Assembly (NCBI RefSeq): GCF_900176005.1
Contig: NZ_LT838272.1
Location: 2,747,587 to 2,811,586, forward strand
Length of the DNA: 64,000 nt
Direction of reading: 5' to 3'
From: Thermanaeromonas toyohensis ToBE
GTDB taxonomy: Bacteria; Bacillota; DSM-521; Neomoorellales; Neomoorellaceae
A program made the position numbers and the translations under genes. Within the stretch, counting starts at the first letter, position 1. Every line of letters begins with the position of its first letter. Shown piece by piece: positions 1 to 64,000 of the stretch. Below the pieces are notes generated by a model. The model was not told where the DNA came from and searched no databases. It saw nothing but the letters and a program-made list of their open reading frames with translations.

Positions 1-372
1 CTCGCCGAAGGCCAGGGTGATCATGGCAAAGTAGGTATCCCGCACCCGCAGCGAGAGAGTACCTATGAGAAGGGAAATAAGCAAGCCAAAAAGAAAAACT
101 GCCACCAGCCCGGTTAGAAGCGCTGGGATGCTTGGACCAATATTTTTGAGCAACAACCCAATTATATAGGCGCCGCTCCCGAAAAAGAGAGCATGACCGA
201 AGCTTATGATACCTGTGTACCCCAACAAGATATCATAACTCATGGCAAAAACAGCTATGATAAAAATTTGTGTCAGTAGATTAAGGGTAGCTCGTGACTC
301 GGTAAGCAAGGGTACAACTGCCATAAAGCCTATTAATATAGCCACCAGAATCCATTTAAACTTCTCTTTCAC
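1..372 (-). CDS. livM: Branched-chain amino acid-type ABC transporter permease LivM (partial, C-terminus outside window)
   Basis: This is the inner-membrane permease partner of LivH in a Liv-type (HAAT family) ABC importer. Only the first 124 codons are present; the gene runs off the left edge. The start is GTG at 372, whose G is shared with the livH stop codon (TAGTG), so the two are translationally coupled. The N-terminus is hydrophobic with several membrane segments, and shows the LivM-type stretches SYDILLGYTGIISFGHALFFG and SLRVRDTYFAMITLAFGE. It is the last visible gene of the livG-livF-livH-livM string. The substrate cannot be read from the permease; neighbouring CoA-transferase and condensing-enzyme genes suggest a carboxylic acid or amino acid. 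Confidence 0.9.
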   Translation of the reverse strand, partial: MKEKFKWILVAILIGFMAVVPLLTESRATLNLLTQIFIIAVFAMSYDILLGYTGIISFGHALFFGSGAYIIGLLLKNIGPSIPALLTGLVAVFLFGLLISLLIGTLSLRVRDTYFAMITLAFGE

Positions 373-1235
373 TAGATCCGGCCTCCCCCAAATAATCCTC
401 TGGGTCTAACTAGTAAGACCACTGCCATAAGGAGGACGTTGACCGTCAAGGCTGCTTCCGGGGCAAACCACGAAACCAGGGCACCCATTAGCCCCACCAG
501 GAGAGCCCCTGCCAGCGATCCAATAAAACTTCCCAGCCCCCCGATTACTACTACAATAAAAGCCAAAAGCTGGTTGTCCATCCCCATGGTAGGACTAATG
601 GCTCCATTCAGAGGGCCCATCATAGCCCCTCCCAAGGCAGCCAGGCCAGCACCCAGAGCAAATATAAGAGTAAAAATTTTTCGTATATCGATACCCAAAG
701 CCTGGACCATCTCACGGTTTTCTACCCCGGCGCGAACAATGATACCCAACCGTGTCCGCTGCAGCAGAAAATACACTAGAAGGGCTATCAAAATGCCCAC
801 CGCAATGGTAAATAACCGGTATTTTACCAGTATAATCCCCCCGAAGTCCCAGCTGCCCTCCAGCCACTTGGGCCCGGGACTGGTAAGAATATTAGGCCCC
901 CAGAGCACCCTAACGAGCTCGGTAAGAACCAGCATTAAGCCCATTGTAAGAAGCATTTGGGATACATGGCTGCCGTACACCCTGCTTATGGTCAGCCTTT
1001 CTAAAACTGTACCCAGAATCACCCCGCATAGTACCGCGCCAAGTAAAGCGAGGCCAAAGCTTTGAGTCTGGCTGAAAATCCAGGCTCCCATGTAAGCGCC
1101 CCACAGAAAGAAAGCTCCATGGGCGAAATTCAGGATATCCATCAACCCAAAGATAATAGATAGACCCACGGCGAATAAGAAAATAGCCATACCGGTAGCA
1201 ATGCCGTTGGTAGTCAGATTAATAAAGGTTTCCAT
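372..1235 (-). CDS. livH: Branched-chain amino acid-type ABC transporter permease LivH
   Basis: Membrane permease of a Liv-type importer, 287 aa, normal length for LivH. It starts at ATG 1235 behind a G-rich stretch. Multiple hydrophobic segments are visible, with the family stretch GLSIIFGLMDILNFAHGAFF near residue 25-45 and the conserved NREMVQALGI loop near residue 170, where permeases of this group contact the ATPase. It sits between livF upstream and livM downstream, overlapping livM by one base. With livM, livF, livG and the binding lipoprotein at 8832-10067 it makes a complete importer. Confidence 0.95.
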   Translation of the reverse strand: METFINLTTNGIATGMAIFLFAVGLSIIFGLMDILNFAHGAFFLWGAYMGAWIFSQTQSFGLALLGAVLCGVILGTVLERLTISRVYGSHVSQMLLTMGLMLVLTELVRVLWGPNILTSPGPKWLEGSWDFGGIILVKYRLFTIAVGILIALLVYFLLQRTRLGIIVRAGVENREMVQALGIDIRKIFTLIFALGAGLAALGGAMMGPLNGAISPTMGMDNQLLAFIVVVIGGLGSFIGSLAGALLVGLMGALVSWFAPEAALTVNVLLMAVVLLVRPRGLFGGGRI

Positions 1236-1299
1236 TTAAACCCCCCCACCAAGGTTTTGACAACGCCTTTCGCCGGTTCAACATCCTTTTCAATGTTAC

Positions 1300-1998
1300 T
1301 TACAAGCTAATTCCCAGGTATTTCTGCTGAAGGTTCACGTTATTAACCAAGTCCTCCATCTCACCCTGGGCCACCGTCCGTCCATCATCGATGATGTAAA
1401 AGCGATCCCCTACATACTGGGCCAGGTTGAAGTTCTGCTCCACCAGAACCACAGTAGTCTGTCGCTTTATCTCTTTTATGGCTTCCGCTACTTTCTCCAC
1501 CACTACCGGCGCCAGTCCCTTACTCGGTTCGTCAATTAGCAACAAGCTATTTTCGCCAACAAGAGCGCGTCCCAATGCCAGCATCTGCCTCTGCCCACCG
1601 CTCAGGCTACCCGCTTTCTTCTGCCACGCCACTTTTAAATCAGGAAAAATAGATAATACTTTATCCAGCAGTTCCCCCGAACGATTCCCTTTCATAGCTA
1701 TTTTGAGGTTTTCTTCTACTGTTAAGCCGCTAAAAATGGCCTGATCCTCTGGAACATATCCTATTCCCTTTCGGGCCACCATGTGGGCGGGCAGGCCGTC
1801 AATACGCTCACCCTTGAATTCGATCCTGCCCTTTCTGGGCTTTAGTAACCCCATAATGGACCGCAAGGTAGTCGTCTTCCCCGCCCCATTCCGGCCCAGG
1901 ACGACCGTGACCTTCCCTTCCGGCACTTCCAGGGATACTCCCTGGAGAATGTGGAATTCTCCTATATAGGTCTCCAAATCCTCGACCCTCAGTATCAC
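1300..1998 (-). CDS. livF: Branched-chain amino acid-type ABC transporter ATP-binding protein LivF
   Basis: Cytoplasmic ATPase of the Liv importer, 232 aa. Walker A GRNGAGKTT (about residues 35-43), signature LSGGQRQ and Walker B LLLIDEPSKG are all intact, and the GLAPVVVEKV stretch after Walker B is typical of LivF. The start is GTG at 1998, overlapping the livG TGA stop as GTGA, a 4-base coupling. A 64-base gap with no obvious terminator separates it from livH, so one transcript is likely. Confidence 0.95.
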   Translation of the reverse strand: MILRVEDLETYIGEFHILQGVSLEVPEGKVTVVLGRNGAGKTTTLRSIMGLLKPRKGRIEFKGERIDGLPAHMVARKGIGYVPEDQAIFSGLTVEENLKIAMKGNRSGELLDKVLSIFPDLKVAWQKKAGSLSGGQRQMLALGRALVGENSLLLIDEPSKGLAPVVVEKVAEAIKEIKRQTTVVLVEQNFNLAQYVGDRFYIIDDGRTVAQGEMEDLVNNVNLQQKYLGISL

Positions 1999-2750
1999 GC
2001 CATTCCCCCTCCTAGATAGGCTTCCTGTACCCTTTCGTCCTTCACAATATCCTCAGGGCTGCCGCTGGCCAAAACGTTGCCGTTAAAAAGTACCACTATC
2101 TCATCAGACAGGGATAGTACCATGTTCATCTTGTGTTCCACCAACAGAACTGTGCGATCCCTTTTCTCCTTTATTTTCTGCAACAGATCGATCATGGCCG
2201 GGACTTCCTCCAGGGAGATCCCCGCAGTAGGTTCATCCAACAGCAATACCTCTGGCTCCATAGCAAGAACAATGGCGATCTCCAATTTACGCTTTTCTCC
2301 ATGGGTTAAAGTAGCGGCAAGGGCCTCTGCTTTCCCGTCCAGGCCTACTAGGTTCAAAACCTCCATTGCCTTGTCCGTCAAGTCCCGGAACCGGGCGGCC
2401 GGAGTGAAAGGGCGGAATCCTACACGCTCTTTGGCCTGCACTGCCAGCCTCACGTTTTCCAAGACCGTAAGCCTGGGAAATACATTGGTTATCTGGAAGC
2501 ACCTGCCCAGGCCCAACCGGGCCCTTTCATGGACGCTAAGACCTGTTATATCTTCTCCTTTGTAAAATATTTTACCGCGTGTGGGTTTTAGCTGACCGCT
2601 GATGAGATTAAATAGAGTAGTCTTGCCTGCCCCATTAGGACCTATAATAGAGGTAAAAGTGTAAGGTCTGATAATTATGTTTACACCGTTTACCGCAAAA
2701 TGCCCTCCGAACGCCCTGGTCAAATCCTCTGTACGTAGAATACCGTCCAT
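1995..2750 (-). CDS. livG: Branched-chain amino acid-type ABC transporter ATP-binding protein LivG
   Basis: Second cytoplasmic ATPase of the Liv importer, 251 aa, ATG start. Walker A is GPNGAGKTT and Walker B is EVLLLDEPTAG. The signature motif is the LivG variant LTHGEKRKLEIA instead of LSGGQ. The stop overlaps the livF start. The gene follows the CoA-transferase at 2769-4070 by only 18 bases, so the transporter appears to be transcribed with that enzyme and the KAS III-like gene. This ties uptake to acyl-CoA formation. Confidence 0.95.
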   Translation of the reverse strand: MDGILRTEDLTRAFGGHFAVNGVNIIIRPYTFTSIIGPNGAGKTTLFNLISGQLKPTRGKIFYKGEDITGLSVHERARLGLGRCFQITNVFPRLTVLENVRLAVQAKERVGFRPFTPAARFRDLTDKAMEVLNLVGLDGKAEALAATLTHGEKRKLEIAIVLAMEPEVLLLDEPTAGISLEEVPAMIDLLQKIKEKRDRTVLLVEHKMNMVLSLSDEIVVLFNGNVLASGSPEDIVKDERVQEAYLGGGMA

Positions 2751-2768
2751 AGTTCCAAGTTCACCTCC

Positions 2769-4070
2769 TTACCATAGTTTAAGACGCTTAGCTGCATCCC
2801 GTAATTCTGCCCGGAAATCCGGGTGGGCAATATTTATAAGCTGTTTAACTCTCTCTCTAATGCTTCTTGCTTTAAGGTGAGCGACGCCGTATTCGGTTAC
2901 CACATAGTCCACATCCGCCCGTAGTAGGGTCACTTTGGCACCTTCTGGCAGGCAAGGGACGATAGTAGATATAGTCCCACCCTTGGCGGTGGATCTCAAA
3001 GCTATAATAGACTTGCCGCCGGGAGACATCTGGGCTCCTATAGCGGTATCTGTCTGACCTCCTGTGCCGCTGTACTGGAAATGGCCCAAGCTCTCAGAGA
3101 CCACCTGCCCTGTAAGGTCAACTTGCAGGGCCGTGTTGACGCTCACCATCTTATAATTTCTGGCGATAATACAGGGATCGTTGGTGACCCTTCCAGGCTG
3201 GAATTCTACAGCTAGGTTTTCGTTGATAAAGTCATATAACTTACGCGTGCCCAGGGCAAAATTCCCTACCATTTTGCCGGGCCAGAGGGTTTTACACCGT
3301 CCGGTGATAACACCAGCCTCGACAAGGTCTACCATGCCATCGGTAAACATCTCGGTATGAACCCCTAAATCTTTCTTGTTCATTAGGAACTTGGCGATAG
3401 CATTGGGTATGCCCCCAATGCCCAGTTGAATAGTAGACCCGTCTTCAATTAGATCCGCTATATAGCTCCCTATGGCCCGCTCTTCTTCGCTCGGTTCGAT
3501 AGGCTGTATCTCCACCAGAGGGGCTTCGTATTCTACTACGTAATCCACCTGGCTGATGTGTACCTGGGTGTCGCCGTAGGTACGGGGCAGGTTGGGGTTT
3601 ATCTCTAATATTACTGTTTTAGCTACAGCCATAAGGTCTTTTTCGTATCCTACTCCCAAAGACAGGGAGAAGTAGCCGTGCCGGTCCATAGGGCAGGCGG
3701 TCCCCCAGAAGAAATCCGGCGGGTCAAAACGAGCCTTACGCGGCCCCCAGTCTCGGCCGTGGGAAGGGATCAAAGAAACGGTGCCTAGCTCATGTCCTTT
3801 GCGCTCGTTAGCCCCATAAAACCAACTTTCCAGGATGAAATGTCCCTTCATGCTGGGGTCCAGGAAGAAATCAAATTCTCTGAGGAGCAAGGCACTGAAA
3901 ACCCGGACGTTTTCTACTTCATCACGGCGTTTCCCCAGGGCCCCTAAAAGGCCTGGCGGAGCTGAAGCAGCCATAGCTGCGGCAATGCTGCAATTGGAAG
4001 TTACCATACCGACAGCTTCATCTATGCTTATGAGTTTGCGGCGGTATTGTTCTTTATAATTCACACCCAT
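2769..4070 (-). CDS. Acetyl-CoA hydrolase/CoA-transferase family protein, module A (4-hydroxybutyrate/acyl CoA-transferase-like)
   Basis: A 433-aa member of the family that includes 4-hydroxybutyrate CoA-transferase and acetyl-CoA hydrolase; these move CoA between an acyl-CoA and a free carboxylate through a glutamyl-CoA intermediate. The stretch GVHTEMFTDGMVDL (about residue 238) carries the probable catalytic Glu, and GIGGIPNAIA and VTEYGVAHLK are further family landmarks. It has a close full-length paralogue at 26488-27786. It lies between the KAS III-like gene and livG on the same strand with short gaps, so it probably activates a carboxylate imported by the Liv system. The exact acid is unknown. 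Confidence 0.9.
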   Translation of the reverse strand: MGVNYKEQYRRKLISIDEAVGMVTSNCSIAAAMAASAPPGLLGALGKRRDEVENVRVFSALLLREFDFFLDPSMKGHFILESWFYGANERKGHELGTVSLIPSHGRDWGPRKARFDPPDFFWGTACPMDRHGYFSLSLGVGYEKDLMAVAKTVILEINPNLPRTYGDTQVHISQVDYVVEYEAPLVEIQPIEPSEEERAIGSYIADLIEDGSTIQLGIGGIPNAIAKFLMNKKDLGVHTEMFTDGMVDLVEAGVITGRCKTLWPGKMVGNFALGTRKLYDFINENLAVEFQPGRVTNDPCIIARNYKMVSVNTALQVDLTGQVVSESLGHFQYSGTGGQTDTAIGAQMSPGGKSIIALRSTAKGGTISTIVPCLPEGAKVTLLRADVDYVVTEYGVAHLKARSIRERVKQLINIAHPDFRAELRDAAKRLKLW

Positions 4071-4107
4071 GGTCCCTTTCTCCTCCTCGGCACAGTTCCT
4101 TTGAGTT

Positions 4108-5127
4108 TTATTCCTCAGGACCCCACTTGACCACGGTAGCTGCCCAGGCGTACCCGACGCCTGCGCTCACCATGACCACTATGTCCCCATCTTTAACCAG
4201 CCCCCTTTCCAGGGCCAGTTCCAGGGATAATATTTGATCCATTTGTCCTATATGTCCATAATCTTCCAGATATATAGACTGTTCAGGTCTTAAATTTAGC
4301 TGGGAAAGTATATACTCATGTGCAGAGCGCTTCATGTGTAAAAGGCAGAGATATCCGATATCCGCTGTGCTATAACCGCTTTCCTCCAGGGCTTCCCTTA
4401 TAACCCTTAAGAAATTGGGCATAGAAACTTCTTCTAAACGATTCTTCATACCTTCAGGATCGAATACATCTAGACTATAAAGCCCCTGCGCTACTGTTTC
4501 CGGTGTCAAAGGGACTTTAGTGCCTCCCGCCGTGACTCCCACGGCATCGGCCAGGGAGGGATCGGTTATAATACGGCTTCCTAGCACCGTGTTTCGCCTT
4601 AGACCTTTCTGTAGCACAACTGCAGCGCCACCCGCTCCCAGATTGTACATAAAGCGCACGCGGGGATTCTTGTAATTTATCAAATCTCCGTTGCGGTAGC
4701 CGCCGGCCAGCAATACGGTGTTTATATTCTCATTGGCCAGCATAAGGTCCTTGGCTATCTTGAGAGCCATGACCATGGTGCCACACCTGAGCTGCACATC
4801 GAATCCCCAAGCGCGCGTTGCTCCAACGCCTCCCTGGAGTTTAATGGCACCCGTCTGGAGTAAATGCTCCTTATATTCTTCGCCAATGTAGATAACCAGA
4901 TCAATTTCTTCTGGCTTTATCTCCCCTTTTTCCAAGGCCAGACGAGCGGCTTTGATACCCATTTCTATGGTATGATCGTCTGGACCAGGGATAGGTTTCC
5001 GTTTAAAGCCCAGTTTTTCTTCTACTATCTCCTGGGGTATCCCGCTCTCCCTGGCTATATCGGCACTGGTCATAAAGGTGGAGGGTATATATACCCCCGT
5101 ACTGCGGATGCCTACTGTCTTTTTCAT
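4108..5127 (-). CDS. 3-oxoacyl-ACP synthase III (KAS III/thiolase-fold)-like condensing enzyme, module A
   Basis: A 339-aa thiolase-fold protein of the KAS III group. The nucleophile is likely Cys115 (LRCGTMV), and His264 (LLHMKR) matches the FabH histidine. At the place of the FabH asparagine the protein has His292 (DYGHIGQ), giving Cys-His-His rather than Cys-His-Asn by my hand alignment. The paralogue at 25371-26390 has the same substitution. Both are linked to a CoA-transferase and a SARP-type regulator, so the job is probably acyl-CoA condensation or thiolytic cleavage in catabolism, not fatty acid initiation. That role is inference. There is no acyl carrier protein gene nearby. Confidence 0.85.
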   Translation of the reverse strand: MKKTVGIRSTGVYIPSTFMTSADIARESGIPQEIVEEKLGFKRKPIPGPDDHTIEMGIKAARLALEKGEIKPEEIDLVIYIGEEYKEHLLQTGAIKLQGGVGATRAWGFDVQLRCGTMVMALKIAKDLMLANENINTVLLAGGYRNGDLINYKNPRVRFMYNLGAGGAAVVLQKGLRRNTVLGSRIITDPSLADAVGVTAGGTKVPLTPETVAQGLYSLDVFDPEGMKNRLEEVSMPNFLRVIREALEESGYSTADIGYLCLLHMKRSAHEYILSQLNLRPEQSIYLEDYGHIGQMDQILSLELALERGLVKDGDIVVMVSAGVGYAWAATVVKWGPEE

Positions 5128-5158
5128 TTAGCCCTACTCCCTTCACAAAAGGCAATTT

Positions 5159-5362
5159 TTATATTTTCCTCGTATCCAAGGGGATAACTTTGTTGTGGGC
5201 CAAGGCTTTTTCCTTTTCCACGATTTGTTGGAAAAGGGAAGGTATTTTGTCAATACCTGTTAAATGATATACGGTCCCGCTTTGCACATGATGTATAATG
5301 ATCCTCCACGGTATTTGCTCGTTGCCCGCTTCATACATAATCCGGACTACAAAGGAAGCCAT
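5159..5362 (-). CDS. Hypothetical 67-aa protein, first gene of module A
   Basis: A small ORF not recognised as a family member. I chose ATG at 5362, seven bases behind an AGGA box; the frame stays open to a TTG at 5398, but that lies in the T-run of a terminator. The protein is soluble, with alternating hydrophobic and charged stretches (ASFVVRIMYEAGNEQIPWRI, then HLTGIDKIPSLFQQIVEKEK). It is the first ORF after the nested promoter at 5426-5457 and is 31 bases upstream of the KAS III-like gene, so it may be an accessory or regulatory peptide of module A. Confidence 0.5.
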   Translation of the reverse strand: MASFVVRIMYEAGNEQIPWRIIIHHVQSGTVYHLTGIDKIPSLFQQIVEKEKALAHNKVIPLDTRKI

Positions 5363-5396
5363 TACTTTTTCCTGCAACCGCTTTGCCCCTTTCCCC

Positions 5397-5436
5397 AAAA
5401 AGAAAACCTGCTATCCTTTGTTACCATGATAGCAGG
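5397..5436 (-). terminator. Intrinsic terminator of SARP-type regulator 1
   Basis: A perfect 9-bp inverted repeat, CCTGCTATC at 5407-5415 and GATAGCAGG at 5428-5436, has a 12-base loop. Read on the minus strand, the hairpin is followed by a T-rich tract (positions 5397-5406). It lies just downstream of the regulator stop at 5460. A promoter-like site overlaps its upstream arm (see 5426-5457). Confidence 0.85.
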
Positions 5437-5457
5437 CTCAAGTTGCTTACTAGTTAC
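5426..5457 (-). promoter_or_regulatory. Putative SARP-type promoter of module A, nested in the regulator-1 terminator
   Basis: On the minus strand the heptamers GTAACTA and GCAACTT are separated by 4 bp (5440-5457). They are followed after exactly 8 bp by TATCAT (5426-5431), a 5/6 match to the -10 consensus. This is the layout known for SARP activators, which bind 11-bp-period repeats in place of a -35 box. The predicted start near 5419 falls inside the terminator loop, so RNA begun here would lack the first hairpin arm and escape termination. It would drive the 67-aa gene, KAS III, CoA-transferase and liv genes. Confidence 0.6.
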
Positions 5458-5459
5458 AT

Positions 5460-8400
5460 TTAAACGGCTATAAAATTCTGGGTCAATTTTTTATACAGCT
5501 TAACTGTTTTGAGGGAGGGCGATACACCTAATTCTTTTCTTAAAACCTCCTGGCATCTTTCATACACCTTCACCACCATAGACCCATGGCCCAGTTTACT
5601 ATAACAGTACATTTTAAGGCGATAGGCCTCTTCCCAGCATTTATCCTTCTCTAAAATCCTGTCAGCCCATTCAATGCACTCTTTGTATTCTCCCCTGCGC
5701 GCCAGTAACCTCGCCAAAAGCTCTGCTCCTCGTATATAAACCACTGCCAGTCGCTCCCGTTCCTCCAGGCACCACTCTTCCAGGTTTATCCCCTGTAAGT
5801 AATCACCCTGATACAGTTCTAAGGCCCGCCTCAGCAATACCTCCGCTTCTTCCGGTCGCTCCTCCGCTATCTCTTCCGCCCTAGTAACGGAAGTTTCAAA
5901 TTCTTCTGCGTCAAGCCAGAAACCGGAAGCTAAGTTAAAATAATAAGCGGAACCCTGCCTCTGGATAAAAAATGACGGACTTCTGGGCTGCCTGCTGGGC
6001 TCCAGTACATTGAGCAAGCTATTAAGAGCCACTTTGAAGTCGCGGGAGGCCGCCTCCGGATCGGCATCCGGCCACAGGTAACACATAATCTCCTCTTTAT
6101 GCAATAGGACACGCCTCTTGGTTAGTAGTAATTGAAAGAGTCTCCTGGCGCTTTCTCGGCGCCATTCCTGAGGGCTAATTTCTTCCGTTCCGCGCCACAC
6201 GCGAAACTGCCCCAGAGTTTGGATGCGCAAGGTATAGCCTATGACCGGAAGGCTATCCCTGGCGCCCAGTTTATCCAGCTGCCAATTTACATAGGAAAGG
6301 CGTATTCCTTGCTCCTTGGCCGCACAAAGTAGCGGCACAGAAGCCCTGCCGTCTCGGGCTCCCAAAAGGCTGCCCCGGTGCAGCAAAAAATCGTATCCCC
6401 GGGTTTCGCATAACTCTAAGAGCTCGGACACATTTTCGCGAAACTCCTCTTCCCGCCCTTCCTTTAAGGCAATATAGGAGAGCCACCACGCGGAAACAGT
6501 TTTGCCAAAGCTATCCCCGCAAAGGGTAAAAAGTTTTTTGGCTGTTTTTAAGTATTCCTTGGCCTTTTTCAATTCCCCGCAGCATGCACCGGCCATACCC
6601 AGGCAATGATAGAGCATGGCGGCAAACCATCTGTCCCGCACCTGCTCTGCTACCCGTATCCCTTCCAACCCGCATCGCTGGGCTGATAACCAGTCCCCTT
6701 CCAGGCTGTAGGTAAGGCACTGGCCCATCAACACTTCTGTACGGCCACGGATAACACCAAGTTTATCGTTTAGTTCTAAAGCGCGCCTGTAAGCCTCCCA
6801 GCAACTGGCAGGGGAACGCCCTTGAACCAGAAATGCATGTCCCAATCGCACATAACCAATGGCTTCTGTGAAGGGAGAATTTAACCTCCGTCCCGCTTCT
6901 ATACCTTCCTTAGCGGCAACCTCAGCCTTTTCTCCTTCCCCTATCAGGGAATAACATAAGGAAAGTACCAAAGGGGTTTCCCGGAAGGAAAAGGGGGGGT
7001 GGTACTTCCCCTTTTCTAAATGAGCATTATTTTCTAGTAATTGGATTGCCGCCTGCAATCTTCCTGTACGCAGAAGCAACCTGGCCTCAAAATTTCCTCT
7101 ACTAGCCAGATGCAGCATCTCGTTAGCCAGCTTTTTATAACGGCTAGCATGGCGCGGCTTGCCCTGGTTGACCATATTCTCCGCCATAAGATTCAGAATC
7201 TCGGCCTTCTCTTCATTGTGTTCTTCACCCAACATTTTGTAGGCCCGGCGCAAATATTCTTCTGCTAGAGACGGTTGAATGGTATCAATATAGACTTCCG
7301 CCACTCCTTTCCAAGCCCTGCTCTGCCCAACCCTGTCACCTGCCGCAGAGTACTTTTCCGCCGCCCGATAGTAAAGCTCCAAAGCCGCCTGATAGTTAGA
7401 GGCCAATCTCTCAGCATCACCTAAAGCCACTAAAAAGTCCGCCCTTTCTTGGTATTCAAGAGGTAACTGTTTAATATAATGTCGCAGGTGTTTACCCCGG
7501 CCACTAAAAATTAACTCGCGGCTTAAACGAGACAATAACTCAGCGGCATCAGCCCATTGCCTGCCTGCAAACAGGTAATGAAGAGCTTCTTCATATTGTC
7601 CTTCATTAAGGTAAAAATAGCCTGCGCGGCAATGTAAAACCTCCCAATCTGGCAATCTTTTGCGAGCTTCGCGCCTTAAAAAGTCTCTAAAAAGGTTGTG
7701 ATATCGGAAGTGTCCCTCGCCTAAATCGGTGAGGAATAACCCTTTTTCCAGAGCCTCATAAAGAAGCGCCGGTGTAAAATCGTCCCCCATTAAAGCCCTA
7801 CAGGCCGGGATACTTAGATCGTTTAGTATGGAGGACCGGAGCAGGAACATTTCTAAAGCAGGGGACTGCTGCCTCAAGACATCAAGGGCTAGAAACTCAA
7901 ATAAATCCTCCAGATTATCGTATAATATAGCTCGCCGGGCCAGGGCTTGCGGGACTTCATTCAGGATCCTGCCGATTAGTCTTACAGCCATAAACCACCC
8001 TTCGCTGTAGTCATAAATAGCCTGTACTTCTTCCCGGCTAAAACGACCACGATAAGTTCTGGCTAAATATTCACTCACCTCATTTACTTCTAAAGCCAGG
8101 TCTTTCTCTTCAATTACCAACCTCTCTCCTTTAGTTCCCAAGCGACATACCTCTGGTAGATTGACCCGTTCTCTGGAAAGCAAAGCTACCTTAAGCCAGC
8201 CGGGCTTACCGGCCAAGAAGCGGTCGAAAAACATGGCGATGTCTTTCTCTTTCCCTACTAGATGCCAGTCGTCCACGACCAGAATAGCCGGTTCCCTTTC
8301 CTGCTTATTAAGCGAAGCTAAAAAAGCCTCCAATACCCTCTCCCAGCTTATGCCGTCCAGCTTAGCAAGCTGCGTGCCAATGTTTTCTCCCGTGCCCGTC

Positions 8401-8675
8401 AAAAGACTATCCAGGGCCCGGGCCAGGTAACTAGCAAAAGTAAAAAGGCTAGCATCTTCCGGACCCGGGCTGTACCATGCGCAAGGCAATTGTTTTTTAG
8501 TAACAACCTGGGCCACAGCAGTCGTCTTACCGTACCCAGCACCCGCACAAACAATAGTCACCGCATAATCCATTAATTTATCGAGCTTGGCTTTTAGTGC
8601 GGGCCTGAGCCAGGTGTCTGCCTCTGGTTTGGGGAGAGCCAACTTGCTCTCTATCAAGGCCAGCGGCCTGAACAA
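5460..8675 (-). CDS. Large MalT-like ATPase-TPR regulator with C-terminal SARP (winged-helix plus BTAD) module, regulator 1
   Basis: A cytoplasmic one-component regulator of about 1071 aa. The order is a STAND-type NTPase (Walker A AGAGYGKTT about residues 44-52, Walker B LVVDDW about 132-137), a long TPR-like helical middle, an OmpR-like winged helix from about 816 (LGQFRVWRG), then a bacterial transcriptional activation domain to the end (ELYQGDYLQG). MalT carries a LuxR helix-turn-helix at this end; here a SARP module replaces it. I chose TTG 8675, eight bases behind AAGGGGG; the frame extends to TTG 8702 without a ribosome site. The paralogue is at 28166-31339. A repeat of its presumed type lies in its own promoter, suggesting autoregulation. 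Confidence 0.9.
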   Translation of the reverse strand: MFRPLALIESKLALPKPEADTWLRPALKAKLDKLMDYAVTIVCAGAGYGKTTAVAQVVTKKQLPCAWYSPGPEDASLFTFASYLARALDSLLTGTGENIGTQLAKLDGISWERVLEAFLASLNKQEREPAILVVDDWHLVGKEKDIAMFFDRFLAGKPGWLKVALLSRERVNLPEVCRLGTKGERLVIEEKDLALEVNEVSEYLARTYRGRFSREEVQAIYDYSEGWFMAVRLIGRILNEVPQALARRAILYDNLEDLFEFLALDVLRQQSPALEMFLLRSSILNDLSIPACRALMGDDFTPALLYEALEKGLFLTDLGEGHFRYHNLFRDFLRREARKRLPDWEVLHCRAGYFYLNEGQYEEALHYLFAGRQWADAAELLSRLSRELIFSGRGKHLRHYIKQLPLEYQERADFLVALGDAERLASNYQAALELYYRAAEKYSAAGDRVGQSRAWKGVAEVYIDTIQPSLAEEYLRRAYKMLGEEHNEEKAEILNLMAENMVNQGKPRHASRYKKLANEMLHLASRGNFEARLLLRTGRLQAAIQLLENNAHLEKGKYHPPFSFRETPLVLSLCYSLIGEGEKAEVAAKEGIEAGRRLNSPFTEAIGYVRLGHAFLVQGRSPASCWEAYRRALELNDKLGVIRGRTEVLMGQCLTYSLEGDWLSAQRCGLEGIRVAEQVRDRWFAAMLYHCLGMAGACCGELKKAKEYLKTAKKLFTLCGDSFGKTVSAWWLSYIALKEGREEEFRENVSELLELCETRGYDFLLHRGSLLGARDGRASVPLLCAAKEQGIRLSYVNWQLDKLGARDSLPVIGYTLRIQTLGQFRVWRGTEEISPQEWRRESARRLFQLLLTKRRVLLHKEEIMCYLWPDADPEAASRDFKVALNSLLNVLEPSRQPRSPSFFIQRQGSAYYFNLASGFWLDAEEFETSVTRAEEIAEERPEEAEVLLRRALELYQGDYLQGINLEEWCLEERERLAVVYIRGAELLARLLARRGEYKECIEWADRILEKDKCWEEAYRLKMYCYSKLGHGSMVVKVYERCQEVLRKELGVSPSLKTVKLYKKLTQNFIAV

Positions 8676-8736
8676 AGTTTCGACCCCCTTGCTAGGGTCC
8701 AATACAACCCATTTTTTAAGAGGAACTTTAATTTTA

Positions 8737-8769
8737 ATTTTAACATAAAAAAGATTGCATATCAGTTAC
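8737..8769 (-). promoter_or_regulatory. Putative SARP-type promoter of regulator 1 (autoregulatory)
   Basis: On the minus strand GTAACTG-atat-GCAATCT (8752-8769) forms heptamers with a 4-bp spacer. They are followed after 9 bp by TAAAAT (8737-8742), a 5/6 -10 match. The site lies directly after the T-run of the livK terminator and upstream of the regulator-1 start. It shares the GTAACTR-N4-GCAAYYT form with the livK and module A sites. Confidence 0.55.
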
Positions 8770-8770
8770 A

Positions 8771-8806
8771 AAAAGAGGCCCCGCCCATTATCACAGGCCG
8801 GGGCCC
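8771..8806 (-). terminator. Intrinsic terminator of livK
   Basis: GGCCCCG (8777-8783) pairs with CGGGGCC (8799-8805). On the minus strand the hairpin is followed by a T-tract (complement of 8771-8776). It sits 26 bases past the livK stop and separates livK from the regulator-1 gene. Confidence 0.85.
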
Positions 8807-8831
8807 AAGCTGCTCGAATTTTACCCGCAGC

Positions 8832-10067
8832 TTAGCGTTTGTTCATGATAGGAGGTGCAGTTTCTTCGGGTTTGATTTCCCTTATTAGTACCGGTACCGG
8901 GTAATCGAATCCTTCTTTTTTCTCAAATCTGATGTGATAGAGGGTTTGCAGGGCTTGATGGTCTTCTTTGCGGAAGGTCATGGTGCCTTTGGGTGTCTCG
9001 AAGCTCATTCCTTCCATTACTTCTATTAGCTTTTCAGCGTTAGTATCGCCACCCGTTTTTTCTAAGGCTCGTACAATGGCCACCGCAGCCGCAAAACCTC
9101 CAGGAGTAAAGAGATCTGGCGGCCTGTTATATCGCTTCTTATGTTCCTCTACTAACCAATCGTTAACAGGATTCTTGGGCAGGCCGTGATAGTATACAGA
9201 ATAGCCTTCCTGTCCCACCATGCCCCACATAGCTTTCATAGCAGCAATTTCCGGGGTACCTGTAATGATTCTAATACCCTTTTCAGCAACCTTCATGTCC
9301 TGTATCTGTTTCCAGGGAGTATTGGCGCTTCCAGCCCAGATTACAAAAAGATAATCCGGTTTCGCGTTGATGATCCGCTGAATATGCGCTGTAAAATCTG
9401 TGGCATTCATAGGAGCAAATTCCTGCAATATAACCTTTAGACCCTTAGGCTCTCCAAGTTTTACGAAGGCCGCAGCTCCCTCTCGGCCAAAGGAATAATC
9501 CTGTGCCAATATGGCCACTGTAGCACCGGGTTTAGCGGAAGCTATGGCTGACGCTACAGCCAAGGCATCCTGAGAAGAATTCCTGGCCGTCCGGAAAATA
9601 TATTTGTTCCACTGGGCACCGGTGATGCTATCCGCTACTGCGGGTTCTACCACCATAATGCGCTTGTACTCCTGGGCCAAGGGTAGCACAGCTAGGGCAT
9701 CGGCCGAGCTACTACACCCTACCAGTATGTCCACTTTATCCTGCTCCAGGAGTTTAAGAGCTTTTTGTTTGGCCACGTCCGGCTTAGTGGTCGTATCCTC
9801 CGCTATTACTTCTATGCGTCGGCCGGCCACTTCCTTTGTGCCCTTGGTAGCATACTCCAGTCCCAGTTCAAACCCGGTAACCGTGTCCTTGCCGTAGCTT
9901 TCCAAGGCACCGCTCAGAGAGGCTAGAATGCCTATTTTGATGGGCGTTTTTTTCTCCTCGGCCCCAGTCTTACTTTTGTTATCCTTGCTGCTACAAGCAA
10001 CTATAAACAAAGAGAGTAACAGACAAAGTGCTACAATAACAGCGCTTCTCCGCTTCAAATTAACCAT
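8832..10067 (-). CDS. livK: Branched-chain amino acid-type ABC transporter substrate-binding lipoprotein
   Basis: A periplasmic-binding-protein family 1 (Peripla_BP_6) solute receptor of 411 aa. The N-terminus is a lipoprotein signal (positively charged start, hydrophobic stretch, lipobox FIVAC), so it is anchored outside the membrane. The body starts PIKIGILASLSGALESYG, typical of LivJ/LivK and amide-binding relatives. ATG 10067 touches the AAGGAGGG box; the in-frame TTG at 10058 has better spacing (about 10 bases) and may be the real start. It is separated from livHMGF by regulator 1 but carries the same type of SARP-like promoter, so the importer is probably co-regulated. Confidence 0.93.
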   Translation of the reverse strand: MVNLKRRSAVIVALCLLLSLFIVACSSKDNKSKTGAEEKKTPIKIGILASLSGALESYGKDTVTGFELGLEYATKGTKEVAGRRIEVIAEDTTTKPDVAKQKALKLLEQDKVDILVGCSSSADALAVLPLAQEYKRIMVVEPAVADSITGAQWNKYIFRTARNSSQDALAVASAIASAKPGATVAILAQDYSFGREGAAAFVKLGEPKGLKVILQEFAPMNATDFTAHIQRIINAKPDYLFVIWAGSANTPWKQIQDMKVAEKGIRIITGTPEIAAMKAMWGMVGQEGYSVYYHGLPKNPVNDWLVEEHKKRYNRPPDLFTPGGFAAAVAIVRALEKTGGDTNAEKLIEVMEGMSFETPKGTMTFRKEDHQALQTLYHIRFEKKEGFDYPVPVLIREIKPEETAPPIMNKR

Positions 10068-10187
10068 CCCTCCTTAAGATAAACAAAAGTATTCAAAAAT
10101 TATCTTGTTCTAAGTTAATTTTTTAAACCCCTTTCACCCCCTACGCGCAAGCTGTGGATACATATTGGTAGGCATTCCTCTAATAGC

Positions 10188-10219
10188 ATTTTAAAATTTT
10201 GAAGTTGCAAAGCAGTTAC
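10188..10219 (-). promoter_or_regulatory. Putative SARP-type promoter of livK
   Basis: On the minus strand GTAACTG-cttt-GCAACTT (10202-10219) is followed after exactly 8 bp by TAAAAT (10188-10193), a 5/6 -10 match. The second heptamer is identical to that of the module A site. The transcript would have a leader of roughly 115 bases before livK. Confidence 0.6.
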
Positions 10220-10229
10220 CATATCGCCT

Positions 10230-11036
10230 TTATCCCATAGGGTGTCCTTTCAAGAAGGTAAGAACCCGGTTATTGAAGGGTGCGGCCTGCTCCATAAAAA
10301 ACAAGTGCCCTCCGCCGGGAAATATTTCCAGCAAGGAGCCTTCTATCCTCTCGTGCAATAACTTTGAATTCTGAGCAGGTATTACCCGATCGTCGTCGCC
10401 AGTTAGTATGAGGGTAGGCGCCTTAATATTTCTTACTTTCTCTCCTAAATCTACTTTTAATATAGCTTCCCATTGCCTCATCCACGCGTATCGGGGTAAA
10501 GGATCCGATAATCGCTGTTCAACTAGCCTATCCAATTCTCCTGGATTCCGGGATAGGAATTCTTGGCCGAAAGCGTATCTCATAGCTTCTTTAAGCGCTT
10601 CCCTGGCTGGCAACTTCCTCTTGTTTAACATCGCTTCTACTGTTTCTTTCGGAACAGGAACCGCATGAGGGCCACCGAAGGTAGTACACACAAGAACCAG
10701 AGTGTGAACGAGTTTAGGATAGAGCAGAGCCAGAGCCTGGGCTATAATGCCTCCCATGGAAACCCCCAAGATATGAGCCTTAGTAATGCCCAGCCTGTTC
10801 AAAAGTTCACCAGCATCATAGGCCATTAGCTCAATAGTATAAGGTTCATCCGGTTTGTCGCTTTTTCCTACGCCGCGGTTGTCAAAGGCTATGACCTGAA
10901 ATTCCCGAGAAAAGGCTTCAATTTGCTTTTCCCACATCCACAACGCGTATCCTAATCCTTCGATCAAAAGCAACGGTTCGCCTGCACCATACACTTCATA
11001 ATATATTCTTATACCATTTACTTCCTGCCACGGCAT
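10230..11036 (-). CDS. Alpha/beta-fold hydrolase
   Basis: A 268-aa hydrolase resembling the 3-oxoadipate enol-lactonase / esterase branch. The nucleophile elbow is GVSMGG (Ser about 95), the acid is in LTGDDDRVIP, and the histidine is in GGGHLFF, so the triad is complete. The oxyanion-side start is LLLIEGLGYALWMW. The start is ATG 11036 behind GGGGAAGGAGA. It lies between a flavodoxin-like gene and livK on the same strand. It may hydrolyse an ester, lactone or acyl-CoA in the pathway; the substrate cannot be told from sequence. Confidence 0.88.
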   Translation of the reverse strand: MPWQEVNGIRIYYEVYGAGEPLLLIEGLGYALWMWEKQIEAFSREFQVIAFDNRGVGKSDKPDEPYTIELMAYDAGELLNRLGITKAHILGVSMGGIIAQALALLYPKLVHTLVLVCTTFGGPHAVPVPKETVEAMLNKRKLPAREALKEAMRYAFGQEFLSRNPGELDRLVEQRLSDPLPRYAWMRQWEAILKVDLGEKVRNIKAPTLILTGDDDRVIPAQNSKLLHERIEGSLLEIFPGGGHLFFMEQAAPFNNRVLTFLKGHPMG

Positions 11037-11101
11037 TGTAGTATCTCCTTCCCCTTTTATATCCCTCCATACATAATTTGAAGGCCGCTACTTGACGCGA
11101 A

Positions 11102-11743
11102 CTAGGACGTTCTAAAGGGCGTTACTCGCTCTGCCAACCTCACCACATTACGGCCTAGCTGATGGCATTCTCTAATGGCCACTTCATCTTCCTCTACACT
11201 GCGTCTCCACTGCATAGGGCCACTCCTCTCCATGGCCTGAAACAGACTGCCCATCGCTCCACCATTATATACCTGCCCTACCGGGTCCCGGCTAGAGGCG
11301 AGTATCATGCCGTGCATGGTAATAAAACGTTCTAGTATGATATGGGCCAGTTCTTGTCCGCCGTTCCGCAGCGCTGCATTAGTGACCGCGGCACCCACCT
11401 TGCCGCTCAGCATGTTCTTGGCGAGATAAAGCCATCTCGTACGGTCCATAAAAATCTTCATCAGCCCGCTGACGTTGGCGAAGTACACCGGCGATCCGAA
11501 CACGATACCGTCAGCTTCCAGCAGTTTTTTACCCAGGAAGCCCATGTCGTCATCTGTTATGGAACATTGGGGCTTTTTGAGGCAACAATTACATCCTTGG
11601 CACGGTTTTATATTATAGTCTACCAGCTCTATTAGTTCAGTGCTGGCTCCCATTTCTTTCGCCCCTTCCAACACTGCCGCCAGAAGGGACCAAGTATTCT
11701 TGCCCTTGCGGTGGCTACCGTTTATAGCCAATATTTTCACCAT
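11102..11743 (-). CDS. Flavodoxin-fold NAD(P)H-dependent FMN oxidoreductase / iron-sulfur flavoprotein-like
   Basis: A 213-aa protein opening ILAINGSHRKGKNTWSLL, the FMN phosphate loop of the NADPH-dependent FMN reductase family. A cysteine cluster CQGCNCCLKKPQC near residue 48-60 resembles the iron-sulfur flavoprotein arrangement, so a cluster may be bound. GSPVYFANVSGLMKIFMDR is the usual flavin loop. The start is ATG 11743. A paralogue with a similar cysteine motif is at 24715-25305, in module B, so both catabolic modules carry one. It may pass electrons between ferredoxin and a CoA-linked oxidoreductase; the partner is unknown. Confidence 0.85.
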   Translation of the reverse strand: MVKILAINGSHRKGKNTWSLLAAVLEGAKEMGASTELIELVDYNIKPCQGCNCCLKKPQCSITDDDMGFLGKKLLEADGIVFGSPVYFANVSGLMKIFMDRTRWLYLAKNMLSGKVGAAVTNAALRNGGQELAHIILERFITMHGMILASSRDPVGQVYNGGAMGSLFQAMERSGPMQWRRSVEEDEVAIRECHQLGRNVVRLAERVTPFRTS

Positions 11744-11820
11744 GGTAGGTACAGCACCTCCTCAGAGAGGCCAATAATTGATAGGATGCCTCAATAAACC
11801 CTATCCAAATCCAGATCTAC

Positions 11821-12672
11821 CTATGAATATTCATAGAACCCGCGGCCCGTCTTGCGGCCCAGATAACCAGCCCGCACCATCTTGCGCAGTAAAGGAGCTG
11901 GCCGGTACTTATCTTCGCCCAATTCCTGGTACAAGGTTTCCATAATGGCCAGGCAGACATCCAGACCGATTAAGTCTGCCAGGGCTAGGGGGCCCATGGG
12001 ATGGTTGGCTCCTGCCACCATGGCCGTATCGATATTACAAGCGCTGGCCACGCCCTCTTGGAGTAAGAAAATAGCTTCATTGATCATGGGGATTAAAAGC
12101 CTATTTACCACAAATCCAGGGCTTTCTGATATTACTATGGGCTTTTTACCTAAAGCCAAAGCCAGTTGACATATGGTTTCAACCGCTACTTCGCTCGTTC
12201 TCTGGCCACGTACGACTTCCACTAACCCCATAACCGGAACCGGATTGAAGAAGTGCATTCCTATTACTAATTCAGGTCGCCTGGTCACCGCCCCCATTTC
12301 AGTGATGCTCAGGGAAGAGGTATTGGAAGCCAGAATAACTCCTGGCGGGCAAATTTCATCTAACTTACGGAAAAGCTCTTGTTTGGCTTCTATTTTTTCA
12401 AAAATAGCTTCTATTACTATTTCAGCTTCTGTAGCTAAATTGAGATCTTCCCCGCACCGGATACGGGCTAAAGCCTCTGTAGCTTCATCTTTTTTAAGTT
12501 TCCCCTTGTCTACCATTTTCTCCAGGTTATGCTTTATTGTGTTGTATCCCTTTTCGGCTAGTTCTTGACTAGTATCCAATAGGGTTACCCTAAAGCCCGA
12601 TTGGGCAAGGACCTGGGCAATACCGCTGCCCATGGTCCCTGCACCCACCACAGCGACATGCCGCTTTTCCAT
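11821..12672 (-). CDS. hbd: 3-hydroxybutyryl-CoA dehydrogenase
   Basis: A 283-aa NAD(P)-dependent dehydrogenase of the Hbd/PaaH family, interconverting (S)-3-hydroxyacyl-CoA and 3-oxoacyl-CoA. The Rossmann motif [11 protein letters not shown] is near residue 10, the active-site stretch is [10 protein letters not shown], and the C-terminal domain ends [12 protein letters not shown], as in the clostridial enzyme. It follows the fabG-type gene by 22 bases in the order thiolase-fabG-hbd. The presence of both an S-type and an R-type dehydrogenase next to each other is notable. Confidence 0.95.
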
Positions 12673-12694
12673 TATCGCTGTAACCTCCCCATAT

Positions 12695-13435
12695 TTAAAT
12701 CATCAACCCACCATCTACACCCAACACTTGCCCGTTAATGTAAGAAGCCTCATCTGAAGCCAAGAAAAGATAAGCCGCAGCTACATCCTGGGGTAAGCCC
12801 AAACGGCCCAAAGGCGTCTTTTCTTTCATCATATCTAATATCTTCTGAGGTACTTTAGCCGTCATATCCGTTAGGATAAAGCCAGGGGCCACCGCATTTA
12901 CCCTTATACCTTTCCTACCCAGTTCCTTGGCCCAAGATTTGGTCATGCCAATTACACCAGCTTTAGTAGCTGCATAGTTAGTCTGGCCAATATTACCGTA
13001 GACACCCACTACTGAAGAAGCGTTTAGGATGACGCCAGAACCCTGTTCCAGCATAATAGGCGCCACCGCTTGGGTGCAGTTGAAAACGCCCTTCAAGTTT
13101 ACAGCTATAACTTTGTCCCATTGTTCTTCCGTCATTTTGGTGAGCAGGGCATCGGATGTTATCCCTGCATTATTGATTAATATGTCAATGCGGCCGAACT
13201 CCTTTTTGGTGGCCTCTACCATGGCTTGTACACTGGCCCGGTCAGTCACGTCGACTTTAAAGAAAAGGGCTGCTGCTCCTATAGCTTTAAGCTCCTCTAG
13301 CGTATTATGACCCGCTTCTTCGTCAAAATCACAGATAACTACTTTGGCTCCTTCACGAGCAAAGAGCAAAGCTGTCTCTTTTCCGATCCCTTTAGCTCCG
13401 CCAGTAATTATAGCTACTTTATCCTTAAGGCGCAT
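12695..13435 (-). CDS. fabG: SDR-family 3-oxoacyl-ACP / acetoacetyl-CoA reductase (FabG/PhaB-like)
   Basis: A 246-aa short-chain dehydrogenase. The cofactor motif is [10 protein letters not shown], followed by NNAG and the Ser-Tyr-Lys triad in ASSVVG and YAATKAG, with C-terminal [12 protein letters not shown]. FabG/PhaB enzymes make the (R)-3-hydroxyacyl thioester. The position between thiolase and hbd, and two MaoC hydratases nearby (also R-specific as a family), argues for a CoA-linked PhaB-like role rather than fatty acid synthesis. The start is ATG 13435. Confidence 0.9.
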
Positions 13436-13522
13436 AAGTTACCTCTCCCTTCTTAAAGAATTATCCATAAGATCGTCAATAATTATCTTCGAAAAGGAGG
13501 CTAAAACCCTGGCAGGGAATCC

Positions 13523-14707
13523 TTATCCTGCCCGCTCCACTATAGTGGCCACCCCCATACCCCCACCTACGCATAAAGTAGCTAAGCCGTATCGGCTATC
13601 CCTCCTTTGCATTTCATAGAGGAGGGTTACTAGAATGCGGGCACCGCTAGCGCCTATGGGATGCCCTAAAGCTATGGCTCCACCGTTCACATTAGTCTTG
13701 TTTAAATCCAATTCTAATTCTTTAGCTACGGCCAGGCATTGAGCAGCGAAGGCTTCGTTGGCCTCAATTAAATCTATGTCAGCTAAAGTCAACCCTGCCC
13801 GTTTTAAGGCTTTGCGGGTAGCTTCTACTGGACCGATGCCCATAATGCTTGGCTCTACTCCGGCTGTAGCCCAGCTGCGGAGCACAGCTAATGGCTTAAG
13901 GCCCAGGCTTTCGGCCTTCCAAGCAGAAGTTAAAACTAAAGCTGCTGCCCCGTCGTTTATCCCTGAGGCATTGCCTGCAGTGACAGTTCCATCCTTCTTG
14001 AAGGCTGGCCGAAGCTTGGCCAAAGCCTCTAGGGTGGTGCCGAAGCGGGGATGTTCATCCTGTGCAAATATAATAGGTTCTCCCTTTTTCTGGGGAACTA
14101 CTACAGGCACGATCTCTTCCCGGAAACGGCCTTCTTTTATGGCCTTTTCCGCCCGTTTCTGGCTTTCCAGGGCAAAAAGATCTTGTTCTTCCCGGCTTAT
14201 ATTATATTTTTCGGCCAAGTTTTCGGCGGTGATCCCCATGTGGTAGTCATTAAAGACGTCCCAGAGACCATCTTTAATCATAATATCTACTACTTGGCCA
14301 TCACCCATCCTCATGCCCCAGCGGGCACCCGGTAAAGCATAGGGTGCCTGAGACATACTTTCCATCCCACCGGCAACAATTATATCTGCTTCACCACTAA
14401 CAATAAGGCTAGCAGCTAGGTTTACAGCCCGCAAGCCTGATCCGCAGACCATATTTATAGTCATGGCTGGGATTTCCACCGGAAGCCCGGCTTTTATGGC
14501 TGCCTGCCGGGCCGGGTTTTGTCCCTGGCCAGCCTGGAGCACATTACCCAGGATCACTTCGTCTACTTGGTCCGGTCTTATACCAGCTCGCTGTATAGCC
14601 TCCTTCACCACTACGGCCCCCAGTTCGGTTGCCGCAATATCCTTTAAAGTACCTCCAAAGCTGCCTATGGCTGTGCGAACAGCGCTGACAATAACTACTT
14701 CGGTCAT
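13523..14707 (-). CDS. thlA: Acetyl-CoA acetyltransferase (thiolase)
   Basis: A 394-aa biosynthetic-type thiolase (atoB/thlA/phaA), cleaving acetoacetyl-CoA to two acetyl-CoA or the reverse. The nucleophile Cys is in [10 protein letters not shown] (about residue 88), His is in GHPIGASG (about 350) and the second Cys is in TLCVGGGMG (about 380). It is first in the thiolase-fabG-hbd string on the minus strand, with ATG 14707. The 187-base gap upstream, before pct, contains a SARP-type repeat at 14832-14849, so this operon may have its own promoter. Confidence 0.95.
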
Positions 14708-14817
14708 AATCCCATCCTTTCTTTGCTTGTTTTGTGGTAGTGGTATCTTTCTTTTTACTCTTAAGCTAAAATAAATCTTAGAGTTACTTCCCCTCCTTTT
14801 AAAGCTTTTATTACATA

Positions 14818-14849
14818 AATCTAGCCTTCTGGGGTTACAGGTGGGTTAC
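14818..14849 (-). promoter_or_regulatory. Putative SARP-type promoter of the thiolase operon
   Basis: On the minus strand two identical heptamers GTAACCC are separated by ACCT (14832-14849). They are followed after exactly 8 bp by TAGATT (14818-14823), a 4/6 -10 match. The gene-proximal distance to the thiolase ATG is about 110 bases. The perfect repeat with 11-bp period fits SARP binding; the GTAACCY form matches the module B site rather than the regulator-1 sites. Confidence 0.5.
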
Positions 14850-14894
14850 GACATCTTTACAAAGGCGGGATGATTGAAAAAAACTCAGAATAAA

Positions 14895-16445
14895 TTAACC
14901 CTTAATACCCATAGGTTTATCTATGAAAATGCGCTCATCCATGGTTTTTAAATCCTGAGCCACCTTAGGAACAAAACCCATCTTATCAAGAATATCCTTT
15001 TCCAAATCAATCCCCGGTGCAATTTCGGTTAAACAAACCCCCTCTGGCCTTAACTCGAAAACAGCCCGCTCCGTAATATATAGGACAGCCTGGCCCTGTT
15101 CCCGCGCGTATTCCCCACTGAACGTAACTTGCTCCACCTTAGGTACTAGCTTCTGAAACTTTCCTTCGTTCCGTATATGCAGGCGGCCGTCTCCGGTACT
15201 AATTTCTAACCCTCCTGCAGTAAAAGTGCCGCAAAAGATAACTTTTTTGGCGTTTTGGCTTATATTTATAAACCCTCCTGCACCCGCAATGCGCGGACCG
15301 AATTTAGAAACGTTTACATTCCCTTCTCCATCCATCTGGGCCATACCTAGATAAGCTAAATCGAGGCCTCCGCCGTCATAGAAATCAAACTGAGAAGGCT
15401 GGTCGATAATACATTCTGGATTAACCGAAGCCCCGAAACTTAATCCCCCTGCCGGGACGCCTCCTATAGGTCCAGACTCTATGGTCAAAGTCATATAATC
15501 GCTAATTCCTTCTTCTGCTGCTACGGCAGCGATGGCCTCGGGAATACCGATGCCTAAGTTTACAATAGCACCTTGATATAGCTCGAATAAGGCCCGCCGG
15601 GCAATTATTTTACGTTCGTCCATGGGTATAGGGGGTAACTGGGTCAAGGGTATTTTAATTTCACCACTATAGGCAGGATTATAGGGTTCAGCAAAGGTCT
15701 GATGGTGATTTTCTGGCCGCGCTACCACTACTACGTCCACTAAGATGCTGGGAATCTTAACTAACTTGGGATCTAACGTGCCAGCCTGGACTATCCGCTC
15801 CACTTGTACAATAACCTTACCGCCGGAGTTCCGGGTAGCTTGGGCAATGGCCAAGGCTTCTAACCAAACAGCCTCTTTTTCCATACTGATATTGCCTTTT
15901 TCGTCAGCTGTGGTACCCCGGATAAAAGCAATATTGATAGGAAAAGCCTTGTAAAAAAGCCTTTCTCGTCCACCAATAGTGACAAGTTCTACCAAATCTT
16001 CAGATGTAATGTTATTTAATTTACCGCCTTCCAGCCGGGGATCCACGAAGGTTTTCAGACCTACATGTGTAATAACTCCTGGCCTCTTGGCCGCTATTTC
16101 CCGAAATAGCTGAGATATTACTCCCTGAGGAAAATTGTATGCTTCAATTTTGTTCTCTACTGCAAGCCGGCCAAGCTTAGGAGCTAGATTCCAGTGGCCG
16201 CCGATGACTCTTTTCAGTAATCCCTCGTGGGCTAAGTGATTCATACCCCGCTCCTGTCCATCTCCTTGCCCTGCTGCATAGACTAAGGTTAATTTTTGTG
16301 GACGACCCGTGTTCAAATATCGCTTCTCCAGGGCGGAAGTGAGCTCTTCGGGGTGCCCGTTTCCTACAAATCCATTAATAGCCAAAGTATCTCCGTCTTG
16401 TACTAACTTTACTGCTTCTTCTGCAGATAAGAACTTAGGCGCCAT
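14895..16445 (-). CDS. pct: Acyl-CoA:acetate/3-ketoacid CoA-transferase (propionate CoA-transferase-like, fused alpha-beta)
   Basis: A 516-aa single-chain family I CoA-transferase with the two halves (alpha about 1-260, beta about 280-516) found as separate subunits in ketoacid CoA-transferases. The N-terminal landmark is [13 protein letters not shown] and the catalytic Glu stretch is [14 protein letters not shown] (about residue 325). It activates short-chain acids, probably 3-hydroxybutyrate, butyrate or propionate, by CoA transfer. It lies downstream of the GntP permease on the same strand, so permease and activating enzyme are likely co-transcribed from the sigma-54 promoter at 18153-18168. 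Confidence 0.92.
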
Positions 16446-16484
16446 CTACATAAAACCTCCCTCACATAAACAGGATTCTATTCC

Positions 16485-16507
16485 GGGGACACCTTTCAGG
16501 TGTCCCC
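16485..16507. repeat. Perfect 10-bp stem hairpin between gntP and pct
   Basis: GGGGACACCT-ttc-AGGTGTCCCC is a perfect inverted repeat with a 3-base loop. No T-run follows on either strand, so it is not a standard intrinsic terminator. It lies in the intercistronic gap of an apparent gntP-pct transcript and may stabilise or process the mRNA, or be a protein binding site. Confidence 0.6.
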
Positions 16508-16564
16508 GAGTCTCTATGAAACAAGCTCCAGAACTTAGCCAGCTATTTCGCAGCTGTGTCCAAC

Positions 16565-17956
16565 TTATACAAAGCCTATAACCGGGGCCAAAAGGGCTAG
16601 AAGGAACCCCGTGGCAAAGGTAATAATGGTAGCTACCATGAAAATGTCTAAATAAGAGTCCCGGTGGGTTAAACCGCAGATAGCCAGTAAAGTGATTACT
16701 GCACCATTGTGAGGTAACGTATCAAAACCGCTAGAAGCCATAGCGGCTATTCGGTGTAAAAGCTGTGGATTAAGCCCGACGTTTAAAGCCCAATCCAAAT
16801 ACTGCTTACCCATGGTTTCTAAAGCTATACTCATACCTCCTGAAGCTGAACCGGTTATTCCAGCCAAGACATTAACGGTTATGGCCTCTGAAACAAGGGG
16901 TAATCCTCCTACCTTAATAGACATCAGAGCGTTGGCTATGGCTTTAAAACCCATAAGAGCAGCTATGGTATTTCCATAACCTACTTCGGAGGCTGTGTTC
17001 ATTATGGCCAGCAAAGATCCTAGAGTACCTTGGTTCAAACTGTTAACATATTTATCTTTCATAGTACGCCAATTTAAGGTTATAGCCGTTATAATCCCTA
17101 TCACTAGGGCGGTCAGCAAGGCCCAAGTAGGGGCCACCTGAGCTATGGAGCTTGCTCCCTGGAAAGGCTTCATAATGTCAGGTTTGAGACCTGTAAAGAC
17201 CTTGGTTAACACGAAGTTCAGTATTAGCACCAAAACCATAGGAAGAAGGGATGTCCACACAGGGGGGAGGTTATTGTTATCGAGTGTTTCCGGTTCATTC
17301 TTGGTGTGCTGCCCATAGCCTTCACCCGCTGCCACAGCTTTACGGCGGCGCCACTCTAGCCAAGCTACGCCAGCGGTAAAAACGATAATAGTATACAAAA
17401 TACCCGTAACTGGGGCAGCATAAGCTGTCGTTCCAAAGTAACGAGTGGGTATCATGTTCTGTATCTGGGGAGTACCAGGTACGGCTACCATAGTAAAGGT
17501 AAAAGAGCCTAGAGCAATGCAACCGGGTATCAGCCGTTTAGGTATTCCTGCTTCTTTAAATAAAGCCGCAGCAAAGGGATATACAGCGAAGGCTACCACA
17601 AATAGGCTTACTCCCCCATAGGTTAAGATGGCACACGCCAATACTACAGATATGATGGCCCGTTCTTTACCCAAGGACCGTACTACCCAGTGAGCTATAG
17701 AACGTGCTGCTCCCGAATCTTCCATTACCTTGCCAAAAACAGCACCTAACATGAATATGGGGAAGAAGTTTTTGATATAAGTGACCATCTTAGGCATGAA
17801 CAATTCAGTATAGGTGGGTAGTGCATGCAACCCGCTTGCTATAGCTGCTAGCAAAGCAAAAACGGGAGCCATGAGGATAACCGACCAGCCACGGTAGGCA
17901 AAAAACATTAATAGACCAAGACTTATGAGAATGAATAAAATACTAATAAATTCCAC
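16565..17956 (-). CDS. GntP family permease (3-hydroxybutyrate/hydroxy-acid transporter-like)
   Basis: A 463-aa integral membrane protein with about 12 hydrophobic segments, in the GntP/CitM-like superfamily that carries gluconate, D-3-hydroxybutyrate and related hydroxy-acids. Landmarks include GAVFGKVMEDSGAARSIA, VAVPGTPQIQNMIPT and the C-terminal SSGFDTLPHNGAVITLL. The start is GTG 17956 behind AAAAGGAGGAGG. Its neighbours are a pct-type CoA-transferase and beta-oxidation enzymes. Together with the sigma-54 promoter 200 bases upstream, this suggests import of 3-hydroxybutyrate or another short hydroxy/fatty acid. Confidence 0.9.
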   Translation of the reverse strand: MEFISILFILISLGLLMFFAYRGWSVILMAPVFALLAAIASGLHALPTYTELFMPKMVTYIKNFFPIFMLGAVFGKVMEDSGAARSIAHWVVRSLGKERAIISVVLACAILTYGGVSLFVVAFAVYPFAAALFKEAGIPKRLIPGCIALGSFTFTMVAVPGTPQIQNMIPTRYFGTTAYAAPVTGILYTIIVFTAGVAWLEWRRRKAVAAGEGYGQHTKNEPETLDNNNLPPVWTSLLPMVLVLILNFVLTKVFTGLKPDIMKPFQGASSIAQVAPTWALLTALVIGIITAITLNWRTMKDKYVNSLNQGTLGSLLAIMNTASEVGYGNTIAALMGFKAIANALMSIKVGGLPLVSEAITVNVLAGITGSASGGMSIALETMGKQYLDWALNVGLNPQLLHRIAAMASSGFDTLPHNGAVITLLAICGLTHRDSYLDIFMVATIITFATGFLLALLAPVIGFV

Positions 17957-18403
17957 TTTTTCCTCCTCCTTTTGGGTATGCTTTTGGCTCTTTTCTTATT
18001 TCTCAGCTTCATATGACATATCTTCCAGCATAGTAATCTCCCTTCTTTCTCCACCTCCTTTGTAATCTTTTGCTCTCACTTTAGACAAAAAACTCTTCTT
18101 TGCTTTAAGGGGAACAGGAATATATCTGATGTCCGTGCTACTTTATTGTTAATGCAATTTCCGTGCCAAGCACGCCATCCTAACAAGCAAAGATATTAAG
18201 GAAGAAATTAGCAGAAAAAATCCTAACATTACTTTACTTTTTCATAAATAGTTGTCTAGAGGGATTAAAGCAGGTAAATCATAGTACAGCCAAATTTTGT
18301 ATATATGATGAAGATAGTATTCCGGAATCCCGGAATAAACCTTTTACCGAATCCACCAATCTTTATCCCTCAACTATATCTGTTGATTTTCCGGAAATCT
18401 GGA
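17957..18403. other. 447-base intergenic region with sigma-54 promoter and upstream activating palindromes
   Basis: This gap lies between the end of the sigma-54 activator gene and gntP, both on the minus strand. It contains a -24/-12 promoter at 18153-18168 (minus strand) and a cluster of ATTCCGGAAT-like palindromes at 18319-18425, the last of which reaches into the activator coding end. The roughly 185-base leader between promoter and gntP shows no clear ORF. Confidence 0.7.
18153..18168 (-). promoter_or_regulatory. Sigma-54 (-24/-12) promoter for gntP-pct
   Basis: Read on the minus strand the sequence is TGGCACGGAAATTGCA, a full match to the TGGCACG-N4-TTGCW consensus with GG and GC 10 bases apart. 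It faces gntP 197 bases downstream. The sigma-54-dependent activator gene is immediately upstream on the same strand. Confidence 0.9.
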
Positions 18404-18425
18404 CTAATTTCCGTATTCCCGGAAT
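18319..18425. promoter_or_regulatory. Candidate enhancer (UAS) palindromes for the sigma-54 activator
   Basis: Three palindromes built on TTCCGGAA occur here: ATTCCGGAAT at 18319-18328, TTTTCCGGAAAT around 18387-18398 and ATTCCCGGAAT at 18415-18425. A further half-overlapping copy, AATCCCGGAAT, is at 18327-18337. They lie 150-260 bases upstream of the gntP -24 box, the usual range for enhancers bound by Fis-type C-terminal domains. Assignment to the adjacent activator is inference. Confidence 0.65.
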
Positions 18426-20140
18426 GCACTCTCTCGCAAACCGTAGCGAGCTACTTTTTCATAAAAAGTAGATTTGCTTAATCCTAAAAGATGTGCTGCC
18501 AATAGACAGTTTCCTTTAGTGTATCTCAATGCCTCCTCCAGTAGCTCTTTTTCCACTCTAGCTAACGTTTCTTTTAAAGGGCGCAAAGGCCTTGAGTTAA
18601 AAGTTCTTGTTTCTGTAAGGTAAGGTGGCAAATGGTGGGGCAAGATCTCCGGTCCATCTACTACGTTGAGCGCTCGCTCCAATACGTTTTCTAGTTCTCT
18701 AACGTTTCCCGGCCAATTGTGCTGGAGTAAGACTTCTAAGGCTGCAGGGGTAATTTTCTTCCTTCCACAACCTAAAGTTCTTCCTAATTTATCCAAAAAA
18801 TGCTCCACAAGTAAAGGAATATCTTCTTTACGCTGTCTTAAAGGAGGTATTTCGAAAGTCACTACATTCAGTCGGTAAAAAAGATCACTTCTAAACCTTC
18901 CCTCCCTTATCAAGGCTTCCAGATCTCGATTAGTGGCTGCAATAACACGAACATCGATCTTGACCGGCCGATTGCCGCCCACATGCTCTATTTCTTTTTC
19001 TTGAAGAACTCTTAGGAGTTTAGCCTGCATGTTTAAGGGCATATCCCCTATCTCATCTAAAAATATAGTACCGCCATTGGCCAGTTCGAACTTACCAGGT
19101 TTACCTCCCTTTTTAGCCCCTGTAAAAGCGCCTTCTTCGTAACCGAAAAGTTCAGATTCTAACAGGTTTTCCGGGATGGCTGCACAGTTAACCTTTATAA
19201 AAGGGCCACGATAGCGGGGCGAGGCATTATGGATAGCATGGGCAAATAACTCCTTCCCCGTACCACTTTCTCCTTTTAATAACACTGTTGAAGAAGTTGA
19301 GGCCACTTTATTTACCATCTCTTTTAACTCTCTTATTACTCGACTTTGGCCTATAATATCTTCAAGTGAATATCTAGCTTGCTGGTAATGCCGCCGGAGT
19401 TGTCCTTTATAGTATTCAAGTTCTTTCTTTAACCTCCGGACCTGTTCTGCCAGTTCATCAACTTCAGAGATATCACGGAATAATACTTTACCCACAGCGC
19501 CTATAATTTTATCCCCTTCCCATATAGGGATACGATCGCAAATCATATTATGTCCTTTGATGCGTTGTACTTGACGGAATTCCGGCTTCCCTGTCTTGAT
19601 AACAATATGCATTCTAGTGTTTTCAATGACTTCTTGAACATGTTTACCGATCATCTCTTCAGGTCTAACACCTAAAAAGTCTGCATAGGCTTGGTTAAAC
19701 ATAGTGATATAACCGTTCTCATCAACTACCACTATCCCTTCATAGGCGGTATCTAAAATAGTATACAAAATATTCCTCCACCTTTCAGTAAGTTCAAGCT
19801 TCTTGGTCATTCTTCTTAACTCGGTTATTTCTCGTAACAATAACAAAAGTCCCTCGTTCATGCCCCCTTTCTTTAGCGTCACAGCACGACACAAAAAGTC
19901 CCGGTCACCGATACTTATCTCTCCTTCTTTTTGACCGCCTCGCTCAAGAAGGCCAACGAGTTCTACCCAGAAAGGAACTTTACCAAAAAGTTCGCTTAAT
20001 GAGGAGCCAATAACTGAAGCGCCTAAAAAGTTTCTTGCAGCTGGATTGGTATTAATAACTTGCAGTGAACTATCCGTCAGTAATACGGGATCCTCCAAGG
20101 TTTCCCATAGAAGCTTGAGAAAAGATTGGGGTATAGGCAT
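18404..20140 (-). CDS. Sigma-54-dependent transcriptional activator with two PAS-type domains
   Basis: A 578-aa cytoplasmic activator. Two PAS-like sensory domains (about 8-110 and 118-225) and a short coiled coil (about 228-255) precede the AAA+ domain, which has Walker A GESGTGKE (290-297), the sigma-54 contact loop GAFTGA (337-342) and Walker [14 protein letters not shown] Fis-type helix-turn-helix is near 545-570 ([13 protein letters not shown]). No receiver domain is present, so the signal is probably a ligand or redox state sensed by PAS. It sits between two operons that each have a sigma-54 promoter, gntP-pct and the maoC-bcd-etf operon, its likely targets. Start ATG 20140. Confidence 0.93.
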
Positions 20141-20350
20141 CGGTCTCTCAGCTCCTTAAAAAAGCTATATAAATACGTTTCTGTTATTAAAGTACTATTT
20201 GCTTTTTATTAACGTCAATCCTTCAAGTACTCTACAATCCTTTGTATCTTCTACATAAGACCCCAGCTTAAGTCATTGTTCGATTAACCGTTTATCCTAC
20301 ATAGTTACCCTAGTCAAATTTCCTCTATCGAGTAAGTCTCTTATACTTCT

Positions 20351-20381
20351 GTAACCCAAAGGTAACTTGTAAGGTTATATT
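20351..20381 (+). promoter_or_regulatory. Putative SARP-type operator/promoter upstream of maoC-bcd-etf
   Basis: GTAACCC-aaag-GTAACTT (20351-20368) has the 4-bp spacer and 11-bp period. It is followed after 7 bp by TATATT (20376-20381), a 5/6 -10 match. It lies about 25 bases upstream of the sigma-54 promoter, so the operon may have two promoters with different activators. Confidence 0.5.
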
Positions 20382-20405
20382 TTTTAAATAGTTACGCTCT
20401 ACCTC

Positions 20406-20421
20406 TGGCACGAATCTTGCT
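20406..20421 (+). promoter_or_regulatory. Sigma-54 (-24/-12) promoter for maoC-bcd-etfB-etfA
   Basis: TGGCACGAATCTTGCT is a full match to the TGGCACG-N4-TTGCW consensus. Its distance to the maoC start codon at 20475 allows a leader of about 40 bases. The activator gene is divergent and adjacent. Confidence 0.9.
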
Positions 20422-20474
20422 TATAGCCTGGAAATAAAAAGACCCACGCCTATCAACAAGGGGGAAATGCAACT

Positions 20475-20891
20475 ATGGCCTACAGATTCGATGAAATCCA
20501 AATCGGTCAAAAAGCTAGCCTTAGCAAAACTATTACCGAGGCCGACATTTACGCTTTTGCTGGTATCACCGGCGATTTTAACCCCGTCCACGTTGACGCA
20601 GAATTCGCCAAAAAAACTATCTTCAAGGAGAGGATCGCCCACGGCCTTCTAACTGCTGGACTTATTTCCGCCGTGTTGGGCACCAAGCTCCCCGGCCCCA
20701 ACAGTGTTTATCTTAAACAAGAGCTTGAGTTTACTGCTCCGGTGCGGATAGGTGATACTATAACGGCAGAAGTCGAAGTAATGGAAAAGAAGCCAGAGAA
20801 AAAAATTTTGCGCCTAAGAACCATAGCCTTTAACCAAAAAGGGGACACGGTTCTAAAGGGAGAAGCAGTTATTAAAAAACTAGATTCGTGA
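20475..20891 (+). CDS. MaoC family (R)-specific enoyl-CoA hydratase
   Basis: A 138-aa hotdog-fold hydratase of the MaoC/PhaJ type, hydrating enoyl-CoA to (R)-3-hydroxyacyl-CoA. The hydratase-2 motif is clear in YAFAGITGDFNPVHVD with catalytic Asp and His, followed by IAHGLLTAGLIS. It is first in the operon, behind AAGGGGG, upstream of the acyl-CoA dehydrogenase and the ETF genes. No crotonase is present in the window, so this and its paralogue at 24260-24670 are the only hydratases for the pathway here. Confidence 0.92.
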   Translation: MAYRFDEIQIGQKASLSKTITEADIYAFAGITGDFNPVHVDAEFAKKTIFKERIAHGLLTAGLISAVLGTKLPGPNSVYLKQELEFTAPVRIGDTITAEVEVMEKKPEKKILRLRTIAFNQKGDTVLKGEAVIKKLDS

Positions 20892-20943
20892 ATGTGTACT
20901 CAATTACTAATCAACAGGTTAAAGAAAGGAGAAGAAAATCTCG

Positions 20944-22083
20944 ATGGACCTGAATCTGACGAAATCCCAAAGAATGATCCGCCAAATAGTGCGGGAATTC
21001 GCTGAAAAAGAAGTTGCGCCAGGGGCCGCTGAACGGGACAACACTGGTGAATTCCCTTGGGAAATAGTGAAGAAAATGGCTCGCTATAACATGCTGGGCA
21101 TCCCCTTCCCCGAAGAGTACGGCGGAGCTGGAGCCGATACTTTGAGTTACATTATCACTGTAGAAGAGCTGGCCCGGGTATGCGCAGCTACTGCGGTTAT
21201 TGTCTCCGCTCATACTTCCCTTTGCGCTCACCCTATCTATCAGTTCGGTACTGAGGAGCAAAAACAGCGCTTCCTGGTGCCTTTAGCCCAGGGAGAGAAA
21301 TTAGGAGCTTTCGCGCTAACCGAGCCCAACGCGGGTACGGATGCCGCCTCCCTTCGGACAACCGCTATACGCCAAGGGGACTCCTACGTTTTAAACGGGA
21401 ACAAGATCTTCATTACCAACGGCGGGGTTGCCGATATTTACATTGTCCTGGCCAAGACGGATCCTTCTAAAGGTAGTCGTGGTATTACCGCTTTTATCGT
21501 AGAAAAAGGTATACCGGGCTTTTCCTTTGGTAAAAAAGAAGATAAATTAGGTATTCGCGCTTCCAGCACCACAGAACTTATCTTCCAGAACTGTCACATC
21601 CCCGCGGAAAACCGGCTGGGAGAAGAAGGGGAAGGATTTAAGATCGCCATGCAGACGCTGGATGGGGGGCGTATAGGTATCGCGGCCCAGGCCCTAGGCA
21701 TAGCCCAAGCCTGCCTGGATACCTGTTTACGCTATGCCAAGGAGCGCGAACAGTTTGGCAAACCCATTGGATCTTTTCAGGCCATACAGTGGATGCTGGC
21801 CGACATGGCTACCCAGATCGAAGCAGCGCGCCTCTTAACCTACCGTGCCGCCTGGCTCAAAGATAACAAGCAACCCTTCTCTAAAGAGGCGGCCATGGCC
21901 AAGCTCTATGCTTCAGAAGTGGCCATGCAGCAAGCTGTGAAAGCCGTTCAAATCCACGGGGGCTATGGCTATATGAAGGATTATCCTGTGGAGCGTTTCT
22001 TCCGGGACGCTAAGATCACGGAAATATATGAGGGAACTTCGGAAGTGCAGCGTATGGTAATTGCTTCTCATCTCTTGCGATAG
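20944..22083 (+). CDS. bcd: Acyl-CoA dehydrogenase (butyryl-CoA dehydrogenase-like)
   Basis: A 379-aa FAD enzyme that interconverts short-chain acyl-CoA and trans-2-enoyl-CoA with ETF as electron carrier. FAD-binding stretches [15 protein letters not shown] and [11 protein letters not shown] are present. The catalytic Glu is in [12 protein letters not shown] near residue 365, the position used by short-chain dehydrogenases. The start is ATG 20944 behind AAAGGAGAAGAAAATCTCG. It lies 13 bases before etfB. With a ferredoxin-fused EtfA, it could be a bifurcating or confurcating Bcd-Etf complex. Confidence 0.95.
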
Positions 22084-22096
22084 GGAGGAACGGTAA

Positions 22097-22897
22097 ATGA
22101 GAATAATAGTTTGCATTAAACAAGTGCCAGACACCACCGAAGTGCGAATAGACCCCCGTACGGGTACTCTGATACGAACTGGGGTACCCAGTATAATTAA
22201 TCCCGAAGACTGTCATGCCCTGGAAGCGGCTTTGGCCATAAAAGATCAGCACGGAGCAGAAGTAATTGTCCTTTCCATGGGCCCGCCCCAGGCAGAGGAA
22301 GCCCTTTTAAAAGCTTTAGCTATGGGAGCGGACCGGGCCATCCTGCTCACCGACCGGGCTTTTGCCGGTGCCGATACCGCAGCGACATCTTATACTCTAG
22401 CCCAAGCCATAAAGCAGTTGGGCTCCTATGACTTAGTCCTTACCGGCCGCCAGGCTATCGACGGGGATACCGCTCAGGTGGGACCTCAACTAGCCGAGCT
22501 ATTAGATATCCCCCAAGTTACCTACGTACAAAAAATAGAACTTCTATCTGACGGCACCTGCCGCCTGCAACGCGCCCTTGAGCGGGGTTATGAGATCGTT
22601 GAAACGCGTCTTCCCGCCCTGTTCACAGTTATAAAAGAGTTAAATACACCGCGCTATCCTTCTATTCGGGGGATTGTCCGCGCCTGCCGTCAAGGCATCA
22701 CCGTTTGGACAGCCAAAGATGTGCCGGTCGACCCGAACCTAATAGGTCTGAAGGGATCTCCTACCCAAGTAAGGCGTACCTTTGTCCCCGAGCACAAAAG
22801 AAACTGCTTAATCTTAAAAGGCTCTCTAGAAGAAATCACCGTAACCCTGATCAACCACCTTAAAGAGCGTAGACTTTTGAAAACCTCTGTTGCCTAA
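22097..22897 (+). CDS. etfB: Electron transfer flavoprotein beta subunit
   Basis: A 266-aa EtfB, the AMP- or FAD-binding small subunit of ETF. The opening is MRIIVCIKQVPDT, with the signature stretch TGRQAIDGDTAQVGPQLAE at about residue 120-140. In the bifurcating class this subunit binds the second FAD and NADH; whether it belongs there needs an alignment. It lies between bcd and etfA with short gaps, in one transcript. A ribosome box GGGAGGAACGGTAA precedes the ATG. Confidence 0.95.
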   Translation: MRIIVCIKQVPDTTEVRIDPRTGTLIRTGVPSIINPEDCHALEAALAIKDQHGAEVIVLSMGPPQAEEALLKALAMGADRAILLTDRAFAGADTAATSYTLAQAIKQLGSYDLVLTGRQAIDGDTAQVGPQLAELLDIPQVTYVQKIELLSDGTCRLQRALERGYEIVETRLPALFTVIKELNTPRYPSIRGIVRACRQGITVWTAKDVPVDPNLIGLKGSPTQVRRTFVPEHKRNCLILKGSLEEITVTLINHLKERRLLKTSVA

Positions 22898-22920
22898 AAA
22901 GTACAAGGAGGCTCAGTAAG

Positions 22921-24111
22921 ATGCGTATAAACACCGAACTATGTACAGGGTGTAAAGCTTGCCTACGTCACTGTCCCTTCGAAGCAATAGAAATCGTGGA
23001 TAAAAAAGCTTATATCATGGAAAACTGTACCAACTGTGGCGCATGCATTGATTCCTGTAAATTTGGCGCCATCCAGAAAGAGGAAGATACGAACCAAACG
23101 GCCCCCGAACTCAAACCATCCTCTGAGACTTATGAGGGAATCTGGGTATTCGCCGAACAACACCGAGGCCGGCTGGCCGAGGTTGTACGGGAGCTCTTGG
23201 GAGCTGCTCAAGATCTGGCCGTCCAGCGCCAAACTTATGTAGCCGCTACCCTTTTGGGCTCCGACGTCGCCGGCCTGGTAGAAGAACTTTTTGCTTACGG
23301 AGCTGAACGTGTTTATTTGGTAGAGAACCCGGAACTAACTCTATACCGCACTGAGCCCTATACTTATGTGTTAGCCCAATTAGTCCACGAATTTAAGCCA
23401 GAAATTTTTCTCCTCGGAGCTACAACTCTAGGCCGCGACCTGGCCCCGCGCCTCGCCCGGCGCTTGGGAACTGGCCTAACGGCTGACTGCACCGCACTTG
23501 CCATCGATCCCGAAGAAAGGCTTCTTTTGCAGACACGCCCTGCTTTTGGCGGCAACTTAATGGCTACCATTGCCTGCCCTCATCACCGGCCTCAGATGGC
23601 CACAGTCCGGCCGGGAGTGATGCACAAAAAAGAGCCGGATTACACCCGCCGTGGAGAGGTGGTGAGGCGCTCCTACGAAATCCCTCAAAAATGCCTAAGG
23701 ACCAAGGTTCTAGAAGTTGTAGACCAAGCCAGGACTACGGTAAACTTGGAAGAGGCCGAGATCATTATTGCCGGAGGACGCGGCCTAGGCGGTCCAGAGG
23801 GCTTTAAGATGCTAGAAGAGGTGGCTAAGCTCCTGGGGGCTACTGTAGGAGCCTCTCGTGCGGCGGTAGACGCCGGCTGGATAAGCCGCGACCACCAAGT
23901 AGGGCAAACGGGTAAAACAGTAAAGCCTAGGCTCTACATTGCTTGTGGTATCTCTGGCGCCATTCAACATCTAGCAGGTATGCAAAATTCCGAGTGTATT
24001 ATAGCTATTAACACCGACCCGGAAGCCCCTATTTTTAAAGTAGCCGATTACGGAATTGTGGGTGACGTCCATCAGGTATTACCCGTCCTGCTAGAAGAAC
24101 TGAAATCTTAA
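22921..24111 (+). CDS. etfA: Electron transfer flavoprotein alpha subunit with N-terminal 2[4Fe-4S] ferredoxin domain
   Basis: A 396-aa fusion. Residues 1-60 are a ferredoxin with two clusters (CTGCKACLRHCP and CTNCGACIDSC); from about 75 the EtfA domain follows, with the FAD-binding C-terminal part RAAVDAGWISRDHQVGQTGK and CGISGAIQHLAG. Ferredoxin-fused EtfA is known from the caffeyl-CoA reductase-Etf complex of acetogens and some clostridia, which couples ferredoxin, NADH and an enoyl-CoA. The fusion suggests electrons pass directly between ferredoxin and ETF here. Last gene of the operon, followed by a strong terminator. Confidence 0.95.
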   Translation: MRINTELCTGCKACLRHCPFEAIEIVDKKAYIMENCTNCGACIDSCKFGAIQKEEDTNQTAPELKPSSETYEGIWVFAEQHRGRLAEVVRELLGAAQDLAVQRQTYVAATLLGSDVAGLVEELFAYGAERVYLVENPELTLYRTEPYTYVLAQLVHEFKPEIFLLGATTLGRDLAPRLARRLGTGLTADCTALAIDPEERLLLQTRPAFGGNLMATIACPHHRPQMATVRPGVMHKKEPDYTRRGEVVRRSYEIPQKCLRTKVLEVVDQARTTVNLEEAEIIIAGGRGLGGPEGFKMLEEVAKLLGATVGASRAAVDAGWISRDHQVGQTGKTVKPRLYIACGISGAIQHLAGMQNSECIIAINTDPEAPIFKVADYGIVGDVHQVLPVLLEELKS

Positions 24112-24140
24112 TAATAATTGAAGCTTGGTCGTTACTAAGG

Positions 24141-24184
24141 CCGCCTCAGGTTTTCATCCCCTTCTCTTCCTGAGGCGGTTTTTA
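24141..24184 (+). terminator. Intrinsic terminator of the maoC-bcd-etf operon
   Basis: A perfect 10-bp stem, CCGCCTCAGG (24141-24150) with CCTGAGGCGG (24169-24178), is followed by a T-run on the + strand. It lies 30 bases past the etfA stop. Confidence 0.93.
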
Positions 24185-24259
24185 TTATATGCTATATATA
24201 ATTCTCCGTTGGGCCCATAAGCTATACCCTGAGGTGATAAGAAGTTCCCGGTGGCAACT

Positions 24260-24670
24260 CTAGTCCATAAACATTACTTCTGCTTCCCCTTCTAGCACCG
24301 TCTTCCCCTCTTCGTTGCGGCATTCTGTTTTGAGCTTTAATCGGCGTTTGTTCTCATCCTTAGCTACAACTTCCACACAAGCTTCTATCAAATCTCCTGG
24401 GAAAACGGGAGCCCTAAATTTGAAAGTCTGGCTTAAGTAAACTGTTCCTGGACCAGGTAATTTGTTACCGAGCAAATTAGATATTAGCCCTGCTGTAAGT
24501 AAACCATGAGCAATCGGCCGTCCAAAAATCGTTTTACGGGCATATTCTTCATCCAAATGTAGCGGGTTCTGATCGCCAATAAGCTCTGCATATTTTTTTA
24601 TATCCTCAAAAGTAATCCTGCGCTGTAAACTCGCCCTGTCGCCGATTTTAATCATTGCATATTTATACAT
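24260..24670 (-). CDS. MaoC family (R)-specific enoyl-CoA hydratase, module B
   Basis: A 136-aa paralogue of the hydratase at 20475-20891, sharing ARKTIFGRPIAHGLLTAGLIS and LPGPGTVYL. The hydratase motif is KYAELIGDQNPLHLD with Asp and His present. ATG 24670 is somewhat far (about 14 bases) from its GGAGG box; ATG at codon 6 is an alternative. It is the last gene of the minus-strand module B string (CoA-transferase, KAS III-like, flavodoxin-like, MaoC). Confidence 0.9.
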   Translation of the reverse strand: MYKYAMIKIGDRASLQRRITFEDIKKYAELIGDQNPLHLDEEYARKTIFGRPIAHGLLTAGLISNLLGNKLPGPGTVYLSQTFKFRAPVFPGDLIEACVEVVAKDENKRRLKLKTECRNEEGKTVLEGEAEVMFMD

Positions 24671-24714
24671 ATTTATCCATACTTCCTCCCTTATCCTCGC
24701 CCCTTAATAATCTT

Positions 24715-25305
24715 TCACAGGTCCGGCGCTACCTGTAAGGCTTTCATTACCCTGCTCATATTTTTCACAAACTTAGTAATGTGACGTAAGCCCTCTTCAT
24801 CCTTCGCGGCATCCCGAGCTCCACGGCTACCGGCAACCGCCATGGTCCAGTAGCTGGAACCGGGAACTATGATATCGTTGATGAAGAACCACAATAACAG
24901 TTGAGCAAAAGCCGTATTGTGTCCCGCCCTCCGGGCCACAGTAATGGGACCACCGACTTTGCCAGAGAACTGTTCGCCGGTCCACAGGCGTACGAAGCCA
25001 GCCCGATCTAATAGGGCCATCAGTTGGGGATGAACCGAACTAAAATAAACCGGTGTGCCAATGATTAATCCATCAGCTTCTGCCATCTTTTGATAAACAA
25101 ACTCAAAGTCATCATCTTCCTGAACGCACTTCCTAGCTGTCAAACATCCGTAGCACCCCTGGCACGGTTTTATAACCAGCTCCTTCAAAGAGACCAATTC
25201 TGTCTTAAACTCGGTATCAGGAAAAAGAGAAAGGGCATAACGTACCAGATATTCTGTATTGCTGTTTTCTCTCAAGCTGCCGGAAATACCCAATACCTTT
25301 AGCAA
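24715..25305 (-). CDS. Flavodoxin-fold FMN oxidoreductase / iron-sulfur flavoprotein-like, module B
   Basis: A 196-aa protein with FMN loop LGISGSLRENSNTEYL and cysteine cluster CQGCYGCLTARKC (about 49-61), then GTPVYFSSVHPQLMALLDR. It resembles the protein at 11102-11743, including the cluster, so the two modules share this partner. The start is TTG 25305 behind AGGGGTGA. It lies 65 bases after the KAS III-like gene. The electron partner is unknown. Confidence 0.85.
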   Translation of the reverse strand: MLKVLGISGSLRENSNTEYLVRYALSLFPDTEFKTELVSLKELVIKPCQGCYGCLTARKCVQEDDDFEFVYQKMAEADGLIIGTPVYFSSVHPQLMALLDRAGFVRLWTGEQFSGKVGGPITVARRAGHNTAFAQLLLWFFINDIIVPGSSYWTMAVAGSRGARDAAKDEEGLRHITKFVKNMSRVMKALQVAPDL

Positions 25306-25370
25306 TCTTAATCACCCCTGCTGTTTAGAATCTCATGGAAGCCTTCCATTAGCCCCCGTTCCTATTCTCT

Positions 25371-26390
25371 TTACCCCCACCTGATCACCGTAGCGGTAAA
25401 GGCGTAACCTGTCCCGGCACCCAAGAAAACTACATGGTCGCCCGGTTTAACTTTTCCCTGCTCAAGGGCTAGCTGCAAAGAAAGGTATTGGTCGGTATGT
25501 CCTGTATGCCCGTAATCCTCCAGGTATACGGATTGTTCCGGCCTTAAACCTAGCTCTTGTAGTATCGCTTCATGGGCGCTGCGCTTAATATGAATAATAG
25601 CCAGGTAGTCAATATCCGCCCTCGTTAAGCCGCTCTTCTGCAGGGCAATATCCACCGGTTTAATAAAGGCAGGGAGAGAACGCTCGGCCAGATCTCTTTT
25701 CATTCGCTCAGGATCAGGTAGTACGAGTTTCCATCCGTATTTATCGAGATTCTCATGGGTTATAGGATATTTAGTCCCGCCCAGTAGAGGTATCACATCA
25801 TCGGCAAAAATAGGTTCAGTGTGGATACCTGTACCTAAGATAAGGTTTTTTTCATATCCTCGTTTTATGATAGCTGCATGTCCGGAAGGAGCCATATCAA
25901 ACATAAAAGTTTGATTCGGATCTTCATAGTTAACCAAGTAAGCATTAGTATTTCCCCCGGCAATCAACACGGTATTAATATCGTCGTTGGTTAAAATCAG
26001 ATCTTTAGCGAGCTTCAAGGCCAGAGGTGTGGCTGCGCAGCGGTAAGAGATATCAAAAGCCCAACAATTATAAGCACCCAATTCCTTCTGGATTTTAATA
26101 GATCCTGTCCAGCAAATGTATTCTTTGTACTCTTCGCCCGGATAGATTATAAGATCTATTTCTTCCGGGCTGATGCCAGTTTTATCAAGTAACTTCTTGG
26201 CTGCCTTGATGGCCATAGTTACACAATGGTCATCAGGTCCTCCTACCGGCTTGCGATTCACTCCCAGTTTTTCTCGTATTACATTTTCCGGAATCCCTGT
26301 AAGCTTCGCCAGCTCACTGGCGTCCATAAAAGTGTCCGGGAGGTAAATTTCGAAGTCGACTAAACCTACAGGAATCTCTGCCTTGCACAT
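25371..26390 (-). CDS. 3-oxoacyl-ACP synthase III (KAS III/thiolase-fold)-like condensing enzyme, module B
   Basis: A 339-aa paralogue, equal in length to the module A enzyme. The catalytic set by position is Cys118 (YRCAAT), His267 (IIHIKR) and His295 (DYGHTGH) where FabH has Asn. The shared tail SVYLEDYGHTGH and IKRSAHEAIL make homology with the module A copy certain. It lies downstream of the CoA-transferase, the reverse gene order of module A. Role as for that copy: acyl-CoA condensation or cleavage linked to CoA transfer, by inference. Confidence 0.85.
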   Translation of the reverse strand: MCKAEIPVGLVDFEIYLPDTFMDASELAKLTGIPENVIREKLGVNRKPVGGPDDHCVTMAIKAAKKLLDKTGISPEEIDLIIYPGEEYKEYICWTGSIKIQKELGAYNCWAFDISYRCAATPLALKLAKDLILTNDDINTVLIAGGNTNAYLVNYEDPNQTFMFDMAPSGHAAIIKRGYEKNLILGTGIHTEPIFADDVIPLLGGTKYPITHENLDKYGWKLVLPDPERMKRDLAERSLPAFIKPVDIALQKSGLTRADIDYLAIIHIKRSAHEAILQELGLRPEQSVYLEDYGHTGHTDQYLSLQLALEQGKVKPGDHVVFLGAGTGYAFTATVIRWG

Positions 26391-26446
26391 ACATATGTCA
26401 CCTCAATACTTCTATAAGTTTTTATATTTCTCCCTGTTATACGTCG

Positions 26447-26474
26447 GACTATAACAGGGTTATTCTCACACTCA
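26447..26474. repeat. Intercistronic hairpin in module B
   Basis: CCCTGTTAT and ATAACAGGG form a near-perfect inverted repeat around the gap between the CoA-transferase and KAS III-like genes of module B. No T-run follows on the minus strand, so mRNA processing or attenuation is more likely than full termination. Confidence 0.5.
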
Positions 26475-26487
26475 AGCTTTTTAGCAT

Positions 26488-27786
26488 TTACGACAGTTCG
26501 AGCATCTGCGCCTCTTTCCGTAGTTCTTCACGAAAGTCAGGGTGGGCAATACTGATAAGAAGTTTGACCCGATCCCTGATACTTCTCCCCTTTAGATGAG
26601 CTATTCCATATTCTGTAACTACATAATCTACTTCCGCGCGAGTGAGGGTTACCCTAGCTCCAGCCGGTAGAGAAGGAACTATGGTAGAAATTGTACCGTT
26701 CTTTGCCGTAGAACGGAGCGCAATAATGGATTTACCACCCGGTGACTTCTGGGCGCCCATAGCCGTTTCAAATTGCCCACCTGTACCGCTATACTGGACC
26801 GGACCTATAGACTCGGAAACGACTTGGCCCGTAAGGTCTATCTGTAAAGCCGTATTTATGCTTACCATCTTATAATTCTGGGCAATCACACAAGGATCGT
26901 TCGTGATCCTGCCCCGTTGGAATTCTACCGCCAGATTTTCCCGGACAAAATCATACAGTTTCCTGGTCCCCAGGGCAAAAGCGCCCACCATTTTTCCTGG
27001 CCAGAGTGTCTTCTTACGCCCGGTAATCACTCCCGCTTCCCACAAGTCTACCATGCCGTCCGTAAACATTTCGGTATGCACGCCTAGATCTTTCTTGTTC
27101 ATCAAGTTGCGAGCTATAGCATTGGGTATACCGCCTATCCCTAACTGAATAGTCGACCCGTCTTCAATCAGCTCGGCAACGTAAGCTCCAATAGCCTCAT
27201 CGATTGCATCAGGTTCCGCTGGCGGTATTTCAATAAGAGGTCGTTCGTTCTCCACTATATAATCCACCTGACTTATGTGTACGTGAGTATCGCCATAGGT
27301 ACGGGGTAGATTGGGATTTATCTCCAAAACTACCAGTTTTGCTGCCTCTAGCCAGTCCTTTTCATAAGAGAGGGAAAGGGAGAGAGAGAAATATCCATAT
27401 CTGTCCATGGGACTTGCTGTGCCCCAAAAGATGTCCAGGGGATTGTTGGCTAAGATAAGCCCACCCCAATCCCGTCCATTAGATGGGATAAAAGATACCG
27501 TGCCCAAAGCATGCCCCTTGCGCTCATACCCACCATAAAAGAGACTTTCCAGCAAGAAGTGGCCTTTCATACTAGGATCTAAGAAGTAATCAAATCCAGC
27601 CCCCAGTGTTAATGCCGTTATAATCCTCACATTCTCAAGTTCATCTCGCCTTTTCCCTAAGGCGCTAAGGAGGCCAACAGGCGTGGAAGCAGTCATAGCT
27701 GCTCCTATCGTTTGCCCAGATTTTACCATCTTAACTGCTTCATCAATGCTAATTAACTTCCGGCGATATTCATCCTGGACGTTCAT
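26488..27786 (-). CDS. Acetyl-CoA hydrolase/CoA-transferase family protein, module B
   Basis: A 432-aa paralogue of the protein at 2769-4070, alignable along its whole length (both begin with EQYRRKLISIDEAV or DEYRRKLISIDEAV). It shares the catalytic-Glu stretch GVHTEMFTDGMVDL and VTEYGIAHLKGRSIRDRVK. It is the first large gene of module B. The promoter region upstream (28034-28080) carries a triple heptamer repeat, and the SARP-type regulator 2 gene precedes it on the same strand. The substrate probably differs from that of module A; this cannot be read from the sequence. Confidence 0.9.
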   Translation of the reverse strand: MNVQDEYRRKLISIDEAVKMVKSGQTIGAAMTASTPVGLLSALGKRRDELENVRIITALTLGAGFDYFLDPSMKGHFLLESLFYGGYERKGHALGTVSFIPSNGRDWGGLILANNPLDIFWGTASPMDRYGYFSLSLSLSYEKDWLEAAKLVVLEINPNLPRTYGDTHVHISQVDYIVENERPLIEIPPAEPDAIDEAIGAYVAELIEDGSTIQLGIGGIPNAIARNLMNKKDLGVHTEMFTDGMVDLWEAGVITGRKKTLWPGKMVGAFALGTRKLYDFVRENLAVEFQRGRITNDPCVIAQNYKMVSINTALQIDLTGQVVSESIGPVQYSGTGGQFETAMGAQKSPGGKSIIALRSTAKNGTISTIVPSLPAGARVTLTRAEVDYVVTEYGIAHLKGRSIRDRVKLLISIAHPDFREELRKEAQMLELS

Positions 27787-27825
27787 GTTTTTGTACCTCC
27801 CTTAGCCGATTTTTTATTCCATTTA

Positions 27826-27852
27826 GCCAGGCAGGTACAAGCCCTGCCTGGC
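27826..27852. repeat. Hairpin upstream of module B CoA-transferase
   Basis: GCCAGGCAGG (27826-27835) and CCTGCCTGGC (27843-27852) form a perfect 10-bp stem with a 7-base loop. No T-run follows in either direction. It lies between the 41-codon ORF and the CoA-transferase start and could act on the mRNA leader. Confidence 0.6.
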
Positions 27853-27880
27853 CGTAACCTCTAGTTAGCGCTAATAAGGC

Positions 27881-28006
27881 TTAAACCTCAGGAGTTACAG
27901 ATGATGCAGGAATATAGCCTTTCTTTTTAGGCAAGACAGCCCGTTCCTGTTGTGGCGTGGCTAAAGAAACCACTATCAAGACGGCAATGGAGACTAAGAA
28001 GGAAAT
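27881..28006 (-). CDS. Possible 41-aa membrane peptide with ATT start (or symporter C-terminal remnant)
   Basis: The frame has no ATG/GTG/TTG start. However, an AGGAGGT box (28013-28019) is followed after 6 bases by ATT at 28006, and the frame runs 41 codons to TAA. The product has one hydrophobic segment (SFLVSIAVLIVVSLATP), then a charged tail. The pattern FLVSIAVLIVVSLATPQ resembles the last membrane helix of sodium:solute symporters, so this may be a decayed gene end that kept a ribosome site. It is the first ORF after the module B promoter and lies 95 bases before the CoA-transferase. Confidence 0.35.
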   Translation of the reverse strand: MSFLVSIAVLIVVSLATPQQERAVLPKKKGYIPASSVTPEV

Positions 28007-28033
28007 AGCCCCACCTCCTATAGATTTTTTACA

Positions 28034-28080
28034 ATTATAAATTAACCCTGGCTGGTGACAAAAAGGTTACTCCCAGGTAA
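28034..28080 (-). promoter_or_regulatory. Module B promoter with triple SARP-type heptamer repeat
   Basis: On the minus strand three heptamers at 11-bp period read GTTACCT, GTAACCT and GTCACCA (28053-28081 region), with spacers GGGA and TTTT. The third overlaps TTGTCA (28056-28061), which stands 16 bp from a perfect TATAAT (28034-28039). The site lies between the terminator of regulator 2 and module B. A good -35/-10 pair plus three repeats suggests activation or repression by the SARP-type regulator encoded next door. Confidence 0.6.
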
Positions 28081-28131
28081 CAAAAAAACAAAAAAGCACC
28101 CCGCGACCTCCAGAAGGCCGGGATGCTATAA
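28081..28131 (-). terminator. Intrinsic terminator of SARP-type regulator 2
   Basis: On the minus strand AGCATCCCGGCC pairs with GGTCGCGGGGTGCT (about 28096-28127) with one G-T pair and a small bulge. It is followed by a long T-rich tract (complement of 28082-28095). It lies 35 bases past the regulator stop. Confidence 0.85.
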
Positions 28132-28165
28132 TTCATAACCTTGAAGTTATAACAGATTCTAAAGG

Positions 28166-31100
28166 TTATATTTGACTGATGGTATCTTTAAGTAAGTTCA
28201 AAATCTCCCCGGAAGGACGGATACCAAGGTATTTTCGTACAGCTTCCTTGTACTGCTGGTAAACCTGGACAGCCCGGGTTTTCTGCCGCAGCTTCCCATA
28301 GCACTGGATCATTAGACGATAGGCGTTCTCCCAGCAGGGGTCAACTTTAAGGTTTTGCCCGCATACGTATAGGCACCGGTAATAATCTTCCTGTTCCAGG
28401 TATATTCTTGCCAATCCATCATTGGCCGATAAATATAAGTCTCGCATTCGTTCCCTTTCTAAAGCAGCCCAATCTTCATATAAAGCATCCTCCAAGTAAT
28501 CTCCAGCATATAACGCTATGGCTTCTTCCAGGAACTCCTGAGCCAGAACTTTTTTCCCTTTGCTCAAATATTCCAAGCCCGTTTTCACTTTTTGGATGAA
28601 AATATCTACATCCACTTCTACATCTTCCCCAGTACGGAGGCCATAACGATTGCCTTCCCGGATTATGAAATAAGAAGTTCCCCCTGGTCGCCGGGGTTCC
28701 AAGACATTATTCAAGGCCACCAAAGTAACTTTAAAATTGCTGTCAGCTCTCTCTTCTTCTTTTTCCGGCCACAACATTTCCATTAGCTTTTCTTTAGCCA
28801 GCAAAGAACCGCGGTAAGTTACCAATATCTCTAATAGCCGTTTGGCTTTATCTCTGCGCCATTCTTTGCTGGACACCTTTTGAGGACCGCGATAGACTTG
28901 GAGTTCTCCCAACGCTTTAATACCCAATTTATAGCCAGGATGGTACCCTTGATGAGAGTGTGCTAACTGTTCCCCAAGAAAGCCTTTAACAAAACAGGAA
29001 GTAAGAAATAACTTCAGCTCTCCTATCTCCCTTGGTCTCCAAAGGCACGCGCGCTCGAGCAAAAATCTATAACCATGCTGATTGAGCTTATATTCCAATT
29101 CTTGCCCTATAAGTGAAAAGCATTCATAGGAACTAGTACGCCAATAAGTTAAAGCTTCCCATAAAAGAGCTACCACTGGCCCAAAGGTATCCCCGCAATC
29201 TGCTAGAGTTTTTCTGGTTTTAAGAAATAAATCTAAGGCTTGGTTATAAGAACCACTATTATAATAAGCTATACCCAAGGCTAGTTCAGTTAAGGCAGCA
29301 AGCCAGCGGTCATTTACTTCATGGCAAATTTGATAACCCATCTCAGCGTAATAACGCGCTCTGCTCAAATCTCCTTTAAAAGCATAAGCTAAAGTTAACC
29401 CCCACAGAGGCTCCCCCTTCCCTCGCGGCGTGCTAACCCGATCCGACAGTTCTATCGCTCTGTGATACCATTGTACCGCCTTTTCCAACTCATTCATAAC
29501 ATTATAAACCTGACCGATACGCGCAGCAGCCACGGATTCGGTAAAGGGGGACCCTACTCTCTGACTAGCCTCTAGCACTTCCCAGGCCAACTCTAAAGCC
29601 CGCTCTAAATTCTGACCTGTTAAACTATATAACAAAGAAAGTACCAGTTTTATTTCCCTGTGAGATTTGGGAGACAGATCGCTTTCATCCCTAGTTAATT
29701 CCTGTTCTATATAATTTATATCCTCTTCCAGCTGCCCGGTCCGTAAAAGTAGTCGGGCTTTCAAATGCTTAGAAATATTATACCCTGAAGCTACAGCACG
29801 GGCGATGTAGCTCTGGGCCTCCACCAGCTTACCTTGGTTTAAAGAATTTTCTCCCAGCAACTCTAGGATAGACCCTGTATTGGAAAAACCGGCTTGTTCA
29901 CGAATCTTGTAGGCTTCATATAATAAGGGATCGGCCTTGACGGGTTGAACAGTATCGAGAAATACCAGGGCTTTTTTTTCCAGTGCTGCTGCTACACCTA
30001 GATTATCTCCTATCTTCTCCCAGAGAAATCGAGCTTTTTCATAGGACGATAGGGCCTCTTCGAAGTAACTGGTAAGCCTTTTGACATCGCCCAATAATAA
30101 GTATAAGTGAGGATGTGTGTTATATATTTCTTCTGGTATCTCTTCCAGCCATTTTATAATTTTCCTGTATTGGGCCGTCTTTATCAAAGACCCTGCTATT
30201 TCTAAAATTATAGTTATAGCACGGTCATACATCTTTGCCATGAGAAAATGATAAATTGCCTCTTCTGGCAACCCTTCCTGTAAAAAATATTCCCCTACTT
30301 GAGCATTTAATAGCTTTAAGTTCACCCCTTCTTTTTCAGCTATATGGAGCAAAAAACGCCTGAAAAGCTTATTAAACCTATAAGTACCTCGACCGTAATC
30401 ATGAATAAAGAGCCCTTTATCAATTATTTGGTACAAATTCTTTATACCGTCGGAACCAAAAAGAGCCGCACAAATTCTCTCATTGAGATCACGCAATACA
30501 GCAGATTTAAGAATAAAAGTACGCAGTTCTGGCGGCTGGTTCTGTAAAACTGAAATAGCTAAGAATTGGAACAAATCCTGTATGTTTTCCTGCTCCTCTG
30601 GAATAAAAATTTCCCTCCGGCCCGCCCCCTGGCTACTTGCTAGCATGGCTACTGCTATAGGCCACCCATCGGTAAGTTCTAAAATAGCTTGAACTTCTTG
30701 TTCTGTTAATTGTTTTCCGTACTTTATTTTAAAAAGCTGTTCTATCTCCTGAGCATCAAAAGCTAAATCATTTTGCTCAATATACAAAATGCGGCCTTTC
30801 AACTTCCATTCTGGCAGGAAGGAAAAGTTAAAAGGGGTTCGGGAGGTAATAATTAGATGAAGGTTTGGGGGTGAATAACGAATTAAATGCTCTATAACTG
30901 TATTAACTTCATCCTGGTTAATTTGATGGTAATCTTCAATGATAAAATATAAATCCTTGTTTGGTATGCTTATTAACTCATTGATCCATAAGTTTAAAAT
31001 ATACTTCCAGGATTGTCTGAAATCTTCACTTTCCTTTAAAACCTCTATAGACCTAATTGGAGTTTCCTTGATGTTAGCACTAGCTGTCAGAAAACTTGAC

Positions 31101-31339
31101 AGAAATACAGGTAATTCATTGTCTTCCTTGTCCAGATTTAACCAAAAACAACTATATCCCTGAAGATGAAAATAATAACTCAAAGCCGCACTCTTACCGT
31201 AACCTGGACCAGCTAAAATCAAGATTAAAGGATATTTATTTATCTCTTTTATCTTTTTGTAGAACCGTGAAGTAAGGATTATCTCTTTGCCAGTAGAAGG
31301 CATCATAAATTTAGTTATCGGAAAAGTATCTGCTTTCAC
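28166..31339 (-). CDS. Large MalT-like ATPase-TPR regulator with C-terminal SARP module, regulator 2
   Basis: About 1057 aa, paralogue of regulator 1. The NTPase Walker A is AGPGYGKSA (about 43-51) and Walker B is YFIIEDYHQI. A long TPR-like middle follows, then a winged helix starting ALGELQVYRGPQKVSSKEWR and an activation domain with YAGDYLEDALYEDWAALERERM. I chose GTG 31339, directly behind AAGGAGGGGGGAGAG; an upstream extension to TTG 31417 has no ribosome site. It is more AT-rich than its neighbours. It precedes module B on the same strand but has its own terminator, and is the likely reader of the GTAACCY-type repeats. Confidence 0.9.
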   Translation of the reverse strand: MKADTFPITKFMMPSTGKEIILTSRFYKKIKEINKYPLILILAGPGYGKSAALSYYFHLQGYSCFWLNLDKEDNELPVFLSSFLTASANIKETPIRSIEVLKESEDFRQSWKYILNLWINELISIPNKDLYFIIEDYHQINQDEVNTVIEHLIRYSPPNLHLIITSRTPFNFSFLPEWKLKGRILYIEQNDLAFDAQEIEQLFKIKYGKQLTEQEVQAILELTDGWPIAVAMLASSQGAGRREIFIPEEQENIQDLFQFLAISVLQNQPPELRTFILKSAVLRDLNERICAALFGSDGIKNLYQIIDKGLFIHDYGRGTYRFNKLFRRFLLHIAEKEGVNLKLLNAQVGEYFLQEGLPEEAIYHFLMAKMYDRAITIILEIAGSLIKTAQYRKIIKWLEEIPEEIYNTHPHLYLLLGDVKRLTSYFEEALSSYEKARFLWEKIGDNLGVAAALEKKALVFLDTVQPVKADPLLYEAYKIREQAGFSNTGSILELLGENSLNQGKLVEAQSYIARAVASGYNISKHLKARLLLRTGQLEEDINYIEQELTRDESDLSPKSHREIKLVLSLLYSLTGQNLERALELAWEVLEASQRVGSPFTESVAAARIGQVYNVMNELEKAVQWYHRAIELSDRVSTPRGKGEPLWGLTLAYAFKGDLSRARYYAEMGYQICHEVNDRWLAALTELALGIAYYNSGSYNQALDLFLKTRKTLADCGDTFGPVVALLWEALTYWRTSSYECFSLIGQELEYKLNQHGYRFLLERACLWRPREIGELKLFLTSCFVKGFLGEQLAHSHQGYHPGYKLGIKALGELQVYRGPQKVSSKEWRRDKAKRLLEILVTYRGSLLAKEKLMEMLWPEKEEERADSNFKVTLVALNNVLEPRRPGGTSYFIIREGNRYGLRTGEDVEVDVDIFIQKVKTGLEYLSKGKKVLAQEFLEEAIALYAGDYLEDALYEDWAALERERMRDLYLSANDGLARIYLEQEDYYRCLYVCGQNLKVDPCWENAYRLMIQCYGKLRQKTRAVQVYQQYKEAVRKYLGIRPSGEILNLLKDTISQI

Positions 31340-31580
31340 CTCTCCCCCCTCCTTATATGATAGTAATTGTAAAGGTCCGGTCTCTGATATTTGAAAAGGT
31401 AATAACGAAAGAAACAATAGCCATAGTCATCCATGTTTCAAAGAATTACTCTCCAATATCCCTGCCTCTTATTCTTAAACTACATTTAACTGGGCTTGCC
31501 CGAACCATCTCCGCTTTTACTTCGCTTACTCTCCACTTTCTGAACACATGAATCATAAAGTAAAGTTTAATCTACCCATT

Positions 31581-32156
31581 TCAAACCGCTGTACGCCAAC
31601 CCTTGATCAACGCTAAAGCTTCAGAGCGCAAGGCTTCATCATCATGGAGCACGCCCCGCACGGCGGAAGTAACTGTTAAGGATCCTGGCTTTTTTACACC
31701 CCGCATAGTCATGCACATATGCTCAGCTTCTATTACCACTATAACTCCTAGCGCCCGAACATACTGCATAATAGCATCGGCGATCTGTTTAGTAAGGCGT
31801 TCCTGGAGCTGGGGCCGCTTAGTAAAAACTTCAATTCCCCTCACCAATTTGCTTAACCCCACAACCCGACCTTTACGCGGGATATAACCCAAGTGCACCT
31901 TACCAAAAAAGGGTAAAAGATGATGCTCGCACATGGAATAAAAAGGAATATCTTTAACTATGACCAGCTCTTCATGCTCTTCGGTGTAGTGCACGGTGAA
32001 AACAGCCGCTGGATCCTGCAGTAGCCCTGCAAAAATTTCCTGATACATTTTAGCCACCCGCCGGGGGGTATCCCGGAGGCCCTCCCGGTCGGGGTTTTCC
32101 CCAATAGCCTCTAATATCATGCGGACTGCTCGCTCAATTTTATCCACCTCAAACAT
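31581..32156 (-). CDS. folE: GTP cyclohydrolase I
   Basis: First enzyme of folate (tetrahydropterin) synthesis, turning GTP into dihydroneopterin triphosphate; 191 aa from ATG 32156. Zinc and active-site motifs [20 protein letters not shown] and [12 protein letters not shown] are intact. An upstream TTG (32168) is in frame but sits against the GGTGGG box, so ATG is preferred. It was probably once contiguous with folP and folB-folK; an IS110-family element now lies between them. Confidence 0.93.
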
Positions 32157-32168
32157 CAATGATTCCAA

Positions 32169-32493
32169 CCCACCTATCTCAATTTTTTGCTTAAATCTCC
32201 CTCTATCTCTCGCTCTCTTAGATTTTCAAGTTTTTCATCCTCCATCTAAGAAACGAGAGAGAAGGGTTAAAAATTACCATGGGTATTTTTGAGTATTTTT
32301 TATCCTAAGGTTTTGGGTGGACCCTCACCTTAAAATTCGCCCCCAGGCTACCCTATCATTTCTCGCAGGGTCTTGCCCTTTCATTCCTTCGTCCTGCCTT
32401 AAGGGGGCGGGTGGGGCCTGCCTTTACTTAATTACAGGGTCTATGCCCTTATGGAGGGATTTGGCTTCCCCCACCCAAAACCTCCCTAGCTCT
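32169..32493. other. 325-base non-coding region between folE and the IS110 transposase
   Basis: No ORF is supported here. The folE-proximal part contains an imperfect hairpin (arms 32207-32223 and 32244-32259). The transposase-proximal part (32309-32482) is bounded by a 12-bp perfect inverted repeat and holds two near-identical small stem-loops; it is described separately as a candidate element RNA. Confidence 0.6.
32309..32482 (-). ncRNA. Candidate bridge-type RNA region of the IS110-family element
   Basis: GGTTTTGGGTGG (32309-32320) and CCACCCAAAACC (32471-32482) are exact reverse complements and enclose 150 bases, 11 bases past the transposase stop. Inside are two stem-loops of nearly the same sequence, CAGGGTCTTGCCCTT at 32366-32380 and CAGGGTCTATGCCCTT at 32435-32450, plus repeated CCTGCCTT. 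IS110-family elements carry a structured RNA in a non-coding end that pairs with donor and target DNA; the IS1111 branch has its long non-coding end 3' of the transposase, as here. RNA function is inference. Confidence 0.4.
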
Positions 32494-33774
32494 TTAAGCT
32501 ACTTTCTTTAGTTGTTCTTCCCGGTATTTCCCTAATACTTTGCTGGCATCATATTCCTTCTTCTGGGTAATAAGGGTAAACATCACCCGCACTAGCTTTA
32601 AAGCCACAGCTACTAGAGCCTGCTTCCTCGTTAAAGGATTTTCCGGCCTCTTTAAGAAATAATGATATAGCGCTTTAAATTCTTTGTTCTTAGCCACTAG
32701 AATAAGGCTCGCCTGGTAAAGTAGATTCCTTAGCCCCGGCCGACCCCTCTTGGATATGGTGGTCTTGGCCTTCTGTTTCTTCCCCGATTTCTGGGCCGTT
32801 AGGTTATAACCAGCTAGTTTCCGTATCTGTCTCCAGTGCTGGTATTTCGCTGGGTCACCTATCTCCCCTAAAAAGCCTGCCGCTGTTACTACCCCTACCC
32901 CAGGAATGCTTAAAAGATAATTCGCTAAACCTGTCTCCTCTAGGTATCGCCCCATGGCTTCCTCTGTCTTCCTTATTTGACCTTGGTAAAACTCGATTTC
33001 TTCCAAGCAGGCTTGAAGTTTGACTTTAGCCCCTTCTAGCCCTTCTTTAACACCTATGCTCTTTTCTGCTGCTTGCCTTAGAGCAAGAGCCCTCTTTATC
33101 CCTACTCTACTGTTCGAGGCTTGTTTTAGCCCTTCTTCTAGTTCTTCTAACTTTAGGCTTAATATGTCCTTAGGAAAGGGACAGTTCCTTAAGACCCACT
33201 GGGCTGCCTTGCCTAAAAGACTCTTAAATACTTCCATTAGCTCGGGAAAATATTCATCTACTATGGCTTTAAGCTGGCAGAGGGCAGCGTTAAGTTTTTT
33301 GTGTTCCTGCTGCCGGGTAATATAAAGGGTCCTCAGTTCTGCATATATCCCTTCCGGTAAAATGCAGTGCAAGAATTTGCCCTCTTTTACCAGTTGGGCT
33401 ATAAGGCCTGCATCCTTGCGGTCGTTCTTGTCTTGGCTATTGTCTTCCATCTCTTTGCTGTTTTTAACGTGATAAGGATTTACAATTACTACAGTGTAAC
33501 CTGCCTCTTTTAGGAAATAGGCTAGAGGTTTCCAGTAGTGTCCTGTGGGTTCCATGCCTATAATGATACGTTCCGCCTTCTCTTTCTCCTTGGCTTCGCT
33601 TATTTTCCCTAGTAGACGGCAGAAACCTTCTCTGCTATTATGAAAGTAGAACGGTTTTACTACGTCGATACCCATGCTGTTATATATCCGGGCGTAATGG
33701 TTTTTCTTAGCTACATCCACTCCCACGATCAGCACGTTGCCATAAACTAAGGCTTTCTTTTCGGCCTTTTGCAT
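32494..33774 (-). CDS. IS110-family transposase
   Basis: A 426-aa DEDD-type recombinase. The N-terminal RuvC-like domain begins VGVDVAKKNHYARI with the first acidic residue, and IGMEPTGHYWKPLAYFL and NPYHVKNSKEMEDNSQDKND supply further acidic residues. A coiled-coil middle precedes the Tnp20 domain LLSIPGVGVVTAAGFLGEIG with the serine-bearing KSGKKQKAKTTISKRG region. Full length and open, so probably active. The start is ATG 33774; its AGGAGG box lies inside a hairpin arm (33785-33794), which may limit translation from read-through transcripts. Confidence 0.95.
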   Translation of the reverse strand: MQKAEKKALVYGNVLIVGVDVAKKNHYARIYNSMGIDVVKPFYFHNSREGFCRLLGKISEAKEKEKAERIIIGMEPTGHYWKPLAYFLKEAGYTVVIVNPYHVKNSKEMEDNSQDKNDRKDAGLIAQLVKEGKFLHCILPEGIYAELRTLYITRQQEHKKLNAALCQLKAIVDEYFPELMEVFKSLLGKAAQWVLRNCPFPKDILSLKLEELEEGLKQASNSRVGIKRALALRQAAEKSIGVKEGLEGAKVKLQACLEEIEFYQGQIRKTEEAMGRYLEETGLANYLLSIPGVGVVTAAGFLGEIGDPAKYQHWRQIRKLAGYNLTAQKSGKKQKAKTTISKRGRPGLRNLLYQASLILVAKNKEFKALYHYFLKRPENPLTRKQALVAVALKLVRVMFTLITQKKEYDASKVLGKYREEQLKKVA

Positions 33775-33784
33775 CGCTTGCTCG

Positions 33785-33832
33785 CCTCCTGGTATCTGAG
33801 GTTTTGTCGTTCAATTCCTTTCTACCAGGAGG
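33785..33832 (-). promoter_or_regulatory. Hairpin sequestering the transposase ribosome binding site
   Basis: CCTCCTGGTA (33785-33794) and TACCAGGAGG (33823-33832) pair perfectly over 10 bp. On the minus strand the downstream arm contains the AGGAGG ribosome box, 10 bases before the ATG. RNA entering from the fol genes upstream would fold and hide the box, a known protective device in insertion sequences. Confidence 0.65.
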
Positions 33833-33892
33833 CTTTCTTATTGGCAACGGCTATCCTAAATCATTACAGGAATGCTTACATAAAAATCTTCT

Positions 33893-34741
33893 CTAAAATT
33901 TCAGAGGCCCGTAATATTCTACTTTAGTGGGGTGCTTAAGCTGGGCCAAGAAATCTTTAGCCGTCTTGCCAGCGTAAATCTCTTCTTCCGTCACTTCCGC
34001 CAAGGGTACCAAAACAAAGGATCTTTCAAAAGCTCGGGGGTGAGGGATTATAAGCTCAGGCAAGTTTATCCTTTCTTGCCCGTATAAAATAATATCTATA
34101 TCGATGGTACGTGGCCCCCAGTGGATCTTGCGTTCCCGCTGCAGCATAACCTCTATCCGCTGGGTTTCCTGTAAGAGCTCAAGGGGGCTCAAATCTGTCT
34201 CACAAGCCACCACTGCATTAAGGAACCAATCCTGTTCTTTATAGCCCACCGGTTCAGTCAAGTAAAGGGATGAAGTCCTACGAACAGTGATACGAGGATG
34301 ATTATGGAGTAGTCGCACGGCCTGGCGGATATATTCTTCTTTGGGTTCAATGTTAGACCCTAAGGCTAAAATTACCCGCGTAAGCTGGCGACGTGTTATC
34401 TCTACCTGGACGCCGGAGAGTATTCCAGGTATAGGTACCTCCGGTTTAGAAACAGTAACTGTAACTTGTTGTACAACTTTAAACTGCTCTAACACCTTAC
34501 CCGCGATTCTTTCCGCCAAGGCCTCGATAAGGTTAAATTTTTCTCCTTCAACTATGTGCTTAACTAAGGAGTAAATTTTGGTATAGTCAATGCTTTCTTG
34601 GATGGAATCCTTATGCCCTGCAGGGTAAAGGTCCAGGTATAGAACCACATCCACCAAGAAACGCTGCCCTAAAGCCTTTTCTTCAGGAAGCACGCCATGA
34701 TAACCGTAAAAGGACATCCCTTTTAAAGAAATCTTATCCAT
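33893..34741 (-). CDS. folBK: Bifunctional dihydroneopterin aldolase / HPPK (FolB-FolK fusion)
   Basis: A 282-aa fusion of two successive folate enzymes. Residues 1-118 are FolB (ISLKGMSFYGYHGVLPEE, with the aldolase Glu and Lys region GEKFNLIEALAERIA). Residues about 122-282 are FolK (LALGSNIEPKEEYIRQAV, then GPRTIDIDIILYG and HPRAFERSFVLVPL). The order matches the pathway, aldolase then pyrophosphokinase. The ATG overlaps the folP end by 8 bases, so translation is coupled. Confidence 0.95.
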   Translation of the reverse strand: MDKISLKGMSFYGYHGVLPEEKALGQRFLVDVVLYLDLYPAGHKDSIQESIDYTKIYSLVKHIVEGEKFNLIEALAERIAGKVLEQFKVVQQVTVTVSKPEVPIPGILSGVQVEITRRQLTRVILALGSNIEPKEEYIRQAVRLLHNHPRITVRRTSSLYLTEPVGYKEQDWFLNAVVACETDLSPLELLQETQRIEVMLQRERKIHWGPRTIDIDIILYGQERINLPELIIPHPRAFERSFVLVPLAEVTEEEIYAGKTAKDFLAQLKHPTKVEYYGPLKF

Positions 34742-35600
34742 GGTAATAGCCCCTCACTATGGCATCAGCCATCTGTACCACCTGTCTCATCTCCCCAACA
34801 TCATGTACACGCACAATATCAGCCCCTCCAGCGATACTTAAGGCTACTGTGGCCGCTGTACCTAGGAGACGCTCATGTACGGGCAAATTAAGAATCTTAC
34901 CGATGAAAGATTTCCGGGAGGTTCCCACTAGGAGGGGTTGCCCTAAGGCTTTAAATTCTTTAAGAGATTGCAAAATCTTAAGATTGTGCTCCACCGTCTT
35001 CCCAAACCCGATTCCAGGATCAATAATCACTTTTTCCCTAGGTAAACCAGCCTTCACGGCCAACTCTACACCTTCACGCAGGTATTCCTTTACCTCCGCT
35101 ACCACATCCTCGTAAGTGGGATTCTCCTGCATGTTCTTTGGTGTACCTTTTATATGCATAACCACTACGGGACAGCCGAAACGGGCCACCACCTCAGGCA
35201 TCTGGGGATCGCCCCGCAATCCAGTGATATCATTAATTAGGGTGGCTCCCCGTTCCAAGGCCTGCCGCGCCACCTCTGCCTTGTAAGTATCTATAGAGAT
35301 AGGCACTTTGAGTTCACGAGCCAGCCTTTCTACCACAGGGAGAACCCGGCGCAACTCTTCCTCTAAGGGAACAGGATCTGATCCTGGCCGTGTAGACTCT
35401 CCTCCCACATCAATGATATCCGCGCCAGCCTCCACCATTATGTGAGCCCGCTCTAAAGCCCGGCCCAGGTCAAAATACAAACCGCCGTCGGAAAAAGAGT
35501 CCGGTGTAACATTGAGTATACCCATAATGTAAGTGCGCTCACCAAAGGAAAAATTGTATCCGTTATAACTAAAACCTTGTACATTTAGCCCTTGCTCCAA
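34734..35600 (-). CDS. folP: Dihydropteroate synthase
   Basis: A 288-aa TIM-barrel enzyme joining p-aminobenzoate to the pterin pyrophosphate; the sulfonamide target. Motifs are IMGILNVTPDSFSDGG, DVGGESTRPGS, and the C-terminal SRKSFIG and RVHDV. The start is TTG 35600, seven bases behind GGAGGGGG. It is the first gene of the folP-folBK(-IS)-folE string. Confidence 0.95.
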   Translation of the reverse strand: MEQGLNVQGFSYNGYNFSFGERTYIMGILNVTPDSFSDGGLYFDLGRALERAHIMVEAGADIIDVGGESTRPGSDPVPLEEELRRVLPVVERLARELKVPISIDTYKAEVARQALERGATLINDITGLRGDPQMPEVVARFGCPVVVMHIKGTPKNMQENPTYEDVVAEVKEYLREGVELAVKAGLPREKVIIDPGIGFGKTVEHNLKILQSLKEFKALGQPLLVGTSRKSFIGKILNLPVHERLLGTAATVALSIAGGADIVRVHDVGEMRQVVQMADAIVRGYYHG

Positions 35601-35700
35601 ATTAAGTTTCCCCCTCCCAAACCCTAAACCATTCTACTTAAAACAGCAAATTTACTATTTCGCCCAGAGCTATACCTTTGCCTTATACTTATTGCGAATT

Positions 35701-36924
35701 TTAATTATCCATAATCCTCTTTTCCCCAGTAATAGCTTGGAGGGGCTTTATATCCATGGTTACCTCTAAAGTACCTATGAAGTTACCCTCCTCATCCCTT
35801 ACTGCAAAATACTGGATAAGCACATATTTATCACCGAATCTAATCCAGAAACTTTCCTTATCCTTCCGGCCAGAGCGAAAATCATCTATAAGCTTTTCCA
35901 CTATGTGCACGCTAGCAGGGGGGTGACAATTCTCTACTCTACGGCCGATAATAGCCTTGGTACGGGCAAAAATTCGTTCCTTGGTAGCGGAAAAGAATCT
36001 GACCACGTTATCTTTATCTACAAAAGTGATATCCACAGGAAGATGGTTAAAGATGAGCTCTATCTCTTGGGGAGTTAAGAACCCCGTAGGGAACTTGATA
36101 TACCTTTCATCTTCTGAGGTAACTAGTTTCTTCTCTTGAATATTCACCCGGGAGGGACGCCATTCCTGCTGGGGTTCGATAAGACAGTAACCTATGGTAT
36201 CGCTTTCCTCCATAATATGGTACCATTCATCCTCCGTTAAGGTCTCTAAGGCCATAGGGAATAGGATCTTCTCTTCTTTGAATATCATATCACTAACTTT
36301 AGCCAGGGTTTCCCGTATTTTACCTAAAAGTTCCTCTTTCTGCCCTGGAACGTACTCTAAGGCTAAGGCTTTAGCTTTTTTTATAAGCCCTCTTATCTCG
36401 TCATCTACACCCCACATAACCTTAGGAGGACCGGTGATATTATATTTTTCTAGATAAGGGAAAAGTAAATTCTCCTTACGGCGATAATGTTTATCTATAT
36501 CGCTTAGTAGGTTAAGCTTCTCGGCTATCTTTAAGGCCAATTCTTTCTCTTGCGTTTGGGGGGCTTTCTCCAGTTCCTCTAAGAGGGGCTTTATCTCTTC
36601 CTCCATCAACTTAGTGAGGGCCCGGTTTTCCTCCTTAAAAGTATAAACGGGGTGGCCAGGTACCATATCCGGTGTTACCGCTTTCTCCAACCCTTCCCTA
36701 AACACTGCCGCGTGGACATCACACAGCCGCTGTACCTCTTCAACCGGCAAACCTTCATTTATAAGTTCCTGCTCAATGAGGGAAACTTCTGTAGGGGCTA
36801 CATTTTCCAGAAGTTCCCGAAACCTTCCTTTAACCTCTTCTACACTTTTGCCTTGATGTAAGGCAAGGATGATTTCCTTTAAAGCTTTCTTCCGGTATTC
36901 TCTACTTTCTAGAAGTTCGCTCAT
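35701..36924 (-). CDS. DUF438 / hemerythrin-like / PAS domain protein
   Basis: A 407-aa cytoplasmic protein. The N-terminal DUF438 helix domain spans about 1-70, a hemerythrin HHE-type four-helix domain about 95-250 (DIDKHYRRKENLLFPYLEKY, then MIFKEEKILFPMAL), and a PAS domain about 280-400 (DITFVDKDNVVRFFSATKERIFARTKAIIGRRVENCHP). The HHE histidines and glutamates could hold a di-iron centre sensing oxygen or nitric oxide. I chose ATG 36924, six bases behind GGAGGAG; ATG 36960 upstream lacks a box. Such proteins are common in anaerobes; a role in redox sensing is inference. Confidence 0.88.
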   Translation of the reverse strand: MSELLESREYRKKALKEIILALHQGKSVEEVKGRFRELLENVAPTEVSLIEQELINEGLPVEEVQRLCDVHAAVFREGLEKAVTPDMVPGHPVYTFKEENRALTKLMEEEIKPLLEELEKAPQTQEKELALKIAEKLNLLSDIDKHYRRKENLLFPYLEKYNITGPPKVMWGVDDEIRGLIKKAKALALEYVPGQKEELLGKIRETLAKVSDMIFKEEKILFPMALETLTEDEWYHIMEESDTIGYCLIEPQQEWRPSRVNIQEKKLVTSEDERYIKFPTGFLTPQEIELIFNHLPVDITFVDKDNVVRFFSATKERIFARTKAIIGRRVENCHPPASVHIVEKLIDDFRSGRKDKESFWIRFGDKYVLIQYFAVRDEEGNFIGTLEVTMDIKPLQAITGEKRIMDN

Positions 36925-37050
36925 GGGATTCTCCTCCGTAAAAATAAGATTTAATGTCATTAAGGTTCTTTTTTAAGGAATAATATACCTCAATTTTTAT
37001 GTTTCTCCTGCCTAAAGATACAAATATACTAAGATTAGTATCCCCATTTA

Positions 37051-37515
37051 TCACGTTAAACCTGGAAACCCCATCTGCCTTAGGGCCTCATATAAAACTA
37101 GGGCAACGCTACTAGCCAAATTGAGGGAGCGTAAGCCTGGGCGCATAGGAATACGTAAGACGCGCTCTCCGGCTTGGGATAAGATATCTGGGGATAAACC
37201 CCGGGTCTCGGGCCCAAAAATAAGAAAATCTTCGTCGCTATACTTCACTTCAGTATATAACCGCCTACCTTTAGTAGAAAAGTAATAGCAGTTGGCAGCA
37301 GGATAAGCCTGGCAAAAGGCAACCCAGCTACTATGTTCCTCTATGATTACTTTATCCCAGTAATCTAACCCAGCTCGGCGCAGGTACTTTTCGCTTAAAG
37401 AAAAACCTAAAGGATGGATAAGATGGAGGATACTCCCAGTAGCAGCACAGGTTCGGGCAATATTACCTGTATTTTGGGGTATCTCGGGTTCAACTAAAAC
37501 TACATGAAGGGGCAT
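37051..37515 (-). CDS. trmL: tRNA (cytidine(34)-2'-O)-methyltransferase
   Basis: A 154-aa SPOUT (trefoil-knot) methyltransferase that modifies the wobble base of tRNA-Leu. The motifs are LVEPEIPQNTGNIART at the start, FGPETRGL and the knot RIPMRPGLRSLNLASSVALVLYE. ATG 37515 gives the usual family length; the longer open frame to 37596 would run into the DUF503 gene and is rejected. Confidence 0.93.
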   Translation of the reverse strand: MPLHVVLVEPEIPQNTGNIARTCAATGSILHLIHPLGFSLSEKYLRRAGLDYWDKVIIEEHSSWVAFCQAYPAANCYYFSTKGRRLYTEVKYSDEDFLIFGPETRGLSPDILSQAGERVLRIPMRPGLRSLNLASSVALVLYEALRQMGFPGLT

Positions 37516-37543
37516 AGAATTAAACCGTCCTCCGGTTTTATTT

Positions 37544-37825
37544 TTACAAGACCTCAGTATGATAATCCAATACCTCCAGTTCGTCTTGCGCTTCAATAAA
37601 ACGCAGGATGGCTGCTAGAATTTCATCCGCATGTTGAGTTGCATTACTAACACAGGCTATTCCTAGGGTAGCCCTGGTATGGGAATTTTGATGATCTACT
37701 TCGGCAGCCGCTACTTGATAACGCTGTCTTACCCTATCTAGCAGCCCTTTGATCACCCGGCGCTTATCCTTTAAGGTCTGTGCTTCCAAGAGACGAAGCT
37801 CTATAGTACAGACCCCTACCACCAT
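37544..37825 (-). CDS. DUF503 (YlxP-like) protein
   Basis: A 93-aa member of the DUF503 family, which has a ferredoxin-like fold and is commonly near ribosome-maturation genes such as rbfA. Opening VVGVCTIELRLLEAQTLKDKRRVIKGLLDRV is characteristic. The function is unknown in the family. It ends 28 bases before trmL on the same strand. Confidence 0.9.
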   Translation of the reverse strand: MVVGVCTIELRLLEAQTLKDKRRVIKGLLDRVRQRYQVAAAEVDHQNSHTRATLGIACVSNATQHADEILAAILRFIEAQDELEVLDYHTEVL

Positions 37826-37859
37826 TTATTCTCGTACCCCTTCCTGTTTTATCATAACA

Positions 37860-38195
37860 TTAAAGACCCAATAAAATCCTTAGGCGCTCTTCTATAGCTG
37901 CCATAGTTTCAGATCTGACTTTGCCTAAACGCTGTATGAGCCTTTCCTTAGAGATGGACCTAACGTCCTCACACTTGATAAAGCTGGCTGACTTTACCCC
38001 GCCCTCAGGCGGGATCAATTTTACGTGAAACGGAATTCCCTTGTCCCTGGTAGTCAACGGAATTACTACCACTATACCCGCTGGTCCGTGGTTAAAAGGG
38101 TCAACTGAAACAATTAAAGCCGGGCGTGTGCCGGCCTGTTCGTGAGCGCGAACAGGAGTAAGCTTAACAAGCCAAACTTCCCCGCGGTAGGGCAT
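37860..38195 (-). CDS. mazF: Type II toxin-antitoxin toxin, PemK/MazF family endoribonuclease
   Basis: A 111-aa MazF-type toxin, expected to cut mRNA at specific sites. The family stretches are YRGEVWLVKLTPVRAHEQAGTRPALIVS and VVVIPLTTRDKGIP. I chose ATG 38195, eight bases behind AGGA; an upstream ATG pair at 38225 overlaps the antitoxin end and has no box. The antitoxin gene is directly upstream, so the pair forms one unit. Confidence 0.92.
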   Translation of the reverse strand: MPYRGEVWLVKLTPVRAHEQAGTRPALIVSVDPFNHGPAGIVVVIPLTTRDKGIPFHVKLIPPEGGVKSASFIKCEDVRSISKERLIQRLGKVRSETMAAIEERLRILLGL

Positions 38196-38205
38196 CGGTT
38201 CTGTC

Positions 38206-38448
38206 CTATCTATCGAGGCCATCATTCAGCGTCACATCCCAAACTTTTCTTTCCTCCTGCTCTAGCTCCCACTCTTCGCTGTCAGCCCTCAACGCAGCAA
38301 AAGCAGCATTGGCCTGCTCCAGAAATCGCTGGCGCTTATACGCCTCAAGGGCTTTGAGCAAAATTTCCTGGCGGGATTCACCAGTAAGGCAAGCTATCTC
38401 TTTAAGCATATTTAGCGCTTCCTCAGAAATACGAGTTACGGGCATCAT
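38206..38448 (-). CDS. mazE: Ribbon-helix-helix antitoxin of the MazF pair
   Basis: An 80-aa protein with an N-terminal ribbon-helix-helix motif (PVTRISEEALNMLKEIACLT, then GESRQEILLKALEAY) for DNA binding, and an acidic C-terminal tail (DSEEWELEQEERKVWD) of the type that neutralises the toxin. Two ATGs at 38448 and 38445 follow GGGGGTGG; the second has better spacing. It ends 10 bases before the toxin ATG. Confidence 0.85.
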   Translation of the reverse strand: MMPVTRISEEALNMLKEIACLTGESRQEILLKALEAYKRQRFLEQANAAFAALRADSEEWELEQEERKVWDVTLNDGLDR

Positions 38449-38623
38449 TGCCACCCCCAACACAATGTTATCTACAAATTAGCATACCCATCTGTATACA
38501 TTTTTGTCAACATACCTATTCTCTATTTGGATAGCTAATTCCTGCTTTATCTTCCTTCTGCTCATAGGTATAATTGCAGAGGGAAAAGTAATTTTCGAAG
38601 GAGCCTCAAGGAGGAAAAAGCTC

Positions 38624-40543
38624 ATGGGCATGAACTTAGCTGAAAAAATCATAGCCTCCCACTTGGTGGAGGGAAGGATGGTACCCGGGGAAGAGATCGG
38701 TATCCGTATAGACCAGACCCTCACCCAGGATGCCACAGGGACCATGGCCTACTTGGAGTTCGAAGCTCTAGGTATAGACCGCGTGCGTACTAAGCTCTCC
38801 GTAAGTTACGTAGACCATAATACCCTCCAGACCGGCTTCGAAAATGCTGACGACCACCGCTTCCTCCAAAGCATAGCTGCCAAGTACGGGATCATCTTCT
38901 CCCGCCCAGGAAACGGCATCTGTCACCAGGTGCACCTGGAGAGGTTTGCTGCCCCCGGTACCACTTTGCTGGGCTCCGACAGCCACACGCCTACAGCCGG
39001 AGGTATAGGCGCCCTAGCCATCGGTGCCGGAGGACTAGAAGTAGCCGTGGCCATGGCTGGCGGCCCCTTTTATTTTACCATGCCGGAAGTTATCCGCATC
39101 AACCTCCATGGCCGCCTTTCCCCTTGGGTGAGCGCCAAGGATGTTATCCTGGAAGTGCTTAGGATTCTAACTGTTAAAGGCGGGGTAGGAAAGATTATAG
39201 AATATGGCGGGGAAGGGGTAAAAACACTCTCTGTCCCGGAGAGGGCTACCATCGCCAATATGGGGGCAGAACTCGGGGCCACTACTTCTATCTTCCCCAG
39301 CGATGAGGTAACCCTAGCTTTCCTCAAAGCCCAGGGGCGGGAGAAGGACTGGGTAGAACTCCTACCCGACCCGGACGCCCGTTATAGCCGCATCATTGAT
39401 ATTGATCTCTCTAGCCTAGAACCCCTGGTGGCTAAGCCCCATATGCCCGACAACGTAGCTAAGGTACGGGAAGTAGGACCTATAAAGGTAGACCAGGTAG
39501 CCATAGGTAGCTGTACTAATTCTTCTTATATAGACCTCATGCGGGTGGCCGCTATTTTGAAGGGAAAACGCGTACACCCGGAAGTTAGCCTGGTCATATC
39601 CCCCGGATCCCGGCAGGTATTTTATCTTTTAGCCCAAAACGGTGCCTTAGCCGATCTTATCGCTTCTGGCGCCCGTATCTTAGAGTGCGCCTGCGGTCCT
39701 TGTATAGGCATGGGACAGGCCCCGCCTTCAGGTGGAGTCTCCTTGCGTACCTTTAACCGTAATTTCCGGGGCCGGAGCGGTACGGCCGACGCTTTAGTAT
39801 ATCTTGCCAGCCCAGAAACAGCGGCGGCCACAGCTTTGACCGGTGTCCTCACCGACCCGCGGGAGCTAGGCGAGCCCATTTCCATCGCTTTTCCCGAGCG
39901 CTTCCCCGTGGACGACGGCTTAATTTTATACCCGCCAGCTTCTAGTGAAGGAGTGGAAATCAAGCGGGGGCCTAATATAAAGCCTTTGCCCCAGGCCCAG
40001 CCTTTGCCCGAAGTGATCAGCGCTCCTGTACTCTTGAAAGTAGGAGATAATATAACTACAGACGACATCTCCCCCGCGGGCGCTAAATATTTACCTTTAC
40101 GTTCCAATATACCAGCCCTGGCCGAGCATGCCTTTGAAGGAATAGACCCTACCTTTGCTCGCCGGGCTAAAGAAGCCGGCCAGGGAGTAATTGTAGGCGG
40201 CCAAAATTATGGCCAAGGCTCAAGCCGCGAACACGCCGCCCTCTGCCCCATGTACTTGGGTATCAAAGCAGTGATAGCTAAATCTTTCGCCCGCATCCAT
40301 CGGAGCAATCTTATCAATTTCGGTATCCTACCTCTCACCTTCGTCGAAGAGAAGGATTACGATGACATCCAGCCCGGTGACCAATTAATTATTGACTTAA
40401 AGGATAGGCTTGGTGGGGAAGTCTTAACTATAAGGAACGCCACCCGTGGTACTTCCTTTAAGGTACGCCATAACCTTTCTCCTAGGCAGAAGGAAATCAT
40501 CTTGGCCGGTGGCCTATTAAATTATACAAAGAAAAAACTCTAA
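38624..40543 (+). CDS. acnA: Aconitate hydratase
   Basis: A 639-aa aconitase of the short bacterial/mitochondrial type, isomerising citrate and isocitrate through a [4Fe-4S] cluster. Cluster cysteines lie in IGSCTNSSYID and ECACGPCIGMG. The C-terminal swivel domain has GQNYGQGSSREHAAL and KSFARIHRSNLINFG. ATG 38624 is seven bases behind AAGGAGG; the frame is open to 38504 but without a ribosome site. It diverges from mazE; a TATAAT at 38569-38574 is a possible -10 without a clear -35. Confidence 0.95.
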   Translation: MGMNLAEKIIASHLVEGRMVPGEEIGIRIDQTLTQDATGTMAYLEFEALGIDRVRTKLSVSYVDHNTLQTGFENADDHRFLQSIAAKYGIIFSRPGNGICHQVHLERFAAPGTTLLGSDSHTPTAGGIGALAIGAGGLEVAVAMAGGPFYFTMPEVIRINLHGRLSPWVSAKDVILEVLRILTVKGGVGKIIEYGGEGVKTLSVPERATIANMGAELGATTSIFPSDEVTLAFLKAQGREKDWVELLPDPDARYSRIIDIDLSSLEPLVAKPHMPDNVAKVREVGPIKVDQVAIGSCTNSSYIDLMRVAAILKGKRVHPEVSLVISPGSRQVFYLLAQNGALADLIASGARILECACGPCIGMGQAPPSGGVSLRTFNRNFRGRSGTADALVYLASPETAAATALTGVLTDPRELGEPISIAFPERFPVDDGLILYPPASSEGVEIKRGPNIKPLPQAQPLPEVISAPVLLKVGDNITTDDISPAGAKYLPLRSNIPALAEHAFEGIDPTFARRAKEAGQGVIVGGQNYGQGSSREHAALCPMYLGIKAVIAKSFARIHRSNLINFGILPLTFVEEKDYDDIQPGDQLIIDLKDRLGGEVLTIRNATRGTSFKVRHNLSPRQKEIILAGGLLNYTKKKL

Positions 40544-40575
40544 AAAAGGCCGGGACTGTCCTCCCGGCCTTAAAA
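40543..40575 (-). terminator. Terminator between acnA and the convergent ferredoxin gene
   Basis: AAGGCCGGGA (40546-40555) and TCCCGGCCTT (40562-40571) form a perfect 10-bp stem. A T-run follows on the minus strand (complement of 40541-40547), so it fits the ferredoxin gene best; the + strand side is A-rich and the hairpin may also stop acnA transcripts. Confidence 0.8.
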
Positions 40576-40586
40576 ACTAATATTAT

Positions 40587-40961
40587 TTAACCATGGATCA
40601 ATACTGGCAAACAGCGAGTACATACCCATGTGCTCTGGCCACGATACCGGGTAAAAAGGAGCACCCCGTTATCTTCTCCTCTACCACACCGGAAGCAGGT
40701 TATCCCTTGACCTTGAAGTTTCTTTTCCGCTAAATTTCTTTCGGCGGCTTCCGGATCAAAAGGGGGTGCCTCCCGCTCTTCTATGGACAAAGCACCCACC
40801 GGGCAGATCGAGAGGCAGACACCGGCGCCGTCACAGAGCTCCTCGCGCAAGACCTTAGCCTTACCGTTCACTATTTCAATGGCCCCTTCCGCGCACGGTG
40901 TAACGCAAAGGCCACAGCCAGTACAAAGCTCCTCATCGATACGTACAATCTTACGCTTCAT
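40587..40961 (-). CDS. 4Fe-4S ferredoxin-type protein with extra C-terminal cysteine motifs
   Basis: A 124-aa protein. The first half is a two-cluster ferredoxin: [16 protein letters not shown] is complete, and the second motif is altered ([16 protein letters not shown]), where the expected second cysteine is Ala, so one cluster may be a [3Fe-4S] or use another ligand. The second half holds two further pairs, CFRCGRG and CTRCLP, which look like a zinc or rubredoxin-like knuckle. ATG 40961 is preferred to GTG 40967. Electron partner unknown. Confidence 0.85.
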
Positions 40962-41092
40962 ACACACCTCACCCTTTCCTTTCTAGCGGTGCTCATCAAA
41001 AAACCCTCTAATCGACTGAGAAGCACCTTTTCACTTAATCTTCCTTTGGGAAGGATCCTACACCTTTTCTCCGGTGGGGTAAGTGATCCAGA

Positions 41093-41725
41093 TCAATTTT
41101 CTTTGTGATAATAACTACAGTAAGCCTGTACAGGGCAAACAGGGCAGTCGGGACGAAAAGAACGACAGACACGTCGGCCATGGAAAATAAAAAGATGGTG
41201 AGCCTCTCCCCTCGTTCCGGGAGGTAAAATAACCATCAATTGTTCTTCAGCCTCTTCCGGCGTCCTAGCCTGGACTAACCCCAATCTATTGGTTACCCGG
41301 AAAACGTGGGTGTCTACGGCAATAACATCTTGCCCAAAGGCTTGGCTTAAGACTACATTGGCTACCTTACGCCCTACACCAGGAAGGTGCAAAAGTTCCT
41401 CCCGGGTACGGGGAACCTCTCCTCCATACTTTTCCACCAGCTCCCGGGCAGTAAAAACTAAATGCTGACTCTTATTACGGTAAAGGCCCAAACTCCGTAT
41501 AAGCTCAGCTACCTCTTCCGGTGAAGCCTTGGCCAGATCCTCCGGAGTAGGGTATTGGGCAAAGAGCCTCTCCGTTACTCTGTTAACCTGGCGGTCCGAA
41601 GTCTGGGCCGAAAGAATTGCTGCTATCAATAACTCGTAAGGGTTGCGAAAACGTAGTTGGGGTCCTGCTTGGGGATAAGCCTCGCGCAAAAGCTGCAAAA
41701 TAGCCTGTACTTTGTATCCTTGCAT
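41093..41725 (-). CDS. nth: Endonuclease III
   Basis: A 210-aa base-excision glycosylase/AP lyase for oxidised pyrimidines. The helix-hairpin-helix LLHLPGVGRKVANVVL carries the catalytic Lys, VDTHVFRVTNRLG carries the catalytic Asp, and the C-terminal cluster loop is C-x6-C-x2-C-x5-C (CRSFRPDCPVCPVQAYC). Start ATG 41725. It is divergent to the thiamine-binding-like gene. Confidence 0.95.
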   Translation of the reverse strand: MQGYKVQAILQLLREAYPQAGPQLRFRNPYELLIAAILSAQTSDRQVNRVTERLFAQYPTPEDLAKASPEEVAELIRSLGLYRNKSQHLVFTARELVEKYGGEVPRTREELLHLPGVGRKVANVVLSQAFGQDVIAVDTHVFRVTNRLGLVQARTPEEAEEQLMVILPPGTRGEAHHLFIFHGRRVCRSFRPDCPVCPVQAYCSYYHKEN

Positions 41726-41817
41726 AAAACCCCCTTCTTTTAACTAAACCTAATAAAAAACTTACATGGCCGCCTAAATTTAAAAGCGTGAAGCCTTTAA
41801 GATAAGGAGGAAAACAT

Positions 41818-42054
41818 ATGCTTTGTGCAGAGGTGAGCCTTTATCCGCAGAAGACGACCCGGGCCAGCGAGATTATTAATGAGTCTATCCAAGTGTTGAA
41901 CGCTCAGAGGTTGGAATATAAAGTAGGATCTCTAAGTACTCACCTACATGGCCCGGAAGATCAGGTTTGGGCTGGATTACGGGAAATGTTTGAAAAGGCC
42001 AGCCAGTCTGGCGAAGTGAGCATGGTGGTTACCCTCTCCAATGCTGCCCATTAA
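41818..42054 (+). CDS. MTH1187/YkoF-like thiamine-binding family protein
   Basis: A 78-aa protein of the DUF77 / thiamine-binding YkoF-like family, slightly shorter than usual (about 95-100 aa), because the C-terminus stops after VVTLSNAAH. The pattern AEVSLYPQKTT and LEYKVGSLSTHLHG is typical. ATG 41818 follows AAGGAGGAAAACAT. It may carry or sense hydroxymethylpyrimidine or thiamine; no thiamine gene is adjacent. Confidence 0.8.
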   Translation: MLCAEVSLYPQKTTRASEIINESIQVLNAQRLEYKVGSLSTHLHGPEDQVWAGLREMFEKASQSGEVSMVVTLSNAAH

Positions 42055-42059
42055 TCTTA

Positions 42060-42090
42060 AAGCCCCCTCCTTATCTTTTAGAGGGGGCTT
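42060..42090. terminator. Shared hairpin terminator between convergent thiamine-binding-like gene and pckA
   Basis: AAGCCCCCTC (42060-42069) and GAGGGGGCTT (42081-42090) are a perfect 10-bp stem with an 11-base loop, placed six bases after one stop and nine before the other. T-runs are weak on both sides. Confidence 0.65.
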
Positions 42091-42098
42091 CGAACTCC

Positions 42099-43658
42099 TT
42101 AGGCCGCCCTTGGTCCCACAGCAGCTAATTCCGGTGCCACACCTTTAAATTTGTTAAAGTTCTCGGTAAACAACCGGGCAAGCTTTTGGGCCATCTCGTC
42201 ATACTCCTTAGGATCAGGCCATGTATTGCGCGGCTGTAAGACTTCAGCTGGAACCCCTGGGCAGGACTTGGGTACTAAGATCTGGAAGATGGGATGGGGT
42301 TCCATCTCCACTTCCTCCAGCTCTCCAGATAGGGCAGCCTGAACTACAGCCCGGGTAAGTTTAATGCTCATACGCTGACCCACCCCGTAGGGGCCACCCG
42401 ACCACCCGGTGTTCACCAAGTACACGTTAACCCCATACTTATCGATCTTCTCGCCCAACATGCGAGCATAAACGGCGGGTGACAGGGGCAAAAAGGGCGC
42501 CCCAAAGCAGGTGGAAAAGGTAGCTTCGGGGGTAGTCACTCCTCTCTCTGTACCAGCCAGCTTGCTAGTATAGCCAGAAAGGAAATGGTACATGGCCTGC
42601 TCCTTAGTAAGCTTAGCGATGGGGGGTAGGACACCGAAGGCGTCGGCAGCCAGGAACAATATGGTACGCGGGTGGCCACCTACCCCAGGGACAATAGCGC
42701 CAGGGATAAATTCCACAGGATAGGCCGCCCGGGTGTTTTCAGTCAGAGCAGCAGAATCGTAATCTGTTTCTCGTGTTTCTTCATCCACCACTACATTTTC
42801 TAAAACCGCTCCGAAGCGGATGGCATTCCAGATCTGGGGTTCATTCTCGGCAGATAAAGAGATACATTTAGCATAGCATCCACCTTCAAAGTTAAAAATA
42901 CCCTGGTCAGACCACCCATGTTCATCGTCGCCTATAAGCCTACGCTGGGGATCAGCTGATAACGTCGTCTTCCCCGTGCCAGAAAGGCCAAAGAAAAGGG
43001 CAGTATCCCCTTCCGGCCCCATATTAGCCGAGCAGTGCATAGGTAGCACCCCTATCTGGGGCAGCCAGTAGTTCATGACCGTAAAGATAGATTTCTTCAT
43101 CTCGCCTGCGTAGCTGGTACCGCCGATAAGGATAAGTTTCTCTTCCAAGTTTAGAATTATAAAAGCTTCTGAACGAGTACCATCTATTTGAGGTTCAGCC
43201 TTAAACCCGGGAGCACATATCACTGTAAACTGAGGTTGATGGGTAGCCAGCTCCTCCCTGGTAGGGCGTATGAAAAGCTGATGTACAAAAAGATTTTGCC
43301 AGGCTAGTTCATTCACTACCCTTACTGCCAGGCGGAAACGGGGGTCAGCACCGACAAAACCGTCGAAAATGAACAATTCCCTGTTTTGAAGGTAAGCCAA
43401 AAGCCGCTGGTAAATTTGCTGAAATTTTTCCGGCTCTATCGATTGGTTAACCGGTCCCCAGTGGATCTGGTTATGGATAGAGGGCAAGTCTACTATATAC
43501 TTATCGTTAGGCGAGCGGCCCGTATATTTGCCTGTTTTTACTACCAAAGCACCATTTTTAGCTAAGATCCCTTCTCCACGACTTAAGGCTATCTCAATCA
43601 ATTTAGGTACAGGAAGGTTGCGGTAAATGCGGCCTGCGTTATATAAATCCATCCCCAT
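42099..43658 (-). CDS. pckA: Phosphoenolpyruvate carboxykinase (ATP)
   Basis: A 519-aa enzyme interconverting oxaloacetate plus ATP and PEP plus CO2, the gluconeogenic entry. The P-loop is [13 protein letters not shown] and the metal motif is [19 protein letters not shown] carries the substrate-binding Lys. Start ATG 43658 behind AAGGAAAGGG. Together with aconitase and pyruvate:ferredoxin oxidoreductase in the same stretch it links acetyl-CoA from the catabolic island to sugar synthesis. Confidence 0.96.
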
Positions 43659-43779
43659 TTCCCTTTCCTTTTTCCCTTCTCTTCAAGCAAACTCTTTACA
43701 GACCGAGTGCAATATACCATAATGGGGCAGGGGCGTCAACAGGAGGAAGAGAAGTATACTGTATCCTTAAAACAAAGCC

Positions 43780-44778
43780 CTATATAAGTAAATTTAACGC
43801 TTGTGTTCTAAGGGCCAGAATAAAAATACCTCCTTCAGCAGCATGCCATGGCCAAGGCCGGCCAGCCTTCAGGATCTTCTCCTCCACCTCCTTAAAATAC
43901 GTTTTCACGCGTTCGCTATCACCCATAAGAGCTGCTGCCCAGGCTACCAAAGGAGTAGTAAAAGAAAGGGCAGAGACACTCCGGTGCCAATCAGGATAGT
44001 TACGTAAAAAAGCGGTATAAATTAAGCGCGCTTCCTTGTCTTTAGGTTTTAAAAGCCCACAAATAAGGGGAAAAAGCTGGGCCAGGGCATCAGGATACCA
44101 CTTTTTCCAATTAGGTCTTAACCGCAGGCCAAAGCGATAAATAGCCGGACAAAAACCTTCACCCACCCACATTTTGCGTAAGATAGCTTCTTTTACTTTT
44201 CTAGCTAGCTTTTGATAAAAGTAAGCTTTATGTTTATCTCCCCACACTTCTTCCTGGAGAAAAGCATAATTTTGTAGCCCCTCGTAGACTTCACAGTTGT
44301 CCATAAGATATTTGACTTGCCAGTCCGGCCGGGCCAAAGTGAGCCCATCTTTATCGCGGGTAGCCAAGATAGCCCCCGCCACTGTTTCCAGCTCATCTTT
44401 ATGTTTTTTAAGCCAGCTCGTCTCCCGGGTAGCCAGATAATAACGCCAAACAAGGGTAAGAAAAGTGGCTGCATAAGAGTCAGAAGAATCATAGCTCCCT
44501 TCCGGTATTTCCTCTCCATTAGTGGCCACAGTATAATCGTAGACCGTTCCGTAGATACCAAACCGGTCGGGTCGTTCCAAATGGGCCAGGTACCAATTAA
44601 GGTATGCCCGTACCCGGTCCTCCTGTCCCCCGGCCTCAATTACACCGTAGAGGGCTAGATGTGCAAAGTAAGGAACTATGCGCTGCCTTTCTGGATAAGA
44701 AGTAACAATGGCTCCCGAAGGAAGCTGGTGTGTCTCAATAATCCATTTCGCTTCTTCTTGGATAAGAAAGTTGTACAC
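43780..44778 (-). CDS. Six-hairpin glycosidase-like protein (GH15-like fold), unknown specificity
   Basis: A 332-aa protein that looks like an alpha/alpha-toroid glycosidase: repeated helical pairs with aromatic-rich stretches such as YDSSDSYAATFLTLVWRYYL, DNCEVYEGLQNYAFL and RPWPWHAAEGGIFIL. It is about half the length of the GH15 protein at 45571-47547, so only the catalytic barrel is present. Candidate acids are the Asp pair in SSDSY and Glu in DNCEVYEG. The start (GTG 44778) has no clear ribosome site. Position next to GH15, GH57 and DUF4912 genes suggests alpha-glucan work. Confidence 0.65.
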   Translation of the reverse strand: MYNFLIQEEAKWIIETHQLPSGAIVTSYPERQRIVPYFAHLALYGVIEAGGQEDRVRAYLNWYLAHLERPDRFGIYGTVYDYTVATNGEEIPEGSYDSSDSYAATFLTLVWRYYLATRETSWLKKHKDELETVAGAILATRDKDGLTLARPDWQVKYLMDNCEVYEGLQNYAFLQEEVWGDKHKAYFYQKLARKVKEAILRKMWVGEGFCPAIYRFGLRLRPNWKKWYPDALAQLFPLICGLLKPKDKEARLIYTAFLRNYPDWHRSVSALSFTTPLVAWAAALMGDSERVKTYFKEVEEKILKAGRPWPWHAAEGGIFILALRTQALNLLI

Positions 44779-44786
44779 GCTAAAGA

Positions 44787-44811
44787 ACCCCGCCCTATAC
44801 TATGGCGGGGT
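44787..44811 (-). terminator. Terminator after the CPBP protease gene
   Basis: ACCCCGCC (44787-44794) and GGCGGGGT (44804-44811) form a perfect 8-bp stem with 9-base loop; on the minus strand TTCTTTA follows. It separates the CPBP gene from the glycosidase-like gene. Confidence 0.7.
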
Positions 44812-44839
44812 CCGGGAAAATGGTACCATTGAGATAAGG

Positions 44840-45547
44840 CTAATGGGGGAGTAACCTTAGGGAAAAGAACAGAAGTAAAATCATAATGGCGTTCCAGGTG
44901 CTGTGGGCCACCACCGGGGCTATCAAGGAACCGCTCCGCTCGTATAAATAAGCTAACCCCCACCCCCCCACAGCCAAGGGAAGAAAGCGAAATAAATCAA
45001 AATGGAGTACGGCAAAAAGGAGGCTACTAGCCACTTGTCCCACCAGGGTTCCGTAACGCGCCTTTAATACAGGATAAAAAAAGCCGCGGAAATAGACCTC
45101 CTCTGTGATAGGGGCTAAAAAAGAGCCTAAGAATAGGGGGAGAAGAAGATCCCGGAAGCCCCGGGCCCTCCTTACCAACTCGGCGAAGGGTTGGGGAGCG
45201 GGCTCAGGCAAAAAATGCTGAAGCAATCCTCCAAGGAGGATTACTACTAAAAAAAGTATAACTCCTCCACCCAAGCCTAGCCCCAACGAGCGTCCTAAGT
45301 TCCGCCACTTTAAGCCTAATTCACCTAAGTTGCGGCCGTATTTAAACCTTACTAAATAATATACCCCGGATAATACAGCTATAGCTTGTATTCCCCCTGC
45401 TAACAAAAACTGGTAAGCCAGGGGTGGCCGCCAACCCGCCCATTTTAGAAAGAAGCTCGTACCATACCCTGAAGCGGCAAGTAAGCCTAGAACTACCAAA
45501 CTATCTTTAATAGTCCAAGGAGGGGTACTCCGGGGATCCTTAACCAT
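44840..45547 (-). CDS. CPBP family intramembrane metalloprotease
   Basis: A 235-aa membrane protein with about six to seven hydrophobic segments. The CAAX-protease/bacteriocin-processing (Abi) motifs are ITEEVYFRGFFYP (EExxxR), FAVLHFDLFR and VVAHSTWNAIM with the metal-binding histidines. Substrate unknown. Start ATG 45547; it ends a minus-strand pair with the GH15 gene 23 bases upstream. Confidence 0.9.
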   Translation of the reverse strand: MVKDPRSTPPWTIKDSLVVLGLLAASGYGTSFFLKWAGWRPPLAYQFLLAGGIQAIAVLSGVYYLVRFKYGRNLGELGLKWRNLGRSLGLGLGGGVILFLVVILLGGLLQHFLPEPAPQPFAELVRRARGFRDLLLPLFLGSFLAPITEEVYFRGFFYPVLKARYGTLVGQVASSLLFAVLHFDLFRFLPLAVGGWGLAYLYERSGSLIAPVVAHSTWNAIMILLLFFSLRLLPH

Positions 45548-45570
45548 AAAATTTCACCTCATTGTTAATA

Positions 45571-47547
45571 CTAGCTTGGTTTAAGGCTACGCCAACGGTC
45601 AAGATACATTTCTACGGCGGTTACAAAGGTGGCATGGGACCATGTTAAAGGAGAAACCGAAAGGGGTTCTCCCGTATAGGGGTGGAGTTGTTCCGGAAGC
45701 ATACCTCCTGGTGTGGTTCTGTCGGCAGCCCATTCTAGAAGGGCCCGGGCCTCCGCTAGTTCCTCTAAATCCTTGGCCGTCTTAGCCTGCCAAGCAGCTA
45801 GCCATAAAGTACAAACCAGCCAGGGATTGCCTGGAACAGAGTATATATCTTCACTGCGCCGAAAGTAATAATCGCCCGTATATCTAGCCAGGCCCCCTAC
45901 CTGGGTACGTACCCAAAGTCCTTCCCGCACAGCCCTTACAGTACGCCATACCCGTAACTCTTCTTTAGGCCAAAAATCGAGGAACCCCAGGTAAAGGAGG
46001 CTTGCATCTAAGGTATAATCGGCCTGAAAGCCACCTTCTTTCTGCAAATAAATTCCCCGGACAAAACGGCCTAACTCTGGCGAGTAAAGATATTTTACCA
46101 TACTTTGCTGTATCTCTCGAGCAGCACGAAAGTATTTCTCGGCCTCGTCCTTCCGGCCAAAGGCAGTCGCCAACTTGCTGGCCATCAAAAGACCAGCTAG
46201 AACAGCTGCCGAGGTAAAGGTGAAAATCCCATGGCGCTCCTCCCAAAGATCGTAGCTGGGCAGGGGTAGACGGGTTACAGGATCTCGATAAGAGGCTAGG
46301 AACTGCGCAACTGGACGTACCAGGGAAGGGTAAAGGTCATGAAGGAGCCGCCAGTCTCGGTAACGCTGGTAAGCTAACCCTAAAGCCCAGAGGACAAGGC
46401 CTGTTTCATCTTCCTGAATAGGGAGGACAGGCCGCCCCTGCTGTAAGGGGAGTAACCAGGTAGAACCTAGGCTGGTATCTGCGTTATATTTTTGATAAAA
46501 ATATCCCTGGGGAGCCACGATATGCGCGCAGTAATAATAAAAGGGAATAGAAACTTCTGGATAACCCGCTTGATCGAGGGCCAAGGCGGTAAAAGCCCCA
46601 TCCCGGGGCCAGCAATACCCGTAGTGATCCCTAGCTTCATACAATATATCGCTATCCGTAGCGGCTAAGATAGCCCCTTGACTATCGCTATGGGTACGGA
46701 TAACCAGGAGGCTCTGGGTATAAAGTTCCACCACTTTTTCAGGTAAATCCCCGAAATGGCGCTCGTGTCTCAATGCCCAAGAGCGCCAATAAGCTTCGTT
46801 TTCTACTAAAAGCGTGCTTACCCTTTTGGTTAAAACTAGATTATTAAGTTTCCTAACTTCCTCCCAACTTGTACCAGCCACCAGCCAATAATCTATAATG
46901 CCTTCCTCTCCGGAAGCTAGCTCAAGGCTAAAACTCACAGTACTATCTACTGAGCCGTGGTGCACGGGGTTACCCTCGAGGCGCCCGTCTTCCGCATCCC
47001 TCCACGTTCCTTCCGCCCCACGGAAGCGCTTGTTACCCACTGCATATTGATAAAAGCCCCGGTTTCCCGCGCGTCCATTAATAAGAAAGTACAACCCCCG
47101 CTTATAATGCAAAAGCACACCACTGTCAGGAAGATAAATACCAGTATCCCCTAAAGGGGATTCTTTAAGGGTAAAATCATGATAAAAAAAGACCCGGATT
47201 TCACGGGAATTAGGGGCGAGATTGCGTACATATAAGCGCTTAAGATAAACGTTTAGCTGGAAATGAACTGCGTTTTCTATTTCCAGACCGATTTGCAGAT
47301 CTCTATTTATGGCCTCCACCCGGCCGTTCAGGGTCCCGGGTTTATAGCTTATATCTAGCTCCCAACCTGTTTCTTCTAGCCAGCTAAACTTATGATTCAC
47401 CCAAAAACCTATCCTTCCCTTTTCTCCCCCCAAATGGGCAATATGATTAGGCCCACCTAGGTAGGGAAAATACAAATCGCGCATATTAAAACGGCCATCA
47501 AAGTTAATTAAAAGTTGACCATTGCCTAGTACAAGTTCTCGTGGCAA
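45571..47547 (-). CDS. Glycoside hydrolase family 15 protein (glucoamylase/isomaltose glucohydrolase-like)
   Basis: A 658-aa cytoplasmic enzyme without a signal peptide. The N-terminal beta-sandwich spans about 1-260 (ELVLGNGQLLINFDGRFNMRDLYFPY) and the alpha/alpha barrel about 270-655. The catalytic acid is in SYDLWEERHGIFTFTSAA and the base in GMLPEQLHPYTGEPLSVSPLTWSHA; HYGYCWPRDGAFTALALDQ is the GH15 substrate stretch. It should remove glucose from alpha-glucans or trehalose. Start TTG 47547 behind AGGAGGAG. Confidence 0.92.
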   Translation of the reverse strand: MPRELVLGNGQLLINFDGRFNMRDLYFPYLGGPNHIAHLGGEKGRIGFWVNHKFSWLEETGWELDISYKPGTLNGRVEAINRDLQIGLEIENAVHFQLNVYLKRLYVRNLAPNSREIRVFFYHDFTLKESPLGDTGIYLPDSGVLLHYKRGLYFLINGRAGNRGFYQYAVGNKRFRGAEGTWRDAEDGRLEGNPVHHGSVDSTVSFSLELASGEEGIIDYWLVAGTSWEEVRKLNNLVLTKRVSTLLVENEAYWRSWALRHERHFGDLPEKVVELYTQSLLVIRTHSDSQGAILAATDSDILYEARDHYGYCWPRDGAFTALALDQAGYPEVSIPFYYYCAHIVAPQGYFYQKYNADTSLGSTWLLPLQQGRPVLPIQEDETGLVLWALGLAYQRYRDWRLLHDLYPSLVRPVAQFLASYRDPVTRLPLPSYDLWEERHGIFTFTSAAVLAGLLMASKLATAFGRKDEAEKYFRAAREIQQSMVKYLYSPELGRFVRGIYLQKEGGFQADYTLDASLLYLGFLDFWPKEELRVWRTVRAVREGLWVRTQVGGLARYTGDYYFRRSEDIYSVPGNPWLVCTLWLAAWQAKTAKDLEELAEARALLEWAADRTTPGGMLPEQLHPYTGEPLSVSPLTWSHATFVTAVEMYLDRWRSLKPS

Positions 47548-47714
47548 ACTTATAGTCTCCTCCTAACTAGGCTGCCAAAAATCGCCCTCAATAAACTTTC
47601 TCCTTCTGGACATAATAAGCATGAGTTATAGCTTTCTAAAAGGATTATTCCACTTAACTCAAGAGATTATATAGCCGGTTGTGGAGGCTTAAGCGAAAGG
47701 AAAGGAGTTTTCTT

Positions 47715-48311
47715 ATGGGATTAGTCTTGACGTTAATACTCTTAAGCATAGCAGCCGGCATTCTATACTGGTATTTTGCGCGTAAAAGGAGGCCGGCAGA
47801 AAAAAAACCTCTTCTGGCCCAGCCGGCAACTCAAGAACTGCCGGCTAGGTATGGTAAGGATCAAATCGTAGCCCTGGTTAAAGATCCTTACTGGCTGTAT
47901 GTATATTGGGAGCTAACCCCTGAAAAAAAAGCAGAATTTGAAAGGCGCTATGGACCCGGATCCTGGGAGATTTCTCAGCCGGTTCTACGGGTTTATGACT
48001 TAACAGGAACCACCTTCGATTTCCTTCATGCCCCTTATTTCGAGATCGCTATTACTGATGCTGCCGATAACTGGTACATCCATGTAGGCAGGCCACGGAG
48101 CACTTTTTGCATCGACCTGGGACGGCACCACCCCCAGCACGGTTTTATCATTTTAGTCCGTTCTAATATCGTTACCACCCCGGCCGACCAACCCAGTGAA
48201 GTTATAGATCCTCTCTGGGCTCCCCTGGAAGCCTGTTGGCAAGGGGCAGGGGTGAGTAGGGGGCCAGCACCGGGTATTAGTTCTCCCGTTTTAGTGCAGC
48301 CCCGAAAATAA
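47715..48311 (+). CDS. DUF4912 domain protein with N-terminal membrane anchor
   Basis: A 198-aa protein. One hydrophobic segment at the N-terminus (GLVLTLILLSIAAGILYWYF) is followed by a linker and the DUF4912 domain (VALVKDPYWLYVYWELTPEKK, then VRPRST region WYIHVGRPRSTFCIDLG). The family is often next to GH57 branching enzymes, as here (14 bases upstream of it); a glucan-binding role is inference. ATG 47715 is behind AAAGGAG; the frame extends to TTG 47679 without a ribosome site. Confidence 0.88.
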   Translation: MGLVLTLILLSIAAGILYWYFARKRRPAEKKPLLAQPATQELPARYGKDQIVALVKDPYWLYVYWELTPEKKAEFERRYGPGSWEISQPVLRVYDLTGTTFDFLHAPYFEIAITDAADNWYIHVGRPRSTFCIDLGRHHPQHGFIILVRSNIVTTPADQPSEVIDPLWAPLEACWQGAGVSRGPAPGISSPVLVQPRK

Positions 48312-48324
48312 AGGAGGGAGCTTT

Positions 48325-49920
48325 ATGCCCTCAGGATATGTAGCCCTGGTATTGCATGCTCACCTGCCCTATGTCCGCCACCCGGAAGAGGAATATTCCC
48401 TGGCGGAAAAATGGTATCACGAAGCCGTAACGGAAACCTATATCCCCCTCATTCAAATGGTACACCGGCTGCTGGAGGATCGGGTCCCTATCCGTTTAAC
48501 GGTTTCCTTAAGCCCTCCCCTTGCTAGCATGATGGCGGATGACTTCATTCAGAAGCGTTATTTAAGGTACCTGGAACGGCTGCGGGAGCTAGCTGCCAAA
48601 GAAGTATGGCGCACCAAGGACGATCCCCGGTTTCACCTGGTGGCGCGCATGTACCAAAAGAAGTTCGAAGAGATCTATCGCCTTTACAATTACTACCGCG
48701 GAAACCTTATAAAAGCCTTTCAGGAGTTACAAGGAGAAGGAGCCCTAGAGCTTATCACCTGTGCCGCCACCCACGGGTATCTTCCCCTTATTGGCCTGCA
48801 TCGGGAGGTTGTACGGGCCCAGGTAGAAGTGGCCGTCCACAACCACTTTCGCCTTTTTGGACAGCCACCAGCAGGATTATGGCTACCCGAGTGTGGATAT
48901 AATCCCGGTGATGATGCTATCCTGAAAAAATATAATATCAAGTATTTCTTTTTAGACGCCCATGGTATCCTATATGCCACCCCCAGGCCGCGTTATAGCA
49001 TTTTCGCCCCAGTAGTTACCCCTTCCGGTGTAGCCGCCTTCGGGCGGGACTTGGAATCCTCCGAACAAGTGTGGAGCGCCCAAGAAGGGTACCCTGGTGA
49101 CTTCGATTATCGGGAATTTTATCGGGACATCGGCTATGACCTGGACTTTGAGTATATTAAACCCTATATTCATCCTTCGGGCTTAAGGGTAGACACAGGG
49201 CTAAAATATTACCGCATTACCGGGAAAACTGAGCTAAAAGAGCCCTATGTTCCAGAATGGGCCAGCGAAAAGGCTAAAATTCATGCTGGAAACTTCCTTT
49301 TTAACCGTGAGCACCAAATTAAATACTTAGCTACTTATATGGACAGACCTCCCATTATTGTGTGCCCTTACGATGCTGAGCTCTTTGGTCACTGGTGGTT
49401 TGAAGGTCCCCAGTGGCTAGAATCCCTTTTCCGGCAAGTGGCCTCCCTGGCTCACCAGCCTTTTATCTTTATTACCCCCAGCGATTATCTAGAGCGTTTC
49501 CCTATAAACCAACCGGCCATGCCCTGTATGTCTAGCTGGGGGAATAATGGGTATAACGAGGTATGGTTGGACGGGTCCAACGATTGGATCTACCGCCACT
49601 TGCACAACGCTGCCGAAGCTATGATAAATTTGGCTAACCTGTTCGTGGCTCCGCGGGATGAGCTAACCCGGCGGGCCTTAAACCAAGCAGCCCGGGAGCT
49701 TCTGCTGGCCCAAAGCAGCGACTGGGCTTTTATTATGAAAACAGGTACCATGGTAGATTATGCTATAGGACGGACTAAGAAACACCTACTTAATTTCTGG
49801 AAACTGAAGGAGAAAATAGAGCAGGAGAGTATAGATAAAGAATGGTTACAGGAGCTAGAAGAAACGGATAATATTTTCCCAGATCTGAACTACCGTGTGT
49901 TTGCCAGTGAGGGGGTATAA
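48325..49920 (+). CDS. GH57 family 1,4-alpha-glucan branching enzyme
   Basis: A 531-aa GH57 enzyme with C-terminal DUF1957 domain. The opening VALVLHAHLPYVRHPEEE carries the first conserved His. The nucleophile Glu is in GLWLPECGYNPGDD (about residue 190) and the acid Asp in VCPYDAELFGHWWFEGPQWL (about residue 355). It transfers alpha-1,4 segments to alpha-1,6 positions, building glycogen-like polymer. It follows DUF4912 by 13 bases with GGAGGGAG before the ATG. Confidence 0.93.
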   Translation: MPSGYVALVLHAHLPYVRHPEEEYSLAEKWYHEAVTETYIPLIQMVHRLLEDRVPIRLTVSLSPPLASMMADDFIQKRYLRYLERLRELAAKEVWRTKDDPRFHLVARMYQKKFEEIYRLYNYYRGNLIKAFQELQGEGALELITCAATHGYLPLIGLHREVVRAQVEVAVHNHFRLFGQPPAGLWLPECGYNPGDDAILKKYNIKYFFLDAHGILYATPRPRYSIFAPVVTPSGVAAFGRDLESSEQVWSAQEGYPGDFDYREFYRDIGYDLDFEYIKPYIHPSGLRVDTGLKYYRITGKTELKEPYVPEWASEKAKIHAGNFLFNREHQIKYLATYMDRPPIIVCPYDAELFGHWWFEGPQWLESLFRQVASLAHQPFIFITPSDYLERFPINQPAMPCMSSWGNNGYNEVWLDGSNDWIYRHLHNAAEAMINLANLFVAPRDELTRRALNQAARELLLAQSSDWAFIMKTGTMVDYAIGRTKKHLLNFWKLKEKIEQESIDKEWLQELEETDNIFPDLNYRVFASEGV

Positions 49921-49962
49921 AGACATGGATATGGTATAATAAGGACTCAGGGGGGAAGGACG

Positions 49963-50448
49963 ATGCGTGACGCTAGCATAAGCGAAGGCCTAGGTAGGAT
50001 AGTGTGCCCTTGTGCATTAATAGGGGCTAAAAAGGGAGAAATCCATGATATTACTACGGTAGCCTGGGTAACTCAAGAATCTTCGAGCCCACCCCAGGTT
50101 ACAGTAGCCCTTCACTCTAAAAGGTATGTCCTGGAGCTCCTTAGAGAAACAGGGGAGTTTGTCCTCTCCCTTTTAGCCGAAGACCAGGAAAAAATAGCTA
50201 GTTTCTGCGGTTCCCATTCCGGACGGGATACGGACAAGATAAAAGCGTTGGGGCTAGAGCTGGAACCCTCTAAAGCTATACATACCCCGCGTTTAAAGGA
50301 TTGCCTGGCCAATTTAGAATGTAAAGTAACTGGAGAATATGAAAGCGGGGACCATGTCATCGTAGTAGGCCAGGTTCTAGCCGCTAATATTGACCCTTCA
50401 CGCAAACCTTTACTCTATTACCAGCACCAGATAACTCGCTGGGGTTAA
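49963..50448 (+). CDS. Flavin reductase family protein
   Basis: A 161-aa FMN-binding split-barrel protein of the flavin reductase / high molecular weight rubredoxin-type family. The stretch CPCALIGAKKGEIHDITTVAWVTQESSSPPQVTVAL is the FMN site. It may reduce flavin or receive electrons from rubredoxin. Start ATG 49963 behind GGGGGGAAGGA. A TATAAT at 49935-49940 has no convincing -35. Confidence 0.88.
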   Translation: MRDASISEGLGRIVCPCALIGAKKGEIHDITTVAWVTQESSSPPQVTVALHSKRYVLELLRETGEFVLSLLAEDQEKIASFCGSHSGRDTDKIKALGLELEPSKAIHTPRLKDCLANLECKVTGEYESGDHVIVVGQVLAANIDPSRKPLLYYQHQITRWG

Positions 50449-50461
50449 CCAGAGAAGACCT

Positions 50462-50905
50462 ATGGAACCCGCGGGCACTAGTCTCTGTTTCGGGTGCAGC
50501 CGCGACAACCCCGTCGGGCTGCACCTTAAGTTCTCCGTGCGGGAAGACGGGTGTGTGTACACCCGTTTTACCCCCGACCTTTTCCACCAGGGCTACAACG
50601 GTATATTACATGGGGGATTGGTCGCTACTGTCCTGGACGAGCTCATGGCTAACCATCTCATTAAGCTGGGGTATTGGGCCGTAACAGCCCGCCTGGAAGT
50701 GCGCTTTCGTAAACCTATACCTATAGGTCAAGAACTTCTCTGTGTAAGCCGGCTCCTCAAAAAAAGGCCACCCTATTTTAAGCTAGAAGCTTGGGTCGAA
50801 CTACCCACTGGCGAACGAGCGGCTGAAGCCCAAGCCGAGATGATGCTACTTAAATTAAATGGGCAAACCGCGCCTGGAGGGAAAGATACTCCTTTAAAGG
50901 CTTAG
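50462..50905 (+). CDS. PaaI family hotdog-fold thioesterase
   Basis: A 147-aa hotdog thioesterase. The N-terminal MEPAGTSLCFGCSRDNPVGL has a Cys-x2-Cys, the usual start of this subgroup, and the core is GYNGILHGGLVATVLDELMANHL with the catalytic Asp/Glu region. It hydrolyses acyl-CoA thioesters, probably aromatic or medium chain. Its last 56 bases overlap the convergent porB 3' end. Confidence 0.88.
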   Translation: MEPAGTSLCFGCSRDNPVGLHLKFSVREDGCVYTRFTPDLFHQGYNGILHGGLVATVLDELMANHLIKLGYWAVTARLEVRFRKPIPIGQELLCVSRLLKKRPPYFKLEAWVELPTGERAAEAQAEMMLLKLNGQTAPGGKDTPLKA

Positions 50906-51659
50906 GACGGTCTATCTTTTTGACTGTGAGCTTCCCCTGCTCATACTCAGCCAGGGTCCAGGCCCCGGTCTGGACGGCCAGGCGCGCAAGATGCACTGTT
51001 AAATCGCTGGGGTAACCCCAACCTGGCGGGCAGGGAGATAACACCTGTATGTAAGCAGGACCTTTAGTTTCTTTAGCCTTTTGTATTTTGCGCAAGTAAT
51101 CCTGGGGGTAACCTATACTGGCTGTAGCGGCATAAGGTATGTCATGGGCAGCCACTATTCTAAGCATATCCTTCTTAGGCCGATCCTCACCCCGAAGCTT
51201 TTCCCCCACCGGGGTAGTGGTGGTATTAGCACCCAGAGGTGTAGATCCGCTACGTTGTACACCAGTGTTCATGTAAGCTTCGTTATCATAGCAGAGGAAA
51301 ATAAAATTATCTCCCCGCTCGATAGCTCCGGAAAGGGCCTGCAGGCCTATATCCACCGTACCGCCATCCCCGGCGATACCCAATACTTGGATATGCTCCT
51401 TCCCCCGGCGCTTAAGCCCCGCTACCACCCCCGACACTGCCGCTGCAGTGCTAGGGAAAGTAATGTTGACACAAGGCACTTTAAAGGCTAGCTGGGGGTA
51501 AAAAGTAGTTACGCCCAAGAGACAACTAGGGGTGGTAACAATTACTGTCTCCGGTCCCAACACTTTTAAGGCCAAACGTACAGCCAGTATCCCTCCGCAG
51601 CCGGCACAGGCAAAGGAGCCCAATACCAATTCATCCTCAGGTAAATCTTGGATCTTCAA
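50850..51659 (-). CDS. porB: 2-oxoacid:ferredoxin oxidoreductase beta subunit (PorB-like)
   Basis: A 269-aa thiamine pyrophosphate subunit. The motifs are CAGCGGILAVR (cluster Cys), GIAGDGGTVDIGLQALSGA (TPP/Mg) and YDNEAYMNTGVQRSGSTPLGA, close to pyruvate synthase PorB. It converts pyruvate and CoA to acetyl-CoA, CO2 and reduced ferredoxin. Start TTG 51659 behind AAAGGGGAG. It is last in porG-porA-porB on the minus strand. Confidence 0.93.
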   Translation of the reverse strand: MKIQDLPEDELVLGSFACAGCGGILAVRLALKVLGPETVIVTTPSCLLGVTTFYPQLAFKVPCVNITFPSTAAAVSGVVAGLKRRGKEHIQVLGIAGDGGTVDIGLQALSGAIERGDNFIFLCYDNEAYMNTGVQRSGSTPLGANTTTTPVGEKLRGEDRPKKDMLRIVAAHDIPYAATASIGYPQDYLRKIQKAKETKGPAYIQVLSPCPPGWGYPSDLTVHLARLAVQTGAWTLAEYEQGKLTVKKIDRPKPLKEYLSLQARFAHLI

Positions 51660-51704
51660 AGTATTTCTCCCCTTTCTTTTCGAGGGCCTGCCCTCCCTAT
51701 TCCC

Positions 51705-52880
51705 TTAAAGGGCCGCTCCGGCCTCCGCTTTCTCTCCTACCAAAGAACCGACAGAGCTAAGGCAGCGCCTAAAAATACCCTCAATATCTTCCCGCCGGAT
51801 ATCCTGGCCCCCTAATCCGGCGATAAAGCCAACCACAGCCGGCGGCTGTTGCAAGCCGAAAAGGGCGGCCTTCACTTCCGTACACACTACCCCTTCATAT
51901 CCGAAAGAGCAGTTCCGGTCCAGGACTGCTACTACTCGGGCACCCTTCAGGGCCTGCCGTAAATCCTCAACAGGGAAAGGTCTTAAGGCGCGCAGGCGTA
52001 AGACCCCAACCCTGGCCCCTTCCTGCCGTAAAAAGTCCACCACTTCCCGCGCCGTACCTGTAATGGCCCCTAAAGTCACAAGGATCACTTCTGCATCCTG
52101 GCAGCGGTAATCTTCCAACAAACCGCCATATCTACGACCGAAAAGGGCATAAAATTCCTCATCCACCCTCTTGATAGCTTCCTTAGCCCGCTCCATGGCC
52201 GCCTGCTGGGCTTCTTTAAAGGCAGGGTAGGTGTCTGGACCAGCTCCTACTCCGAAGACCACCGGGCTTTGGGTATCCACTAAAACTTGCGGCTGGTAGG
52301 GCGGTAAAAAGCAGTCCACATCTTCCTGGGAGGGTATATCCACTATTTCTTCAGTATGGGAAAGTACATATCCGTCCAGGCAAAGCATTACAGGAGTTAA
52401 AACCTGGGGATCTTCTGCTATTTTGTAAGCCTGAAGGCAGGTATCTAAGGCTTCTTGCGCTGTCTCTACATAGAGCTGAATCCACCCAGTATCCCGACAA
52501 GAGATACTATCCTGGTGGTCGGCCCAGATGGTCCAAGGCGCTGCCAGTCCCCGGTTAGCTACAGCCATCACCATAGGTGTCCGGGCCCCGCTAACATAAT
52601 GGAGCATCTCGAACATATAAGCTAAGCCCTGGGAAGAGGTAGCCGTAAAGACCCGGCTTCCGCTCACCGCAGCGCCGAAACAGGCCGCTAAAGCAGCATG
52701 TTCTGATTCTACCCGTATGTATTCGGCTTCCATCTCTCCCCTGGCAATCTGGGCCGCTATTTCTTCCACTATAGTGGACTGGGGGGTAATGGGATAGGCG
52801 GCCACTACTTCCGCCCGGGCTAGGCGTACAGCTTGGGCCACTGCCTCATTACCGTTAAGATATTCCCGCAAGTCTTTCAC
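51705..52880 (-). CDS. porA: Pyruvate:ferredoxin oxidoreductase alpha subunit (PorA)
   Basis: A 391-aa PorA. The N-terminal GNEAVAQAVRLARAEVVAAYPITPQSTIVEE is the diagnostic pyrimidine-binding stretch, and SSQGLAYMFEMLHYVSGARTPMVMAVANRGLA follows. Start GTG 52880, three bases behind GGGAGAAG, overlapping the porG end by 26 bases, so coupling is probable. Confidence 0.94.
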   Translation of the reverse strand: MKDLREYLNGNEAVAQAVRLARAEVVAAYPITPQSTIVEEIAAQIARGEMEAEYIRVESEHAALAACFGAAVSGSRVFTATSSQGLAYMFEMLHYVSGARTPMVMAVANRGLAAPWTIWADHQDSISCRDTGWIQLYVETAQEALDTCLQAYKIAEDPQVLTPVMLCLDGYVLSHTEEIVDIPSQEDVDCFLPPYQPQVLVDTQSPVVFGVGAGPDTYPAFKEAQQAAMERAKEAIKRVDEEFYALFGRRYGGLLEDYRCQDAEVILVTLGAITGTAREVVDFLRQEGARVGVLRLRALRPFPVEDLRQALKGARVVAVLDRNCSFGYEGVVCTEVKAALFGLQQPPAVVGFIAGLGGQDIRREDIEGIFRRCLSSVGSLVGEKAEAGAAL

Positions 52881-53805
52881 CTTCTCCCTTGGCTAACAAA
52901 GCCTCGTCTACCATGCGTAGGGCCTGGTGCGGGCATTCCCGAACACAGATGCCGCACCCTTTACAGAAGGCGAGGTCAATACTTACGCACCCTTCTCCCC
53001 GCTGGATAGAACCTTCCGGGCAAAATAGCCAGCAAATTAGGCAGTTGTTACATTTACCCGGGTCTAATACTGGACGTTGGACACGCCAAGACCCTGTCCT
53101 AGCTATAAGATGCGGTGTGGGAATATTAGGTTGAAGGCTGTTATTGGCCATATATTGATTATACAGGGATTTAGAATTGGGTTCCCCAGGAGTTAAACAT
53201 AAAGTTTTAGCCTCTCCCTTATCCTTGCCCAGGACGGAATGGGACACTTGCCGGAGGGTAAGGGCCCGGTGAAAAGTTTCTTCAGCTAAGCGCCAATTTT
53301 TCTCTACCAAATGGTGAGGCAGAAGATCTTGCATGGCCTTTTTTACTGCTTCCCAGGGTACCCAACCTGTAACAGCAGCCAAGACACCTACCATGGCGGT
53401 GTTGACAATAGGTACCCCTAAAATTTCTTGAGCTAAGGGGGTAACCTCTATTTGATAAAAAACCGTGTTCTCCGGCAACCTAGACTTTAAGCCGTCGTGG
53501 TGTCCACAAGAACCGTTTAAAATAAATATCCCACCCGGACGCAAGCCCTGAAGAACGTTTACACTTTCAAGCAATGTCTCATCTAAAACCACCACGCAAT
53601 CCGGTTCATACACCTGGCTGCGGTCTCGGATGGGGTGATCGGCCAGCCGGGTAAAAGCCGTGACCGGGGCTCCCCGTCTTTCAGTCCCAAAGTAGGGAAA
53701 GGACTGGGCATACTTGCCGCCATAAATAGCTGCCGCCCGTCCGAAAATACGGGCAGCAGTTACCACCCCCTGACCTCCCCGGCCGTGCCACCGTATTTGT
53801 AACAT
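52855..53805 (-). CDS. porG: Pyruvate:ferredoxin oxidoreductase gamma-delta fusion (PorC/PorD)
   Basis: A 316-aa fusion. Residues 1-185 are the gamma subunit (RWHGRGGQGVVTAARIFG, FPYFGTERRGAPVTAFTRL), then a linker of about 60 residues, then a two-cluster ferredoxin delta domain from about 240 (CNNCLICWLFCPEGSI and CKGCGICVRECPHQALRM). In many archaea and clostridia these are separate genes. The fused product passes electrons out to ferredoxin. Start ATG 53805. Confidence 0.92.
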   Translation of the reverse strand: MLQIRWHGRGGQGVVTAARIFGRAAAIYGGKYAQSFPYFGTERRGAPVTAFTRLADHPIRDRSQVYEPDCVVVLDETLLESVNVLQGLRPGGIFILNGSCGHHDGLKSRLPENTVFYQIEVTPLAQEILGVPIVNTAMVGVLAAVTGWVPWEAVKKAMQDLLPHHLVEKNWRLAEETFHRALTLRQVSHSVLGKDKGEAKTLCLTPGEPNSKSLYNQYMANNSLQPNIPTPHLIARTGSWRVQRPVLDPGKCNNCLICWLFCPEGSIQRGEGCVSIDLAFCKGCGICVRECPHQALRMVDEALLAKGEGERLAGIS

Positions 53806-53899
53806 AAAAACACCCCTCTACCTGGATTTCCCTTTTAATTATACCCCAGAAGAGAGGTTCCCAGCCAGGGGGTGGTATTGAGCACATAAAAGGCGTTAT

Positions 53900-54295
53900 T
53901 TAAGGTCCCCGTCCTAACTGTGCTAAAACCTGACAAACAGCCTTCTGTACAATAATACTTGGATGATCTTTAAGGCTAAAAAGAAAATCCCGGAGCTCAT
54001 AACCGCCAATTTCCCCTAAGGCTAAAATTATATCAGCTTGTAAGTAAGGATCCTTTTCATAATTTTGAAAAGCCTTCTCTAGGGCTGGCAAAGCACGATA
54101 AGCTTGGGGTCCTAACATTTTCAATATATTTACTACGCGGGCTACTGTCTCTTTGTCCCTGTGATTTAAAGCCCATATTAGTTTATCTAGATAATCTTCT
54201 TCTTTCCTGGCTTTAAGGTTTTGGCCACAATATTGGCATATTTCTTCCTCTCCCTTATTTAAGGCATAGCAGGCAGGACAATATTTATACACCAT
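53900..54295 (-). CDS. Zinc-ribbon plus HEAT-repeat small protein
   Basis: A 131-aa protein. Two Cys pairs (YCPACYA and CQYCGQNL, residues about 5-25) form a zinc ribbon. Two HEAT-like helix repeats follow (RVVNILKMLGPQAYRALPALEKAF and LQADIILALGEIGGYELRDFLF). Probably a protein-interaction adapter; function unknown. ATG 54295 is nine bases behind GGGGTGA; GTG 54307 is a less likely alternative. It follows the 54310 gene closely and may share its transcript. Confidence 0.7.
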   Translation of the reverse strand: MVYKYCPACYALNKGEEEICQYCGQNLKARKEEDYLDKLIWALNHRDKETVARVVNILKMLGPQAYRALPALEKAFQNYEKDPYLQADIILALGEIGGYELRDFLFSLKDHPSIIVQKAVCQVLAQLGRGP

Positions 54296-54309
54296 AGAAG
54301 CGTTCACCC

Positions 54310-55194
54310 CTACTTTTTTAAACTCATTTTATTAACCATTTCCAAGAAGGCTTCCTGATATCTAGGAGAAAATAACTGGATAAAGGTAGTATTATTAGAC
54401 AAACCTATTTCCACAGAAAGAAATGGGATTTCCCCTATATTCATTTGGCTTAACCTTAAGCCATCCACTTTATTAAGGGGAATATATTTGCGTATAATGC
54501 CATACTTAGAGGAAGCTCCTAAGCCTGGTCTTTCTTCTAATAAAATTAACTCTTGTCTAGTAAGAAGCAGGAGATGAGAAGGGCAAATTACTTTTTTAAA
54601 AAAGTACAACCACCGGATATAAACTTCTGGTTGGTAAAAACAATAAATTACTTCCTCCTCAGGTAGCAAGGATTTCCGGCAATAATTATAAAACTTAAAG
54701 TCTTCCCGGAGAAGAAATGCATATTTCTCTTCGTCCCCGTAAGTTTTAGGCACGCTTTTATAAAATACGGGGCCTTTTAAAAAGCTCTGCCGGACTGTTT
54801 TTATAAAGGGAAGGAAAATTTCTTCTACTACTGAATTAAATTCCACAAGTAAAAAATCTTGGTTATTATTCTGGGAATAAATTAATTTTACCCAGGAATA
54901 AAGCAGGAAAGTTCCGTGTTCTAAGCAAAGTATAGAGCCGAGAGGTACCCTTTTGCTTACCAAGTGGCGACCTTTTAGCTCCAAATAGCAAACTGTATCA
55001 TCTTTCGTAAGGTAGACTAGCTTGGGGTTAGTCCTTCTAAATCCCCAACTATCTTCGGGAGCTAGGATCATGTAAGGGAACTCCTTAAAACGGGAAAGGT
55101 TTTCAAGCTCTGGTGGGGCTATCTCTTTAAAAGATTGGGGTATTTCCTCATAAGAATGCACTAGTCTAGCCCAGGACTCTAAATCGCTAGGCAA
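54310..55194 (-). CDS. Hypothetical protein, about 294 aa
   Basis: Not recognised. It is rich in aromatic residues, soluble, with two halves that each hold a beta-rich stretch (CYLELKGRHLVSKRVPLGSIL and LLLLTRQELILLEERP). These resemble PH-like or YokE-like domains, which is only an impression. The frame is open to TTG 55239, but that codon lies inside the terminator hairpin of the upstream gene. TTG 55194, eight bases behind AAGGGGG, is preferred. The small zinc-ribbon gene follows immediately. Confidence 0.6.
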   Translation of the reverse strand: MPSDLESWARLVHSYEEIPQSFKEIAPPELENLSRFKEFPYMILAPEDSWGFRRTNPKLVYLTKDDTVCYLELKGRHLVSKRVPLGSILCLEHGTFLLYSWVKLIYSQNNNQDFLLVEFNSVVEEIFLPFIKTVRQSFLKGPVFYKSVPKTYGDEEKYAFLLREDFKFYNYCRKSLLPEEEVIYCFYQPEVYIRWLYFFKKVICPSHLLLLTRQELILLEERPGLGASSKYGIIRKYIPLNKVDGLRLSQMNIGEIPFLSVEIGLSNNTTFIQLFSPRYQEAFLEMVNKMSLKK

Positions 55195-55216
55195 GGGCAA
55201 TACCCCCTTAAGTCCT

Positions 55217-55254
55217 AAAATAAAAACTCCTGCCCACAATTCTAGGCAGGAGTC
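55217..55254 (-). terminator. Terminator of the nucleotidyltransferase fusion gene
   Basis: ACTCCTGCC (55226-55234) and GGCAGGAGT (55245-55253) form a perfect 9-bp stem with a 10-base loop. On the minus strand a T-rich tract follows (complement of 55217-55226). Confidence 0.88.
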
Positions 55255-55341
55255 ATCAGCGCTTTTAGCGCGAAAATAATAACTTTAGGCCGACTCCATG
55301 GCCTCGGTTTTAATATATCAGCTCCCTATCCCCTTTGTCAA

Positions 55342-57804
55342 TTACAATTCCGTTACCTCCAGTATCTCCTTTATCCGGCCCTCGAAAAAGCCAGCTAGCT
55401 CTTCCGCAGCTTCTTGGGAGAAGGCCTCACTATATATACGGTATAGCGGTTCCTCTTCATCTGGAAAAATAAGGGCCCATCCGTAGGGGTAACTTACCTG
55501 CAAGCCATCCAAGAGCTCTAATTGCCCCTCCTCTTCTCTACTTATTAAAGCGCGCATTACTCGCCCTTTATCTTCCCAAGGACAGGGAACCTCTCTCGTA
55601 CTTCGGTAAACAGCTGGTAACCTAGCTACCGCTTCGTTAAGGGGGAGATCCCTTCTCACCAGCCAGTCGATGAGGTAAACTAAAGAAGCTAGAGCATCAA
55701 ACTGGAGGTTAAACTGGGAGTAACGCCCCCGGTCCTCTTCCTCTAATATTGCTTTCTGGAGTACCCCAGGGTGGTTTTTTACACGCCTGACCCGTCCCCC
55801 TAGTTTTTGGGCCACCAGTTCGGCCGCCCGAGGAGCGGCCATAGGCAAGGTCAGGCTTTTCCGGTCTGTCTCTTCCAGGTATACTTGAGTTAAAAGGGCC
55901 ACCCTACTGGTCTCCTCTACTACAAAGCCGTTAGCATCTAAGAGCAGCAACCTTTCACCATTTTTATCTATTACTGCACCGATATCAGCCTGGTAGCGCC
56001 GGACTTCATCAGCAAAGGAGCCTATTTGCTCCTTAATTTCGCTCCAACTTTGTCGAGGAGCAAAGTCCAAGCGTATCACCTCGCACCCCGCGCGTGCTAG
56101 CAACCTGCTGGTAAGCTCTGCACTCCCCTCTTGACATCCCAGAGCTACCCGTAAGCCTTGACGATTTATTGCCTTAGTGTCTATACTCTTTAGCAGATAA
56201 TTTTCGTAGGCTTCCTCCAGTCCGGGTTGGTAGGTGCTCTCTACCACCTGCTCCTCCCGTATAGCCCTGGTTTCCTCCCGCCAGTAGATATTTTCTATCT
56301 TTCTTACCTCCCCTGGTGGCAGATCGGCACCATGACTATTCATGAAATGAAGCCAAGCCTTTTCTAAAGTCAAGGCGTCCTCCTTGATAAGGCATCCTCC
56401 TTGAAGTTGTAAAGCTCGGATACCGAAACGGAACACAGGTGTAAGCAATTTCCCCATCTCCACTACTTTTACGCCGGAACTCAAAAGACCCGCAACCATT
56501 GCTCTATAGAACATCTCTCCAGTACCTCCCCTATAGGTACTCACCCCCAGGGGAGTACCGAGCTTAAAGGTAGACCCAAAGGCTGCCCCCAGCCGGGTGG
56601 CCTGTCCTGGACTTAAATTATCCCTGAGCCTTAAGGGAGCTGCACTCCCAATAAAAAGAGGCCTACCGATACCTTGTCCCCAGATAAGGGACTCTCGCAA
56701 TACGGTACCTTCTCCTACTGATTTCTGGGGCCAAACTTTGACACCTGGACGGACTTCGGCCCTGGCTTCTACACGGCTGCCATTCCCTATGACAGCACCT
56801 TCTAGGACCCGGGAGTTGCTTTCCAAAACAGCGCCATTTAAAAGGATACCACCTTCTACCCAAGCTCTAGGCCCTACCCTTACGCTATCCCACAGGACAG
56901 CCCGCTCTACCTTAGCCCCCCGGCCGATGTGACAATAGGGTCCCAAAACTGTAAAGGGTCCCACCTTAGCTCCCTCTTCGATACAGCAAAAACTACCAAT
57001 AAGCACCGGTCCCAGAATCTCAGCTTCTGGGTGGATCTCCACCCTTTCACCTATTATCATTCCCCGACCCTGGTTTTCGCCCAATACCTTTAACTTGACT
57101 TTACCGGACAGGATATCATGATGGGCCTGCCAATATTGGGAAATATTTCCAATATCGCACCAATAACCTTCAAGAGTAATAGCGAACAGGGGTTTCCCTT
57201 CCCGTAAGAGTAAAGGGAATAAGTCTTTGCTAAAATCAAAGGCCCTACCCTCCGGCACCCACCTCAAAACTTCGGGTTCCAAAACATAAATACCTGTATT
57301 AACCCGATCGCTAAAAACCTCGCCCCAGCTAGGCTTTTCTAAAAAGGCCTGGATGCGGCCGGAAGAATCCGCAATAACAACACCGTACTCCAGCGGATTT
57401 TCTACCCGTGTCAGCACCAGGGTAGCCAAAGCCCCCCGCTCCCGGTGAAACTTTACTGCTTGGGATAGATCGAAATCGGTTAAAGCATCGCCGCTTACTA
57501 CTATAAAGGTTTCATTTAGGAAAGAGGCTGCATTTTTCACGCTCCCTGCAGTCCCCAAGGGTGCTTCCTCTACAAAATAATGAAAGTGCACACCAAAGTC
57601 ACTACCATCCCCAAAGTACTCCTGCACTAGGTCCGGAAGATACTGCAAAGTAACCCCTATATCTTTAAAGCCATGTTGGCGTAGAAGTTCCACACAATAT
57701 TCCATCACTGGTCGGTTGGCTACGGGAACCAAGGGTTTAGGACGGCGACAGGTTAAAGGCCTTAGTCTAGTTCCTTCTCCTCCAGCCATGATGATCGCTT
57801 TCAT
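55342..57804 (-). CDS. Nucleotidyltransferase / hexapeptide / phosphomannomutase-like fusion with degenerate mutase domain
   Basis: An 820-aa protein. Residues 1-230 are a sugar-nucleotide transferase (IMAGGEGTRLRPLT, then VVSGDALTDFDL), 250-370 a left-handed beta-helix with hexapeptide repeats, and 385-820 a phosphohexomutase-like fold. Where active mutases have a phosphoserine loop (SASHNP type), this protein reads GGCLIKEDALT, and the arginine loop GxDSR is TYRGGTG, so the mutase part is probably inactive and may be regulatory or binding. It lies directly downstream of a GT4 gene, suggesting supply of an activated sugar for glucan synthesis. Confidence 0.85.
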   Translation of the reverse strand: MKAIIMAGGEGTRLRPLTCRRPKPLVPVANRPVMEYCVELLRQHGFKDIGVTLQYLPDLVQEYFGDGSDFGVHFHYFVEEAPLGTAGSVKNAASFLNETFIVVSGDALTDFDLSQAVKFHRERGALATLVLTRVENPLEYGVVIADSSGRIQAFLEKPSWGEVFSDRVNTGIYVLEPEVLRWVPEGRAFDFSKDLFPLLLREGKPLFAITLEGYWCDIGNISQYWQAHHDILSGKVKLKVLGENQGRGMIIGERVEIHPEAEILGPVLIGSFCCIEEGAKVGPFTVLGPYCHIGRGAKVERAVLWDSVRVGPRAWVEGGILLNGAVLESNSRVLEGAVIGNGSRVEARAEVRPGVKVWPQKSVGEGTVLRESLIWGQGIGRPLFIGSAAPLRLRDNLSPGQATRLGAAFGSTFKLGTPLGVSTYRGGTGEMFYRAMVAGLLSSGVKVVEMGKLLTPVFRFGIRALQLQGGCLIKEDALTLEKAWLHFMNSHGADLPPGEVRKIENIYWREETRAIREEQVVESTYQPGLEEAYENYLLKSIDTKAINRQGLRVALGCQEGSAELTSRLLARAGCEVIRLDFAPRQSWSEIKEQIGSFADEVRRYQADIGAVIDKNGERLLLLDANGFVVEETSRVALLTQVYLEETDRKSLTLPMAAPRAAELVAQKLGGRVRRVKNHPGVLQKAILEEEDRGRYSQFNLQFDALASLVYLIDWLVRRDLPLNEAVARLPAVYRSTREVPCPWEDKGRVMRALISREEEGQLELLDGLQVSYPYGWALIFPDEEEPLYRIYSEAFSQEAAEELAGFFEGRIKEILEVTEL

Positions 57805-57829
57805 ACTTATACCTCCATTTACTTTATAC

Positions 57830-59203
57830 CTAAATCAAACCTTCCCGACCGCGCTTTTGGTTGACTAGCGCTGCCCGGTGGCCTACTAAGTCATAACGAC
57901 CCCCACCGAGGACCTTCTCCGGTGCCTCTCCTGGAAAACCTTCTTCCTCCCCATAACCGGCCAAGGCTAAAGCATAACGCCGGAAGCGGTCTACAATCGA
58001 TGAGCGTTCCGCCCAAGGTGTGTGACGATATTCCTCATACACCCCGTGATAAAGTTCCAGAGTACGGCGGGCTATCTGCCTCCAATCATAAACTTCCTTT
58101 ACCAGGCGGCTAGCGGCCTTCCTTAAAGCAGAAGCTAAAGCTTTATCCCGGAGAAGAGCAATGATGTTATCGGCTAGGGAATTAGGATTTCCTGGGGAAG
58201 CCCTTAAGCCGTTGACTTGATGGGTAACAATCTCCTTTAACCCCCCCGTCTCGCTGACCACTACCGGTACTCCAGCAGCCATGGCCTCCAAAGCTACTAT
58301 CCCAAAAGGCTCGTAAAGGCTGGGAAAAACAGCTACATCGGCTACCCGGTAAAGCTGGTTGCGAGTACGGTCATCGATGTACCCGGTGAAGGCAACTTTA
58401 TGGGCTATGCCTAGCTCCCAGGTCCTTCCTTTTAGTTCCCCTTCCATAGGCCCCTGCCCGGCCACCACCAACTTGGCCTCGGGGCAAGCCTCCAGGACCT
58501 TAGGCATGGCCTCCAAAAGTACCTGGACCCCTTTTTCCACTACCAGCCGTCCTACATAAAAAATGATTTTTTCCTGAGGAAGGGCATATCGCTGGCGTAA
58601 AGCTGGATCTACCTGAACACCACTAAATTTAGAGACCACCACTCCGTTCGGTATTACGGTTATTTTATCCGAGGGTACTTGGAAAAGTCCTTGTACTTCC
58701 TCCCGCATATGCTGACTACAAACTATGACCTTCCAGGCTTCATAGGTGAGCCACCATTCTACGCTATGAATATAACGTTGCAGGTCGTTATGTATCCCCC
58801 GGTTACGTCCAGCTTCGGTGGCATGGATAGTGGCCACTAGGGGTATACGATGGGCGTGCTTCAAGGCCCGGCCAGCAAAGGCTACCAACCAATCGTGAGC
58901 ATGAATAAGATGAAACGGACCAGCCGTACGCCACAGCCGCATGGCTTCTTCCAAGAAGCGAATATTAAGCTGTAACACCCAGGTGAGAAAATCGGGCGTA
59001 TGAATAGGATAAGCCTCTACCCTGTGGACAAAAACTCCTCCTTGCCGCTTAGAGGGAAGTTGTTCCTCGCCCGCTTGGCCTACTGTAAGGACATGTACCT
59101 CTTGGTTCTCTTGTACCAACGCTTGGGTCAAATCCTCCACATGGCGGGCGAGACCCCCTACACTGTGAGGAGGATATTCCCAGGAAAGATGGAGTAGGCG
59201 CAC
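57830..59203 (-). CDS. GT4 family glycosyltransferase (glycogen synthase-like)
   Basis: A 457-aa GT-B enzyme. It starts LLHLSWEYPPHSVGGLARHVEDL, typical of the GT4 glycogen/starch synthase-like group in archaea and clostridia. The acceptor/catalytic stretches are HAHDWLVAFAGRAL and the nucleotide-sugar Glu motif FPSLYEPFGIVALEAMAAGVPVV. It should extend an alpha-glucan from NDP-glucose. GTG 59203 has a weak ribosome site. It is 25 bases upstream of the nucleotidyltransferase fusion, which could provide its substrate. Confidence 0.9.
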   Translation of the reverse strand: MRLLHLSWEYPPHSVGGLARHVEDLTQALVQENQEVHVLTVGQAGEEQLPSKRQGGVFVHRVEAYPIHTPDFLTWVLQLNIRFLEEAMRLWRTAGPFHLIHAHDWLVAFAGRALKHAHRIPLVATIHATEAGRNRGIHNDLQRYIHSVEWWLTYEAWKVIVCSQHMREEVQGLFQVPSDKITVIPNGVVVSKFSGVQVDPALRQRYALPQEKIIFYVGRLVVEKGVQVLLEAMPKVLEACPEAKLVVAGQGPMEGELKGRTWELGIAHKVAFTGYIDDRTRNQLYRVADVAVFPSLYEPFGIVALEAMAAGVPVVVSETGGLKEIVTHQVNGLRASPGNPNSLADNIIALLRDKALASALRKAASRLVKEVYDWRQIARRTLELYHGVYEEYRHTPWAERSSIVDRFRRYALALAGYGEEEGFPGEAPEKVLGGGRYDLVGHRAALVNQKRGREGLI

Positions 59204-59391
59204 ACTACATCACCATTTCTATAGTGTGGCCGCACTAGTCCAGGTTGATACATGCCCCATGATATATAAAATAGGTCAAGGGACATGTACCCAATCATAT
59301 AATGAAAGAGGGCAAAGGCGTCCTTTAGTAGCGTACTAAGGGGCGTCTTCTTCTCTATAAACAAAAGCTAACCAATTGGGGGTAAAATTTT

Positions 59392-61233
59392 ATGTGCGGT
59401 ATTTGTGGCTGGATCGATTGGGAGGTAGATTTAACCCAGCACAAGCCTACCTTAGAGGCGATGCTAGAAACCCTCCGCTGCCGCGGGCCAGATGCCTGGG
59501 GAATGTGGCTATCACCCCGGGCAGCTTTGGGCCACCGCCGCCTAATCGTAATAGATCCTGAGGGCGGAAGCCAACCTATGGTTCGTACAAGGGGTGAAGA
59601 TAAGTATATCATTACTTATAACGGTGAACTTTATAATATGCTGGAACTTCGCCGGGAACTGGAAGCCCGTGGGTATCTTTTTAAGACCCGCTCGGATACA
59701 GAAATAATACTGGTCGCATTTTTAGAATGGGGTATAGAATGTGTTAAACATTTTAACGGGATTTTTGCCTTTGCCATCTGGAGCGAAAAGGATCAAAGCC
59801 TATTCCTAGCCCGCGACCACCTGGGTGTAAAACCCCTCTTTTATGCCCACCACGGTAGCGCTTTCCTTTTCGGGTCAGAATTAAAATCTCTTCTGGCCCA
59901 TCCGGCGGTTTTACCCAAGATAGATGCCGAAGGACTAGCTGAGATTTTTATGATCGGCCCGGCCCGTACACCAGGTCTGGGAGTGTTTAAAGGAATTGTT
60001 GAACTTAAACCCGGACACTGCCTTTTATATAATCCTAGAGGAATTTCTATATATCGGTACTGGAAGTTAGAAAGCCATCCCCACCTGGATGATCTAAAAA
60101 CAACAGTAATGAAAGTGCGGGAACTTTTAAAGGACTCGGTCGAGCGGCAGCTCATATCCGATGTACCCCTTTGTACCTTACTGTCAGGAGGCATCGATTC
60201 TAGCGCCATTACTGCCCTCGCCAGCAAAGCATTACAGAGGATAGGTTCCCAGGAACTTAAAACTTATTCCATCGATTATGCCGGAAATGAAATCTATTTT
60301 AAACCGAACGATTTTGAACCCCATTCTGACAACATTTGGGTTAAGCGAGTCGCCTCCTTTTTAGGTACCCATCATCATACGGTGGTAGTAGATACTCCTG
60401 AGTTGGTAGAAGCTTTAACAGCGGCTGTTCGGGCACGCGATCTGCCCGGCATGGCTGATATTGATTCTTCCCTTTACCTATTCTGCCGTGAAATAAAGAA
60501 AGGAGCAAGCGTAGGGTTATCAGGCGAATGTGCGGACGAAGTTTTTGGGGGTTACCCTTGGTTTAGGCGTAAGGAGGCGCTTTCGGCTGAAACCTTCCCC
60601 TGGTCCCTCAAGCTAGAGGAAAGGATACGGCTGCTTTCACCTGAGCTAATTAAAAAAATCCGGCCCCAGGAATACGTGGCCGACAGGTATAGAGAGGCTT
60701 TAGCCGAAGTACCTAGGCTACCAGGAGAAGATCCTTTTAATGCTCGCCTACGCGAGATTTTCTACCTAACGCTTACCCGCTGGATGCCTACTTTATTAGA
60801 CCGTAATGATCGTATGAGTATGGCGGTTGGCCTTGAACTACGCGTCCCCTTCTGCGACTATCGTCTGGTAGAGTATGTCTGGAATGTTCCCTGGTCTATG
60901 AAGTATATAAATGGGCAAGAAAAAGGCCTCCTGCGCCTGGCTTTAAAAGGTTTATTGCCTGAAGATGTGCTTTTAAGGCGTAAAAGCCCGTATCCTAAAA
61001 CACACAATCCGGCCTTTGGAGAGGCTATACGATCCTGGGTATCCAATATCCTAAACCAACCCAACTCACCTATTCTTCCTCTAGTAAATACTGCCGCTAT
61101 CCGTACCCTTATCCAATTTAAACCTGACTTCGATCTACCCTGGTTTGGCCAACTCATGCGTCTGCCGCAACTTTTAGCCTATTTAGTTCAGATAGATTTT
61201 TGGTTACGTGAATATCGAGTAACAATCTGCTAG
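59392..61233 (+). CDS. asnB: Asparagine synthase (glutamine-hydrolysing)
   Basis: A 613-aa enzyme of two domains. The N-terminal glutaminase has catalytic Cys2 ([10 protein letters not shown]), RGPDAWGMW and YNGELYN. The synthetase has the ATP loop [12 protein letters not shown] (about residue 265) and EYVWNVPW near the C-terminus. ATG 59392 is required by the Cys2 nucleophile. A TATAAT at 59298-59303 is a possible -10. It is divergent to the GT4 gene and followed by a two-component pair. Confidence 0.95.
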
Positions 61234-61257
61234 ATGGAAAAGGAGGAAATAGCCGGA

Positions 61258-61302
61258 ATGTCGAATTCTACAAAAAACGAAAGAAGGTGGCAGACCTGAA
61301 AC
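61258..61302 (+). CDS. Possible 14-codon leader peptide overlapping the response regulator start
   Basis: A strong AGGAGG box (61241-61246) is followed after about 11 bases by ATG 61258, which opens a 14-codon frame ending TGA at 61300-61302. The frame overlaps the response-regulator GTG at 61287 in another phase. The regulator itself has only a weak box (GAAAGAAG), so its translation may depend on the leader. The peptide is [13 protein letters not shown]. Confidence 0.3.
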
Positions 61303-61961
61303 CCCGTATTTTAATCGTAGATGACGATGAAAAAATTACTTCCTTACTTAGGCGGATTCTCCTGTATGAAGGGTATGAAGTATTAATAGCCGGTGATGGT
61401 TATACGGCCTTGGCCCTAGCCACCAATCAACCTGATTTAATAATTTTAGACCTTATGCTACCTGATTTAGACGGGATAGAAGTATGTAAAAGAATACGAC
61501 AGCAAAGCGATGTACCTATTTTAATGCTTACGGCCCGGGATGAAACAGCCGATCGCGTCTTGGGGCTCGATAGTGGAGCTGACGATTACCTGGTCAAACC
61601 TTTTGCTTTGGAAGAATTGTTGGCCCGCATCCGCGCCCTTTTACGCCGTCACCGGGCATCCGAAAAAGAAATATTAAGATATGCCGACCTTACATTAAAT
61701 ACAGCAACCCGGGAAGCCCAGCGGGGGAACAGGGTATTTCAGCTTACGGCTAAGGAATATGAACTCCTAGAACTCTTTCTGCGCCATCCGAGGCAGGTAT
61801 TAACACGGGAAGAACTAATGACTAAAATTTGGGGTTATGATTATAGTGGAGAATCTAATGTTTTAGATGTCTATATAGGCTATCTGCGTAGCAAGCTAGA
61901 AGCAGGCGGGGAACCCCGCCTTATTCATACAGTGCGAGGAGTGGGCTATGTCCTTAAATGA
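61287..61961 (+). CDS. OmpR-family response regulator
   Basis: A 224-aa regulator. The receiver domain has acidic pocket VDDDEK, phosphoacceptor Asp55 (LIILDLMLP), Thr in MLTARD and Lys in YLVKPF. The C-terminal winged helix carries [24 protein letters not shown] and [15 protein letters not shown] 61287 is the only start in frame. It is 15 bases upstream of the sensor kinase and probably controls the gene at 63498. Confidence 0.94.
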
Positions 61962-61976
61962 AGGGGGGCAAGGCAC

Positions 61977-63383
61977 GTGACCTTAAGATGCCGCCTTACC
62001 CTCTGGTATACTGCAGTTCTGGCTTTTACTTTACTTCTCCTTGGTGGATTAGTTTATGCTTTGCTTTCCCATTATCTAGCGAGGGAAGTAGACTATTCCC
62101 TAGCTAATAAAGCCCAAGAAGTAAAACGTTCTATTAAGGTAAGCCGTTTTTTACGCCAGCAGGGAATTATATTGCCAGATGTCAATGTCTTTTCTAGTCC
62201 TGATACCTTCTTACAAGTAGTAGACTTGGAAGGGGAAATAGTCGCCCGTTCACGCAATCTAGGAAACCAACATCTACCAGTAGATGGAGATACCTTAGCC
62301 AAAATTAGTCAGGGGATAGCTTTTTTCGAAACCAGGGAGGTAGGAAATCAAGTTCTTCGTTTATATAATTTTCCCCTCTATTTAGGCGACCAACCGGTAG
62401 GCTTGCTCCAGGTTGGGCGGCTTTTACGTCCTATTTTAAGTATTTTAAGTGGGCTAAAGCAAATTTTGTTGTTTCTTAGCCTGCTGGTATTAATTGCTGC
62501 AGCAAGCCTGGGGTATCTTCTAGCCCGAGCAGCTTTACGCCCCATCGACCGGATGACCCAGATCGCTGAGGAAATTAGTGAAGGGCGTGACCTGGCAAGG
62601 CGAGTACCTTATGAAGGGCCTATGGATGAAGTGGGAAGGCTGGCAGCAACTTTTAATGGTATGCTTTCCCGTCTTCAAAATGCTTACCTAAAGCTAGAAG
62701 AAGCTTATGCTGCTCAGCGGCGTTTTGTGGCTGATGTTTCCCACGAACTACGTACACCTTTAACTACTATACGCGGCAATATAGAACTCTTGCAACATAT
62801 GGCTTCTACTGGTACTCCATTAGAGCCCGAAGCTTTGGCTGATATAGCTAGTGAAGCCGAACGTATGAGCCGTATGCTTAATAATCTTTTAACTCTAGCC
62901 CGTGCTGATGCTGGTTTTACCCTGGAGCGCCGTCCTCTAGATATAGGAAAGTTATTACAAGAAATTGCCCGCCAAGCTCCCTTCCTGGGGCGGGCTTCCT
63001 TTTCTTTTTCTGGGTTGGCCGAATTAGAGGGCAAACTGATTCTAGGAAATAAAGATTTCCTAAAGCAATTATTTTTTATCCTCCTAGATAATGCCTTCAA
63101 ATATACTCCTCTAGAAGGAAAGGTTACCTTAAAAGCTGCTTTGCACGGTCAAGAAGTAGCCATCACTGTTACCGATACAGGTATGGGGATTTCGCCAGAA
63201 GATCTACCCCATATATTTGAACGTTTCTACCGGAGTGAAGCCAGTCGGCGTTATGGCGGTACTGGCTTAGGCTTGGCTATAGCCCGCTGGATCGTGGAAC
63301 AGCATGAAGGAAAAATTACTGTAGAAAGTCAGCCGGGTCAGGGAAGCACCTTTACCGTTTACCTGCCTAAGCTACCTGAATAA
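61977..63383 (+). CDS. Sensor histidine kinase (HAMP, HisKA, HATPase)
   Basis: A 468-aa membrane kinase. The first TM is about 11-31 and the second about 161-182, with a 130-residue extracytoplasmic sensor between. A HAMP region follows (about 184-240), the phosphoaccepting His256 in [14 protein letters not shown], and the ATP-binding domain with DNAFKYT, DTGMGI and [13 protein letters not shown] 61977 follows AAGGGGGGCAAGG. It works with the upstream OmpR-type regulator. Confidence 0.94.
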
Positions 63384-63420
63384 GCTTCTCTTCAGCAAAG
63401 AGGTTTTTCTTAGCTTTTTC

Positions 63421-63462
63421 TTAACCTCTTTTCATGTTATTTTAACCTTCTCGCTTTATATT
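63421..63462 (+). promoter_or_regulatory. Candidate response-regulator binding site and promoter of the secreted protein gene
   Basis: Two TTAACCT copies (63421-63427, 63442-63448) are 21 bp apart, two helical turns, and the second ends 8 bp before TATATT (63457-63462), a 5/6 -10 match. OmpR-type regulators bind tandem repeats near -35. Assignment to the adjacent two-component system is inference. Confidence 0.45.
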
Positions 63463-63497
63463 AAAACTAAAGATAAACTTAAGGAGGTGCTTATTCC

Positions 63498-64000
63498 TTG
63501 AACAAAAAGAAAATGTTCCTTTTAAGCGCCGTGTTATTATTGGTTTTGAGCCTGGTAGGAGCTAGCGTTGCCCTGGCGCAAAACAATACCCAAACGCCCC
63601 GCGCTACCCTTCACCAGCTCTTCTGGGAGAAGTTGGCCGCCAATTTAGGTATTGATGTATCTAGACTACAAGAAGCCTTTAAAGTAGCTGGTAGTCAAGC
63701 TTTAGATGAGGCTATCCAACAAGGGTTACTCCCTGCTGACAAAGCTCAGAGGCTAAAGGAAGCCATAGAGAAAGGCCAATGGGGGCCCATGGAAAAATTT
63801 ATAAAATGGGGTGGTCCGCATAAATTTGGCAGGGGCTATGTTGGCGACCTGTTTAGGGATATTGCCAGTATCTTGGGGATGACCCCTCAAGAACTTAAAG
63901 AGGAACTTAAATCTGGTAAGACGCTAGAGGAAATAGCCAGTACTAAAGGCATGACTTTAGAGCAGCTTAAAGAAAAATGGCTGACTACCAAAAAGGCTGC
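63498..64000 (+). CDS. Secreted helical protein (partial; C-terminus outside window)
   Basis: The start is TTG 63498 behind AAGGAGGTG. At least 167 codons are present and the frame runs off the end. The N-terminus is a signal peptide (KKKMFLLSAVLLLVLSLVGA, cut after VALA). The mature part is helical with repeated segments (LGIDVSRLQEAFK, LGMTPQELKEELKSGKTLEE, KGMTLEQLKEKW), like DUF2680/YckD-type clostridial secreted proteins. It probably binds the cell envelope. Expression is likely tied to the two-component genes just upstream. Confidence 0.8.
   Translation, partial: MNKKKMFLLSAVLLLVLSLVGASVALAQNNTQTPRATLHQLFWEKLAANLGIDVSRLQEAFKVAGSQALDEAIQQGLLPADKAQRLKEAIEKGQWGPMEKFIKWGGPHKFGRGYVGDLFRDIASILGMTPQELKEELKSGKTLEEIASTKGMTLEQLKEKWLTTKKA

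Follow-up and report, generated by a model that had tools for sequence, protein, structure and literature searches.

In E. coli, the promoter of ampC overlaps the end of the preceding frd operon, and a terminator located downstream of the ampC start attenuates ampC. In Salmonella, inter-operon terminator-promoter overlaps have been described at tufB-secE and in other translation operons (Brandis, Cao and Hughes 2019, in PMC7055797), and it has been reported that interruption of the tufB-secE overlap lowers fitness (PMC7055797, citing Brandis 2019). An overlapping promoter-terminator has also been described in phiX174 (PMC9135205). SARP activators, according to the account given in PMC10936776, act at promoters in which direct repeats lie 11 or 22 bp apart and the 3' repeat is positioned 8 bp from the -10 element; at the AfsR-dependent afsS promoter of Streptomyces, as presented in the same source, a pair of 11-bp direct repeats covers the -35 region and lies 8 bp from the -10. 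The locus described here lies in a 64,000-nucleotide stretch of the Thermanaeromonas toyohensis ToBE genome (the window), and it probably represents a terminator-promoter overlap that ends an activator's gene and is under the control of that activator. This nested overlap at the 3' end of a regulator gene appears to be a compact piece of gene control. The regulator concerned, regulator 1, is encoded as follows:

5460 to 8702, minus strand: gene of regulator 1, 1080 amino acids, with a MalT-like NTPase, TPR repeats and a C-terminal AfsR-like SARP domain (wHTH and BTAD)
5462 to 5460, minus strand: TAA stop codon of regulator 1, from the sequence

Pfam matches BTAD at residues 930-1073 of regulator 1. 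Compared with known structures, the profile of the regulator 1 family matches MalT (8bob) at positions 12-423 and the SARP domain of AfsR in polymerase complexes (8hvr, 8jke and 8k60) at positions 825-1078; TPR proteins are also matched by the profile of regulator 1 and its relatives. The protein therefore has the SARP domain, NTPase and TPR repeats that together mark a large SARP, or SARP-LAL, regulator. Searches of viral contigs found no relative, a scan of named genomes found one, in Firmicutes bacterium UBA3576 (L032), and class-level searches around G129, G097, G132 and G187 (genomes are given by these labels, G000 being the present one) yielded almost no further genomes. Just before regulator 1, at 8737-8770 on the minus strand, a weaker repeat pair, GTAACtgatatGCAATct, directly borders the U tract with which the terminator of the upstream gene ends; regulator 1 might regulate its own gene here, with an operator next to the terminator instead of inside it.

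On the minus strand, the TAA stop codon is followed in order by AT, GTAACTA, GTAA, GCAACTT, GAGCCTGC, TATCAT, GGTAACAAAG, GATAGCAGG and TTTTCTTTTT, so that two bases (AT) separate the stop from the first repeat. These elements, all on the minus strand, are:

5451 to 5457, minus strand: first activator repeat, GTAACTA, from the sequence and motif searches
5440 to 5446, minus strand: second activator repeat, GCAACTT, from the sequence, the 11-bp period and its position 8 bp from the -10
5439 to 5432, minus strand: 8-bp spacer, GAGCCTGC, between GCAACTT and TATCAT
5428 to 5436, minus strand: 5' arm of the terminator, CCTGCTATC, from the fold and from pair counts across relatives; overlaps the spacer and the -10
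5426 to 5431, minus strand: -10 element, TATCAT, from the sequence; conserved in an alignment of relatives
5419, minus strand: predicted transcription start of module A, placed at A5419, seven bases past the -10
5407 to 5415, minus strand: 3' arm of the terminator, GATAGCAGG, from the fold and from pair counts across relatives
5397 to 5406, minus strand: U tract, TTTTCTTTTT, from the sequence; predicted 3' end of the regulator mRNA

The direct repeats follow the 11-bp step of SARP promoters (up to four repeats are found in relatives), and the 3' repeat lies 8 bp from the -10, as it does in the relatives. Moreover, TGC precedes TATCAT, forming an extended -10. A generic scan for sigma-70 promoters and terminators (loop limit 8) missed the 5397-5457 site because its hairpin loop exceeds 8 and its promoter lacks a -35 consensus; Rfam has no family in the window. 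From the domain match of the adjacent gene and from co-occurrence, we infer that the site is bound and activated by regulator 1; the paralogous regulator reg2 could bind at 5440-5457 as well.

The hairpin that follows has a G+C-rich stem with a 9-bp perfect core and leads into TTTTCTTTTT just past the gene, as in an intrinsic terminator, and the fold energy of this piece of sequence is -18.2 kcal/mol compared with -10.9 +/- 2.7 in shuffled sequences (z -2.7). The -10 at 5431-5426 lies inside the stem-loop at 5436-5407, TATC forming part of the 5' arm and AT falling in the loop; thus, elements of the promoter are nested in the upstream terminator on the same strand. An RNA that starts at 5419 holds the second arm only, and in the predicted fold of such a truncated RNA the terminator cannot form. 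Truncated RNAs in the other nested cases also lose the hairpin, with a different structure predicted downstream in G132. Termination at the U tract in vivo and initiation at 5419 are predicted from these features.

The preliminary description had placed a SARP-type site 2 bp past the regulator 1 stop, which is correct, with exact 11-bp and 8-bp spacing, and had located the -10 TATCAT in the upstream arm and loop, in agreement with sequence and fold. Its claim that RNA begun near 5419 cannot form the terminator is borne out by the folds of truncated RNA. However, the further claim that termination and initiation proceed "without interference" is unsupported: the argument covers the RNA level only, and both polymerases need the same DNA, since a terminating polymerase reaches the U tract only after passing over the repeats, the -10 and the start. 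With a span of about -40 to +20, a promoter complex would lie over 5459 to 5400 and cover the whole terminator; mutual exclusion on the DNA is therefore expected.

According to the proposed mechanism, transcripts of regulator 1 would cross the site, fold CCTGCTATC against GATAGCAGG and end in the U tract at 5406-5397, and termination there would keep transcription of the regulator gene from reaching module A. The SARP domain of regulator 1 would bind the GTAAC/GCAAC repeats and place RNA polymerase on TATCAT, with transcription starting near 5419, in the hairpin loop. The new RNA, having no 5' arm, would therefore not be terminated at that hairpin and would continue into a 72-aa ORF, a KAS III-like gene, and CoA transferase and transporter genes. 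Initiating and terminating polymerases would compete for the same DNA; such competition is to be expected, and it may be used for control or merely tolerated. Module A comprises:

5159 to 5377, minus strand: 72-aa ORF, the first of module A, with a TTG start and, upstream, GGGGAAAGGGG, a strong ribosome-binding site
4108 to 5127, minus strand: KAS III-like 3-oxoacyl-ACP synthase, matching NCBIfam NF005308 above the cut-off
372 to 4070, minus strand: rest of module A, with Pfam matches to acetyl-CoA hydrolase/transferase, two ABC ATPases and a branched-chain type permease

The 72-aa ORF matches no Pfam family; its conserved counterparts in G014, G016, L032 and G129 share 40-51% identity, and G132 has a weak relative close to its KAS III gene.

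The site is closely tied to the regulator. In the 3.33-Mb genome, the pattern GTWAC-N6-GYAAC-N10-TANNNT has three matches, compared with none for the reversed control, and all three fall on the minus strand, in a 10-kb region around regulator 1 (window positions 5457, 10219 and 14849). The two additional copies are:

10188 to 10219, minus strand: second exact copy of the pattern, before a substrate-binding protein gene; not nested
14818 to 14849, minus strand: third exact copy, before a thiolase operon; not nested

Taken together, the KAS III-like gene, CoA transferases, dehydrogenases, thiolase operon and substrate-binding protein resemble a regulon that serves the use of acyl-CoA or keto acids. 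Across 16 genomes with relatives of the regulator, the pattern was matched 23 times, against 2 matches of the controls. In a set of 61 genomes, the three genomes in which a close full-length orthologue is encoded (G000, G014 and G016) gave 11 matches and no control match; the remaining 58, which have no close full-length relative, gave 9 matches versus 10 for the controls, the chance level. GTAAC at 11-bp steps may be put forward as a predicted binding motif of a family of MalT-SARP regulators outside actinomycetes. A further sequence in the window, at 20306-20351 (GTTACctttggGTTAC on the minus and GTAACccaaagGTAAC on the plus strand), lies between a sigma-54 activator gene (18404-20140) and a plus-strand operon at 20475; a search at the usual distance of 8 bp found no -10.

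By itself, a TANNNT within 20 bases of arm and loop would not be rare (about 1 in 4, as calculated); it is the exact SARP spacing and the conservation, rather than a bare -10 match, that carry the case. When the site was held fixed and the downstream bases were shuffled, a terminator of the observed score over the -10 was reached in 0 of 400 shuffles at this locus. Zero of 400 was the outcome at four loci altogether, with 7/400 at G132 and 16/400 at G129. A merely coincidental -10 was rejected on the basis of these shuffles, the locus-specific pattern, the layout in relatives and the chance-level counts in genomes without a relative.

Nesting at the regulator 3' end is found in six other genomes, which represent five distinct sequences (G014 and G016 are nearly the same): G014 and G016, with 66% regulator identity, L032 (67%), G129 (52%), G132 (48% over the C-terminus) and G097 (37%). 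In these relatives the repeats and the 8-bp gap are kept, and a hexamer resembling a -10 (TATCAT, TATGAT, TACCAT, TATGCT or TACGCT) overlaps a hairpin; in G014, G016, L032, G129 and also G165 the first GTAAC takes in the TAA stop codon. The downstream genes vary: the first clade has the small ORF and the KAS III-like gene, and in G097 and G132 a short-chain dehydrogenase comes first. In a tree built on the C-terminal region from few sequences, the nested cases fall into two supported clades with poorly resolved branches between them, compatible with either one or two origins of the layout. About 20 other motif sites in these genomes are not nested, one of them (L078) having a weak hairpin.

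Over G000, G014, L032 and G129, 95% of the cells of the hairpin stem are paired, compared with 30-50% when the arms are slid, and the right arm tracks the left across relatives while the loop varies in length and sequence. Two stem pairs change on both sides among these four sequences, a weak covariation that is at most suggestive at this number. Stem and T-rich tract are present in G000, G014, G016, L032 and G129; the terminator is strong in G000 and G014, and the U tracts are imperfect in G097 and G132.

Other layouts also occur. In G165, G239 and G287 the site comes soon after the stop and there is no terminator; in G209 and G389 a terminator is present and the exact site is absent; and in G069, G196 and G220 repeats lie 160-330 bp further downstream. 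In G331 and at the reg2 paralogue, the terminator precedes GTAAG- or GTNAC-like repeats. In L057 (G165), four GTAAC/GTTAC repeats run at 11-bp steps from the regulator stop codon to 8 bp before TATTGT, the terminator being absent. In the window, reg2 (28166-31417) is followed at 28030-28085 (minus strand) by a terminator, then GTTAC/GTAAC/GTCAC at 11-bp steps and TATAAT 13 bp on; this arrangement is the abutting version of the nested plan. Since G165, G239 and G287 lack a terminator at the site, the promoter does not need one. From these variants, the position of the promoter therefore seems to be the more basic constraint, with the terminator laid over it in some lineages. Relatives with promoter-only, terminator-only, abutting and nested layouts also provide a series in which the effect of the overlap on regulation could be measured.

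The strongest alternative concerns why the overlap exists rather than whether it is present: promoter and terminator must both sit just past the stop codon, and compaction alone may have merged them by chance. Both types of element commonly lie within 60 bp of a stop, and abutting and separate layouts do exist (G331, reg2 and G069); therefore, nesting may carry no function of its own. On the other hand, nesting recurs in two clades of the regulator tree, at regulator ends only, and the downstream shuffles seldom or never reproduce it. This explanation is a serious one, judged to fall somewhat short of probable. The overlap might also be a feedback device in which each polymerase that completes the regulator mRNA displaces the activator from the operator, and an activator-polymerase complex at the promoter blocks completion of that mRNA at the stop codon. 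If so, activator synthesis and module A firing would exclude each other in time; this idea is considered unlikely.

It is also conceivable that module A is expressed mainly by read-through of the regulator mRNA, the hairpin acting as a partial attenuator and the promoter-like site being weak or silent. The shared strand and close spacing would allow this, and co-transcription is likely in G165, G239 and G287 because no terminator separates the regulator from the next gene there. However, the operator and its 8-bp spacing are kept where the surroundings and downstream genes differ, and the strength of the terminator in G000 and G014 also speaks against read-through, which is regarded as distinctly improbable. 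That the repeats bind the regulator while the hairpin serves to stabilise or process the 3' end, or arises as a by-product of the -10 region, would suit the imperfect U tracts of G097 and G132, but is very improbable given the stem and T-rich tract in the other five nested genomes and a stem kept while its loop varies.

The proposed activator-controlled overlap can be set against the known systems. Phrase searches of open-licence papers turned up no promoter that depends on an activator and lies within the terminator of that activator's gene. In contrast to frd-ampC, transcription here would start inside the hairpin, and the new RNA would escape the terminator. The phiX174 element, compared here by its description, similarly ends one transcript and starts the next within one intergenic region; unlike the present site, it belongs to a phage and involves no activator. 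AfsR, as characterised in PMC10936776, shares its NTPase, TPR and SARP domains with regulator 1, in which the C-terminal position of the SARP domain reverses the AfsR order; the repeats here have the sequence GTAAC, and that account of afsS notes no terminator overlap. As at tufB-secE, whose operons are described in PMC7055797 as staying adjacent over the long term, an upstream terminator and a downstream promoter share DNA. In contrast to tufB-secE as described there, the promoter here is of the SARP-activated type, the upstream gene encodes the presumed activator, and in several relatives the operator includes its stop codon. About 60 bases of one circuit would combine operator, -10, terminator and start site, joined in several relatives by the stop codon, in a natural case that recurs. 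Overlaps as such are already known; what would be new is an activator-dependent overlap at the end of the activator's own gene.
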